Below are positions 1-64,000 of a stretch of 64,000 nt of DNA, one piece after another; the stretch's first letter is position 1; each line of letters opens with the position of its first letter. The notes under the pieces are model-generated. The model did not search any database. It had not been told where the DNA came from and saw only the letters and a program-made list of their open reading frames with translations. Source of the stretch: Vitis vinifera (Eukaryota > Streptophyta > Magnoliopsida > Vitales > Vitaceae); assembly GCF_030704535.1 (NCBI RefSeq), contig NC_081809.1:1410501-1474500 (forward strand). Direction: 5' to 3'. A program made the position numbers and the translations under genes.

Positions 1-1195
1 GAAAGCAACTACTCGTTTTGGTTAGTATGATCTATTTATAAGTTATTTGATTATAAAACTACTATGAAATTACTTCTTTTTATAAGTTTATTTCTTTTGC
101 GGGCTCCCGTGCAAAACAACAGTTTAATAAATAACATGTGCTTTCTCATTATTCTCGTACATGCGTCAACATTTTGAAATTTTTCATAAATCTTCATTGG
201 CTATAGGGTTTTTCTTAATTTATTTGAAGGTGGTTCAATTTTGAAGTACTTGATTTTTGTTGAAATGAAATTAGTTTCTAGTCATGAGGCAAAAAGTTTC
301 AACTTAAAAGTAAAAACGTGATAACAAAAATAAGGTGTTGGCAAATAAAAGTTATGCACTCAGATTCAATCTAATCTAATATTTGACTCAAGGTAATTAA
401 TTTAAAGTCGATTCTTTTTTTTTTTTAATTGTAAGTCAAGTTATTGTTAGTTGCGCATCAAGTTATATAGCTTAAAATCATATTAGATAACATGGAATTT
501 AATTGAACCCATGGACATGTTGTAGTGTTCTTTTAAAATAAGTATATTTTAATAATAGATGACATGATATTTAAAAAAATAATAATTAATTTTACTAGCC
601 TATTTTGAATTTTGAACTAAATACTCATAATTATCATTAATTTAAAATTTCCTCAAATACCTTTCTCACTCACCTTTAGTTTAGTTACTATCGGGCAAGC
701 AATCAAACCCAACACATCAACTCAATCAAGTAGTGGCTAAACATGGAAAACAAAAACAAGTCATTTGGATTAGCATGTAATTAAGTCATGTAAAATTAGA
801 AACATCCATACATCAACCAAAAGGTCTATCCTTATTTTGTTTTCCCCTTCGAAACTTTCTTACTCTTTTTCAATTGTAAAATAAGTTGTCTCAATGTCGA
901 ACCGTCTAAAACATGTATTTTAAAAAAACACGCTCCTTTACCCTTGTTTTATATTTCACTTGTCTCATTTCAAACTCAAAATGAAGAATTATTTAACAAG
1001 ATTTCAAATTAATAATGGCTAAATATAATTAGCTCAAGACTCAAAGAATGTGAGCGAAATTTACCTTTCAAAATAATAACAAAAAATAAATAGATTGTTT
1101 ATGTCTTTTATACAATATAAAACAATAGATCATATAATTATAATATTTTTCTTTAAAATTTAAAAAATAAATGGAATACATAATATAAATTATAA
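1..1195. other. Gene-free AT-rich spacer
   Basis: No open reading frame of useful length, splice-site pattern or RNA gene is visible on either strand. The stretch is AT-rich with scattered poly-A and poly-T tracts. Confidence 0.6.
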
Positions 1196-1199
1196 ATAG

Positions 1200-2550
1200 T
1201 TATTTGAGCATTGGTCGAGGTCACTGTGAATGAAACCGTGGACCCACGTATTTTTCATGTGTGTTCCCACTCGATGGTTAGATTCACTTTTTATTTGTGA
1301 AAATTATGATTTTTAGAAAATACTTGGAATCACCACCTATTTTAGTTTTATTTTTAAGGGAAAACAAAATAAGAAAGAAAGCTCTAAGTTCGACTCCTTA
1401 TTTGAAAAATACGGTATATGGAAAACCAAAGTCTAGTTTGCCAGTCAAGTTACTTATCAGGAATGTACGATAAAAGTCCAAAGTACCCCTCTAAGTCCCT
1501 AAAAACGGATTTCTACTAAATAAGGTGAGACAAGTGTGACAATTGATAAAGAATCAATGAATACCAATGAAATGATCAAATAATAAAACAAATCGAGCAT
1601 GCGAATGAATAAATAAATGAAGTACAAGTGGGAGCGTACTTTGGCAACAAATAAGAATGTGTTGTCATGAAAATAAGGTTAGCTCATAATGATAAACGTA
1701 AAATATTTCAAACAAAATTGGTCAAAATCAAACAATATCAATCATGCACTTCACTTTAATTATTTTCAAATAAAATATTATGGATGTTGGATCCCACCAA
1801 AGCCCATTTGATTTTTCATGAATAAATCCTATAAATTCCATTATTTTATAATTATGAAAATCATGTTCATGCTTATTTAAAATAAAGATAAACAAAATAT
1901 TATTTGAAAATTAAAAAAAAAAATAAATTGTGAAAGTACTTACTTGAAAGGAAAGGTAGCAAGTTTAATTAAAAAAATGAGATTTTTAGTAACTTAAAAC
2001 CCTAATGAATGATAAAAAGTGGTAGAATTAAAAAATATTTGAAAATTTGAGTGAAATTAAAAATATTTGAAAAAAAAAACTAGAGTTTTGAAAATTAAAA
2101 TATTGAAAATTAAATTTAAAAATTGGAATTTTGAAAATTTATTTGAGAGTGGAAGTTTTGAAAATTGGAATTTTAAAAAATTATTTAAGAATTTAAGTTT
2201 TGAAAATTGAGATTTTGAATGATTAATTGAGAATTAAATTTATTTATTTTAAAAAAAAAAAAAAAATTTTATCACCAAAAGATGAATAGTTAAGAGAACG
2301 ATATGTGGCCGTTGGGTGGTGCACTAGAAAGATGGCCATGCATGACCATGCAAAAGTGGGGGCCCGATGTGCAAAGTGGCCGCTTGGTGGTTGTGTGGGC
2401 TGTGACAGGCTGGGAAGGATGATGGGTGTTGATGGCTAGTGGGTTAGGTGTATGGGTAAGCTAGTGAATATGAGGGATATGGGTATGATGGGTTTGGCGA
2501 CGTTGGGCTGATGGTGGTAAGCTGGTCTGGCTTATTCAACTAAGTAGGTA
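1200..2550. mobile_element. Possible LTR-retrotransposon fossil (untranslated or LTR portion)
   Basis: The stretch from about 1.3 to 1.7 kb (accaccta..., gtacgataaaagtcc, acccctctaagtcc) reads like a dispersed non-coding sequence that I associate with LTR regions of plant Gypsy-type elements. It is followed by a low-complexity part rich in gaaaatt and ttttgaaaa (about 1.95-2.27 kb) and a G-rich part (about 2.31-2.54 kb). No coding domain is recognisable, the ends are not defined, and no target-site duplication was found. It would be an old, broken copy. The family call rests on remembered pattern similarity only. Confidence 0.3.
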
Positions 2551-2559
2551 ATACATCTC

Positions 2560-3640
2560 ACTTAACTTGCCAATTTCTTCCACTGTACAACCTTCTTAAT
2601 CAAATGAATGGACTAAATAGGCAGCATGATTATTCCAGTAGTCTTCACTTTCATAAAAGATTGGCCACCGATTTAGCAAATACTCCTTTAATTGTAAGAC
2701 CCTTTACGAGGTTGAAGCTCTCGCGGCCACTTGAGGATCGAACTGCATAACCCATCATGTTGATACTTTGTCAACTGATAATAGATTCCTCCCTTAGACA
2801 TGGCAGAGAAAGCTCTCACTCTGGTACTAAAAATCTGGGCTTTATACTTCCCTGCATAAAGATGTCCGGACGGGATGTCCGGACACACCCTCCGAAGTCC
2901 AAGTCAGACGTTAGGAATAATGGAAACACTTAGAGAGAGAGAGAGAGAGATCATCCAACTCACAATGTCCTCTTTCAATAGGGTTTTTATAATCTTTAGA
3001 TGTGGAACCAGACTTCGTAGTGTTGAGCTGACCCTTGTAGTGATGATTGCATAGTAGTGATAGGGCAATCATCACATCTACAGGCGGTTGGGGGCGGTGT
3101 CAAACGACACGTCATGACACAGTTTGTCGTCCCTTCAACTTTGTTGATGGCTTGAGACTGAGTTGAAGAGTGGTTGTCGGGTGGTCCTCGCTGCGGATAA
3201 AGTCAGGAACCCATTGAACACCAAGTCCGACAACGAGTTGATTTAGGTGGTAGCCAGATAAATAGAGAGCGAATCAAATCCATTTATGTACAACAGACGC
3301 GTTAAAGGTGACAATGACAATGATCCGAGTATTGTGAACAACGACAAATAACATGCAGTACTTTTCTGAGCCTGAGGCTCATTCGATGATGTATGGTCAT
3401 TGCCATTGCCGAATTAACTCCCGATGAGAAAACGTTATAAGCGATGTGGTATGAAGAATGGAAAGACGACCTCAATACAGTGGCTCCCCTTTCTCCAGTG
3501 AGGTGGGAAAGGTTATATCGACATACTGCACATTTCCCATCCCTCCTATTGTATCTCACTAGCCAATGGTAGATCTATCATCTATTTACCCACTATATTC
3601 CTTTTATGTTGATTACACATGTAAAGCATGGGAAATTTTT
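2560..3640. other. Unclassified low-copy-looking spacer with a (GA)n tract
   Basis: This part is less AT-rich than its surroundings and contains a GA microsatellite at about 2,934-2,950 and a short direct repeat of gatgtccgga at about 2,861-2,885. Short frames of 66 and 85 codons exist on the minus strand but show no recognisable domain or splice context. It could be transposon-derived. I see no gene here. Confidence 0.4.
2934..2950. repeat. (GA)n microsatellite
   Basis: Uninterrupted GA dinucleotide run of about eight units. Confidence 0.85.
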
Positions 3641-4454
3641 TTTGTTATAGTACCAAATACTTTACCTATCAAATTCAAAATCTGACCGACTATGTATCAA
3701 ATAAGGGTAATAAAATCACTCTCAATATACCAAAATTGAATCTTTAAACAATATGATATTTTAATCAAATGTTACGCAATGATATCATCCCCACAAACGA
3801 TTTTTCAACCTTCTAATAATGGTAGTAACATAAATTTTTCTAAAAGGAAAGTAGTATAATTTCTTTTTCTTTGTCTGTTATATCTTTCCACTCCAAATTT
3901 AAAGAAAAAAAAAATTATCATTTTGTTTTGAAACAAAAAAATGAAATGGTTAAAAGCATTATCTTGGGTAATGACTATCCATATTTTGTTGTTTTGATTT
4001 TTTTTTTTAATTAACTTCATGGTAGGGATGTGCAAAATATAAATTGAACCAATAAATTTGATGAAACCAAATTCGTTGGACCAATAAATTGTTAAATGTT
4101 TTTTTAATAATTTAAAATTTTAAAAATATAAAGTCAAATTTGATTAGTTTCGATCCATGGCTTTTGAAATTTGAAAATTTAATAATTAGTTGAATTGAAT
4201 GAAAATTATACATGTGAATAAGGTCGTGTAATCAATACTTTGGCTGATATTATAAACCGTGATAACCTTTGTATGAAACTTATACTAATTTGTTTATTAA
4301 AATGTTAATTAGGTGTATAATTTTTATGTTTTATGGAATTGCAAACCATATTAAAGTTTGATTTTATTAGATGTGGGTTTGATATTAAGCCTGTCTATTT
4401 ATTGATCAAATTGATGGATGAACTTATCGATTTGAAAATCGATTCATTTATTTG

Positions 4455-4720
4455 ATAATTAACTCAAACTCGACTTAAAAATTAATAACAACTACATGAA
4501 ACCTAATTTATAATACAAGTTGTCCAAATTCATTAAAGTGAGATTAGATTCCGCTTAAGTAAATTTAGGATCACTCAAATCAAATATTTAATTTGATTAA
4601 ACTCGGCTTAAAAATTAATAACAACTACATGAAACCTAATTTATAATACAAGTTGTCCAAATTCATTAAAGTGAGATTAGATTCCGCTTAAGTAAATTTA
4701 GGATCACTCAAATCAAAATT
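4455..4720. repeat. 133-bp tandem duplication
   Basis: Two nearly identical head-to-tail copies, with a period of 133 bp. Both contain the run from actcg(a/g)cttaaaaatta through tacaagttgtccaaattc to ttaggatcactcaaatc. They differ at only a few bases, so the duplication is recent. No coding content is seen. The surrounding 3.65-5.2 kb is otherwise AT-rich spacer. Confidence 0.85.
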
Positions 4721-5240
4721 AAAATAATTTAATTTTGTCCATATGTTTGTCACTTTAATGTAATAATTTAATATAAGATAAATAATTTAATTTAAATAAA
4801 TAAAAAGCTAATATATTTATATATTAAAATTTAAAAATTAATCAAATTTTAAATTCACTGGTTAAATTGATGGACAAGTTTTTGTTTCTCTTCTTCCTCT
4901 CTGCTTCTAACGTACGGAAAACTAGGCGCTTAAAATCGAATTAGAAAAGCTTGGGGGAGGGAAAATCAAATTGTCATTTTTAAGGGGATCCTTCAGGTTT
5001 GGGGGGAGAATAGGAATTATAAAAAAAATGAAGGGTATTATAGTGATTTTAACTGACTTTGGAGGTATATACGTGAGAAGTGAGACGCGAAAGGAAACCC
5101 AGCAAACCCTGGTAAAACCCTCTTCGGCCCGAGACGGAAGTTGGTGCTCGGTCTACTGTCTTCTTCAAACACAAAATCAATACAGTAAGTCAAACTTCTC
5201 TCTCAAAATCTTCGATGTTTCTTAAAACGTTGGTGCAAAG

Positions 5241-5541
5241 TTCCGTTTGATTCCTGAGGAATGGTTGGGAAAAGAATGAAAATTCGGAATTCAACAACAG
5301 CCACACTGGACCCTAAGCTTTTTATATTTCCCACGCTTTCTCGGCAATCAAACGGAGGAGATGAGAATTTATGAGCTTGCTTCCTTGGTTAAGCAGGGAA
5401 GGTAGGCCGAGCTTGCTTCATTTCTCGGCAAACATTGCTATAGAGGGATTTAGAATCTTACAGTAGCCACCTCAACCCTAACCCTTTTATGTTTTCAAGT
5501 TTTATTTACTTTCCTACATTTCCTCGGCAATCAAATGGAGG
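5241..5541. repeat. Short inverted/direct repeat trio upstream of the GPN1 start codon
   Basis: The block ccgtttgattcctgaggaa near 5,243 recurs in inverted form at about 5,336-5,358 (tctcggcaatcaaacgg) and again, in that same inverted orientation, at about 5,519-5,541 (cctcggcaatcaaatgg). The second and third blocks are also followed by similar sequence containing ttccttggtt or tttcttggtt, so a larger local duplication of about 185 bp is likely. The trio lies in the probable promoter or 5' leader of the GTPase gene. It may derive from a miniature element. Confidence 0.5.
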
Positions 5542-5624
5542 AAATCGGGATTTTAAACACGCTTTCTTGGTTGGGTAGGAAGGGACTGCTGAAATTGCAG
5601 CCCATTCTGGCAGTTGGCTGAAAG

Positions 5625-8600
5625 ATGGACATTGATTCGGATTTCCGGAATTTAAATTTGAAATCACCAGAGGACGATGCGCCTATGCAAATGGATGCTG
5701 CAGAATCTGCCCACATCAAAGTACAAACCCACCTTGAATTTTGTCAATTGTCTGATATTCATTTGTTTATTGAATTGGTTCTATTGAGTGACCTTGACTG
5801 TGTTGGTGATTCCTCATTGTTTGGTGTTATTTTCAACTCGAAGGGCAAAGAGAAAGAAGATATTTCCGAGTCACTGGAGAAGCTACATATCGAGGAATCC
5901 TCATCTGGGTCAGCAGGGTCTTCATCAATTAGTTTCAAAAGAAAGCCAGTTATTATTATCGTTGTAGGGATGGCAGGTATTGTATGTTAAAATATTATGA
6001 TTTTTTCTCGAGTGATATTTTCTTTATTCTGAACCCTTTGTTTGGTTGATAGCAAACTGGGGAAAGTATCACAAGTAAAACTTTGATTCTTATGTTTAGT
6101 CTATGTTTTGTTCCAAAAAGTACCAAAGGAAAGAAAAATAACGCTAAGCAAAATGATTTTCTCATTTTTATTCTGTCATAAAAATATGAAAGGAAATAAA
6201 ATATAATTAAAATTAGTTTTAAAATTATTTAATATTTATATAGAAAAGTTAAAATAAATGTCACGAGTATGAAGTAGCAAATATAAATGATTTATTAATT
6301 TTAAACCTAATTTTTATTGTTATTTACTTTTTCTTCCTTTCTATTTTTCCTTTGATGGGAACCAAACATTGTGTTGATGTTTTAGTTTATTGGAAAACTA
6401 AAAACTTTCCTCACCTAAGATGGATAAATTTGTTGGGCTATTTGGTGGGGCAGTTTTTATTTTAGGGTTCCAAATAATTTAAGAAAAAAACAACATTAGA
6501 CTGAAAAGTTAAATTCCTTTTACTTCTACCACCTTTTTTAAGCATCCAAATGGAGCATAAGGCATTTGTATCTCAAATTTCCAGAACATCGTCCTATTTT
6601 TTTTTTTTTTGTTTGAATGCAAATTGAGAATTATATAAATTTCATTAGGGAGTGGGAAGACAACGTTTCTTCACCGGTTGGTTTGCCATACACAAGCTTC
6701 AAATATTCGGGGTTATGTTATTAATCTTGATCCTGCTGTTCTGACCCTCCCATTCGGCGCTAATATTGATATAAGGGACACTGTTCGATACAAAGAAGTA
6801 ATGAAGCAGTTCAATCTTGGTCCCAATGGAGGAATACTGACATCACTTAACTTGTTTGCTACAAAGTTTGACGAGGTAGAGTGAAAGTTTAATGTCAATT
6901 CTGCTGTCTTGAAATCTTTATTTCACTGCTTCTGGATATCTATTTTGCTGTTTCTGGCTTAATCTCTGCTCCAGATAATGTGCATGTGTGGAGGTGTTGT
7001 GCCTGACCTAAGAGTTCATCTAGATTTTGCACATACTTTTATTGGTTTGAGGTCAAAATCATCATTGTCTTTGCGTGCATATTACACTCTTGAACATGAA
7101 CTAGGGCAAACTATGTAAATTTCTCCATCTATTTCTACTTTTGCTTACATTATTTTCTAGTGTATATTTGTTCATTTATTGTTTTATATTAAATAAATCT
7201 TGATAATTTCCACTTGTAGGTTGTTTCAATGATTGAGAAGCGAGCGGATCAGCTTGATTATGTTCTGGTAGACACACCTGGTCAAATTGAGATATTCACT
7301 TGGTCTGCCTCTGGAGCAATAATAACTGAAGCTTTTGCTTCAACCTTTCCTACCGTAATTACTTATGTAGTTGACACACCTCGCTCAGCAAGCCCAGTTA
7401 CTTTTATGAGCAATATGCTTTATGCTTGTAGCATTCTGTACAAGACACGGTTGCCTTTGGTGTTGGCATTCAACAAAGTCGACGTTGCTCAACATCAGTT
7501 TGCTTTGGAGGTATAATTTATTCCTTATATATATATATATATATGTTTTTTATGATACTTCACTTTGTTCATTAAGGTTCCGGTAGGATATCATATCCCA
7601 TGGAAATTCAGTGCTCCATCGTCGTTTACACTTTTTGAAGGTGTTGATGATTATCGCAAACAGTCTAAGAAATGGAAAGCAGAGTAATGAATAATAGTAT
7701 ATAATCAGCTTGAGAGTTTCATGGAATAATGTGGTCTCAGGTTTGCACTATTATAGGTGTGATGACTGCAATTTCTTGCAATGGTCTGTCTAAGATGAAG
7801 GATTGATAAAGAAGTTATACAACATAAATGGAGAACTAATTTTCATGGGATGTTCAATCATGCATTAGTTTTTGGCATATCTGGGTTAGAGGACTTTGTT
7901 TTGGGCTGTTTTAATTTGTTGTTCATATTGATTGGCAATGAAAGATAATTATGATTTTTTGCTTGTAAACTGAAAGTACAGTAAGATAACATAATTTGGC
8001 TTAGATTTTGTTTGTGGCTTTGGAGCATCATGACGTCATTTTTTTTTTCCTTTTATAAGAATTTATGCACTCTGATTAAAATCCATACTATTAGAATATA
8101 CAAATGTTGACGGATTGAGAACTTGGAAGGAGAATCTAGTGGCTTCATATAATATGAAGCAACTCTCTGATGACATCCAATTCATAAATCAATTTTATTG
8201 GGACATGTCTCACAATACAAAATTCCTGCTGTCCATCTTCTCCTCAAGATAACATTCTGCCTAGTCTCCAAAACTACAACAAATACAACATCCCAAGTCA
8301 TGAGTTGAATGATGCCAAATTATTGATGTTTTAACTTAATTTTTCTTTTAAAATGGTAAAGTGTCAATCATTTAGTTATTGTATTTTTTTGTTGGCACTG
8401 ACCCTTTTCGGGTACTGTAAATGGTGAAGAAAAGATTCTTGTTAATTTTTCTATTTTTATAAAGGAACCATCAAACCTGTTGCCTTTTCCTATTATGCCC
8501 TCACTGTAAATTATTAAAGGATCCAATGTTAAATTCAATATAATTGTTAATCTATTCTGATAGCTCCATTATGAGGTCGCTGGCTGAAGATTCAGTCTAG

Positions 8601-10339
8601 GTGATGAGGGGTTGTAGGTGATAGGGGGCTGTTGCTTTATCATAATTTCTTTCAGTTTGCAAGTTCTTTATGCATACAATGGCTAAGCAGTTGATGGGAG
8701 TTATTTTCTTAGTTGGGAGAGGGATGGGAAGGCATAGAGAAGAAAAAGAATCCCTTCTTATCATCTTCTCAAAGGAATGTCATGAGGTCCTTATAGGAGC
8801 ATTAAATGGATATATTGATATGAACAAGGTTATGTATGAACGAGCAATAACTCAAGGCAGAGATATTGGTGGAGAAACAAGTAAATTTTCAGGTGCAAGA
8901 GATTTTATCAAGTTTGAACCATGGTTACTTTAATATGACATTTTTGCTAGGATCTCATTCTAATGGGTTACTATCAAGATTGCTCCATCAGAAATGTGGA
9001 ATTTTTTTCCACAAAAATGCCAAGTGTTTGCAAAAATTATTCTATTTTTCATTTTTGTTAAGCAAAGTATATGACACAATGCATAGAAGCATAATAAAAT
9101 TTCTGACCTAAAGGACTGATGCCACCCTATCTTCGAGTACCAATCTAGTTAATTGCATCCTATGTGGCTTTTCTAGAAAGTAGACTGAAATTTTTTCCCA
9201 CCATATTGTCTTCTGGTTCTGCCATTCTGGGTACCACCACAGACCATGCAATGGTATTGGCATTAAACACCCACTGTTTTTGTTGTTTGGTGGTGAAAGT
9301 TTTGGTTGAAGAAACTGAAGAGAGGTAAACTCTTTTGTGAGACCAGTGTGAGATGCTTTAAAATAAAGTATTTTAAGATGATAAATATGGATATAAAACA
9401 TCCTGAACAGTATTTCTATCAGGGCTGGGATAAGATGCAAAATACGTTGAAAGTAATTTCTCCATTTTTTTTGGAGGGCTCCTGACTTTCTTAAGTTCCA
9501 GACTTCCCCTTTTTGACTTGTATATATTTTTGCAGTTTCACTTTTTAAACTTAATTTATTTATCTGCCTATCAAAAAAAAAAAACAAAGGAAAAAATTAA
9601 AATAAGGTTCAGCTCTGTGCTTTTTTGTTCTTGTTTTGTTTTTACCTAATGTTTCGACTCTTATTTCATTATTTTGTTCCTCAAAAATGTATGTTTGCTA
9701 CTGCTATGGGTGCAGTGGATGGAAGATTTTGAGGTTTTTCATGCAGCCCTAGACTCAGATCACTCATACACATCTACTCTGACTCGGAGCCTCTCCCTTG
9801 TGCTGGATGAATTCTATAAGAATCTACAATCAGTTGGAGTATCTGCAGTTTCTGGTGCTGGAATGGAAGAATTCTTTAAGGCCATTGAAGCAAGTGCTGA
9901 GGAGTACATGACAAGTTATAAGTATGGCCCAAACCTTACCACACTTTTTTGCTGAATTAGGATAGGCATGCTATGGATTTTGAACTTGTAGCTGTCGGTT
10001 ACCAGAATGAGCAATCAATATTAATTTCTGAATCACCTATGCTTGTTTTGTAGAGCTGACCTTGATAAGAGACGGGCAGAGAAACAGCGACTGGAGGAAG
10101 AACGAATGCGGGAGAACATGGATAGACTAAGGAAGGACATGGAGAAGTCTGGGGGAGAAACCATGGTTTTGAGCACTGGTTTGAAGGACAAAAATGCTGG
10201 CGGCAAGACCACAATGGATGAGGAGGATGAAGGAGAGGAAGAGGAAGAGGAAGATGAAGACGATTATGTGAGGTCCAGTGAGGAGGAGGATGTTATAGAC
10301 GAAGATGAGGATGAAGAGGTTGGCCGATTTTCACTTTAA
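5625..10339 (+). CDS. QQT2: GPN-loop GTPase 1 / QQT2-type (XAB1 family), six coding exons
   Basis: GPN1 proteins are self-dimerising GTPases that, with other GPN proteins, are needed for RNA polymerase II assembly and nuclear import; the Arabidopsis relative QQT2 is required in embryos. Exons inferred from GT-AG sites and unbroken phase are 5625-5720, 5844-5976, 6649-6875, 7220-7510, 9716-9921 and 10054-10339, giving 412 aa. Visible motifs are the P-loop GMAGSGKTT (about residues 74-82), the GPN insertion GPNGG (134-138), switch DTPGQ (170-174) and NKVD (237-240). The tail is a charged coiled-coil-like stretch followed by a long Asp/Glu-rich acidic end. The first intron (123 nt) is itself open and in frame, so retention would add 41 residues. 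The ATG at 5625 is chosen because MDIDSD resembles the start of plant homologues. The family call is secure; the exon 1 boundary is the least certain. Confidence 0.93.
6036..6371. repeat. MITE-like inverted-repeat element in GPN1 intron 2
   Basis: The left side reads ctttgtttggttgatag and the right side, on the complementary strand, reads caatgtttggttccc. The interior is AT-rich, with aaatataattaaaattag and a ctttttcttcctttc tract. A similar arrangement recurs at about 20,664-20,951. The ends are imperfect and no target-site duplication was confirmed. It is probably a non-autonomous DNA element. Confidence 0.4.
7511..9715 (+). other. Long intron 4 of the GPN1 gene (2.2 kb)
   Basis: The donor GTATAA follows GCTTTGGAG, and the acceptor TGCAG precedes TGGATGGAAGAT. 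The interior carries a (TA)n run near 7,524-7,545 and short frames on both strands (for example 8,670-8,933 and 9,108-9,587) that show no family resemblance. The candidate alternative exon at 7,577 is listed separately. Confidence 0.8.
7577..7687 (+). other. Possible alternative terminal exon inside GPN1 intron 4
   Basis: Directly after an AG acceptor at 7575-7576, and in the phase left by the exon ending at 7510, there is an open stretch of 36 codons closed by TAA. It begins [12 protein letters not shown] and ends [11 protein letters not shown]. Splicing 7510 to 7577 across a 66-nt intron would give a GTPase lacking the C-terminal third. The composition is protein-like, but no family is recognised. 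It may also be a chance frame or a gene fragment. Confidence 0.3.
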
Positions 10340-12142
10340 CCGCTTTTTTTTTTCTGGAAGTTTACTGAAGTCGGACTTTGTATAGGACCTTCCCAGTTGG
10401 AACTGGCATTGCCATTCAAGACCAGATATGATGGTCATTTGGGTCCACAATGTAGGCCTCATGGGATCTGTTTGAGCAGGTCTAGAGAGGTATATGTAAA
10501 ACTTTTTCAAAATCTGGCCTGGTGGGTTAGATATGCCTATATTTGACGTGGGCCTTTTGTCATTGTTTGATGGATTATATAGCCTTCTGAACTATTTATG
10601 TTGATAGAGTTTCTAGGATTCATGTGTCTAGATTTCCTGTAGTGATGATTTTGATAGTTTGTGATGGTTGGTTTACCCGTTGTAGTTGGTAGTTACCAAA
10701 TCATGGCTGATGGATCTAGACCTTTGAATCCCCAAGTGACAAAATTGATCGATTTAACCTTGGATGCTTGTGCCGAGAGTGAAGAGCCTATGGCCAAAAT
10801 GTTTTCCAAAACCTGTTTTAAACAATAGTCATCAAGTGTTTTTAAAAACAGATTTTAAGAACATTTTTTATAAATGTTTTTAACAACGATTTTCTGACAT
10901 TTTTTGAAAGAAAAAGTTTTGGAAATTTAGAAAGTTTTCAACTTTTTCCTTTTTTGTGTTTTGAAATGTTTTTTTAAAATGACTTTTATATGTTTTATTT
11001 TTAATAATTTTCATATTTGTAGGATAATTTTTTAAAATAAATCATTTAATACAATTGAAATATGTTTTAAAATAATTTCATGTTTCAAGAATAAGTTTAA
11101 AAAAAAATATTTTTTATAAGAAAATTGTCAAATGTTAGAAAATAACTTCTTCTTTTTTTGAAAAAAAAATTAAATAAAAAATGTTTCTAACCTTTTAAAA
11201 GCTAAACATGTTGGTTTATACAAAAATAATTAATTTTAAATTTTGTAAGAATAAAGAAACCTAGCTGTCTGGGTCAGAGCTCAAGTCATTTAGGGATGAA
11301 AGCAACCATTTTAATGACAAAAAGTGATTAGGTCATTTAGGGATGAAAACAACCATTTTAACAACAAAAAGTGAATAGGATTATGATGTTGATTTGATTG
11401 CAAATGGTGATTATCTCTAACTGATTTCTACTCGGAACAGACAACAAATGATGGAATGCCCTTCCGCCCAAAGACACTTTGGGGTAAAGGGAAAGCGCTG
11501 CATAAAACATGACGATGCTTTGAAAATGACTAAATAACCCATTTTAATTAGGACAGGATAACGCTCCACAAAACTAATGGGAACTAATGTCTTCACAGCT
11601 AGAAGATGACAAACCGCCGCTCTCTCGCCCGTGATTGTGAAATTTGAAATTTCTAAACATCCCTTTTTTATTTTTCTTTTCTTCGGAAATATCTAACGCA
11701 AATTTGGAAAAAGAAATTGATGAACGGAAATTAAAATTTAAAAATATGGGAGGAAACTAAAAAAAACCATAACTTCCTTACAAGAGAAGACACCAACTTT
11801 TGTTAGAAATGAATGGCTTGACCCTGTTTGGCCCACAGCCACGGGTTTTCTCTTTTAAGTTAAAATACACTAATACAGCTAGCAATAACCAATTGAATTT
11901 TGACACGTCAAATTAGCCAAAGTGAAACACTTGTTGAGCTATCTTTTCCCAAACGATTAAAACTTATCCGAATCTTTTTTTAATCTTCATATATGCTGAT
12001 CTGGCAGTTATCGAATTCCGAAAAGGTTGAGCATTTTCTTATATCGTTTTCCATAATCCCGGAAACAACCGATTTTCACCATACAGTCCTTTCTGAGTTT
12101 CAGAGGCGTCCGAAACCCGGAGATTTGTTCGGCTCGGAATCA
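10340..12142. other. Intergenic: GPN1 3' end, element debris, galactokinase promoter and leader
   Basis: The first 400 bases or so are the probable GPN1 3' UTR. About 10.79-11.21 kb is AT-rich, MITE-like sequence with gttttaaa and tttttaaaaaca motifs. A 47-bp tandem duplication lies at 11,285-11,377. The last few hundred bases before 12,143 would contain the galactokinase promoter and leader. No additional gene is seen. Confidence 0.6.
11285..11377. repeat. 47-bp tandem duplication
   Basis: Two head-to-tail copies start with gtcatttagggatgaaa at 11,285 and 11,332. They differ at a handful of positions. Non-coding. Confidence 0.85.
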
Positions 12143-15100
12143 ATGGCGAAACACGAAGACCTTCCGGTTCCTGTTTTCTCGGCTCTCGAGCCAGTGTACG
12201 GAGGCGGATCTCAACTCGAAGAAGCTCAACTGCGATTCGACGGATTGAAATCCAAGTTCGTCGAAGTGTTCGGCCAGGCTCCTGATATTTTCGCTCGATC
12301 TCCAGGTCGGTAACACGCGTGTTCATAGTTTTTCTGTTGGTCGTGTATTGTATGACGAGGAAAAGGAGGAGATTTTTGGAGTTTTTGTGAGTGGGTGTGT
12401 GGTGGGGATTGTGGTGGGTTTGGATGATTGATTGATGGAGTATCGGGAGGTTTTTGATGGTTTTATTTTTTATTTTTGGGTGCAGGGAGGGTGAATTTGA
12501 TAGGAGAGCACATTGATTATGAAGGCTATTCGGTGTTGCCGATGGCAATACGGCAGGACACGATCGTGGCGATTCGGAAGCATGACGCCGGAGAGAGTCC
12601 GAAACTTCTTCGAATTGCTAATGTTAGTGATAAGTATACTATGTGTACTTATCCTGCTGATCCCGAGCAGGTATGTTGATGAATTTTCTTTAATTATGCT
12701 TGTCTGTGACTTTTTTTTGTTGTTTGTTTTATGCTAATTGGGACTCTTTTAACGAGTAGAGCACATTATGTCTTATGTCTAAGTTTTTCAGAGCTTTACC
12801 ATTTGTTGCGGCGAATTGGGTTGATTTGTAATTTTATTTCTGTAAAATCTGAAATGTTCTGCTTTTGATATGATTTTGTTTTGTGGCGTAAAGCTATTAT
12901 TGATTCGAGGTTATAAAACGTTTATCAACGTGATTCACATTTGGTTCTTTTTTGTTTGTTCGTGGATATTTGGCTTTTGTATAAACATTCTGTAAATAAG
13001 TACTTTTTATAAAAAATTCAGGGGCTCTGATGCAGGGTACTTTTCATCAGGGGCATGGCCTTTTTCTATGTGCTTATTTCTTCTTTACATTATGAATCAA
13101 CTTAGGCTCAGGGACTTAATGTGCTCTTTGTAATTTTCATTTCTATTTATGACAAGGCAGTGTAAAATGTTAAATCATTTGGCATTGTTGCTATGCAGGA
13201 AATTGATTTAAAGAATCACAAATGGGGTCATTATTTCATTTGCGGGTATGACACACTTCTGGTTATTTTGTTTTGTCTGTTTGTTTCTATAGATATACAT
13301 GGGTAAGAAAAGAACGATCCATGGGAAGCTTATTCTAGTCAATTAGTGAGAAAAAATTGTTTTGTATTTTGTCACCTTGGACATAATAATTAGTTTACCT
13401 CTCCATTACTTTAATAGGTTGGACTCGAATTTTGTTAATGTTGCTTGTCACCGGAAATTAATGGTTCATCTTCTACACTCTACAGGTACAAAGGTTATTA
13501 TGAATATGCTAAATTAAAAGGAGTTGATGTTGGTGTACCAGTTGGACTTGATGTCCTTATTGATGGCACGGTTCCTACAGGTTTAGTTTCCTATCATTTT
13601 CATGTATAAGGACAATGTCACTGTTATTTTGGGGTAACTCTCTTCCTTATAGTATGAAGTTTGAGTCACATTATTTTCCTACAGGATCTGGACTATCAAG
13701 CTCTGCGGCATTTGTTTGCTCATCTATGATTGCTATAATGGCTGCTTATGATGTCAGCTTCCCAAAGGTGTTTTACGCATTTTTCTGATCTGCAAAGAAG
13801 TACTTTATTTTGTTGCATACTTGTCTTAATGAGATGCCATTGCCCTGTGCTGATCCTGTGTACACAGGATCCTAGGATGGCTGAGTTGAATGCAGTCTAA
13901 TGTCTGGCATTTTTACATAATGTTTTCAAGGAATTTTTATTCATAAATGGCCGTTTTATGAATGCTTACATTTGTTCATGGGTGGGAAACTGGAAACTTA
14001 GCATTGGAATCCAAAGGACAAGCTGGGTTTCAAGGAAGCTTTCATCATGTAATCTGCACCCTGCAAATAGTACTCAATAAAAATTCACAAAATTTTATAT
14101 TCAGAAGTTTAATTTCTTTATATGGATCATGAATGATCTCCATGGTAGAGGCAGTAGTATATACAGTGCACTTTGCCTCATTAAAGCTGTGTACTTGGTT
14201 ACATTAAGCTAATATCATCTAAATTTATTGGTGTTATTTCTGTCTTTAGATGTAGCTTTGTCCCATTTTCCCTGTTTATGCATATTCTACATCTATTTGT
14301 TTATGTTCCTTTTTTTTGTTCCTGTTTTTAACACAAGAAATTAAAAATTTAATTGCCTCATGGATTGTCACAAATCTTATTCTTGGTTGAGATGGATATT
14401 GGTGCTTAATATTTTGTTTTAATGGTATTCCATGTACATATTTTTAGGGGTACTCTCAATAATGGGAATGATTTACACACTAATAGATGGAAAGTAAATA
14501 ACTAATGAATACAGGGAATGGCCTAAGCTAAATTGGCTTCATTTATTAGCTTGACCATACAATAGCAAATCCTATTTGTTTATTCTAATATTTGTTCCTT
14601 GTTTTTCAGAAAGACGTTGCCCAACTAACATGTGAATGTGAGCGACACATTGGAACACAATCTGGTGGTATGGACCAGGTTATAAACCTTGTGCTTTGCA
14701 CTCATGATTTCATGCTGATTTTCTTGAATCATTGGTGTAGAACTCTCTAACAAGGAACATTATCAAGCATTTTGCATTTCCTTGTAAAATAAATCGTCTT
14801 ACGCTTTGTTTCCTCTTTGATTCTTCTGGAACTTATGTTTGTGATGGATTGAGTTGCCTTATCTCTGGATTTAACATTTAAGAATGATCTTGTTGAATTA
14901 GTGGCTAGTTGTTCCTTTAGCATTATAGAGTATCAGTTTAATCCTTGTTTTTTAAATGTTGTGATCACGCTTGCATTTATAGGCTATATGGGCTGGGTGA
15001 ACACTTTTGTTACCTATGCTTAAATCAACTTATCTGTTGCAGTAGTAATCCTGTAGGGCCTGATGATATTCATTTCAAACACCACCTAAGGAAAATGGTG

Positions 15101-18100
15101 CATACTTGCCCATGGATGCACACTAAACTGATGCATGTAAAGATAAAAAAGACTGATAATTGTCTTTTCAATGCCTTTTTTTTTTCTTTTTTTTTTGTGT
15201 CAAGTGCTGAATCATATTGTTATCTCTCCCACTGGTTAGATTATACAGTATCATACATCTGCTGATTGCTACATTGGGGTTCATTACCTTGGTTACAATA
15301 ACGACACTGTCTGTATTGGTCCAGAGTTGATGTAGAGAATGTCTTTGGCGGATTATTGATATCATCTCTTTTTTTTTTTTGTTGGATATTTATTAATTTC
15401 TTGCTAATGGAGTGCTTCACATGCTTCATTCCTTCCTGTCTATTAAGGTGCAAAATTTCGTTTGCCTATGGAAAAGAATAATTGTATGCATTCTAAATTT
15501 TCAAGGTTTTGAATATGGAGGTACCTAAATATAGGGTTTTCCAGAACTATCAAAAGCGTGCGTAATGGTACTTGTTGTACACAGATATTGAATCTGTTAA
15601 AATCACAGATTTTCAATATTCAAATTTTTGCAATTTAATGTTGAAAATTAGTGTAAGTTTCAGAAACATGCTTTTATGGAATGAACTTCAGTAGGAAGTT
15701 GGCAGACTCTTAATATGAGTAGTAGTTGTTGGTTTTTTTTTTTTTTCCCTCAAGGAATCTGCTAGTAGCTTGCTAAATTTTTCAATTGTTGATTTGTTTT
15801 CATTCAGATGGCATTCGGACAAACTTTTTAAATTGCTCTCTGGTGTTTATATTCTTGATGATACAATTGGATGTGTGAACTACGTTGACATGATGATATC
15901 ACTTAATTTGATCTTTACTTTTTAAAGATAAAAGGCTATAGCCAATATCACTTGCCTTCTATTTTACTTGACAGGCTATCTCTATCATGGCGAAATCTGG
16001 GTTTGCAGAACTGATTGATTTCAACCCTGTCCGTGCGACCGATGTGCAACTTCCTGCTGGTGGATCTTTTGTAATAGCTCATTCTTTGGCAGAGTCCCAA
16101 AAGGCAGTAACTGCTGCTACAAATTATAATAACCGGGTTGTTGAATGTCGGCTAGCTGCTGTAAGTTTGAACTTTTCCTTGAGTGGAAAATGATATAGTT
16201 TAAATGATCTAATTACTTGACAAGCAGTGGCACTCAGATGCTTATTAGTTTTATTATATTTGAGCCTTTGTTCAGTTTCAATTTGTGATTTGAAAACACA
16301 AACTATATCACATGTCAATAAATTTGATGGGAAATGGGATGTTAGGGGACCCCACGAACTACAAGATACACTTTTTCCCCCACTTTTGTGATATTTTAGA
16401 GAAATGAATTTGAACAGTCTCCCTAATTGAGCCCTTCTCTGGGTTTGTTATGGTGATTTGGAAACACAAACTAATCATGGATGAAGAAACTCGAAAGGGA
16501 ACATATAGCTAGAGACCATACACTGGGTATCAGTACACTTAAATTTTCCTCATTTATCCTCATTAGAAAAAAACTAATGAAGAAAAATAAACTGGATTCT
16601 TTTTCTCCCCTTCCTTCCAAAATTTTTCTTCATTGTTCATTAGAAAGTGGACTAGCTTTGCCAGTTTAAACTTGAAAACTAACTGTGGCACACTTCTGCA
16701 GATTGTTCTTGGTATAAAGCTTGGAATGAAACCACAACAAGCAATTGCAGAGGTGAAAACTCTTTCTGATGTTGAGGGATTGTGTGTATCATTTGCAAGT
16801 GATCATGGCTCTTCCGATCCTGTCGTAGCTGTCAAGGTATTTAAGAATTCATAATTGTGAAACTTGAATACTTTCTTCTCACCACTTTGTCAATACAAGT
16901 TGAGGATTGGCTATGATCAAGGACTTTGTATTACCTTCTATACCTCAGGATTTTATGGTTTGGTTTGAGTCAAACATAATGGTTTCACTTTCTCATTCCA
17001 TATCAGATTATTAACGTTTCTTCTCTCTTTACCCTAGGAATTTTTGAAGGAAGAACCATATACAGCTGAAGAAATTGAGAAAATCATTGAGGAAAGTCTG
17101 CCATCAGTCTTTGGCAATTCGCCAACCTCTTTGGATGTGTTAAAAGCTGCCAAGCATTTTAAATTATTTCAGGTAGCTCATTTTTAAGACTAGTCCAGAT
17201 AGCCTTGTTTTTACTCTGTGACATAATTGGATTATGATCTGAATTTATGAATTTTTCTTGCTGTAATCCTTACATCGTTTTTATTATTACGATATATATA
17301 TATGTATATATATTTATTTATTTATTAAAATTTTGCGCTAGTTACTTTCGACTCTGAAATTAGCTAGCTTTGTCCAATACGAAATTTTTGTTACTGCATT
17401 TCTGAGTTGAACTTCACTCTATATGGTTATCTTTTCTCTGTTGAAAACTAGTGCCATAGGTCCTGAGGAAATGTTACAGAATGTCAGATCCAATGCATTT
17501 TGAGTTAGTTTTGTATCAACCACCTGAAAAATAGTTTCCTCTTTGTGGAGTTCATCTCAATAACTTATGGTCAAGTTGTTAACTTCTCAAATTTTCTACG
17601 TCCTACTTTGAGTTCTAGTTTCGTTTTTCTTCCGAACTATTGAATAGGAAATAACCCAAATCTTCAAAATTAGTTACTGCATGCCCAATGCCCATTTGGA
17701 ATTGCCTCAAGGTTTTTTTTTTTTTTTTGTGGCATTTTTTTGACATTATAATCTGAACTTTTTCTTTCGAAAGGTTATAGTTATGCTCATGTCCTTGTTT
17801 TCTACTAATTTTGTACTGACTCTCATCTTCCAGAGAGCCTCCCATGTATACTCTGAGGCCAGGCGTGTTCATGCTTTCAGGGACACTGTGTTGTCAGGGT
17901 TAAGGTGAGTCATCTTCCAAGACACCAATTATCATTCCATGCATATTCTACATATACTGTGCTGTTGCAGTGAATTTATCATGTGAGCTAAAACTAAGTT
18001 GTCTGGGAACTGATCATACCAAAACTGAACTTGGTTGTAATTCTACTTTGTCTCTTTTTCTTTTTGCATTGAGAAAGATCTGGGCACCACATTATAGTCC

Positions 18101-19052
18101 ATCTATTGACACAACATACTACCAAAAATTTAAGTCGTCTAGGACCTCCATTCTGTTGATGTTCATATTTGTTAAATGGGGGCTATCCTAGTATACCTTT
18201 GAACCTTTGATGTATTATTGGAATGGACTGCAGTGTTTGGGAATTGCCATCCTATCATGACAAGTTGATTTCAATCAAAAGGGTTTATTGTTGTGTGTGT
18301 TATAGAGAAGTGGTTGACCAATTCAACTTTCTTGAATTCTAATTTCCGAAGTACTATTATTGCAGTGAGGAAGACATGCTAAAGAAGCTCGGTGACCTTA
18401 TGAACAAGAGCCACGACAGCTGCAGTGTTTTATACGAGTGCAGGTAAAATTCAATCCTCCTGAATGCAACAACTTGGTAACCAACACAACTTTTGCTTAT
18501 ACTGCTAGCTCTTTTTGTCCTTAGAGCCTAAGTATAGGAACTTAATAATTTGAAAATAAAAGTAGAAGAAAACAAGAAGGTTATATTGTGATTGCAATTT
18601 GTGTCTAGTACGTGATAAAATTACTCTCTGAACAAAAATCCTTTGCCCCTACCAATTGTGTTGATCATATTACTCATAAAGGCTTTCCTGGTTTTCCTGT
18701 GATTAGCTGCCCAGAGTTGGAAGAGCTTGTAAAGATTTGCCGGGATAATGGAGCGCTTGGAGCAAGGCTTACTGGAGCTGGATGGGGTGGTTGTGCAGTT
18801 GCCTTGGTGAAAGAGAGCATTGTCCCACAATTCATTCTAAATTTGAAGGTCTGTTTCCTACTCCCAAAGCTGGAATTCCACTCTCTCTCTTACAAAAGCA
18901 AGTTTTTGACATTAGACATCATGATTCCATGCTTTTATCAGGATCAATTCTACCAATCAAGGATTGAGAAGGGCGTGATCAACAAGAATGACCTTGGCCT
19001 GTATATATTCGCTTCAAAGCCATCTAGTGGTGCTGCCATCTTCAAGTTTTAG
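12143..19052 (+). CDS. GAL1: Galactokinase (GHMP kinase), 13 exons
   Basis: It phosphorylates D-galactose at C1 with ATP in the galactose salvage (Leloir-type) route, in the cytosol. Exons are 12143-12305, 12486-12670, 13199-13245, 13486-13580, 13685-13767, 14610-14678, 15975-16160, 16702-16836, 17038-17172, 17834-17904, 18366-18443, 18707-18848 and 18942-19052. All phases join, giving 499 aa, close to the usual plant length of about 500. The galactokinase signature [16 protein letters not shown] straddles exons 1 and 2 (residues about 53-68). The GHMP ATP-binding motif GSGLSSSAA starts at about residue 164. SGGMDQ carries the presumed catalytic Asp at about 213, and the third GHMP motif LTGAGWGG is at about 437-444. 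The start ATG gives [12 protein letters not shown], typical of plant galactokinases. No lesion is seen; the gene looks fully functional. Confidence 0.96.
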
Positions 19053-20663
19053 CCCCTCCCTCTCCCATTGTTTACCTCTCTCGCCCAGTGATGCTGCTAT
19101 TTTCATAATCTTTAGTCTTTTCCCCACTTGTTTACCCTCTTCCTTCTGGCTGTGGATGGCGAAATAGGGGAAAAACACTATTTACTTCAACTTCAGCTTT
19201 GATGATCCATGTGACCTTCCGAGTCTGATTTAAATAAAATTTGATTCTATTATGTTTGAAAATATATCCACTCCACACAATTAACTGAAAATTCCAGTTT
19301 CTTTCTCTTAATCAATGTGAATCGACAAGAGAGAGATTTTGCAAATGAAGCTTTTTTATGAGTGGAGAATGAAATAAAAGAGAGGATTAGGTTACCTGTA
19401 GTCTATTTGCCGTCACCCAATTGAAAAGATCAGTCTAAAAAGCGTATTCTAAAAAAAATATAATATATAAAATTTTAAATATTTTTAAATTTGTTAAGAT
19501 AAATTTAATTTTTAAATATTTCTTAAAATTTTTATTTTTACATTTGAGTGATGTTGAGGAGAGGAGAGGACAGCTATGGGACGTGTACTGAAGGCCATTC
19601 AGGTAGCTACCAAGTATAAATACCGCCACTATGGGTGCCGAAGGCTGATCCTTCGAGATAAGCATAAGCCAAGGATGTTATTGGAAGGCAGCAGCGAAGC
19701 AACCCACGAGGCAGGTTGACTCACTACTTGACCGGCTTTAATGACCTCAGCTGTGTGTGTGGTAATGGGCTATTGGATCGCTTTTCGTTATTGGGACTGG
19801 CCCACCACCCTATATAGATTCTCATCTTGACGGGCCCTTCTCATTTTTGAAAAATATCCCAAGCCCACGTGGTCCCACATGAGAATAAGGCTGATGACTT
19901 GATCTTGGCCCCTTCAATACGCCCTCAGGACCCTCACTTCCAAGAAACCGGAAAAAAAAAAAAGACCACTCTCCACTACTTCCAAAAACTATTTATTTCT
20001 TTTTCAGTTGATTAAAAAAATCTGTTTTAAAAATATATATTGAAAATGACTTTTCTTGGACAATGGTAAAATAATTAAATAAAAATAAAATAAAAATCTA
20101 GTGCTATACAAAAGTTTGATAGTTGTATTTTTATAAATAGTTTTTAATTTTTTTTTCTTTTTTATTTAAAAAAATGAAATTAGAAAACATGAATGTCCTT
20201 GAAACACCATTTAAGTCTTGAAAGGAAGTTTCTAGTGAAGTCCCATCTTGGCGGATTGCAATAATTGTTACCCATGACTCCCACTGCTTCCTTTGAGGTT
20301 AGTGCCCACTCAGTATCCTTTCTAAGCTTATCTCTTCCCCACTCTTTACTCCCATCCAAATGCATGAACCACTTCTTCTTCTTCCTTCCTCCTTTTTTTC
20401 TTCCTTTTTATTTTTTTATTTTTCAAATTTTTTTTTCCAGCAATAATAATGACATTTTAAAATGGAACCAATCACATCATGATAGATATATTTTAGTTTC
20501 ATTACTTTGTATCCGATTTAATAATAATTTTCCATCTATTCAACAAACTATTAATGACACATTCTCAATAATAATAATTGTTTGTACACCGGTTTTATTG
20601 AAATGCTTGTTATTTATATGTTTTCTAATATGTTTGGTAGTATTTTTATTTAAAGTATTTTTA

Positions 20664-20951
20664 GGTTATGTTTGATTTTTAGAAAGTATTAAAAAAATAT
20701 TAAGAAAAATAATTTTCTCAAGTTTGATTATTTTATGAAAAATTTCAAAGAAAATTAAATATAATTAAAATTAATTAGAAATTTATTTATTTTTAAATTG
20801 AGTTGAAATAAATAAAATGAGTTTAAAATAGCAAATAAAAATAATTTATGAATTTGATTTATTTATGTATTTTTTTTTTCTTTTACATTTTCTCTCTATT
20901 TTCTTTCTCTTATATTTTCTCTCAAATTTTATAGGAATCGAACATGGGATC
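20664..20951. repeat. MITE-like element, same family as 6,036-6,371
   Basis: The left side is ggttatgtttgattttta and the complementary right side is ccatgttcgattccta. The interior shares aaatataattaaaatta and a ttctctctattttcttt tract with the copy in GPN1 intron 2. No target-site duplication was confirmed. Confidence 0.4.
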
Positions 20952-21114
20952 ACTTAAAGTGTTTTTCAAGAAAAAACTATAAGTAATTTTTCAACACTAT
21001 AACTAATTTTTCAGATTTTAAAAAATATTTCATAAATTTTACAAAACATCCAATTAAAAAAAAACACACACACACACTTTTTGGGTTAAAAATGCTTTGT
21101 AAAATCACAAACTT

Positions 21115-22080
21115 TAAGAATTCGTTTGACAATGATTCTAAAAAGTGTTTTTAACATGTCTAATACTTGAAATATAAAAGTTTTCATATGTTAAAAATAC
21201 TAAAATTACTATTAAATGCACTCTAAATCATTTAAATTATATGCTCTTTAAGAGAGGATCATATTTATTGACATGAGTCATGTGAGATTAAAATTTTGAT
21301 TTTGGATATAATTTTTAAATATAATTTTGATTCACATACTTGCCAACATAATTTATAATTTTTGTGTTTTAATTTTTTTTTAAATATTAAATTGCCCTTT
21401 GTTTATAAAGTCACTTTTAAAATATAATATTAAGTTCTAATTTAATCATTGTTAACTTAAAAAGTGTTTTTGAAAAAACAAAAAATAGATGTTTAGTAAA
21501 AAAATAAAAAAATACTTTTAAAATTTTAAAAAATCACCCTGTAATATTAAATAATGGGTGAATATTTTTAAAATACTGTGAAATACACACTTATTCTAAA
21601 GCTAAAATCCATCCTAAGAAAGTAATTGATACAAGATTAATTTATTTTAACTTTGTGTAAAAGCAATTTTAGCTAAAGCACCTTTATTTATAGTGTTTAT
21701 ATTAGAAACACATTTAAAAAGCATCACTTGATATTTGGACAGAATTTTGAAAAATATCTTAATAGTACTTTTTGTAATGTATTATATAATAAAAAACGAT
21801 TTTTGGAATAATTATTCGTTAGGTGATTGTTTAGGAATTATTTCAAATAAAATTTCAAATTTTAAAAAATTTATTAAATATATAATTTTTGTTAGAAAAC
21901 GTTTTTAAGTATTAAAAAATATTTTAGAATATATTTGACAGTGATTCTAGAAAACGCTTTTAATCTTTTTAACACTTGAAATTTTTTATTATTTAAGTAT
22001 TAGAAATATTAAAAACGTTTTTTAAAATTACTCCCAAACACACTTTTAATCACTTGCCAAAATCACTCTCAAACAAGTGC
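21115..22080. repeat. Degenerate MITE-like repeats (gtttgacagtgattct family)
   Basis: The block ttgacaatgattctaaaa near 21,126 recurs as ttgacagtgattctagaaaa at about 21,936. Each is followed by cttttaa... and acttgaaat motifs. The later copy ends with aaatcactctcaaacaag near 22,060, which is roughly complementary to its start. A third, weaker relative lies at about 27,000-27,115. The elements overlap and decay into one another, so the ends are approximate. Confidence 0.4.
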
Positions 22081-22261
22081 TCATAAACTTAACATAACGT
22101 GACAAAATTTGTATTTTTTTTTTTTTGTGTACTTTTCTACTCATAATGTTGAGAACTAATAATGCGACCTTACCCAAATATAAAATTATTATATAAACAT
22201 TAATTTGGATAACATCAAAATAATGAGCCCAATTATTTGTAGCCAAATTCAGATTCAAAGA

Positions 22262-22420
22262 TGTGGGTGGGCCCAATGAAGCCCCCCACCTACGAGGCAT
22301 CAAAAACACCCCCTTAAATCACGTCATCATCTCCAAATCTTCAATATTTTTTTTGGCCGGGCCCATTTTAGGAACTGGGCCCATCCTGGTAGCCAGCACT
22401 TAATTTTTCTAGGCCCATGA
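22262..22420. promoter_or_regulatory. Cluster of four GGCCCA (site II / TCP-type) boxes
   Basis: gggcccaat near 22,267, gggcccat near 22,360, gggcccatc near 22,378 and aggcccatg near 22,412 fall within 160 bp of otherwise AT-rich DNA. TGGGCC/T boxes are typical of promoters of growth-related plant genes. The nearest gene start, at about 23.46 kb, is 1 kb away. The boxes may be a distal promoter part for that gene or mark an unannotated transcript. Confidence 0.35.
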
Positions 22421-23428
22421 ATTAGACGTCTGTTTTCTCTTCTGCGGGGGCTATAATTGACTTTTCGCACTAGTTTGTTTTTTCCAAGTTTGGACACTGT
22501 TATCAATTATCATATTGTTTTTGTTTTCAGCCCAAAATTGATCTTGTCAAGGATTTGTGGCAAAAATAAAAAAACGTAAAAAAAAAATTATGTGCTTTTT
22601 ATCCGGATAGCCAGGTAGGTTCACATTGAGCATCTATCCGTGATATTTGGTGAATATTTAATAATTTAATTTAAATCATCAAATAAATTAAATATATTTA
22701 ACAAAATAATTTAATAATATAATTTAAAATAAAAAATAATTTTAAATAATAAATAAAAATAAATAACTTATTTTTAATTTTATATTATTATTTTATTTTT
22801 TTTATTTGACTTTTTTATTTTAATTATAAGTCATGAGTATAAATATATCAATTTAATGATTTATAATAAATTTTAAATTAATTTTATTAAATAAATTTAT
22901 TATTTAAAATAAAAATTAAATAATAAATTTTAAGTTAATGATTTAAATATAGTTTAATTTAAAATTTATTTAAATAATTAAATAATAATATTTAAATTTT
23001 ATCAAACACCCCATTAATATTATAAAAATTTACCACAATAAATATGATAAATGATTGAAACCTTTTGATTTCAATAAATGGTACATTATTAGGTCTAGGA
23101 GATATCATATGAATTTAGATAGGCACGTGTTTAATGCGTGAGCTTTTCGATCATTGTACCCTTGTAAAAAAATATACGGTAAACTATAAGAAATTATTAT
23201 TTTTACCACGGTAAAATATTGGAAATAATTATTGCTATTTGGACAAAAAAGGATAAAAAATATTATTAATAATTATGTATATATGTAGAAACATGAGATT
23301 ATACATTAAATTAACGTGTCGTTGTGACAAGTAGGACAACGAGGGAGAACAATAAATGGTGAGATTAAAAAATGGAAGTGGCCTTGTGTCGGTGGGGAAT
23401 GCCTTGGCAATATCAATTTCCTCTTTCC

Positions 23429-23435
23429 TATAAAT
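23429..23435 (+). promoter_or_regulatory. TATA box of the 24.4-kb membrane-protein gene
   Basis: TATAAAT is followed about 80-95 bp later by a pyrimidine-rich tract (ctctcgctctctcgcg, near 23,512-23,527), usual around a plant transcription start. A likely 5' UTR intron follows, with a donor after gtcgaaag at about 23,573 and an acceptor ttgcag at about 24,057. Confidence 0.5.
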
Positions 23436-24411
23436 GAGATTATATATAGAATATGAAGAATGATAAGATACAGTTGTGAAATCCATTAAACCCTCGTGTG
23501 TTCAGCCTTTTCTCTCGCTCTCTCGCGAGCCCTTGTCGGCATTGGATCTGGGCTTCCTTCGCTTTCGTCGAAAGGTATTTGCATTTTGTTGTTGTTTTTT
23601 TTATTAATTCTTATCTGTGTTTATATATAAATTTTTTTTGGGTTTCGGTATCAACGTCAGTATGTGTAGTTTATTCATTTGTGGTTTGATATTTATGAAG
23701 TTTAGAATCATATTCTAATGGGTGGTGCGGTTGTGTGATCTGGGACTTTTTCAAGGGTTTGATTATTTTTATTTTATTTTTTAATATTTTGTGGTTCTTT
23801 GTTTTCCCTTTTTACCATTTGCTCATTGGCTTCTTAATGCCTTTGTTTCTTTATCTTTCTTGGCTCTGAAGTGTTTTCAGATTCTTCTGCATGTGATTTG
23901 GGCATTTGGGTTTGTTTTTTAGCCCCTTGTTAGCTTTGGTTTTGGTGAATTGTGAAGGGTCGGGGCACATTATTGCATTTGAAGGATTATATGATTTTTC
24001 ACTGTTTTTTTAATTATAATTGATTGATTTTCTTTCTGTGTGCTTGGTAATTGCAGGGTTTTGTTCATGTTTTAAAGATTTTTTGGAAGGAAATTTGATT
24101 AGGAAGAGAGAAAAGGGGATAATTGATTTCATCCTTTTAATGATTACTTGTTAGTGGGAGGTGAGTGAAAAAGGTTGAGAGGAGATGCAGTTATTGGAGT
24201 ATCAGTATTAATTGCGAGCTAAATGGAAGGGGTGGTTGGCTTCATTAAGTTAGAGCTTTCTAGTGTTGCCTTTTTCCTCATTATATGATTTATTTTTGTA
24301 GAGAGGCATAACCTGTGTTATGGGTTGATCTCAAAGATTTAAATCAGTGGGGAAAAATTGTGGGTTTGGTGTTTGGAGGGTGAAAGTGGAAGCAAAACAG
24401 ATTGGTTTGTA

Positions 24412-26210
24412 ATGGATCAAATAGCTCCGAAAGATAGAGATCTCATAGTTGATCTTGAGATTGGTGGAACTGCTAGAGGTGAAGATGGATCGGTCAAAGG
24501 TGAAGATGGTGTGAGTTTGTGTTCAAATGGGTCAAATTCAGGCATGATTCCGAAGGAGAATGTGAAGGTGTTTATTGATAAGAATTTGGTGGAGAAAGAA
24601 GCTATGGACTCTGTGGATAAGAAAGCAGTGAAGGAGAAGCGTAAAAAGCTGAGTAATAAAAAATCATCTAAACCTCCTAGACCTCCCAAAGGCCCATCAC
24701 TGGATGCTGCAGACCAGAAGTTGGTCAGAGAGATTGCTGAACTTGCCATGTTGAAGCGTGCAAGGGTGGAGCGAAGGAAGGCATTGAGGAAGATGAAAGT
24801 TGCCAAGGCTTCATCAAACAGCAGCTTGTTTGCTATGGTGTTCACCGTTTTCTTCTGCCTTGTGATACTCTTTCAAGGTAATATCACTTATCTGAATGTG
24901 ATTTGGACTTATCTTGGATTCTGTTGTGGTATTACGGTTTACCTTTTGTGTTCTACACAAGGATAGCTTAGCTTGTCAAAACAGATCCTTTTCCCCTTGG
25001 CCTTGGCTAAAAATTAGGTCATTAGCTATGCAGAAACTACCTTTAGTTGTGTAAAACCATCTAACAGTGAACTATGGACATGGGAATTCTCTTTCGACAC
25101 TTTGATTGTAATTTTTTTTTCCTTGTATATAACCTGTTTGGTTTTGTGGCCTTTGAAATATGAAATCTTTGGTGATCATCCATTCTATGTGCATGTTCTT
25201 TTATTGACTTAGGATGTTTCTGATATCATAGGGTACCAATTTCCTTGTATGTGGATATCAATGGATTAACAAAATAAATTGAGCATGGTTTTAGTCATAT
25301 TGATATGAATTTATCACCATTCATTACTTATTTTGGCACTTGCTTGTTACTGTAGCTTCTTATGCTTAAACCTTCATTTAGCTCCTTAGGAATTGCCTCT
25401 TGATTACTCTTTCAGTCTGCTCTTTGTTCTGCTACATTATTTTTTCCTTCTCTTTGTTTTTATGTTAAAACTTTTGTTTCATGCTTCCTGTTTTTGTTTA
25501 AAGACACCATAATCTTCTTAGGGAATTTAGATTGGTATTTTGCCATGGGTCCCATGGTTGTTCTTAGACACCGTTTGTCTTTCTATTTTCTCCTATCATG
25601 TTATCAGCCAACTGGGCATTGGAGTGCCAATTCCTTCTCATTTGGTTTTTCCTCAGAAATCTCAAAATATTTTCTGGAAAATGAGCATCATTGAACATTA
25701 TGCTTTTAGTTTTTGTACAACTTCATTTGGTAGACCTCTAGATGTTACCTGAAAGTTGTCCAAGCAGAGTTTATTTAGTTGTCTTCCATGTTTATTTCAA
25801 ATTTAAGATCTTATGCTCCTGTTGCTTGAAACTTTTGATGGTTAATAAGACTCATGGGTTGACCATTCATGATCATGCCATCATATATACAGGATTGTCC
25901 TCTAGAAGAAATTCAGCTATAACCTTCCATGGATCTCCCGAGTCAGCGGCCCCAACAGAGGGTGGCTTGATTTCTGTGCAGTACTACCACAGTATCTCGC
26001 CAAGTGATGTCAAGGAGCACGGTTCTGAATCTCCCAGGTATGTTACCCTTCTTGTTATTAGCTAACTGATAAAAATTTTCAACAGTTAAGGTTAGCAACC
26101 CAGTGATGGATTATTGAAATGAATCTACCATTATGAATGAATTTTCCAGCTTAGTAGAGCAGCTTCCTGGTCTAGAAGCCAAGGAAAAAGCGGGCAAGGC
26201 TCCAGGATGA
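24412..26210 (+). CDS. Uncharacterised basic single-pass membrane protein, three coding exons
   Basis: I do not recognise a named function. Coding exons are 24412-24877, 25893-26037 and 26150-26210, giving 223 aa with clean GT-AG joins. The first 70 residues are acidic to neutral. They are followed by a Lys/Arg-rich block (KEKRKKLSNKKSSK, about 74-87), a PPRPPKGPS stretch (88-96), and a probable amphipathic helix (REIAELAMLKRARVERRKAL, about 106-125). One hydrophobic segment, FAMVFTVFFCLVILF at about 140-154, comes next. The remaining tail is Ser-rich, about 68 residues, and ends KAGKAPG. There is no signal peptide, so a tail-out or inner-membrane orientation is open. Similar proteins are annotated in plants only as transmembrane proteins. 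A long leader of nearly 1 kb with a 5' UTR intron precedes the ATG. Confidence 0.8.
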
Positions 26211-27903
26211 AATGCAACCTAACTGAGAAGAAGGAAATATAGCTCTAGTCTATATTGAAGAGCATAACTTCAAGGTTGTCCATGCTGAGTTGTGGTTTTT
26301 GTGTGCTGGATCACCTACCTCGGAACCGGAAGCATTAGGGGTAATCAATCTTTTGTACATTAAATACATCTGGGATTAAGTTATTAACTACACCAGGTTT
26401 AGTAGCGTGTGTTTTTTTTATAGGTGGTGTTGGTTCTTACAGCTGCCTCCTTGGCAACTAGCCTGGACAAATGGTGTTAGATGTAGGTTTTTTCTGTAAC
26501 TTGGGACTGAGTTGTGACTGTTGAATAAGTTTTTCATCCACTGCCTTGGAAATAATATATACAAATCTTTTTTTCTTCTATGGTTGTTGGAAGTGTTTAG
26601 AAACAAATTGTTGATGTTCTCCAGAGTCTTGTGGGCATAAAGATGATGATAGCCACAAATGAATGTTAGGTGGTTTATAGAATATGATCCAAAATTCAAT
26701 GACTTAAAAAATATTTAAAACAAGCTTCTTATAAAAAAAAACCTAATGCAATTATAATATTCTATTAAAAATTTAAGAATAAAAAGTTTTTAGAAAAAGA
26801 AAAAGAAGATAAAAGGAGATAGACATATGTAAAGCATTCTTGGCTCTTAACAGGCCAAGTGCTATAGCTGCCATAAAATTGGTACAAAATCTCAAAACCC
26901 GGCTTTTGGTCATTTGTGAGTCTGAAATATTACTGACTTTACTAATGGATGGGAAGAAAACAGTTGGGTTTATTACAATCTTATTTGTGAGTCTACAGTA
27001 AAATTAGAGTGTGTTGGATGGGATTCTAGAAATTTTTAAAATTTTTTTAACACTTAAATAATAATAATTTTTAAATATTATAAATACTTTTTAGAATGGT
27101 TATCAAACGGATTTTTATTTTTTATTTTTTTTAATTATCAATTTTCGTCTCAAATTGTGGTTTTAATACAAAAATAAAAAATAAAAAAATTGATATGATT
27201 AAAACTATTTTTTAATAAATTTTCAATGTATTTATTTGGTTTGAGTTTAATTTTTTTGAAGTGAAATGCTGGTCAACAAATCTTGAAAAACCGATTTGGA
27301 ATTTGGAAAAGTCTAGAACTGAGAGGTCGCGGAAAAGTACAAAAGCAGTTTCCACTATGACATGACTGCTCGGTGCTCAGTGCTGAGACGCACTCATTAC
27401 TCACACCCACTGTATTTAGCCCATAAGGTTAACGACGCAAGAATTAGGTGGGCCTGCTTTGTCACCCATCAGCTGCTCCCTCATCTACAGCCTCCCAGCT
27501 AAAGAACAAAGTTTCATTCACATGTTTTTTTTTTAACAAATACTTTTTTGTTGTTTAAAGCTTTCAAGAATGATTTAGCATACTTATATTCTCTTATTTC
27601 TAAGGCAATATAATTAAGTCAATAAAGGATGAACTTCCTGGTTGAATCTGCTGTTTTCAGGCTTTATATCCCATTCCGAGTTGGTACAAAAAGCTGATGA
27701 AATCGAAAATTTTTGTTCTTTTGAACATTGATTTAAGAAACCCTTTTCTTTTTTTTTCTTTTTAATCATTATATTTCCATCCTTACATCAAACAATGATG
27801 TTGAATAATAATGGTTCTTATCCGAGAATTTAGTCTTTTATTAGAAGTGAGGAAGCAGTCATCACAACCCATTCATGGAGTCTTACCAAGGAAGGACTCC
27901 AGC
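26211..27903. other. Intergenic: 3' UTR of the membrane-protein gene, AT-rich spacer, 3' flank of the first inhibitor gene
   Basis: The probable 3' UTR runs to about 26.7 kb. About 27.0-27.12 kb is a degenerate MITE-like fragment. From about 27.6 kb onward the sequence matches the 3' flank of the inhibitor gene ending at 31,068 (for example ctggttgaatctgctgtttt at both places). It therefore belongs to the duplicated unit. Confidence 0.6.
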
Positions 27904-28413
27904 TCACAACAAGAGCCTGATAATGGCAGAAGCCACACGAGAGAGGTCACTAACACTCCTATTGAAAGAAGTAATGGGGGAAGCCCCACTGAAGGCTCTC
28001 TCGCAGGAGTCGGCCTCGTTAGCAGCATCATTGGCACCTTGTTCTGCAAATTTGGGATTACCTGTCTTGAGAGCTTCCATGGCTGATGGAATATCAGCCT
28101 TCAAAACTGCATTATCATACAACTCTGCACAACGCCTCAAAGTGGCCTTCGTTTTTGGGTGTGGTGCTGTACCTAACAATTCACTGATTCTGTGGAGGGT
28201 GGCGATTGATTTGGCCTTGATCATATCCACCATCACCATGGCCAAGCCTGCGACGTCTGCGTGAGAGCTTCGTGGGTCTGAGCGCAGAGTCTGCACACAC
28301 AGATCATAGTTGGGTGTCTGCCTGCATGTTTGCTTTACCAAATCTGCGCTGGAGAATTGGATTTGTGTCAGAGAAAGACCCACAACGCAGAGAAGAAACA
28401 CGGATGATCTCAT
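27904..28413 (-). CDS. Invertase/pectinesterase inhibitor (PMEI/CIF superfamily), array copy 1
   Basis: Intronless, 169 aa. Residues 1-23 form a signal peptide ending SSA, so the product is secreted to the wall or vacuole. Four cysteines stand in the family pattern (C30-C39 in the N-terminal hairpin, C95-C137 in the helical bundle). It carries SDPRS (45-49), and the NPKFAEQG segment (119-126) contains the PKF tripeptide through which tobacco CIF contacts the invertase active site. That makes invertase inhibition the better guess over pectin methylesterase inhibition. It is the first of four same-strand copies and closest in sequence to the copy at 31,068-31,577, with which it also shares flanks. 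No damage is visible. Confidence 0.9.
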   Translation of the reverse strand: MRSSVFLLCVVGLSLTQIQFSSADLVKQTCRQTPNYDLCVQTLRSDPRSSHADVAGLAMVMVDMIKAKSIATLHRISELLGTAPHPKTKATLRRCAELYDNAVLKADIPSAMEALKTGNPKFAEQGANDAANEADSCERAFSGASPITSFNRSVSDLSRVASAIIRLLL

Positions 28414-29521
28414 TCTTGAAAAAGATTCTGGAGGAGATTAGAACCAGATGGTTTTGAAGATCGTGATTGGATTGATCCACAGCCTTGGGCGGTTTTTATA
28501 GTGAGTTTGGCCACCCGCTTTAGAATTAATGCACCATGGGTAATTATGATGATTTTTGGCCTTTAGCTGCTGTATTTTTATTTTAAGGAAAATTACTCTT
28601 TGAGTTAAGTGAATTACACTTACACCCATTTGTTGATGGACCAGAATGGAACATAATCACCCTCTTTTTAACCGTTGACGGCCGCTACTTATTGCTACAT
28701 GGTTAGTGACGTACTCATTCAAATTCTTTTCTTTTTTCTTTTTTAAGATAAAAACCCAAAAATGTCTTTTATCACTTGATAAAAATCCCAAGTGTCTTCA
28801 TGGGAAGAAATCTATTACTAAAATTAACCAGACCCAAAAACATCTCCATCGAGACTTTCTTCTCCTATTCAACAAAACATTGCAATTTTTTTTTTTATAT
28901 TTTTTTATGTGATGGGATCTAATTCAAGCTATATTTGACTAAAGAGTACTAATTATTTATCTTGTATAGTTTCAAACTCGTGAAGCCATTTTGAACCCAA
29001 AGCTAATAATATTTAATTGATTTGGTGTGAGTCGTTTCAAATGAAATTAATTTGATTTTGATCTTGATATAAGAGTTTGTTTGGTCATGTAAAAAATGTT
29101 TTTTTGTTTGATACTATAATTCTATAGGACATAACAAAGATGTTGTTATTATACTAGAGATGTTTATGATATCTTATATCAGATATAAAAAAAAGTTTTT
29201 AGCGTTATATAAGTACAAACTCTTTCTAATTTTATAAATAACTTTATGTAGTTGAGAACGGATCATTACGAAAACATAAAGGGTTTGTGAAAAACTTTGT
29301 AGAGAAGAAAAGAAAGTTTGGAAAAGATTGAATAATTTGTCATTACATTTGCATTGTTTTTTATTTAATAACCCCATTTTCTTTTATATTTCCATCTGTA
29401 TATCAAACAAAGATGATGAATAATACTGTAACAATAATGGCTCTTATTTAGAGAATCCGCCGTTTTTATTCAAATTGTGGAAGCAGTCATCTAGAACCCA
29501 TTCATGGGGTCTGACCATGGA
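28414..29521. other. Spacer between inhibitor copies 1 and 2
   Basis: The first 90 bases or so hold the promoter of copy 1. The rest is AT-rich, with no gene. The last 110 bases are the 3' flank of copy 2 and resemble the flanks of copies 1 and 3 (ggaagcagtcatct, cccattcatgg). Confidence 0.6.
28493..28500 (-). promoter_or_regulatory. TATA box of inhibitor copy 1
   Basis: TATAAAAA on the minus strand lies about 80 bp upstream of the start codon. The flanking sequence (tggccacccgcttt, aattaatgca) is shared with the copy starting at 31,577. Confidence 0.65.
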
Positions 29522-30067
29522 TCACGACAAGAGCCCGATAATGGCAGAAGCCACACGAGAGAGGTCACTGACACTCCTATTGAAAGAGGTAATGGGGGAA
29601 GCCCCGCCAAAGGCTCTCTCGCAGGAGTCGGCCTCGTTAGCAGCATCATTAACTCCTTGTTCTGCAAATTTGGGATTACCCTTCTTGAGAGCTTCTATGG
29701 CTGATGGAATATCAGCCTTCAGAACTGCATTATCATACAACTCCCCACAATGGCTCAAGGCCGCCTTCGTTTTCGGGTCTGGGGTCGTGCCCAATAATCC
29801 ATTGATTCTATCGAGGGTGGCGGTCGCTTTGGCCTTGATTGCATCCACCGTCACCAGGGCCAAGCCTGTGACGTCAGCCGTAGAGCTTCGTGGGTCTGCG
29901 CGGAGAGTCTTCACACAGAGATCGTAGTTGGGTGTCTGCTTGCACGTTTGGTCCACCAAATCTGCTCTGGAGAATTGGATTTGTGTCAGAGAAAGACTCA
30001 CGACACAGAGAAGAAACACAGACGATCTCATTCTTAAAGAAGATTCAGGAGGAGATGAGATGGACAT
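29522..30067 (-). CDS. Invertase/pectinesterase inhibitor, array copy 2
   Basis: Same family and layout as its neighbours. The open frame is 181 codons from 30,067, but the internal ATG at 30,031 starts MRSSVFLL exactly like copies 1 and 3 and puts the signal peptide at the N terminus. I prefer that start (169 aa). The four family cysteines, the ADPRS segment and the NPKFAEQG segment with the PKF motif are all present. It differs from copies 1 and 3 in the middle (TVDAIKAKATATLDRINGLL) and lacks their closely matched 3' flank, so it is the older branch of the three. Confidence 0.9.
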   Translation of the reverse strand: MSISSPPESSLRMRSSVFLLCVVSLSLTQIQFSRADLVDQTCKQTPNYDLCVKTLRADPRSSTADVTGLALVTVDAIKAKATATLDRINGLLGTTPDPKTKAALSHCGELYDNAVLKADIPSAIEALKKGNPKFAEQGVNDAANEADSCERAFGGASPITSFNRSVSDLSRVASAIIGLLS

Positions 30068-31067
30068 GGTGATTGGATTGATAACATTTGCCGGATTTTA
30101 TAGTGTGTCTGGCCACTGGCTATAACCATTTTTGGCGAAAATTATGCGTACATGACTTTTGAGTTACTTGCTATTGATAGCTGATTGGCATATGATTAAT
30201 GATGGAAACTTTTATTTTGTTTGATTAACCCAAAAATTGATGTCCTTCAATGACTGGTTATTTCAAAGTAAAATCCACTCATTAAGAAATCATAGATTGA
30301 TTTCATTCCTTTTCTATTTTGAATTAAAATCTGTAATTCCCTCTTACGTCTGATACGGCTGATGACAATTCCCTATATCAACCCTAAAAGTTAGATAAGA
30401 AAGATGTTAGAAACATTCAAGTAGTTTGTATTGTTGAGAGTCCACAAAATCAAATCTCGTTAATTTAGTGTCATTAATGGGTCAACCATAATTTCATTTT
30501 GGACCTTTATTTTGTTTCAAATATGTGTGAGATGTTTGTCAAGTACACTTCTTAGTTCTTACAGTGTGAAATAATGTCATGATGTTAGCTCATATGAGTT
30601 CCTTCCGCCTCTTGACTCGATTTTTCAGTTCAATGAATTCGGGCCTCCTTGTTAAACGGAAATGGGTGAAAACCCTAAGATATATAGAGATCCAAAGTCC
30701 TAATCTGTTCTCTCAAACTAGCAAGTTCCATTTATTGATCAAGTATTCCACTCAATTTTAAGATAATATAACTAAGTCAGTGATGGGTGAGCTATATCCC
30801 TGGTTGAATCTGCTGTTTTCAAGTTTGAACGAAGTTTTTCAGCCCATTTGAGTTGGTACAAAATGTTGATAAAATCGAGAAATTTTGTTCTTTTGAACAT
30901 TGATTTAACAACCCATTCTCCTTTTTAATCTTTTAATCATTATATTTCCCTGTACATCAAATGATGAAAAACAGTGGTTCTTATTTGAGAATCTGCTCTT
31001 TTATTAAAGGTGAGGAAGCAGTCATCTACAGCCCATTCATGGAGTCTTACCAAGGAAGGACTCCAGC
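30068..31067. other. Spacer between inhibitor copies 2 and 3
   Basis: AT-rich, with no gene. From about 30,773 to 31,067 it matches 27,615-27,903 (agttggtacaaaa, ttttgttcttttgaacattg), so the 3' flank was duplicated together with copies 1 and 3. Confidence 0.65.
30095..30102 (-). promoter_or_regulatory. TATA box of inhibitor copy 2
   Basis: TATAAAAT on the minus strand lies about 64 bp upstream of the preferred start codon at 30,031 and 28 bp upstream of the ATG at 30,067. The short distance to 30,067 supports the downstream start, because a transcript starting about 30 bp after the TATA box would begin at or past 30,067. Confidence 0.6.
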
Positions 31068-31577
31068 TCACAACAAGAGCCTGATAATGGCAGAAGCCAC
31101 ACGACAGAGGTCACTGACATACCTATTGAAAGAGGTAATGGGGGATGCCCCACTGAAGGTTCTCTCGCAGGAGTCGGCCTCGTTAGCAGCATCATTAGTA
31201 CCTTCTTCTGCAAATTTGGGAACACCAGTCTTGAGAGCTTGCATCGCTGATGGAAGATCAGCCTTCAAAACTGCATTATCATACAACTCTACACAACGCC
31301 TCAAGGCAGCCTTCGTTTTTGGGTATCGGGTTGTGCCCAGCAATTCGCTGATTCTGTGGAGGGTGGCGATTGTTTTGGCCTTGATCACGTCCACCATCAC
31401 CATGGCCAAACCTGCGACGTCTGCGTGAGAGCTTCGTGGGTCTGAGAGCAGAGTCTTCACACAGAGATCGTAGTTGGGTGTATGCTTGCATGTTTGCTTT
31501 ACCAAATCTGAAGTGGAGAATTCGATTTGGGTCAGAGAAAGACCCATTACACACAGGAGAAACACAGATGATCTCAT
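31068..31577 (-). CDS. Invertase/pectinesterase inhibitor, array copy 3
   Basis: Intronless, 169 aa, with signal peptide MRSSVFLLCVMGLSLTQ and the four family cysteines in the same positions as copy 1. The segment VPKFAEEG keeps the PKF motif. Coding sequence, promoter (tttttata, ccacccgctttt, aattaatgca) and 3' flank all closely match copy 1, so the two are the most recent duplicates in the array. No lesion is seen. The product is presumed to be secreted and to inhibit acid invertase; pectin methylesterase as target cannot be excluded from sequence alone. Confidence 0.9.
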   Translation of the reverse strand: MRSSVFLLCVMGLSLTQIEFSTSDLVKQTCKHTPNYDLCVKTLLSDPRSSHADVAGLAMVMVDVIKAKTIATLHRISELLGTTRYPKTKAALRRCVELYDNAVLKADLPSAMQALKTGVPKFAEEGTNDAANEADSCERTFSGASPITSFNRYVSDLCRVASAIIRLLL

Positions 31578-32365
31578 TCTTGAAGAAGGTTTCAGGAGGA
31601 GATCAGAGGTAGATGATGTGAAGATCGTGATCGATTGGATTGACCCACAGCCTTTGCGGTTTTTATAGTGGATTTGGCCACCCGCTTTTGAATTAATGCA
31701 TCATTGGTAATAATAATTTTTGTTGCTGTATTTATATTTTAAGAAAAATTACACCAACAATCTTGAGGTAAATGATTTACACTTAGACCCTTTGGTTGAT
31801 GAACCCAAGTGTAACATAAGCCCCTCCTTTTACATGTGATTGAGAGAGAGAGACCTTATTAGTAGGAGTGGCCAAGCCAGGTGCCTAGCATTTCTAAAAG
31901 TTAAAATCTTAGACTGATTGATTACCTCTTTATGTCTAATCGATACTGGATGATAAAGAGAAAGTTTAAAGGTAGATAATGATTGATGCCCTTTTTAGGC
32001 CTTATCAAGATTGAATGATAAAGAGGAAGTTTGAAGATAAATACAAATTTTATAAATCCAATCAAATTGCCTTATTTCTTGTTCAAATACGAATGGATAG
32101 TCAAGGTTTATGGAGATGGTTTAGGACATGATTTTTATTGATTACTCTAATTTCTGTTAAGCTTGTGTGCCACATGCTACATCCTTAATCTAACATTAGA
32201 TTAAAAAATCAGAAGTGTTTGCATGGAAAGAAAGCGATTGCTGAGATCATCCAAACCCAAAGATGTCTAAATCGACCCTTCTTCACCTATTCAACAAAAC
32301 ATTGCAATTCTTTTAAGTGATGAGATCCAATTCATTGAAGAAGAAGAGGCAACCGAGCTTATAAG
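31578..32365. other. Spacer between inhibitor copies 3 and 4
   Basis: Holds the promoter of copy 3 and AT-rich DNA. A short local repeat stands out: gataaagagaaagttt near 31,952 and gataaagaggaagtttgaa near 32,014. No gene is seen. Confidence 0.55.
31660..31667 (-). promoter_or_regulatory. TATA box of inhibitor copy 3
   Basis: TATAAAAA on the minus strand, about 83 bp upstream of the start codon, in the same context as copy 1. Confidence 0.65.
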
Positions 32366-32899
32366 TTATAACAACATCCTGACAATGGAGGCAGCCACAA
32401 GAGAAACATGGTGGACCAGTTTGTTCATATTAGTTATGGGCGAAGTCTCAAAATTCTCTTCACATACCCTGGCCTCTAATGAAGCGTCTGTTGCACCTTG
32501 CTCTGCAAACTTGTAATCACCTTTCTCCAAAGCTTCCATGGCTTCCGGGACGTCACCCTTCAGCACTGCGTTATACTTATCAATACAATCAAGCAAGGCG
32601 CCGCGTGTATGCGGGTCTGTGCCGCCCTTCTTCAGCAGCTCATTGATGCGGCTCAGGATGCTGACCGTGTCCCTCTTTATCACATCCACCATAATAATGG
32701 CGAGGCCTCTCACATCAGCTCCGGCACTGCGAGGGTCTGAGAGGAGAGTCTTGAGGCAGAGAGCATGATAAGGGGTCTGCTTGCAGATTTTGTCTACGAA
32801 GGGGGTGTTCTTGTGAGCCAAGACGGAGCAGTGGGTGAATGAGAGAAGAAGGGTATAAAGAAGAAAGATGAATATTGGTAGAGAGATGGAAGTCTTCAT
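32366..32899 (-). CDS. Invertase/pectinesterase inhibitor, array copy 4 (diverged)
   Basis: Intronless, 177 aa. The signal peptide is long and hydrophobic (about residues 1-29, LPIFIFLLYTLLLSF). Family cysteines are C39-C48 and C105-C146, with SDPRS following the first hairpin. The PKF motif of copies 1-3 is changed to YKF (DYKFAEQG), and the central loop has a GG insertion. It is clearly paralogous but older than the other three. Target specificity may differ. The TATA box lies at 32,934-32,941 (minus). Confidence 0.9.
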   Translation of the reverse strand: MKTSISLPIFIFLLYTLLLSFTHCSVLAHKNTPFVDKICKQTPYHALCLKTLLSDPRSAGADVRGLAIIMVDVIKRDTVSILSRINELLKKGGTDPHTRGALLDCIDKYNAVLKGDVPEAMEALEKGDYKFAEQGATDASLEARVCEENFETSPITNMNKLVHHVSLVAASIVRMLL

Positions 32900-32933
32900 C
32901 TTTGGCTGAGTGATGAAGGAGAATTGGTAGAAG

Positions 32934-32941
32934 CTTTTATA
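32934..32941 (-). promoter_or_regulatory. TATA box of inhibitor copy 4
   Basis: TATAAAAG on the minus strand, about 35 bp upstream of the start codon. The leader would be very short. Confidence 0.55.
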
Positions 32942-33321
32942 GCGAGTGTTAATGATGAGCTGAGTTGTTGGTCACATACTCAAAGACGCTGCATTTTTTG
33001 CCCATAACGACAGAAGGGACAGTGGGGCTGCTTGTACGCCATTCAGGTGTTATCGTCTAGAACCTCCTGGCCAAAGGAAAAAGTCTATATAATTTAGTTC
33101 CTAGTTGGATTAACACGACTTGAGATGATCCATACCTAATAGGGAAAAGCTTACTTTGATGGCTGGGTTTCTTGATCTGAATAAAGTCCTCAAGGCCCTT
33201 TGGGTTGATGACGATTTAAAAAAATTTCTTTTGGGGTCTTCAGTAAAGATAGAAGTAGGCAAGCATCATAGCTTCAATGATGTCTCATTCAAAGTTCAAC
33301 GGACGACTCTTAACTCACAAG

Positions 33322-33760
33322 TCACAACAACCACCTAATAATGGCAGAAACCACACGAGAGAGATCGCTTGACATTTCTGTGGGAAGGAGTGATGGAAGG
33401 TTCAATATAAACATGTCGATTTAAGAACATAAAAATAAAATAATTCATGTAAATACACACGGGCAAGCATCAATGAAATTAAGTATGGTGGAATGGTCTA
33501 GTTTCCTCATTGTAAGGTAGATCACTTGATGCACATTATACATGTTGCATGCACCAAGCCCTAAGATTTGGTAGAGAAGTCTTAGGCTAATGGTGCATTA
33601 TAATAGTCTATTACTTATAAAAAAAAATCCACATGGATTGGGGTGCTATTCGGACCCATAGTTGTGGGCTAAGATGGAGCAATAGGTCAATTGGAGAAGA
33701 AGAGTAAGAAGAAGAATGGATCTCTTAATCTTTGTAGATAGAGGTGGAGTCGGTTGAGCT
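33322..33760 (-). pseudogene. Decayed inhibitor pseudogene (fifth array member)
   Basis: Two pieces of an inhibitor gene remain in the correct order on the minus strand. The 3' piece, ending at a TGA at 33,322-33,324, encodes SSDLSRVVSAIIRWLL, matching the C terminus of copies 1-3. The 5' piece, at about 33,650-33,760, matches the signal-peptide region and leader of copy 4 (gctaagatggagcaatag, gagaagaagagtaagaagaa), but the start codon is lost. It is followed upstream by a TATATAAAG box near 33,761-33,769. The 250 bp between them do not match the family, so the middle was replaced or eroded. Confidence 0.75.
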
Positions 33761-34020
33761 TTATATATCATACAAGCCTACACTTATGCTAAAGCCCCAT
33801 GCCATAGTCCACCCCTACCACTTTTATATTCACCTTACTCTTGTGGATAGTCTTTTTAAAACTTGCATGTATACTTCAAGTAAGGTGTTGAGTCTGTTGA
33901 CACAATCTTTTGTAAACTAAGCCTACCATATCATGTATCTTTTGGAATTTATCATATAGTCGCTTTAAAAGCAATGACTCTTACTGTTTGTCTATTATTT
34001 CCTTGTCTCCTGTGAGCATG

Positions 34021-34360
34021 GATTGAAAAATCGGAAAATGTCGCCGATATTTCGGAGAAATATCGGTTATCGGGCGGCATCGAAACGATAATCGGCACCG
34101 ATTATCGATTGACGGAAAAATCGGCCAAAAATCGGCAAAATCGCCGATATATCGGCGAAATATCGGTGGAGGACCGAAAAATCGGCGAAACATCGGCGAG
34201 TGGAGCCACGCGCGGCGAAGACGGCAGAGGACAGCAAAAAATCGGCGATTAATCGGTAAAATCGGCGATAAATCGCCGATTTTTTCAAAAAATCGGCGAT
34301 TTTTTGCCGATAAAATCGCGATAAATCGGCGATTTTTTGAAAAAATCGGCGATTTTTTTG
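34021..34360. repeat. Subterminal repeat array of the hAT element (atcggcgat)
   Basis: More than a dozen copies of aatcggcgat or its complement atcgccgat are packed in 340 bp, many in inverted pairs joined by ttttttgaaaaaa-type linkers. hAT transposases are known to bind short subterminal repeats, so these are the likely binding sites. The strand can fold into several hairpins. The frames that cross this array on the minus strand are by-products of the repeat. Confidence 0.8.
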
Positions 34361-34629
34361 AAGATTCCCTGCTTTTGATCTGACGGCCAATTTTGAATTT
34401 TTGAGGATCTGATGGCCCAGATTTCACCCGTGTATGTAAAGGCCTCCAACGGTCAGATTTGTGATCCAATGGTGGAAAATCAATCTTGACTTTATCCAAG
34501 GGCTATGGAGTGTTTCCAACGGTTATATGAAGATCTAATGGTGAAATTTGAACCAAATTTTGATCCAACGGTTAAAATTAATTTATAACGGCTAGTTTGA
34601 CCATCCAACGGCTAGTTTGACCAAAAAAA

Positions 34630-34645
34630 TTCCTATAAATACCCA
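34630..34645 (+). promoter_or_regulatory. Transposase promoter: CCTATAAATACCC box with CCAACGG repeats upstream
   Basis: A canonical TATAAATA lies about 110 bp before a 5' UTR intron donor (ttaag|gtatgt at 34,755). Upstream, between about 34,440 and 34,620, the motif ccaacgg(t/c) or near variants recurs about seven times. CNGTTR-like cores of this kind (complement of the repeats) are MYB-type binding sites. Confidence 0.55.
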
Positions 34646-34862
34646 CATTCCATTTCATTTCATACATCAAAATTCTTATATGATCTAGCAAAAATTTTTT
34701 ATTTTGAAAATTTGGTGGTGAAGGGGATTAACTCCAAGTCAAAGGCTAATTAAGGTATGTCTTACCTTTTATAAAATTTATTTTATTATGCATAATTAAA
34801 TTTTATTTGTTATATATAGTTTAATTGATATTTTCTAATTCATATGGAAATGTAATTGTAAT

Positions 34863-35200
34863 GTTTATCTATTTCATATATGCATAATTCAATTTTAATT
34901 TTTATTAGTAATGATTCTTATCAATTTCATGAATATGCAAATTTAATTTATTTTAATTTAATTTAATTCTTATCAAAATTTTATTGTAATGTTTATCTAT
35001 TTCATATATGCATAATTCATTTTTAATTTTAATTTTTATTAGTAGTGATTCTTATCAATTTCATGAATATGCAAATTTAATTTATTTTAATTCTTATCAA
35101 AATTTTATTGTAATGTTTATCTATTTCATATATGCATAATTCAATTTTAATTTCAATTTTTATTAGTTCTTATCAATTTCATGCATATTAAATTTCTTAC
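34863..35200 (+). repeat. Three-copy 124-128-bp minisatellite in the transposase 5' UTR intron
   Basis: Copies begin with gtttatctatttcatatatg at 34,863, 34,991 and 35,115; the third is truncated. They lie wholly in the inferred 5' UTR intron (34,755-35,255), whose acceptor is three bases before the ATG. Confidence 0.8.
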
Positions 35201-35258
35201 ATGTTTTATCTTTAATAATTTTAAATTTGATATTAGTTTCATAATTCAATTTTAGAAA

Positions 35259-38200
35259 ATGGCTAGTGAAAGCGGTACCATGGGTCGAGATCCTTGTTGG
35301 AAATATTGTACACCTATGGAAGGGAACAAAAATGGAACAATATGCAATTACTGTGGGTTGGCAATAAAGAGTGGTGGGATTACTCGTTTTAAATTTCACC
35401 TATCACATACAGACCCTAATTCAAATACAAAAAAGTGTCCTAACGTGCCTCCAGAAGTGAAACAAGAAATAAGACGACTTATAGAGCAAAGAAATAAGGC
35501 AAAAGCGAAGAAAGCTGTTGATATAGAAGAGATTCGAGCAGAACTGCGAGACACAATGGGAAGAAGACATAGGCATTTAATTGATGAGGACGATGAGGAG
35601 AACCTTGGTGGTGATGGTGGTGGTGATGATGGTGGTGGTGGTGGTGGTGGTGATGATGATGATGATGGAGATGATGATGTGTATATGTATCCGGCTGACA
35701 TGCACCCTGATGAGCGACATGCTTATAGAGAGGCAGTTCGAGCATCAAAAGCTGCTGAATGGAATCGACAACAACAAGAACATTTTATAAAAGGCAAAAG
35801 AAAAACAGGTATAATATTAATTTGAATTATTACTGTTTCTTATCAACTTTATCAATAATATTAAATTAACATATATGTTTAATTTTAATAATTATAATAG
35901 GCGAGTCTTCACATCCAACCAATCCAACAACAAGGCAAATGCGAAAATCGCAAAGTGTTCGATATTCAGATGCATCACTGCCTGATGCACCCTCATTGTA
36001 CAAATCTTCAGCAGCAAGACAGAAAACTGTAAAAAATCTTTTCAAAGGTGGTGCCATCAAGGAAACCATGGGACGTTTGATCAGTAAGTTCTTCATATAT
36101 GAGAGTGTTCCGCCAAGTAAAGCAGACTCTCACCACTTCAAGAACATGATTGTTGGTGCACAACAAGCAGGTAATTACTATAATTTTAAAAGTTGTATTT
36201 ATTTGAACAATATCATTACTATTTATATAGTATGATTGACACAAATGTTCTTATATGTTTTAATTATATATGGATGGTAGGTATGGGTATAGAACCGCCG
36301 TCTCCTTATGAAATCAAACACAAGTATTTGGATATGGAGTACAAAGACATGGAAGCTTATGTCAATATTCAAAGAGAAAAGTGGAAGACTTATGGATGCA
36401 CGATTATGTCTGACGGATGGACTGGGCCCACGAAATTAAGCATAATTAATTTCATGGTATATTCAAAAGGTAGCACAATCTTCCTCAAATCCGTTGATGC
36501 ATCAAATAATATAAAGGACAACAAATACATATATGGTTTGTTGAAGGATGTGATCAAGGAAGTTGGCAAACAAAATGTGGTCCAAATAGTTACAGATAAT
36601 GGGTCGGCATTCGTGAAGGCGGGGAAGTTGTTAATGAAGAAATACAATCTTTATTGGACTCCGTGTGCAGCACATTGCATCGACTTAATGTTCGAAGACA
36701 TCGGTAAAAGGACGAGTGTTGCAGATCTGATTACAAAGGCTCGAAAGATAACCAACTTCATTTATAACCATAGTTGGTTGCTTGCACAGATGCGGAAGGT
36801 GTGTGGTGGAGACATAGTTCGTCCTGGAGCAACAAGATTTGCAACCAATTATATAGCCCTTGACAGTCTTTTGAAAAAGAAAGCAAACTTGAAGAAAGTG
36901 TTTATCAGTGATGAATGGGCACAACACAACTTAAGTCGCACATTAATCGGCAAAGAGGTTGAATCACTTATGTTTGACCATGCGTACTGGGAAAGAGTGG
37001 GAAAGTTAGTGTCAATATATGAGGCGCTATACACAGTTCTTCGCATTGTCGATTCAGAAGTTGTTCCTACAATGCCATTTGTGTACGAATTGATTCGAGT
37101 TATGAAAGAGAACCTCATTCGACTTAATGCTAAAGAATGGGTGTTAGAAATAATTGCAGATCGTTGGGATAGAACTCTTAAACATCCTCTTCATGCAGCA
37201 GGTAAGTATTATTCATCTTTGAAATTTATTGGTATTTAATATGTTTCTTTCATAAAATTCTAATTTTACATTTCTACTTTACTATTGTAGCATTCTTTCT
37301 TAATCCAAGATTTCAATATAAACGTGGAGTTGGTACTGATCCTGATCTACTTCAAGCTGTTCATGAAGTCTTTGCGAAATTAGATCCTACATCAGAAGGT
37401 CTTAGTCAATTTGGAAATGAGGTAAATTATTAGAGTTATAATATAAATTAAATAATTGAATTTCATTTACTCAACTTTTTCACTTTCAATTATTTAATAT
37501 GTAGATTATACTATTCCGAGATGCAAAAAGAGGATTCGGTGATCGAGCAGCGATTGCTTCGAGGTCAGAAATGGTTCCCGGTGAGTATTATTTGTGAAAT
37601 AATAATTCATTTCATTAGCATATTATTGTAACTTTCCAATATAAGTATTGATATCATTTATTTGGTTGTAGCTGAATGGTGGTTCATGTATGGACATCAC
37701 GCTCCTACATTAAGAAGGTTGGCCATCAAGGTTTTATCGCAAACTGCATCATCTTCAGCTTGTGAGAGAAATTGGAGCACGTTTGCCTTAATTCATACAA
37801 AACAAAGAAATCGGCTTGCTTACCCGATGCTCCAACAATTAGTTTTCTGTTATTATAACATGAAACTAAAGATACGTGACATGGAAGCAGAACAAGACAA
37901 AGTTGCAGAGAAAGATTACCTCGATTTACTTGACATTGCAACTGAGGTTGGTGAAGAAGAAGATAACCAATTGTTTCAATGGGTTAGACCTCTTCATCTA
38001 GATGATGAAGATGGAAATCCCGACCCACGAATTGCCGCACATGTCCGAGAAGCAGGTGTTGATGTTGATCGAGTGTTATCCGAAGAAGTTCATACTGATA
38101 GTTTCAGCCAAGACACGAGAGATTCATTTCAACAAGGAATTTCTCAGCCGGCAGTCACTTCTCGACCTTCTTTTGACTCCACGAGTGTTGAACATAGTAG

Positions 38201-38891
38201 TAGACCTAGTGCTACTGGTACTTCTGCTTCCGGTTATGATGGTTCAAGAGGAGAGGGGACCAATGATGGTAGCGACCCTGGAAATGATGAAGGGGATGTT
38301 AGACAACAACAACAAAGTGGACAACCATTGGCATTTACTTGTGAAGATGATTTCACACATTGTACTCAAGATGAAGACCACGGCTCTAGAAGAGCCGGTC
38401 CAGGTGTTGGAGCCATTGGAAAGCCATATAGAGGAAGACAACGAAGGATGATGCCATACAACGAGGACTCATTGTCGGCCAGTTTTGAGTCGATGAGTGT
38501 AGAGACTCAATTCAGTGATTCATCAAACGAAGCCAACATTTATGCCCCTTATGCAATGAGTTATGGTCAGCCTCCTCAAAATCTTTCAAGTTCCACTGAT
38601 GAAGAGTATGAAAGGTATAACTATCCTTCTTCCACACAAATGCCATACTACCTTCCACATCAGCTGCAACAACAAGGATTTCAAACGAGCACATGGGAAA
38701 ACCCTGGATTTCCTATCCATGGACAAGTTGTTGGTAGGACTCAAGAAATTTATGCATGGCATGTTCGTACATACAATCAATACTATCGAAACTCCATGTC
38801 CTGGTATGAATATTGTCTTCAACAAGATGGGCTCCCTTCATCTAACAATAACAATATGATGGAACCACATCGATCTTCATTTTGGTATTAA
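35259..38891 (+). CDS. hAT transposase: BED finger, DUF659-type core and hAT dimerisation domain
   Basis: Exons are 35259-35808, 35901-36170, 36281-37201, 37291-37421, 37505-37580 and 37672-38891, all joining in phase to 1,055 aa. An N-terminal BED-type zinc finger has W14, C29, C32, H47 and H50. It is followed by a basic region and a Gly/Asp tract (about 119-140). The RNase-H-like core shows SDGW with Asp about 318 and TDNGS with Asp about 379, then TPCAAHCIDL. The C-terminal dimerisation segment contains ACERNWS, whose Glu (about 681) fits the third catalytic residue. About 340 further residues, hydrophilic and rich in Ser, Asp, Gln and Tyr, extend beyond the usual end of such transposases. 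It binds the element ends and moves them by cut-and-paste in the nucleus. All catalytic residues are present. Confidence 0.92.
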
Positions 38892-40182
38892 GGACCATTG
38901 CAATGTCATATGTATTATGTTTATGTGTAAATTGTTTTCATTTAATGAAATCAAATATTTCTTAACTCAATTCTAACTTTCTAAGTGTACAATTCCAAAT
39001 TTCATATTTTTTATTCTTCAAATCCAAGTATCGTAAACTATTTACCGATATTTTTTTCTTTGACCATATTTATGTCAATTACACTTATAAAATAACTTTA
39101 ACATGCATATTCTTGCTTATTTTATCATTCTTTGGCTTTTTTTAAGCATTCCCATCAATTTTGGATAATTTTTGTCTCACCGATATTTGATGAAAAATAT
39201 CCACCGATATTTCTCCGATATTTCCGATATATCCGTAAAATCCAAGTACCGATATATCCGTGTTTACCGATATTTCAATCCTTGCCTGTGAGTGAATACT
39301 AGTCATGCTTATTTTTAGTACTCCTCCAATCCCCTTGTTGGTGAGTTTTACCATCTACTATTAAGTCTAATAATTTCTTGCTCTATCACGGTGTCATAGT
39401 TGTGATGAATTTTTGTCAAGATTCTCCCATTCGAAGATCATCCTTAATTCACCCATTTAGCCTTTCTTTCAATTTTCATAGATGACGTTTTTTTCTCAGT
39501 CTAAGATTCTATCTATTGTCTTTAGATGAAAATAGTATGAGTGTCAGAACCCCTTAGCTATCTCAACCATTGGGACTTCGACGGTCAAGTTAGTCGTTGA
39601 TTTCTGTACTCATTTTTTCTTACCTTCCTATCGAGGATACTTTCTTTTTATAAACCCATTTAACTAAAATTCATTAAAAATCATTGAATTTATTTATTAA
39701 AAGAGACTTGACTAATCACTAAATATGGTAAGTGAATTTTAAATTTTATATTTTTATCCTTTCTATAAAATAAAGATTTTTAAATGATTTTATACTAAAA
39801 TGTGATTTTTTAAGTCAAATTTTTATTATTAGTTCCATTCTATAAAAAAATTAAAATTCTAAAAAAAAAGGACTATTTAAGTTGATTTATTAGATGATAA
39901 ATCAAAGTTTATTTTCAATTGATTTATCTTGAAGTTCAATTTATTTTAAAATAAATGTTTAACATAATAATATTAGAATTCTAAATAAACTATACTTAAT
40001 TTATTTATAAGATTTAATTAATTTTTATTAAAGGGTTAATAAAAAAAATTAAATTAGAATTGTATTTCTTTAAATCATTATGATAAATAAAATAAAAATG
40101 ATGATGAAATATTTTCTTTATATAATGAAAATAAAAAATATTTTCTAAATAAAATAAACTAGACTACAAAAAAATGTCTCTT

Positions 40183-40250
40183 GATGCCTTTGAAGGATTC
40201 GAACCAAAGGTTGGGGTTCAACTAATTTTACCACTAGAACAAGTTTGTCC
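40183..40250 (-). repeat. tRNA-like sequence (pseudo-tRNA or SINE head)
   Basis: On the minus strand a TTGTTCTAGTGG stretch (A-box-like, 40,231-40,242) is followed 25 bases later by a perfect B box GGTTCGAATCC (40,195-40,205). The acceptor stem does not close and the anticodon arm is not clear, so it is not a working tRNA. A T-rich stretch follows. It may be the head of a tRNA-derived SINE. Confidence 0.35.
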
Positions 40251-40789
40251 TTGTTAAATCTAATGTACTAAAAATATATATTCAAAGTCATCCTATAAAA
40301 AACATATTAAAAAAATATTTTAGAGAGCAAATTAATTATAATTATTTTATAATTAAATATAAAAGTTTCTTTTAATTGAGTATCAAAAATATAAAAATTA
40401 TCATAATAATTTTTTTCATAATATTTTAAATATCATTAATAAATTAATTAAATATTAAAAAATTATACATATATCATAATTTATTTTATATCATTTGATA
40501 CAATTAAATTAAATGGATCATAATTTTAATATTAATATATATTTTAAAATTAGACATATTATAATCAAATATCATAATATTATTATAAAATAATATTTGA
40601 TTTAATTTAATAATAAATATATACTTACAAAATTCATATTTTTATTAATGTATACGATATTATTATCAAATATGATAAATCATATTATACATATATCGAA
40701 TTTTTTAATAAAACAACTTTAAAATATCTATTATACTTTTAGTTACATTTTTATGAAAATTTTCTTATATTTTTATAAATTTTGTGTTG

Positions 40790-40868
40790 TCGATATTTTT
40801 TTTTTCGCTGATATATCTTTAATATATCCGTAAAATCAAAATACCGTGATTTCCCGTATTTTTATCCG
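40790..40868. mobile_element. Fragment resembling the right end of the hAT element
   Basis: gctgatatatctttaata, atatccgtaaaatcaaaata and the following ccgtgatttcccgtattttt parallel the hAT right end at about 39,205-39,275 (gatatatccgtaaaatccaa, taccgatatatccgtgttta). The fragment is diverged and has no clear duplication. It is likely a relic of an older, related copy. Confidence 0.4.
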
Positions 40869-40879
40869 TAACCAGTTTA

Positions 40880-41229
40880 CCACCAACTTCACTGCATTCA
40901 TAGAAAAAAGAAACGGCAATTATACTAAATTCTTGTAAAGTAACAAGGTGAGATTACCTTCTGCATTCATTCTCCAAGAAAGGCAAATCCCCTTTAGTTA
41001 CCAAATGAGACTTCGTATGCTTGAATCTCAACCCCCTATAAATCAAATCCTAGCCACCAACTTCGCTCGCATTCATCGAAAAAAGAAAGGGCAATTATAC
41101 TAAATTCTTGTAAAGTAACAAGGTGAGATTACCTTCTGTGCATTCATTCTCCAAGAAAAGCAAATCCCCTTTAGTTACCAAATGAGACTTCGTATGGTTA
41201 TCTCAACCCCCTATAAATCAAATCCTAGC
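40880..41229 (+). repeat. Tandem duplication of the promoter of the 41.3-kb inhibitor gene
   Basis: Two head-to-tail copies (40,880-41,053 and 41,054-41,229, about 175 bp each) run from ccaccaacttc through ggcaattatactaaattc and ttagttaccaaatgagactt to ccctataaatcaaatcctag. They are very similar. Each copy carries its own TATAAAT box (41,037-41,043 and 41,212-41,218), of which the second lies about 100 bp before the ATG. Confidence 0.9.
41212..41218 (+). promoter_or_regulatory. Proximal TATA box of the diverged inhibitor gene
   Basis: TATAAAT, 97 bp upstream of the ATG at 41,315. An identical box lies 175 bp further upstream in the first copy of the promoter duplication. Confidence 0.65.
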
Positions 41230-41314
41230 CAACACCCCAAAACCTCAAGCATCATAAAACAAACAGCTGTGCCAATTCAGCTGTGCCAATTCTCCTTCCA
41301 TATATCCTTCAACC

Positions 41315-41788
41315 ATGAAGATACTAATGATCTCTCTTTCATGGCCCTTTCTTCTTCTTCTTTTTCTCCTCCCCACAATCCCCCAGTCCTCTGCTGCTAT
41401 GCAGAACCCTCCAATTTCCAAAGACTCCAATACAGATGTCAAAGATCTAGCCCACTCTGCCCTTGAGCTGGCCTTGGCGAAGGCTAACGAAACTCTAGTG
41501 CACGTTGGAGAGCTGTTCAAGAACACCACCGACCCTGTGCTGTACAGATACTATGGCACATGCATTGATGAATATCAGGGAACTGTGACGAGGCATCTGC
41601 CGGGAGCCATCAGTGCTTTGGAGTCTAACAACTACGAAACGTCCAAACAAGAGGCGGGCTCTGCTGCCACCAGTGCAGATACGTGCGAGCAGCAATTCGT
41701 TCCTGAGAAATCACCCATGTCTGATGAGAATGCGGTGGTGCATGGACTGTCGGTTGTGGCATCAAATATTGTTGAGTTATTGGGTTGA
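41315..41788 (+). CDS. Diverged invertase/pectinesterase-inhibitor-like protein lacking the first hairpin
   Basis: Intronless, 157 aa. The signal peptide is about residues 1-28 (FLLLLFLLPTIPQSSAA). The bundle is recognisable by GTCIDEYQGTV (C83), LPGAISALESNNYETS and ADTCEQQF (C124), the second family disulfide. The N-terminal hairpin with the first cysteine pair is absent: after the signal peptide the sequence enters directly at a segment corresponding to SDPRS...ADVKGLA of relatives. The PKF motif is also replaced. It lies opposite in strand to the 27.9-32.9 kb array, from which the hAT element and AT-rich DNA now separate it. The frame is intact, and the gene may have a new target or none. 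Confidence 0.85.
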   Translation: MKILMISLSWPFLLLLFLLPTIPQSSAAMQNPPISKDSNTDVKDLAHSALELALAKANETLVHVGELFKNTTDPVLYRYYGTCIDEYQGTVTRHLPGAISALESNNYETSKQEAGSAATSADTCEQQFVPEKSPMSDENAVVHGLSVVASNIVELLG

Positions 41789-42434
41789 TTGACTGAATTT
41801 TTGTTTCCATTGTGAGGTCTGTAGATTGAAATTTTTAGGTACGGTGGTTTGTTGAAATTTGTGATTGGACTACAGTTATGTGATTGGAACAGACTTTTGG
41901 CTTTGTCATTGATATGATTAGGGTAAAGAGAACTTTAAATTTGAAATTTGAAATATTTTATTATTGAATTGGAGGTCTAATGATCATGTATTGCTCCTTT
42001 AATCATTTGGGACTTCCAAAGCACTTGGACCCTCAATCAAAGGGTGAAGTAACCACAAAAATTATAACACCTGGAAATGATCACTAAAGGCATTCCACAA
42101 ACAAAAATGTATGATTAAATATAAAATTCTTTCCCAAGGTATAGAGTTACAAAAGATATTTATGAGAGGTATACAGAGAAATTTACAAGTCCTATACACC
42201 ACCACCTCTATCTTTAATTTGTACAGTCTCACCCTTTTACTGTTGAATAAAAAACTTTACCCCATTCCATATCATCGTATACCTTCTTCCAGTAAAGATA
42301 AATCATATAAAAAAAAAACTGTGTACCCAAGAAAATCAAAATTCAGTGCCGGGCCAACCAGAAAATAAGAAAGGAAAAAAGAAACAAAAAAAGGACCGTT
42401 ACCAGAAAACAGAGGTGATCATCTTAAGAGAAGC
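41789..42434. other. Convergent 3' ends of the inhibitor-like gene (+) and the poly(A) polymerase gene (-)
   Basis: Contains only the probable 3' UTRs of the two genes that point towards each other. No further gene is seen. Confidence 0.65.
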
Positions 42435-45400
42435 CTAGCTCCAAGCATCCAGGCGCTTAGCATCCTTATCGGTTGCTGCATACCCTACAAAGTACAGAGG
42501 CAGATGCTGCGAGAACACCGGGACCCTTGGTTGATGATAATTAAACATCCTCCAGCATGCTTTTGTCCTGTTCCTACTTCCAGTATCCAGCTGAGCATAA
42601 CCAGGCAGCTGAGAAGTAGGAATGACAGACAAATTCATCTTTCCAGGAGGGCCTTGATAGCCACCGTTATTAATGTTTTGCATGAAGTCATCCTCCACAA
42701 CATCTATGTCCGAAAAATTTATCCTACCAGGTTGTACGCCCCAGAAAAACACAACATTTGGCCCTCCTGCATCAGGATCAATGAACTCTGTTGGGTTGGG
42801 GTCACACAGACCCTGTACCTCCTCCACCTGCAGCAATAATGCAAATAAGGCCTCATGAAGTGTGAACAAGAAGGAATATGTATATGTGTAATTGTGTATA
42901 TATATATATATGTATGTATGTATGCATATATGCAGAGACAGTCATAAAACTACTAGTATTTTAACATAAAAAGATATTATGGTGAGTGTGTTCACACCCC
43001 AGCATTTGCCCCCTAAAAAGGAGTCAACAGGCTATCTATCATGAGGCCCCCACCCGAGTTTTGTGGAGCAGAACTGCCAATATAATGTGGTGTTTCACTT
43101 GTCACATGTTATTGTCTACTCGTCAGCTACCATGACCATAAGAGCTTCGTATGTCACTTCATTATCAACTTAACTCAAGATTGTACAATGAAGGAGTGTC
43201 CTGGTGAGTGCCCCCAAAATCCCCCTCTTTTACTTCTCCGTCCATAATTCAAAAGCCCTGCAGTTCAACTCTATTAACCAGTTAACAATCAATTCTCGTC
43301 TCAAATCTTATCTTTTCCTCTTATGTTTCTCGATCAAGAGTAGTGTAAGTGAGGGGATCAAAATCCCTAATGTCATATCTTCCTGTGTCACTTAGGTCCA
43401 TAAAACCTCTAGGTGCCATATTTTCTATATCTATATAATATATTGAAAGACCTTAGATCAACTAAAAATTTAACACAGAATAAAATATTTGGAGAACTCA
43501 AAAGAAGAAATTGAAAAGCTGAAATGATATGACATTTTCTATAACATTGAGATCATCCAACAAGTTGGATGTTAAGTGATATACGCTTTCAAATTTAGCC
43601 TGGTGGGAGCATTAAATTGATTAGGAGCATCGCTTCCACAGTTAGTTGGATACTATCACCTAGAGTGAATCCTATTCCCCATATATCTGCTTCAGAAACA
43701 TCCAGACAGCATTAATGGAAATTCAAGAATCCCACTGCCAAACCATAGTTCTTATACCAGTGCAATCAAATTTTGGGGTTTATTAAATGTTTGCTTTTTT
43801 TATTGCACATGGCTTTCCCTATATATACATCTAAAACCCAGTTCCTTCCCTAGACGTGACTCTAAGAAAGTAGATTACTCAGTTAATTCAAACCTTACTG
43901 CATGAACATTTCAGAATAGAAATGAATGAATTTTTTTTATCATTTAGGGATAATTTATATTCACATGTTTCATAACCAATTATTCACAGGGATTCTAAAT
44001 AATTTGCTTCTGTAGTTTGTCTATAGAATTCTAAATAACCTTCCACTTGACTAGTAGCAATTTTATCTTTCAGTCAGATTTCCCAATTTTCTCCCAAGCC
44101 CTCCCTTGACTAGTATCCACTCCCCAATAATAGCAACTATGTCACAAATTGCACACCTCAGCCCCTCTTAATCACTGTTCCAATCTCCCAACTATTTGGG
44201 GCCCACAACACAAATAACCGCAATGTACCATAACCCTGCAATATAGCTGTCCCAACATAGCTTTTAGTGAGCACATCAGACAATTTCCTATTTTCCTTTA
44301 CATATGATGATTTAGGCCCTACTTTCCTTACACAAGAAGCTAGAATGTTAAAAATGAAAGATTCTTTGTGCTTACTGTCAACATGGAATTATGAAATTAT
44401 ATATATATACATACACACATACATTCAATAAAATTAAAATGATAATAAATGAACAAAGTCAAACACTAACCTTTGCAAGAAGGAAGCGAAAGCGTGACTT
44501 TACCCAACCCACCCAATCCCCTAATTCATCTTGATTAGAAGACGACAGGTAAATTTTTATAAATCGCGAATATTTCTTGGAGTAACAAAAAGGCTCAAAT
44601 ATGTCATTCCAGTCAAAGTCTAGCCTTAGGAGATCCTGTCACAAAAAAATAAATTAAAAAAATAAGTGTCCCTTTGGACTCTCTTTATAACAAGATCATT
44701 TTTTACTATGTCTGAACAAATACACAGAAGTACTATTATTATACAAAGCACATACTAAGATTTGAAAAGATCAATGAAACTAATGAAAACTGCAAGAGGT
44801 TAAAACAGATAAATTAACATTTATAGCAAAGATTATGTTTGTTAGGCAAACAGTAATACCCGAGTCAGAGCATGCCCTAGGGTAAGCTCTGTCGTGATCC
44901 TGTAAAATGTGCTTTTCGTGATGTTTGAATGGCAATATCCATAAGGGCTACATGGTAATTGAATGGGCATTAATGCACGTGTTTCTCTGGTGCCTCCAGT
45001 TGGTAGTCTTCCATCTTCCAATGCTACTGGTGTAGGCCAAGGCCAGCCGGAGAAAGTCTTAAAAAAGCTTGACATTAGAACATTTAAGTTGGCATGTGGA
45101 TTCTTTTGACAAACAAAAGCAGCAAGAATGGCCAAATGGACTCCACCAAAATACCCAAATAACTGCAATAAATAGAGAATACTGGGATCAAAAGTTCATA
45201 AATAGTCAAAACCCAAATAGCCCAAAATGGCAAAAAGCAAACCCTGAACACAAAATGAGAGAGAAACATATGCCCTTACGTTACCATACACCCCTCGCCT
45301 TTTCGCCCATAATTTAATACATCGAAGTATTGATTGAAAATTCTGGAAAGGAAAATCCAAGAATATATAAGATTTACTACAGTTATAAAAATGCAAAATG

Positions 45401-48400
45401 CACAAGTTAGGGTGACAAGAATGTATGCAGAAAAATAAAATGTTTCTGAAACCTCCTGCATGGATTATATCACATAACATAGCAATTTGAAAATAACCCC
45501 ACAATAAACTGATCAACCCCACTTCCAGCTTATAACAGCCAAACATATTCAAAAGTGTAGTAGAAGAAACAAGAAAAGGCCATGCATACATATTAGCACA
45601 CACGTCCTCTCAAATCATAAAGGTCTGAATTATGGTAAGACCAGCTTTCCTCATGACCTCAACCCACTAGAACTGATGTCTTATTCCTGGGAGGCCAATC
45701 TGTGGAAGGAGAGGACCAGTAACTATCTGGAGATAAAAACTCTCATGAGTTGTGACACAAACTTGTTTGCTATTGTATTATTTTTTTCTACATCTTCCTT
45801 CTTTATTATCTTCATATACCTTTGTGCACACACCTATTATCAGCCACACTAAATATGAGCTAAATTATGGCTGATAACCAATTAATACCATTATTTCCAT
45901 TCTCACAAAACCATTCATTATTCCACATCTTTTCATTACTTAGTACCAAGTATTCCATGCAGTTCCTTCACATGGACCTCTTACAGAAATTTCCACCTGT
46001 CAAGGGAGTAAACCAGGTGATAAAATTATCACATTATATGCTTTCTTCAAATTTTAAAAAAGGGAAAATCCTAAATATGAACCAAGTTTCCAAATACATA
46101 GGTGAGCCATCAACACCACCCCCAGGACAACACAGCATTTGCTCAATCATTAGAAGAATGCAACAATTTGAAACAAATATAATTCTCATAGTCATTATGA
46201 GAACATTAAATTAATTTCCTGATGTAAAACTAATTAGTAAGAGGACTAAAGAAAAACCAGTTGAAAAAAATGATTATATAGGGCAGAGAATCTTCAATAT
46301 TTGGCACTTGACACCCTGCAAACCGTTGGACTCTTCTAAGGTCTCCTTCCTATAACGAAACTATTAAAGGTAGAAAAGGTAAATCAACTTATTTTGGAAT
46401 CTTAACAGAGACTTCAAATGAAAATTACAGCTATATAATCAAACCTCTGAATACCCAACATATTGTAATACATACACAATCCAAAATACATTGTCTATAG
46501 CAATTAAAGACTAGAAATAATCAAGACCATTGTCTATGCAATACATTTTCTTACATCCAGAATAAGATTATATATATAACTAGGCACCTAACAAAAAAGG
46601 GGGAATGTGCCATTGCCTAAGCAATACATCATAAGAAATAAGCCCACATTGAAACAAAGACCAAAATCGTCAGTTATGAGCAAAATGCTTATACAAATTA
46701 CCTCCACATTTGGAACAAGCTGAAGAATGCATTCATTGGCTCGTACTCCGGACAAGCTTTTCCAACTTGTTTCGTCGATATTCCTTAGAAAATATGGGTT
46801 GAGTACATTCAAATTCTGTAATTCACAACTCAGCACGTCAAAATCTCTAAACCATTTAGAGAAAAGAAAACAAAATAGTTAATAGTGAAACAATACCTAA
46901 TATGTAGAACCAGCCAACTTTCGTATTTAAAAAAAATATACAAGGAAGCACTCATAATGGTGGAGAATACTTTAAAATACCACATGTCCGCATAATTTGT
47001 ATACAAATAAATATATGCAAGCATTAACTGATAAAGTTGTTTCACGTAGGCTTTATTTCATAGTTTTCACACTTACTTCAGGAACATATAATAGTTTAAG
47101 CTGAGCATATGGAAGATCAACGGATATTCCATCAAATTTGAACCGCATTAGAGGAACTTTGGCATCTTTGACACAATGGATCTCTGAGACTTCTGGTCTA
47201 CTTTCAAGCATGTTGCGCAGAACAATAAAAAAATCATCCTGCATGAATTATGGAACTTTAAGTTGAGAGAAAATACTTACAATTCAAATTATGAAATAAA
47301 TAAAGAGGTAATTAAGAAACTTACAGCCATGGAAGCAAAGAAAGGGCCAACACATAGAGCATCAATGTCTGATTCTGGCCCATGAACCTGGATAAATAAA
47401 TCAATAATAAAAACATGATGCAACAAAAAGGCTGTAACAGGGGAATGCCAAACAGAAGAAGGATCAAACTCCTTTTTAAGAGCATAAATTTCTCATTTAT
47501 TTGTATGAAAATAACTAATGAATTCAGTCAATACTATAGAACAATCTTATAGAAGGTAGAAGGCTTCAAATATTGGTTATCCTGCAATTAGTTATGGTAA
47601 TTGACAACATTGGAGATCATTGTGCAAGTGCAATTCTCTTTCACAGGAAGGCTCAATGCAGTTCCATGAAGAAACAAATACAATACAGTTCTAATAAAAA
47701 AATTGTTTTTGACACCTCAAACTTACAGAATTGCAATGATCCATAAAACTCCATTTATCCTCAGACGCAGTTCACTGGGATGGATTAATTCAAACTATCC
47801 TATTGAAAAGCAAGTTTCTAACAGATGAGATGTTTCATTTTCCCTAATTGAGCAGATAGAACAAGGATTTGTTTGGTGGTGAAAACCTAGAGTTACTTTT
47901 CAATAACTTATTAGCTATTGTACAAAGTAACTGAAATCTGCAAAAGAAATACCATTCAGTTAATATTCCCAAAGGAGTAGCAAATGGATCCTGCTGGCTC
48001 ACCTACATTGCATGCAATAGGACATAGAAGTGCTACTTGAAAAATATATAAAAGATCATAGGCCTATTTGGATTCTCCATAATAATTATGACCTATCATG
48101 CCATATTAGGATGGATGAATTTTTATATATCCATCCCCGGAAGGAACTGGATATTCATTAAATACAAAACTAACAGAAAAACTACCATGCCATGCAAACT
48201 ATAAATTTCAGTGGGCCCATGGACAAACACATGTATTGCAAAATTACGTGATTTATAATCACGTCAAACCAGATAATGACTTAAGAGCAACCCTTATGAG
48301 GATTAGAAAACCACCTATCCAAAATAGAAAATAATTCAGTAAAAAAAAAAAAATTCAAATGAGTTTTTGTAGTGGAAAATAGAAGTCCAAAGGAAAAACA

Positions 48401-51400
48401 CCATCTCTAACATAATTTTATATTTATCTCCAAATAAAAGGCAAAAGAAACTTAAGAATAAATGTTGGAATCTTAAAATTAGTGCAAATAGTGGTAGAAA
48501 GAACCAATAGTAGAGAACCACCCTATCAATGATAATGAAGCACCAGTGTATCATATCCTACACCATTTCTTTTATTGTTTGTAGAGATCCCACGTCTATT
48601 AATGCCAAAAATTTTACCGAAGTTTGAAATACATTAATGATAGACTTACTAGGATCCTACATACACATAAAAGAAGACCGTCTCTACCTATAATGCCATA
48701 ATTCATAAGGCATCCACCCACATGTGCACCATGCATGCACTTTGAACGGATTATAAAAATGGAAGAATGGTTGACAAGAAGAAATTTTCCAGATCTATTA
48801 CATATTGACAGAGCTAAGGCACCACAAATCCCTATTGTTCTTAACAGCCAACAAAATAGGCCCATATCCAATGTCAAAAGGTTTTGTAAAACAATTGTTT
48901 TCCAAATGATGCACCAAACAAACAGATTGCTCAACCTTCAACATTCCATATCAGAAATGATCCACGAACAAATTTTTATCAACCATGTGCAGATTGCTTG
49001 CAACTGTACATTGTAAGATCTCTTCTAAACTTGTATTCTTTCTGAATAACAACATATTAATTATCAATTATAATATCAAACATGATATACAGTACTTGTT
49101 GGGGTCCAGGACAAATAAAAAATATTCAAACCAAATATGAACAATAAGGTTGAGTCCAATCCAGTGGATATATTTTTTGCTCTTCACAGCATAAAGCTAT
49201 TATCCAGAATTAACACATTGGCATGCAACCCATAACATTAGAAAAGGTTCTTGCAATCACATGTTAATAAATATACAATCAGCGTCAAAACAAGGAGGTC
49301 ATTAGACCATGATGCATGGTAGATTTTGAAATCAATCAAATAGCTTACATCCTATAAAAGAGAACTTCCTGACTCATCATCCAATTCCAATGTGAGAGGG
49401 ACACAACAGGAGAAAAGCAAAGAATCATATTTCAAGAACAAGTGGAAAGAAAAAATTTCCCCAAATTTATTCCTTTCCAAAGTAATATTGAGAAGAACTT
49501 GATGGAATGAGCACTATTGGTTATTTTTTGGACAATAAACATAACAAATGTTAGCAGGTTGACAACAAGTGAAGCTAAAAAGAAAAGTGAGCCCAACTTG
49601 AGTAGATTACAACAAACCAACCATATACAATGACAAGACCCTAAAGATTTCGGTACACTCTTGAATCACTTCTATTGTGCACATTATAATTAACATCCAT
49701 CATTAGGAACTAACTTTGTCTTTATCTAGAAGTTCATAAGTAGAATGGCATACTTCATAAATACCCATTAAACCTTTGTTCATACATATAAGATATGTGA
49801 AATGTGGTTAAAAACCAAAACATCTCAAATATTCTTTAAATATATTGATGGGTCCCTGAATCATAATTTTAATAAAGTTGGTGAATCAACAATTGGCATC
49901 CATGTTAGATTCCGACACTCATACCTATACCAGTACAACAATGCAAATATTCTTTCGTTGAACAAGGTACAAGAAGGTGTAGAAAATTGATAAATAGCTG
50001 CTTAACTAACAAACATAACCAAATGATGAAACTGTAGTTTCAATCTTTAGGACACCTCCTAAAACTAGGGTTAAGTCATAGGGAGCCATCGATTTGTCAT
50101 CAACAATCAGTAAATACATTTTAAAGTAACTTTAAAAAAAATGAAAAAAAAAGGGAAAGAAGTAAGTTTATCCTGAATATAAATAGAAAACTGATGCTGG
50201 TAGCAATGTTATGGGATTGTGAGCAACTTGGAATGACAATAACTCCACAGTTCCATAATTCTATTATAACATCATCAAAAATTACAAAAGCTATAAGCAT
50301 TCATGGCATTAAAATACGGTTAAGAACAGTAGCCTCAAATACCCAAAGAAGGAAAAATACTCACTCCAAGGCCATACGAGCCATAAGTTAAAATCGTTGC
50401 AGAAGTAACTGCAATTTGTTGTTTTGGGCGTTGACGTTGCCAAGCAACCCTCTTAACCCATGTCAACACTATCTGCAAAACAATATGAAACATAGAGATT
50501 TAAAGACAATGAATGCCATGTGAAGTTGTTAAGTAAGTGGTCAGAGAGAACAATACTGGCAAAATCAATGTAACAATATAAAGAATACAATTCAGCATGC
50601 AAGCAACCACATCAAAGATAAATAACCACTGAAATCAGCAAACTAAATGGATAAACATGAAAAAACAGGAGAATGCATTTCACCGCATATCATAAATAAA
50701 GAAAATATCATCATTAACATGACCGCCAAATAGACTATAATTTTATAGATGAGAAGTCCCTTGCAGGTGAAAATCAAATTATGAATCATTTTCATCTAAA
50801 GGAAAAATTGGAACTGCATAGTTTGCATAAGTTCAATTGATTCCCTAACATTATTAGAATAAAAAAACAACAAAGTTTAAAAGGAAAATACAAAACAAAA
50901 ATAAGAAACAAAGATATTCCAGAAACTAGAAGAAAGATAGATGACTCCAAACCTCGGGGAAAAACAGCCTGAACAGAACTACTACATAGAAGATACAAAC
51001 TTTCACACAAAGCCACTGATCCTTTCGTAATTCTTTAGCATTGCTATCATCAAAACTAACAATTTCACGATCAAACCTTAACTAAGCATGATCGAGGCCC
51101 AAAAATATCGACTTGAATATCAGAGTCAACAAACCTCTTTGAGCTTCTCAATTACATTTTTCCTCTTCAACTCCTCCTCTGGGGACGGAATGAGCCCTTC
51201 GTTTGACATAAACTACAAAGAAAGATCAAAACTTAAATTGAGTAGAAAACTAAAATGAAGCAAAAAAAATGGCTCGAGTCTCGACCAACCTGAAGCAGCG
51301 AGATTGACCTGCGATGTTCCATTCGGACCAACACCGCCGGATTCAAAACAAATCCAGGTTGCGGTAAACTCGCGGGATCAAAAGGCGGCACAGGACCGAA

Positions 51401-51532
51401 GCTAGGGTTTATCACGCCGACCGGTCTCGGAACAAAGCCGACCGGAGCGTTCACGACTGGAGGTTGAGGATGTATCAACGGCTGTGAATGAACCAGAGCA
51501 ACACTGTTCTGACTCCGGTGAGCATGTGCCAT
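42435..51532 (-). CDS. PAPS3: Nuclear poly(A) polymerase, short PAPS3-like form, ten exons
   Basis: It adds poly(A) tails to RNA 3' ends using ATP. Exons on the minus strand, in order, are 51532-51290, 51212-51135, 50472-50365, 47387-47325, 47238-47077, 46815-46702, 45342-45280, 45162-44860, 44635-44471 and 42827-42435. Every intron is phase 0, and the product is 563 aa. An N-terminal Pro-rich leader (about 1-65) precedes the nucleotidyltransferase core. YGSYGLG then [12 protein letters not shown] carries catalytic Asp 150 and 152, and GISVDLPYA carries Asp 205. [25 protein letters not shown] and [18 protein letters not shown] are typical of plant PAPs. The protein ends at DAKRLDAWS without the long Ser/Arg/Lys-rich nuclear-targeting tail of PAPS1/2/4. 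This and the GPESD/FFA signature point to PAPS3. The start at 51,532 (MAHAHRSQ) is the first ATG in frame. Intron 3 is about 3 kb. Confidence 0.93.
47388..50364 (-). other. Large intron 3 of the poly(A) polymerase gene
   Basis: It is 2,977 bp long, bounded by GGA|GTGAGT at 50,364 and CCAG|GTTCATGG at 47,388. Its AT content is ordinary, with small meaningless frames on both strands. No nested gene or complete element is recognised. Confidence 0.85.
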
Positions 51533-54190
51533 GCACACCACTCAAAATCTCGGATGGATTGAAGCCAGACAGAATCGAGGTTTCATTAACCGAATCGAAG
51601 AGCTCTCGAGCGTACCGGAATAGAAGAGCTCCGGATCGGATTCGCGCGGCGGCAGAGAGGAGACAAAACCCTAATCGAAACGGAGAGAGGTTTAACTATT
51701 TCATTCGATCGAATGTTCCAGTGGCTTTGCTTTTTGAACTCATAACGGGTGCCAAGAATCGAGAGGGAGACACTGAGCTAGGTGGCGTGGTTGCCCCTAA
51801 TATGTAATATTAAACGTGGCGTCTCGTCGCGTTGCCAAGTGTCTCTCCGATTTGCCTGACTTCGGACCTTCCAAGAAGGGCGGCGTTAGTTTTTTACATG
51901 TCCAGAGTTGTTTAATAATTTTACGCGGTTGGCCAACTTGGCCTATCCCTCCAACCTTGTGACGTGGACGTATGTCATTGGTACATGGAAGGGTATATTC
52001 GTCTTTTAATGAATTACCAAGAATGTTTTTGGTAATGCATCCACCATCTTTCTCTTCCCATTCATTTTGTCCTTTTTTAAGTTTTTGTAGTTGTTTGATA
52101 AATCATTATAATGATTTAATTTAAGTTATGAAACATGTTCAAAACATTTTAAAAAATAATATTAAATTATAACTTAAAATTTAAAATATTTTTGATAAGT
52201 CATTTTAATTACATTAAATTATGTATAAATTAATTTAAAATTATTTCAAATTATTATACATTAAATTTTACCCAACCTATATATAGCATATATTAAATTA
52301 AAAATTATTAAATATTATATTTTAAATTCTAAGAAACTCTGTATATAGCATATATCTTTCTTAATTAAATAATATGTTATTTTATGTTTTTTTTTCCATA
52401 AATACGATGACATTGTAAATATTTAAATGGTTCGTCATGTTTCTAATTTTGAAAAATAAAAGAGAATTGTTTTAAAAGAGCATGTTATTTTCATCTATTT
52501 AATATATATATATAAATTTATTATTAAGCATGACAGCATTATTCTTCCATCTTCACAATTTAAAATCGATATAAAAAAACTTCAAATATAAAAGTTTGTT
52601 TGACCGTATAATTTCCAAGAGAGTTCGAAATCCTTTTCTGATCTCAGATGGATGGACATGCAAAAGGGAATTTCTACTGGACTTACCCATGTGCAATGCA
52701 AGAAGTTCCTTGACTTCGGAACGACTGCCGGCAAAGTCTTCTTCCGTCGCTGCTTACTCTTTCTCTCGATCCTTTTCTTTCCTATTTTTCTTCCTTTCGA
52801 TCCTACCTTATTAGCGAACCGCGAAACTTTATACCCTATAAAATTATTACTACTGCTCATCACCCCTTGTATATTGCCTTTATATTTTTAAAAACAAAAA
52901 ACTTATCTTAAAATTTTATAACATTGTTTGATTGTCATTTTATGAAAATAATTTTAAAAACAAAGTAAAATAGAAAATAATTTTCAAATAACAAGTAAAA
53001 TTTGTTTTTACCGGTTTTAAAACACGGGCCTTTTGGCCATGTTTTTTGAAATTTTTTTTAAATGTTTTTAAGTTAAATAATAAAAAATGGTTTTTAAAAA
53101 TAAGTTTCCGAAAATATGGTCAAATAGCCTTGGTATTTTTCTAAATTTTAAAAAAATCTAAAATTTTTCAATAAGGAAATAAATTTCAAAATAAAATATA
53201 CTGATATACATAATTTATTAATTTTTAAAATATAATTTGAAAAAAAAATCAATTTAATTAGTATTAGAAAGTTATAAACTAACACTCATTTGGAATGACT
53301 TGCTGATTTATTCTCTATATATAACCATATTTTTACAAAATTTTCATTAGACTGATAAATATCAAAACAAATAAAATATAGTGTATTGAATTTATTAATG
53401 GAATTAAGAATTTTAAGAATAACTTGAAACTCAAATAGTAATATAACCAATACCATAAATTAGGGATAAAAATTGGTATTGAGTTATTCTATTGTTTTTA
53501 GGCATGGATCCATGATTTTGTGAATTTTTATTTTTCACCATAAAAATAAACACCAAATTAAAGTAATGTTTAATGTCTTATATTTATTAACCAGTGTAAT
53601 AAAATTTTAAAATAATTTGAAATTCAAATATTGATTTATTTAATCGTAATTTTATGGGTAAAAATTGATCCACTATGATTTTATTATTTTTAAAATTATA
53701 TTAAATTTATTAATAAATTTCATAATTTTTTAAAATAATTTAAAACTTGAAACTAGACGTAATCACTATAAAAAACAATATACCAAAACCCACATTAACA
53801 ATCATGCCATACAAACACTTTTATTGTCTGCTTTGGATCTATCAAAATTTAGTTAAAATTTTACATTCATTAGAAGAATCCATTCATCAACTCAAGAGAT
53901 AATATATTTTTCAAGAATCAATTAGGTTCTATTAGGAAAACAATTTTAAAACTGTTATTTGATTTTTATTTTTTATTTTTATAGAAAGTTTGTTTGAGAT
54001 TTGGAATATTTTCAATTTATTTTTCACATTTCTAAATACATATTTTTTAAATAACATTTATATTCAGTACACTATTTCCAATTATTCTTTATATTTGGAG
54101 CATTGTTTTTTTGAAATTTTTTTAAAATAAATTAAAATAATTAAAATACATTCCCAAAATATCCATGTTTTGTGTTTTTAAAAATAGTCA
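51533..54190. other. Promoter of the poly(A) polymerase gene followed by AT-rich spacer
   Basis: 51.53-52.05 kb is less AT-rich and should hold the minus-strand leader and promoter. About 52.6-52.83 kb is an isolated richer block. The rest is AT-rich, element-derived DNA. The open frame at 51,484-51,807 on the plus strand lies over the leader and exon 1 and shows no family resemblance. Confidence 0.55.
53027..53129. repeat. Small MITE-like inverted repeat (103 bp)
   Basis: The left end ggccttttggccatgtttt and, read inward on the other strand, the right end ggctatttgaccatatttt match at most positions. The interior is ttttaaatg and taaataataaaaaatgg. A longer relative seems to be present at about 55,100-55,370 (acaagtaaaagtcgtttt, aaaaacatgaacc). 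No target-site duplication was confirmed. Confidence 0.4.
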
Positions 54191-54191
54191 C

Positions 54192-54938
54192 TTAGGTTTT
54201 GTTTGGTAATTGTTTTTTAAAACAGTTTTGAAAAAATAGGTTTTAAGAATAGTTTTTGAAAATTGTTTTTAATGTTTTGTAAAACAAAAGTCTTTAGAAC
54301 CTAAAATCGTTTTTAACATGTTGTTAATGTTTTTAAAAATAATTTTTACATCTATAGCTTTATTTTTAACCATTATATATGTTTGTATAATTATTTTTTT
54401 AAACAGTTCTCAAAAAAACAACTAAAAGTAATTAAAAGATATTATATAAAAACATTATGCTTTCTATTTTCTAATAGTAAAAAATAAAAAGAAAACATAG
54501 AACAGTTTATGATTGTTAAACGCGTTTTTTAGATTTTTTGTTATAAAAAAAAAAAACCGTTTTTGAAAATTATTTTTAAATGTTTAGTAAATGTTTTTTT
54601 TAAGCAATTCTGGAAAATATTTTATAAGAACAATTTTTAAAAATTATTTTTTAAAATATTGTAGAACAAAAGTTTGTTTGAAACTCAAAATATTTTTTAA
54701 CTTGTTTTTAATATTTTTAAAAATATTTCTTATATTTATAATTTTTTTTTAATCATTATACATGTGCATATACTTATTTTTTTTAAACATCTCTTAAAAA
54801 ACAATTAAAAATGTTATATGAAAACATATTGTTTTATGTTTTTTATAACAAAAAAATAGAAAACAGTACATGGTTGTCAAATGTGTTTTCTAATTTTTTT
54901 TGTTATATTATCGAAAACAATTACCAAACAAATCCTTA
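54192..54938. mobile_element. PIF/Harbinger-like (Tourist-type) MITE, dimeric
   Basis: Terminal inverted repeats GGTTTTGTTTGGTAATTG at 54,195 and its near-perfect complement (caattaccaaacaaatcc) ending at 54,935 are flanked on both sides by TTA (54,192-54,194 and 54,936-54,938). That is the 3-bp duplication expected for PIF/Harbinger elements. The 741-bp interior consists of two similar halves (about 54,195-54,570 and 54,580-54,935). Both contain a ttttgaaaa start, gtaaaacaaaagt or gtagaacaaaagt, aaccattata or aatcattata, and gaaaacatagaacag or gaaaacagtacatgg. No coding capacity. Confidence 0.7.
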
Positions 54939-56594
54939 AATTTTTGTAACTTTTTTTAAAGTTAGTAGTTTTTAAAATGCTAAGAAAATGGTTGGGATGG
55001 TATTTAATACGCTCATATTTATTTATATTAATAATTTTAGTTAATATAATATGTTTGTCATTGTGACTAATTTTAAAATAATTTTTTTTTGTAGAGAATA
55101 AAAATTCATTTGGCCGTCTAATTTAAAAACAATTTATTTTATTTAAAAAAAAATAAAAAACTATTTTTTAAAATTTATAACATTACCCAACCATCGGCTC
55201 CTGAAAACAATTTTAAAAACAAAGTGAAGTGATAACAAGTAAAAGTCGTTTTCACAATTTTAAAAAAACGAAAGAAAAACATGAACCAAACTTGCTTTTA
55301 AAAGTTGTTTTTTATTATTTAACTTAAAAACAGTTTATAAAAACAAGTTAAAAAAAAACATGACCTATCAATTCATCAAATTGTTTTGACCATTTGATAT
55401 CCAAATTCAAATTATTTGATGTGACATCCAATTGACTAAAAATTAATTGTATGGTCACACATTATAAAACTTTGTGAAACCACAAAATTAGAATCTTGTT
55501 TAATTATAGATTTTTTTATTTTTAATTTAAAAAACTTGACCTAAATAATCCTAAGATTAAATTCCTAGTTTGATAGTATCATTAACATCACCTATTTTCT
55601 GTACATTTTTAATGAGATAATTAATAAAGAAAATAAGGATAGCATACTAATTTCATAGATAATTTCCTCCTAGTTGCTTCCAAAAGAAAACCCTCCATCT
55701 CTTCTACAAATTATTCTTTACGAGTTTTACTGGGAATATGATAATAAATCAAATCCGTACATATTTGTGGTAATACCTAGTTCTTGGTCAATAAAATAAT
55801 CATTTTCCCATGAGACTTACATAATATGGAGGAGTTACCTACTTCGGATATGTCAATTGATCTAAGGTCTCCTACGCTCAACTCGATTTGACGTCTTTTT
55901 TACGTCGTCCGCGAATTAAGTTAATTGTACAAGATTACGATTAAGTTATCAAATAATCGTGAGATTTTTCCTTTCCACTCGCTTCCTTCACAAGGTTTCC
56001 TATTGATAAAGTTTAACATCACTTCACGGAATCATTCCCCTTTAATAAAGGAGGAGCAACAGTACATCACCGCTTCGCTTCCATTCTCTCCCAACTACTC
56101 ATCCTACAAAACGGCATCGTTTTATAGCGAGGTCTCAGACTCTCAGGATAGTGCTCCATTGTACCCTGCAATCTTCAAAACTTGACTGTTTGTTTCTAGA
56201 AGCACCGCTCAGTCCTCAAAACGGATCGTTATAGACAAAAACGACGCCGTTTTGGCAGTTACGGCCAAATTAATTTCCCAGAGCAGAGGAGGAGATTCGA
56301 CAGCCCAATCACCCCCAAAAAGTCATGAGAAAATTGCATAATTACGAATTCCACACCGTCCAAACAAAAATCATAAAACATAAAGAACTAACTGTACACT
56401 GTATCAGTATAAACAACAATCAAGCTCTGCAAATCTGACAAACACGGTAGGAAACATGAATTCAATGGAGCACCTTGCCTTCACAATCTGCAATTCACCT
56501 ATTAAGATGGGAGTTCCGGAGACGGAAGCGTCTGGTTTCCGTTGATTCACACAGAGCCATGTCTATAGCAAGAGAACTCTCGGAAGTTAAGCTA
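54939..56594. other. AT-rich spacer, then 3' flank of the small membrane-protein gene
   Basis: About 55.1-55.37 kb is MITE-like. 55.6-56.5 kb is progressively less AT-rich and contains two near-palindromic boxes (listed separately). No gene is recognised on the plus strand. The 86-codon frame at 55,925-56,185 has no family features. Confidence 0.5.
56112..56256. promoter_or_regulatory. Pair of near-palindromic AAACGNCGYCGTTTT-type boxes
   Basis: aaaacggcatcgtttt at about 56,112 and aaaaacgacgccgtttt at about 56,238 are two variants of the AAACG(A/G)CG.CGTTT palindrome, which is abundant in plant intergenic and promoter DNA. A truncated relative (aaaacggatcgtt) lies at about 56,218. The function here is unknown. 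Confidence 0.35.
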
Positions 56595-56843
56595 TCAGAG
56601 AGTGCAGCCGCAGAAAACGAAAAAGAAGCAAAGCATCGCGACCAAAGCCAACGATTCCAGCACATACACGAAGGTCCACAAGACGCTATCCAAGATCGAG
56701 AAATCTAACCACCTGAAGCTCTGCGTGGACCACCCCGCCGTGAAGTAGGAGAAGTCGAATTCCGGCCACCGGAATATTGAGAAGGATATCGAGAAATCGA
56801 ATTCCGGCCACCGGAAAGTTGATGCTGACCACCTCCCACACAT
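56595..56843 (-). CDS. Small C-terminally membrane-anchored protein with FRWPEFDFS repeats
   Basis: A single exon of 82 aa. The N-terminal half contains FRWPEFDFS twice in direct repeat, and a third diverged unit FRWLDFS. The C-terminal 32 residues (LDSVLWTFVYVLESLALVAM then LCFFFVFCGCTL) form one strongly hydrophobic segment ending in a Cys-Gly-Cys group. The repeat is visible in the DNA as two copies of tcgaattccggccaccgga (56,755 and 56,793). I associate the WTFV..LESLALV.MLCFFF.FCGC pattern with short plant membrane proteins of unknown function, but cannot verify it. A TATA-like TAAATAATA stands about 60-70 bp upstream. No function is proposed. Confidence 0.6.
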   Translation of the reverse strand: MCGRWSASTFRWPEFDFSISFSIFRWPEFDFSYFTAGWSTQSFRWLDFSILDSVLWTFVYVLESLALVAMLCFFFVFCGCTL

Positions 56844-58504
56844 CTCTCTCAGGCTCGTCTCTCATACGGTAAAGTTGGAACTGGAATTTGGCAGTATTAT
56901 TTATCTATCCGGGAGATGTCTGGCGCACCAATTTTAATCTACTGACGACCCACAGTTATCAAGTACAACCTCTCCAGCATAGATTGATCTGGCCGTACAG
57001 GAAGTGATTAGTTACAGCGAGGCCCACAGGTATGAACGGTAGACCCCAATCGCTTCTGATAATCTTGAAAACACGAATATCTAAGAAATCAAGATATACG
57101 CACGTGAAACATGCGTGACAAATTGTTAGCAATGATAGCAAGTTTAAAGTGATTAATTTTTAATGGGATGTGTACCGTTCATTAAATTTCTAATAATTTT
57201 AAATTTTAAAATCAAATTAAAGGTTTGGGATTAGCTACTGATGGAAATATTAAATTAAATATTAATTTTCTATTGTATTGATGACAGAATGGTAGGTTGC
57301 ATAACGAAGATATTGTCTAGATTTATGAAATTTATTTATTTATTTTTTTAACTTCCCATCTAAAAAAATTATAATTATTCTGTCTCCTCACCCTTTCAAT
57401 CCTATCTAATATCTGTCTATCGTTCAACGGTCATACACGAGCCACCTGGACCTTTGCTATGGTTTTTTTTTGTCTTATCTTACTAAGCCTACCACGAAGA
57501 CCGTGGAATCGACTCTTGATTCTTTAATTTGAGTAAATGTATTATTAATCTAAACGCATGAGGTGGTGTCGTGTCGGTATTTGTAATATGCATCTACCAC
57601 AAGGCCTCAGCCTGTCATTTTCGCGTGTCCAGATTTTTCTTGAATATTTCCCAAAAATGGAAAATCTTAATTCCTAAAGAAATGGGTTCTGGATGGATGG
57701 AGAAGGGGGAATTAAAAACTGGAGATATTCGTATGAGTCTAGGATTTAGGTGGGAATCAATGGATACCGGGGCACACGGCTGGATAAGGAAAAAAATAAA
57801 AAAATAGAAAAGAGTAAAAGGACTGTTTGGAATTGATTAGTGGGAGATTAATTCAGTGTTTCGCTGTTTGGTGATCTGATTTTGGGTCCAACTTTGACTA
57901 GTTGTTGTTCTGAAAAGGTAGCCGATAAAATTAGGGATGCAAGACAAGTTTATTAAATGGCACCGAGGAGGGTTTGATAAATCAACCCCCTTAATAATTA
58001 ATCAAGGGACAACCGGTTAACAGTAAGTAAATCATTAATCATCCCACTTTGAAAAAGTAACCTCTCACCCTTTTTTTCAACCTAAAAAAAAAATACATAT
58101 TTTAAATAAAAAATACTCTTATATGTTTCTAAAATGCATATATAAATAATAAAAATATTAAAGCGTATTTATGTCAAAAATTCTTAACCCTTTTAAGTTC
58201 AAAAATAAGAAATATTAATTTTATAAATTTGAGATATTTTCATCATTTTAATTGATTAATCCATTAATTAAAAAGTAATTTGATTAAAAAATCAATTAAA
58301 ACCTAAAATTTAAAATTTAATAAATGTTTTTTTTTTTTTTTACAAAAAGTAAAAATAATGGAAAAACTACGATGTTTGTTTTTTTACTTAATTTTAAATC
58401 AAACTTTAATGTTTGACAGTGTTAAATATTAATTTGTTTGTTTTTATAGTATTTTATTTCTATTAAATATTAAAAAATAAAAAATAAATATATTTTTTAT
58501 TTAG

Positions 58505-58506
<2 letters not shown>

Positions 58507-58539
<33 letters not shown>
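58507..58539. repeat. (AT)n microsatellite
   Basis: Uninterrupted AT dinucleotide run of about 16 units. A shorter run lies at about 58,680-58,697. Confidence 0.85.
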
Positions 58540-58540
<1 letters not shown>

Positions 58541-59764
58541 ACTTTTTTTATTTAGTAAAAAAATTATAATAAGTCATGAAAAAATAGAAAAACAAATAAC
58601 TTAAATTCTAAAAATAAATTACTTTTAATAAAAAGTCAAAAAAACAAATACTATTTATTTACGTGTGAATATATTTTAATATATATATATATATATAGAC
58701 AATTAGATTTTTTAATCAAATATTTCTTAATTAGATAAGCATAGTAGATAAGACGTGAATGACCATCTTTTATCATTTTCCATTTACTAGTCATTAGCTT
58801 TAAAAAAGAAGACAAATCCCCACAAACCCACTACTTTCCCCCTCCCTTGTTTGTACTATGCGTATTAGCATAATTGGTGGAAGGGTGACTCTTCCTATTC
58901 CCAAACAATTATCCATATTTTAAAAGGCATATCGTAAAATTTAATTATTATTACGCGCTTTGACCCTTTTTTATATTTAAATTTATCTTTTAATCAAAGA
59001 ATTTTACCAGTCAAGGTTTTGTTCCATTGCATTGGATTTCCTTCTCAAGCAATCTTAGCGGGATCATTTTGAATAATTACAATGGTTTTTTTTTTTTTGG
59101 TAGGGTTTGAACAAGACATATTCTCTTAAATATAATTAATATATAAGAGGGAATATCGTAAATGTTGACTAGAGAAACGCATGACCACCACGTTAAGGTT
59201 TCCCATTTGCTCATCTTGAACATAAGTATTAAAATAAGGTTCATCAAATTAAGGTTTTCAATTTCTTCGTCTTAAACATGAAGACGATAGATTCTTCTGA
59301 TTTGACAACGGAAACACCTCAAGAGATAAAAAGTTTTCCCTTTCTTCATATTCCCGTCCATTCTTTTATTTTTATTTTTAGTCCTTACCTTTTGATTTTT
59401 ATATCATTTTTTATAAACCTTTTTATGTTAGTAAGTAAATTTGTGGAGTGACTTACTGAAAGCTACTAAAAATAACGAATGATTAAGAGTTTGTTTGACA
59501 ATTAATTTAAAAAGTAGATTTAAAAAAACAGTTCTAATATTTTTCATGTTTACGTGCATGAATTTTATAATCAACTTGATGAATTAATTTCAAGATATAA
59601 TGTTTTTTTATTATTATTATAACAAGTTGTTTAAAAGGATCTCCCATTTTTCCTTTAAATATTTTGTTTTTTTTAATACTTTGATTCAAATACCTATTGT
59701 TTTATTGTTTGTTTAGCAGCTTTATATAATTCAGAAAATACTAATTTTTTCGAAGCCTCTTATA

Positions 59765-59910
59765 CATATTTATCATCAAAAGGTGTTATTCAATAATGTA
59801 TATTTAGTAGACCCTTACTAACACCAACAAGCATTTGTTCATATTTATCATCAAAAGGTTTTATTCAATAATATCTATCTAATAGATCCCTACTAACACC
59901 AATAAGCATT
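59765..59910. repeat. 75-bp tandem duplication
   Basis: Two copies starting catatttatcatcaaaagg at 59,765 and 59,840 both contain cttactaacacc or cctactaacacc and aagcatt. Divergence is about 10%. Confidence 0.8.
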
Positions 59911-61939
59911 CAAATATCTGTCATATATTAATTCGTGATAGTACTTTTAATGGGTTAAAGATCAATGTTTATAGCCATTTTAATGCTAGAAAGTCTAAAA
60001 ACCATTTTTAAAATGGGTGTAAAAGCACTTTAATATTTGATGTTTAAAAGTGATTTTGATAATAAGATATGGCAAAAAAAGTCATTTTTGGAAGAAATAA
60101 TAACCAATTCAAGTTATTTTCTAAAATCTTAAAATGATATTTAAAATATTATCAAATGCCTAGTTTTTGTAGGGAAAGTGCTTTTAAGTATTTAAAAAAG
60201 ATTACCAATACTTAAAAAAATACTTTAAATGGATTTTACATTAAATGGAAAAAAACGAAGGAATCACCTATCAAGTGTTAATTTTGTAATTATTTGAAGT
60301 CATTAAATAATAAATTTTAAATTTAACCAAATAATTTAAAATTATTTTAAAATTATTAAATTTAAATAAAAACTTGAGGAAAATAGACAAAATATAAATA
60401 AATAAATAATGAATTTAGTTTTACTATTTGCTTATTCAAATTTACTTTATTTCTTTATTTTCATATGCAATATGAAATTTTAAAGTTATATAATTTTTAA
60501 ATAGAAAATCAAATAAAAGGGATAGATTTTTTTTTTCCATTATTTCTTTTTGTGATTGGAACATATCTTAAAATGGTTTGAAAATTTCCAATGTACTTCG
60601 TGTTCACCATTGGCCGAAATCTTGGTCGTGGGCTGAGTCTAAACAATTACTGGGGTCCAAAATTGGGCCAGCCCGACCCTGTATCTGAAGCCAGGTCAGG
60701 AAAACCAGCATGGGCTTTAAACTGAGCCACCCTCCCTATGGCCCTACCACGTGTCATATGCGATGTGGAGTGGCGTTGAAAAAGTAAATCACGTATGGGG
60801 ATCTGTTTTTCAAAATATGTTTAGTAGTTTTTTTGACACAAATATTTTGTTTGAGAATTTGTTGTTTGTAAATAGCGTGTTTTCTAAAAATATATTTTAA
60901 TTATTTTTATTTTTATTTTTAAGGATTATTTAAAAATATAGATATATAAATATGAAAAATTATTAAAAATATATTTTTAAATATTTAAAAATTTAAAAAA
61001 ACTATTTAATAATATTTTAAGTCTCTACATAGATTTTTAACATAATAGAAGTGTTTTTAAAAAATACTCTCAAAACTTAAAACTGATTTGATCAAGCAAT
61101 TTAAAAATAGTTTTCTATTTTTAAAAAATTTTAAATACTATTTTACTATGTTTTTTAAAAATAATTTTAAAAAAACATAAGTCCATATAGTCTAAAATTT
61201 ATTTTTAAAAACTATTTTTAAATTAAAACATAAATAATAGTTTTTAAAAATCGGTTTAAAAAACACATGAGACCAAACCCCTTCTTTTTTCAAAAACAGC
61301 TTGTTATTATATTTGAAGTGTCAAACCTGATTAACCACAATCTCAACAATTGAAATTAATATTTTATTATGATTATTTAGAATTTTTCTAATTGAGTGAA
61401 TTATTCAAACCTTTATATTTACTTTTATATCAATGTGGTTTCTTTGTCATATTTCCAAGCACATCTTACTATTGGAAACTTCTAGAACACAAAATAAAAA
61501 GGATAAAACATTCACTAATGGCTAAAAATGAAAGGATTTATAATTGAAATTTAAAGAAAAATAAATAGAAATTGAAAAAAAATAAATCAATAAAAAAGGA
61601 ATTAATAAACTGAATATCTATAACATACATAAATTAAATATATTTGAAATTAATTTCTATCATTTAGTCAAAGAGTAAAAATAAAAAATAAAAAATTATA
61701 ATTAGACAATAGAAAATGAAAGATCTTCACCCATTACACAGAAATAATATGAAAGGAAATTAAATAGGTAATAATTAAGAAATTTAGAATTAGTATATAA
61801 AAAAAAAGATTAGATAAAAAAAAGTCAAAATCACTTTATATACTTTCTCCGGAAAGCATTTTACTTTTACGGTTTTATCCCAGCCGGCCCTAGTGGAGAA
61901 CCGGTTCCGTGGAATATTCCAGAAGACAAATATCTAAAA

Positions 61940-62110
61940 GAGGAAAACCCTAACCCTAGATACCACCATGCCTGGCACGTGACTTCAACTTGAGATGGAA
62001 ATTTAGAGCGCCGCAAAGGCCTACTAACACAAACATACGAGTGCTCTCACTGAAACCGTCCGATTGACTGACACGTCATCAATCCGTGTCAGTTCGTCTT
62101 TCAACGGCTG
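61940..62110 (+). promoter_or_regulatory. Promoter elements of the acidic-protein gene: telo-box, ACGT boxes
   Basis: aaaaccctaaccctag (about 61,945-61,960) is a telo-box-type motif common in promoters of plant translation and cell-growth genes. Two ACGT cores follow: ggcacgtgac (about 61,974) and gacacgtcatc (about 62,069). The latter is followed by ccgtgtcagt, giving a broken inverted repeat. Confidence 0.45.
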
Positions 62111-62253
62111 AGATTAGGTTGCAGAGTTACCTGGTAGAACGAGCGAAGAAGCTCCTGTCTACTGGTCTCTCACCTCCCCTGTTTTTTTTCGAATTTTGAT
62201 TTTAATTTTTTTCGCCAATTTTGGGTGAAAAAATTTCCCGAGAAAATTTTGAC

Positions 62254-62640
62254 ATGAAGATCATGGATGAAGAGAGGGAATTCGAGGAGGAGAAGGAAAT
62301 TAGGGTTTCGAATGGGAAGATGAATGGAGATGGGGTAGACGACGAAGACGACGGCGGGGAGGAGGCTGAGAAAAACAACGTCGTGGAAGACGGCGAGGAG
62401 GAAGATGGTGATGAGGACGATGACGATGATGACGACGACGACGACGACGACGACGACGATGAGGATGATGATGATGATGTGCAGGAGGTTCTTCAGTCGT
62501 CCGGTGGTCCTCCGGTTCAATCGGTAGACGACGACGAAGATGAGGACGAGGGCGATGAGGAGGAAGATGAAGATGGCGAGGGTGATGGTGATGACGACGA
62601 CGACGACGACGATGAAGAAGACGAGGAAAACGAAGAAGAG
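62254..62640 (+). CDS. First exon of a highly acidic Asp/Glu-rich nuclear-type protein (gene continues past the window)
   Basis: The exon encodes 129 residues from ATG 62,254 and ends in phase 0 at a GTAATT donor (62,641). The alternative start at 62,263 would remove three residues. The sequence begins MKIMDEEREFEEEKEIRV and contains two Asp/Glu-only blocks. These are separated by the ordinary segment VQEVLQSSGGPPVQSV (about 75-90). Plant proteins with this layout are often named, by low-complexity similarity alone, after yeast VHS3, and usually end in a basic KRKRS tail. That name carries no functional evidence. Such acidic tracts suggest a histone-binding or nuclear role, which is inference. 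No further exon is identified before 64,000. Confidence 0.75.
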
Positions 62641-64000
62641 GTAATTATCTCAAAATTAAGCGTATTTTTCTTGTTAATATATTGTAACGAAGTTTTAGGC
62701 TTATTCATTGGTGAAAATCATCAGATCCGGTGTTTTTTTATTGTTATACGTTCTTTTTGTTGGAGAAAAATTGATGTCTGCCTCTTTTTCTTCGATACTA
62801 ATTTCGTGCTAAGATTGATGCTTTTTTTGCGTGTTCAGCATGCTATATATTTGCTGTTGATCTATCTTTTCCTTGCATATTTTCATGGATTTGCAATTTC
62901 TATTTCAGATCTGTTTGTGCATATATGAGAATTGGATTACTGTTACCTTGTATTTGTAGTTATTGCCTTTAATCTATCAGTATCATTTGTGTTCAGAGAG
63001 GGAAAGATGTTTTAGAAACTATCTAAAAAAGGCTTTAAGTTTCTGATCTGTTGTAATTTTTCACTTCTATGATGCTGTAGTTTTATTTCATGAATTTTCA
63101 ATATTTGTTGTTCTGGATGAAGAAGTCTGGCAGAAACTTCATAGATCTATATGATATTTCAGATTTTCTATTATAGATCTAATATCTTTTACACTAGAAT
63201 TTTGTCATTTTCTAGGTGTTATGTTCTCTTAGTAAAGTCACTCTTGAATTTTTAGGTTTATTTTAGGAAATTAGATGCTGTAATGTTAGTACTGAACTGA
63301 CTACATCTACAGATCTACTCGTATTATTACAATCATCTGTTTTATTGTTCTTGTTCCATCACGAATTGCATAATCCACTGTTCTTGATGGCTCCGCCATC
63401 TCTTTGTGCTATTGAAATTATTGGGGGTTTGGGATGTTTCATTCTTCAAAACATTATATATCCCTCGTGTCAAATCCACCGGATTTGAGCAGGTTGGAGT
63501 TGGAAAAAGGGTTTGTTGAAATTGTAGTAACCTTATACGGTAGTACCTGTATTTTCTACTTTGTGTTTGACAAATCTTTTCCTCCTGCTAACTTATTGTT
63601 CTTTATGGATGAATGAAATTCCATGCGGTCTTGGAACAACCCTATTACCGTTTTTAATAATTTTTATTTTAATTTCAGTAGATTTGGTTCTTATCATAAG
63701 AGAAAAATGATTATGCAGGTAAATTAGGCTGATTTTTGTTTCTTATGCATGTTCTCTGGTCTCTTTTTGAGTGAAGATTTCCCTCGTGTTATGGGGAATA
63801 TTGGCATCCACTGAAGCAAATATTTATTTGCTCTGTAAAAGTTCAAAATTTAGGTGTTAAAACAATCATAGATAGCAAGTTTTGATTTGGGTTCTTCCTT
63901 CCAGTCTGGATCACCTATTTTCATAGGTCTAAACTACAAAAGATCGGTTAAACACTGGATCAAAATGGTCCTTTCATTAGATTGTGGAGTTACCAAACTG
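62641..64000 (+). other. Probable first intron of the acidic-protein gene
   Basis: The stretch is T-rich on the plus strand, as plant introns are, with no coding-like frame continuing the acidic protein. Small frames at 63,434-63,616 lack the expected composition. The downstream exons are most likely beyond the window. Confidence 0.5.

Follow-up and report, generated by a model that had tools for sequence, protein, structure and literature searches.

A grapevine transposon of the hAT superfamily, very probably autonomous and recently mobile, and a likely member of Hatvine-1

The transposon described here lies in a window of 64,000 nucleotides from Vitis vinifera (NCBI RefSeq assembly GCF_030704535.1, contig NC_081809.1, positions 1,410,501 to 1,474,500 of the forward strand). 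It is very probably an autonomous DNA transposon of the hAT superfamily that has moved recently, and Hatvine-1 is the published family to which it most likely belongs; an intact transposase gene and intact ends are combined in this one copy. This explanation is preferred because the target-site duplications of the family are perfect and differ from one another, and because there are eight near-identical copies, few private substitutions and open frames. It is further favoured by a related empty site for the sister copy L004, a pN/pS of 0.27 in three other copies, a match to the Hermes transposase and the confinement of the motif CCGATA to the ends of the element. The first-pass annotation of this DNA had proposed possible activity, which is supported by the near-identical copies, the intact frames and the exact related empty site of L004.

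Ends of the element

The element is a complete hAT copy of 5,268 bp (window positions 34017-39284). Its ends are marked by the following features:

34009..34016, no strand, left target-site duplication CCTGTGAG, a perfect match to the right copy
34017..34034, plus strand, 5' terminal inverted repeat of 18 bp, with two mismatches to the 3' repeat
34035..34234, plus strand, 5' subterminal region holding the motifs CCGATA and ATCGGCGA, putative binding repeats for the transposase (k-mer counts)
34235..34359, plus strand, palindromic subterminal array, 125 bp in the window copy, variable between copies, with a predicted long-hairpin fold
39180..39266, plus strand, 3' subterminal CCGATA repeats (k-mer counts)
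39267..39284, plus strand, 3' terminal inverted repeat of 18 bp, pairing with the 5' repeat
39285..39292, no strand, right target-site duplication CCTGTGAG, a perfect match to the left copy

The window copy begins with CA and ends with TG, so that short terminal inverted repeats starting with CA, a trait of the hAT superfamily, are present. A comparison of its first 18 bases with the reverse complement of its last 18 gave two differences, the same count as annotated earlier, and the perfect 8-bp duplication claimed at that stage was found at both flanks. Among 48 loci examined, seven yielded no pair of ends. Perfect 8-bp duplications flank 39 of the remaining 41 elements, the other two agree at 7 of 8 bases, and all 41 duplications are different from one another; they are therefore not due to chance. 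CCGATA, or its reverse complement TATCGG, is confined to the end regions, with seven occurrences in the outermost 345 bp on the 5' side and seven in the outermost 250 bp on the 3' side. It is common to both ends, whereas ATCGGCGA is found near the 5' end only.

Transposase gene and protein

The transposase gene, with its candidate catalytic codons, was laid out as follows:

35259..35808, plus strand, exon 1, with zf-BED at residues 12-50 and an acidic Gly/Asp microsatellite
35901..36170, plus strand, exon 2 (from exon joining)
36281..37201, plus strand, exon 3, with DUF659 at residues 280-430 and a CAAH motif
36412-36414 and 36595-36597, plus strand, candidate catalytic D codons in exon 3
37291..37421, plus strand, exon 4 (from exon joining)
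37505..37580, plus strand, exon 5, at the end of which the dimerisation region starts
37672..38891, plus strand, exon 6, with most of the dimerisation region (residues 645-713) and the stop codon
37764-37766, plus strand, candidate catalytic E codon in exon 6

The six-exon gene of the first-pass annotation was confirmed: the phases join to 1,055 codons with no internal stop, across GT-AG introns of 83-110 bp. An alternative intron 5, which gives 1,065 codons and was the sole alternative among the splice sites tried by script, was set aside because its splice context looked weaker.

A BED zinc finger is common in the hAT superfamily, although not universal. In the comparison with Pfam, zf-BED (PF02892) scored 20.6 bits, exactly equal to its cut-off of 20.6, DUF659 scored 178.8 bits and Dimer_Tnp_hAT (PF05699) 50.6 bits against a cut-off of 21.4. 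Residues 646-709, which include the candidate catalytic E, match Hermes with an E value of 2e-05. The second candidate D falls inside a Hermes alignment below threshold (-0.5 bits), and the first, which we take to be catalytic from its hAT motif, lies outside both Hermes alignments. The earlier claim of a BED finger, D-D-E residues and a dimerisation segment stands for the finger (at the cut-off), for the dimerisation region and, through a significant match, for the E; the two D residues are candidates.

Sister copies, age and empty sites

Near-identical copies, which had been named as a sign of activity, were found. Recent transposition is evident in this genome: the window copy and seven others, on eight contigs in all, are separated from one another by 1 to 11 aligned bases over about 5.2 kb (pairwise divergence 0.02-0.21%), and every one of them is flanked by a perfect duplication of its own. 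Outside the palindromic array, where about 5,140 bp were compared in each of the eight, these young copies carry seven private substitutions in total. With substitution rates between 2.5e-9 and 1e-8 per site per year, this count corresponds to an age of about 17,000-68,000 years, and the Poisson limits extend from about 7,000 to 140,000. Four of the eight (the window copy, L003, L007 and L009) carry none. The recent insertion proposed for the window copy is upheld by this absence of private substitutions against seven near-identical sisters.

Both ends were identified for 22 long copies. The frame is open in 12, of which 11 also keep every splice site, and five, among them the window copy, encode an identical protein. 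Measured against the window copy, pN/pS is 0.27 for each of L008, L010 and L014, and nine decayed copies give 0.46-0.69; the counts behind these values are small and non-independent. Two copies weigh against the autonomous, mobile explanation: L008, which is young with an open frame, has lost one splice donor, and the intact L018 resembles the decayed copies with a pN/pS of 0.69.

Segmental duplication or duplication in the assembly, rather than transposition, is an extremely improbable source of the near-identical copies, and nothing was found in its favour. Segmental duplication was rejected because flanks, contigs and duplications differ between the copies. Moreover, when the flanks of L004 are joined across one duplication, they match another place in the genome at 100% over 260 bases; L004 lies within a LINE-like repeat that encodes a reverse transcriptase, and the unoccupied site is seen in other copies of this repeat. 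Within this assembly, an exact related empty site was found for this sister but none for the window copy: its flanks, once joined, match no place other than themselves, which also speaks against a duplicated segment.

Family assignment and proposed mechanism

Judged by its size and the lengths of its ends, the element probably belongs to Hatvine-1 (Repbase VIHAT1). In Table 2 of Benjak et al. 2008, Hatvine-1 is about 5.5 kb long, with 18-bp terminal repeats, 8-bp duplications and a mix of intact and deleted copies (PMC2528002), all as here except for the length, which is 5,268 bp; the comparison is one of descriptions, not of sequences. The same table gives 7 TEs with potentially functional ORFs, whereas 12 of 22 long copies have an open frame here. 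Hatvine-10 is also 5.5 kb long, but its repeats are of 11 bp (PMC2528002).

In Ac/Ds, Tam3 and Tol2, too, passengers carry the same ends as an autonomous element, and repeats lie near the ends; the present element differs in its DUF659-type transposase. By analogy with Hermes, an insect element, the following mechanism can be proposed. A spliced mRNA would give rise to a BED/DUF659/hAT-dimerisation transposase, the BED fingers of which may grip the subterminal repeats, CCGATA on both sides and ATCGGCGA near the 5' end. The D-D-E site would then cut the element ends, and the excised element would join staggered target DNA, which would generate the 8-bp duplications. Hermes shares the BED finger, a dimerisation region with the catalytic E, and repeats near the ends that include quasi-palindromes (PMC10368747; PDB 6dww, 8edg). 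Its repeat motif is AAGT/AAGC instead (PMC10368747), and the grapevine transposase has a C-terminal extension of about 340 residues past the dimerisation region, encoded in exon 6.

Possible present-day activity

Vines are multiplied by cuttings, so that an intact hAT element able to move might give rise to bud-sport variation. The insertion Hatvine1-rrm, for which the original paper is reportedly Fernandez 2010, bears a name that suggests the same family as the window element. According to PMC4243098, which cites it, this somatic insertion lies in the VvTFL1A promoter of RRM, a mutant of Carignan.

It is a real possibility, somewhat short of an even chance, that the family had a burst of movement, dating back tens of thousands of years at most, and has since been silenced by DNA methylation, a reading that shares its past with the preferred one and differs in the present. 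The private substitutions outside the array, seven in number, are without exception C-to-T or G-to-A changes, as expected if the copies were methylated and silenced. In published long-read transcripts from grapevine callus, only hAT-7 loci, among terminal-repeat transposons, showed more than 90% coverage of the transposase ORF (PMC9097378). Of the somatic insertions and deletions in a study of clones, less than 3% were due to DNA transposons and LINEs combined (PMC13352677); these two reports, like the substitution pattern, count against the autonomous, mobile explanation. Silencing, however, is at odds with the four young copies free of private substitutions outside the array, the identical protein from five copies, the 9 EST hits for Hatvine-1, the family of probable membership (PMC2528002), and the somatic Carignan mutant caused by Hatvine1-rrm (PMC4243098). 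In the accessible parts of the literature on grapevine clones, nothing specific to the family of the window element was found. For a test of whether the family is still mobile, the window copy and its sisters would be good material to begin with.

Variation of the palindromic array

The variation of the array among near-identical copies is the one unusual trait of an otherwise known kind of element. The array takes seven different sequences across the eight young copies, 219-343 bp inside the 5' end, and indels are absent from the non-repetitive remainder of these copies. In the window copy, the stretch 34234-34372 is predicted to fold into a hairpin (MFE -50.4 kcal/mol, z -8.23). A coding trinucleotide repeat and one AT-rich repeat also differ between copies.

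These array differences are likely to be ordinary replication slippage at a hairpin-forming minisatellite, independent of transposition. The shortened and lengthened forms, judged by eye, start and stop in common repeat units, the two other repeats vary too, and about one change per lineage is compatible with minisatellite change rates; yet a change coupled to repair would have the same appearance. It is rather unlikely, although worth considering, that the array is rewritten at nearly each move by repair slippage or template switching, which would provide almost every new copy with new candidate BED-finger sites. If so, the array length would be a heritable mobility dial and a molecular tag for single transposition events. 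Among the titles and abstract openings of the matches listed in a literature search on repeat or hairpin changes near hAT ends, nothing concerned copy-to-copy change of such an array. Because the array varies between copies that are otherwise nearly identical, it can serve as a natural test for a remodelling of hAT ends by transposition itself.

Short elements with the same ends

Short copies sharing the ends, another anticipated sign of activity, are present with perfect duplications, and some have no substitutions between them. Their shared ends suggest that the window transposase may move them in trans. Another hAT transposase might instead move these elements, chiefly a family of 1,510 bp, although this seems doubtful. 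This family resembles the 5' end at about 94% over 179 bp, but the 3' end at only about 79% over 357 bp. Against another transposase, the terminal 18-mers are identical to those of the window copy in six of the seven 1,510-bp copies retrieved, the seventh, L041, having a single change, and among the 22 long copies none is a better overall match to the 3' end of the 1,510-bp family than the intact L014, with 79.6% over 357 bp.

Structure and Coding Capacity

The first-pass annotation had described an apparently intact hAT transposon, potentially autonomous and recently inserted. This finding is sound, and its interpretation is well supported. The features are as follows, in window coordinates or transposase residues.

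34009-34016 and 39285-39292: target-site duplications CCTGTGAG, on both flanks of the element
34017-39284: hAT element, defined by its ends and flanking duplications
34235-34359 (element positions 219-343): palindromic array, 38-bp arms with 92% complementarity
Residues 12-50: zf-BED (Pfam), with a score exactly equal to the cut-off
Residues 280-430: DUF659 (Pfam)
Residues 645-713: Dimer_Tnp_hAT (Pfam)

The perfect 8-bp duplications, the 18-bp terminal repeats with two mismatches and the six-exon transposase of 1,055 codons were all found as described, with every intron GT-AG and the frame open; among the splice sites tried, one alternative for intron 5 also leaves the frame open. The domains and D-D-E residues attributed to the protein were borne out in part. 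Both zf-BED and Dimer_Tnp_hAT were recovered, and Hermes chains were the top matches among solved structures (E 2e-05, residues 646-709), with the candidate catalytic E681 aligned within this match. The stretch surrounding D379, the candidate second D, aligns with Hermes below significance, and D318 is presumably the first catalytic D, assigned from hAT motifs; these three residue numbers were counted by hand. About 340 further residues lie C-terminal to the dimerisation region. In exon 1, a microsatellite of Gly/Asp trinucleotides (window 35606-35679) varies in length among the sister copies while keeping the reading frame.

Relation to Published Families

The element is of a known kind and is probably a member of the published family Hatvine-1. 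According to Benjak et al. 2008 (PMC2528002), Hatvine-1 is 5.5 kb long with 18-bp repeats and 8-bp duplications, has 125 copies with >90% of the transposase, seven of them potentially functional, and has nine EST hits; of eleven cut-and-paste insertions in seven cultivars, all but one were polymorphic. PMC4243098 cites Hatvine1-rrm as having caused the Carignan RRM mutant. In published callus long reads, >90% coverage of the transposase ORF is given, among terminal-repeat transposons, for hAT-7 loci only (PMC9097378), which counts against present-day activity of this family.

Family Copies and Their Age

Of the 2,254 candidates in the initial genome search, 28 were scored, and copy counts are therefore lower bounds. 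These 28 and another 20, picked from two end-sequence searches that yielded more than 20 matches, made up the 48 loci examined. Both ends lay at most 7 kb apart in 41 loci, and no end pair within 7 kb was found at the remaining seven (L013, L021 and L024 to L028). With the pair giving the best duplication kept wherever several were possible, 39 of the 41 paired elements had perfect 8-bp duplications and two matched at 7 of 8 positions; the duplication sequence was unique to each of the 41. Position 3 was T in 32 of these duplications (p 7e-10), position 6 was A in 24 and position 1 was G in 19, a bias shifted by one from nTnnnnAn, the target consensus of Ac and Hermes. About 640 bp past the 5' end of sister L002, a 67-bp stretch in opposite orientation (G000:C6:21121051-21121117) is 88% like the family 3' end.

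The near-identical copies that had been named as support for activity were found, and they uphold recent insertion: eight young copies (the window copy, L002 to L007 and L009), one on each of eight contigs, differ pairwise by 0.02 to 0.21%. Outside the array they carry seven private substitutions, polarised with L008, L010 and L014, every one C to T or G to A. L005 carries three of these, L002 two, and L004 and L006 one apiece; no private substitution lies outside the array in the window copy, L003, L007 or L009. The other ungapped variable sites comprise three common to two or three copies and two inside the array. Assumed rates of 1e-8 to 2.5e-9 per site per year give a mean age of some 17,000 to 68,000 years, and the Poisson limits span about 7,000 to 140,000 years. 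Methylated cytosines mutate faster, and the true age may therefore be lower.

Among the paired elements, 22 of 41 exceed 4.4 kb, and 12 of these have an open frame (L001 to L010, L014 and L018), although intron 5 of L008 begins with AT, not GT. An identical protein is encoded by five (the window copy, L002, L006, L007 and L009). Against the window copy, pN/pS is 0.27 for L008, L010 and L014, 0.46 to 0.69 in nine decayed copies and also 0.69 in the intact L018, a pattern that offers a hint, no more, of selection for function.

The Palindromic Array

The main fresh point of the analysis is the array, which is predicted to form a long hairpin (z -8.23) and consists mostly of ATCGGCGA units. Counted together with its complement, this 8-mer is present 11 times in the element, always within 345 bp of the 5' end. 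The eight young copies hold seven array sequences, with lengths of 125, 125, 125, 145, 165, 94, 72 and 61 bp. One sequence is common to the window copy and L002; the array of L003, likewise 125 bp long, differs from it in two palindrome spacers. Outside the array, indels among these copies are confined to a 5' AT-rich repeat and the exon 1 microsatellite. Scanned in 258 overlapping 120-bp segments, the eight copies showed a single sequence in 199; the nine segments with 5 to 7 sequences all overlapped the array. Among the short passenger elements, L029 and L035 have the same array and 33 bp are missing from that of L030; L035 also lacks 11 bp of a tandem repeat close to the 3' end.

The array may be rewritten when the element moves, or it may change by slippage alone; the single assembly is compatible with both readings. 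According to PMC10368747, the BED fingers of the Hermes transposase bind to quasi-palindromic repeats close to the Hermes ends.

Insertion Sites and Genomic Setting

The host is very probably grapevine, and its contig numbers seem to correspond to chromosome numbers: the forward primer of the grapevine microsatellite VVS2, a marker of linkage group 11, has a single match in the assembly, on contig C11. The joined flanks of the window copy, searched in its own assembly, match only themselves, and therefore no empty site is visible for it. The flanks of sister L004, joined over one duplication, match a related unoccupied site elsewhere at 100% over 260 bases, with 24 more full-length matches at 87-100% and additional places at about 80%; the host sequence is a LINE-like repeat in which Pfam finds a reverse transcriptase domain (PF00078, 134.7 bits). 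L037, a 1,510-bp passenger (G000:C18:29615555-29617064), splits a protein-kinase frame, with PF00069 on its right flank, and two uninterrupted neighbours on the same contig match the host frame at 98% and 96% over 228 of 260 bases. The short element L030 is inserted in a second reverse-transcriptase repeat (PF13966), whose uninterrupted relatives reach at most 84%.

The window copy is surrounded by a pectin methylesterase/invertase inhibitor cluster (window 27904-32971, minus strand, and 41258-41788, plus strand). All three reading frames given to Pfam from this cluster contain PF04043. The element lies upstream of the cluster gene at 32369-32902 (minus strand), about 1.1 kb from its start, and could affect its promoter.

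Passenger Elements

Short copies with the same ends, also anticipated in the annotation, were found as a ~1.2-kb family, a 1,510-bp family and L031, a deletion form of 2,412 bp with matches of 98.2% and 99.5%. The ~1.2-kb passengers (10 copies fetched) have up to 342 bp in common with the 5' end of the element and about 208 bp with the 3' end, of which 161 bp matched in L042. L029, L030 and L035 differ by indels, with zero substitutions among them. The 1,510-bp family is represented in near-full-length form at 25 places (97-100%), with the top score tied in three, and L036 is identical to L037. Judged from the shared ends, the passengers are likely to be mobilised by the transposase of the window copy.

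Three equal-scoring 1,510-bp relatives (G000:C5:2125731, 2233604 and 2341484) are spaced at about 107.9 kb, which points to a segment of some 108 kb having been triplicated in tandem on C5. Two 1.2-kb relatives of equal length and the same orientation (G000:C4:7323776 and 7399370) lie 75.6 kb apart, perhaps through another segmental duplication. The middle of the 1.2-kb passengers (L029 positions 376-968) has many separate matches at 85-93% and seems to derive from another repeat.
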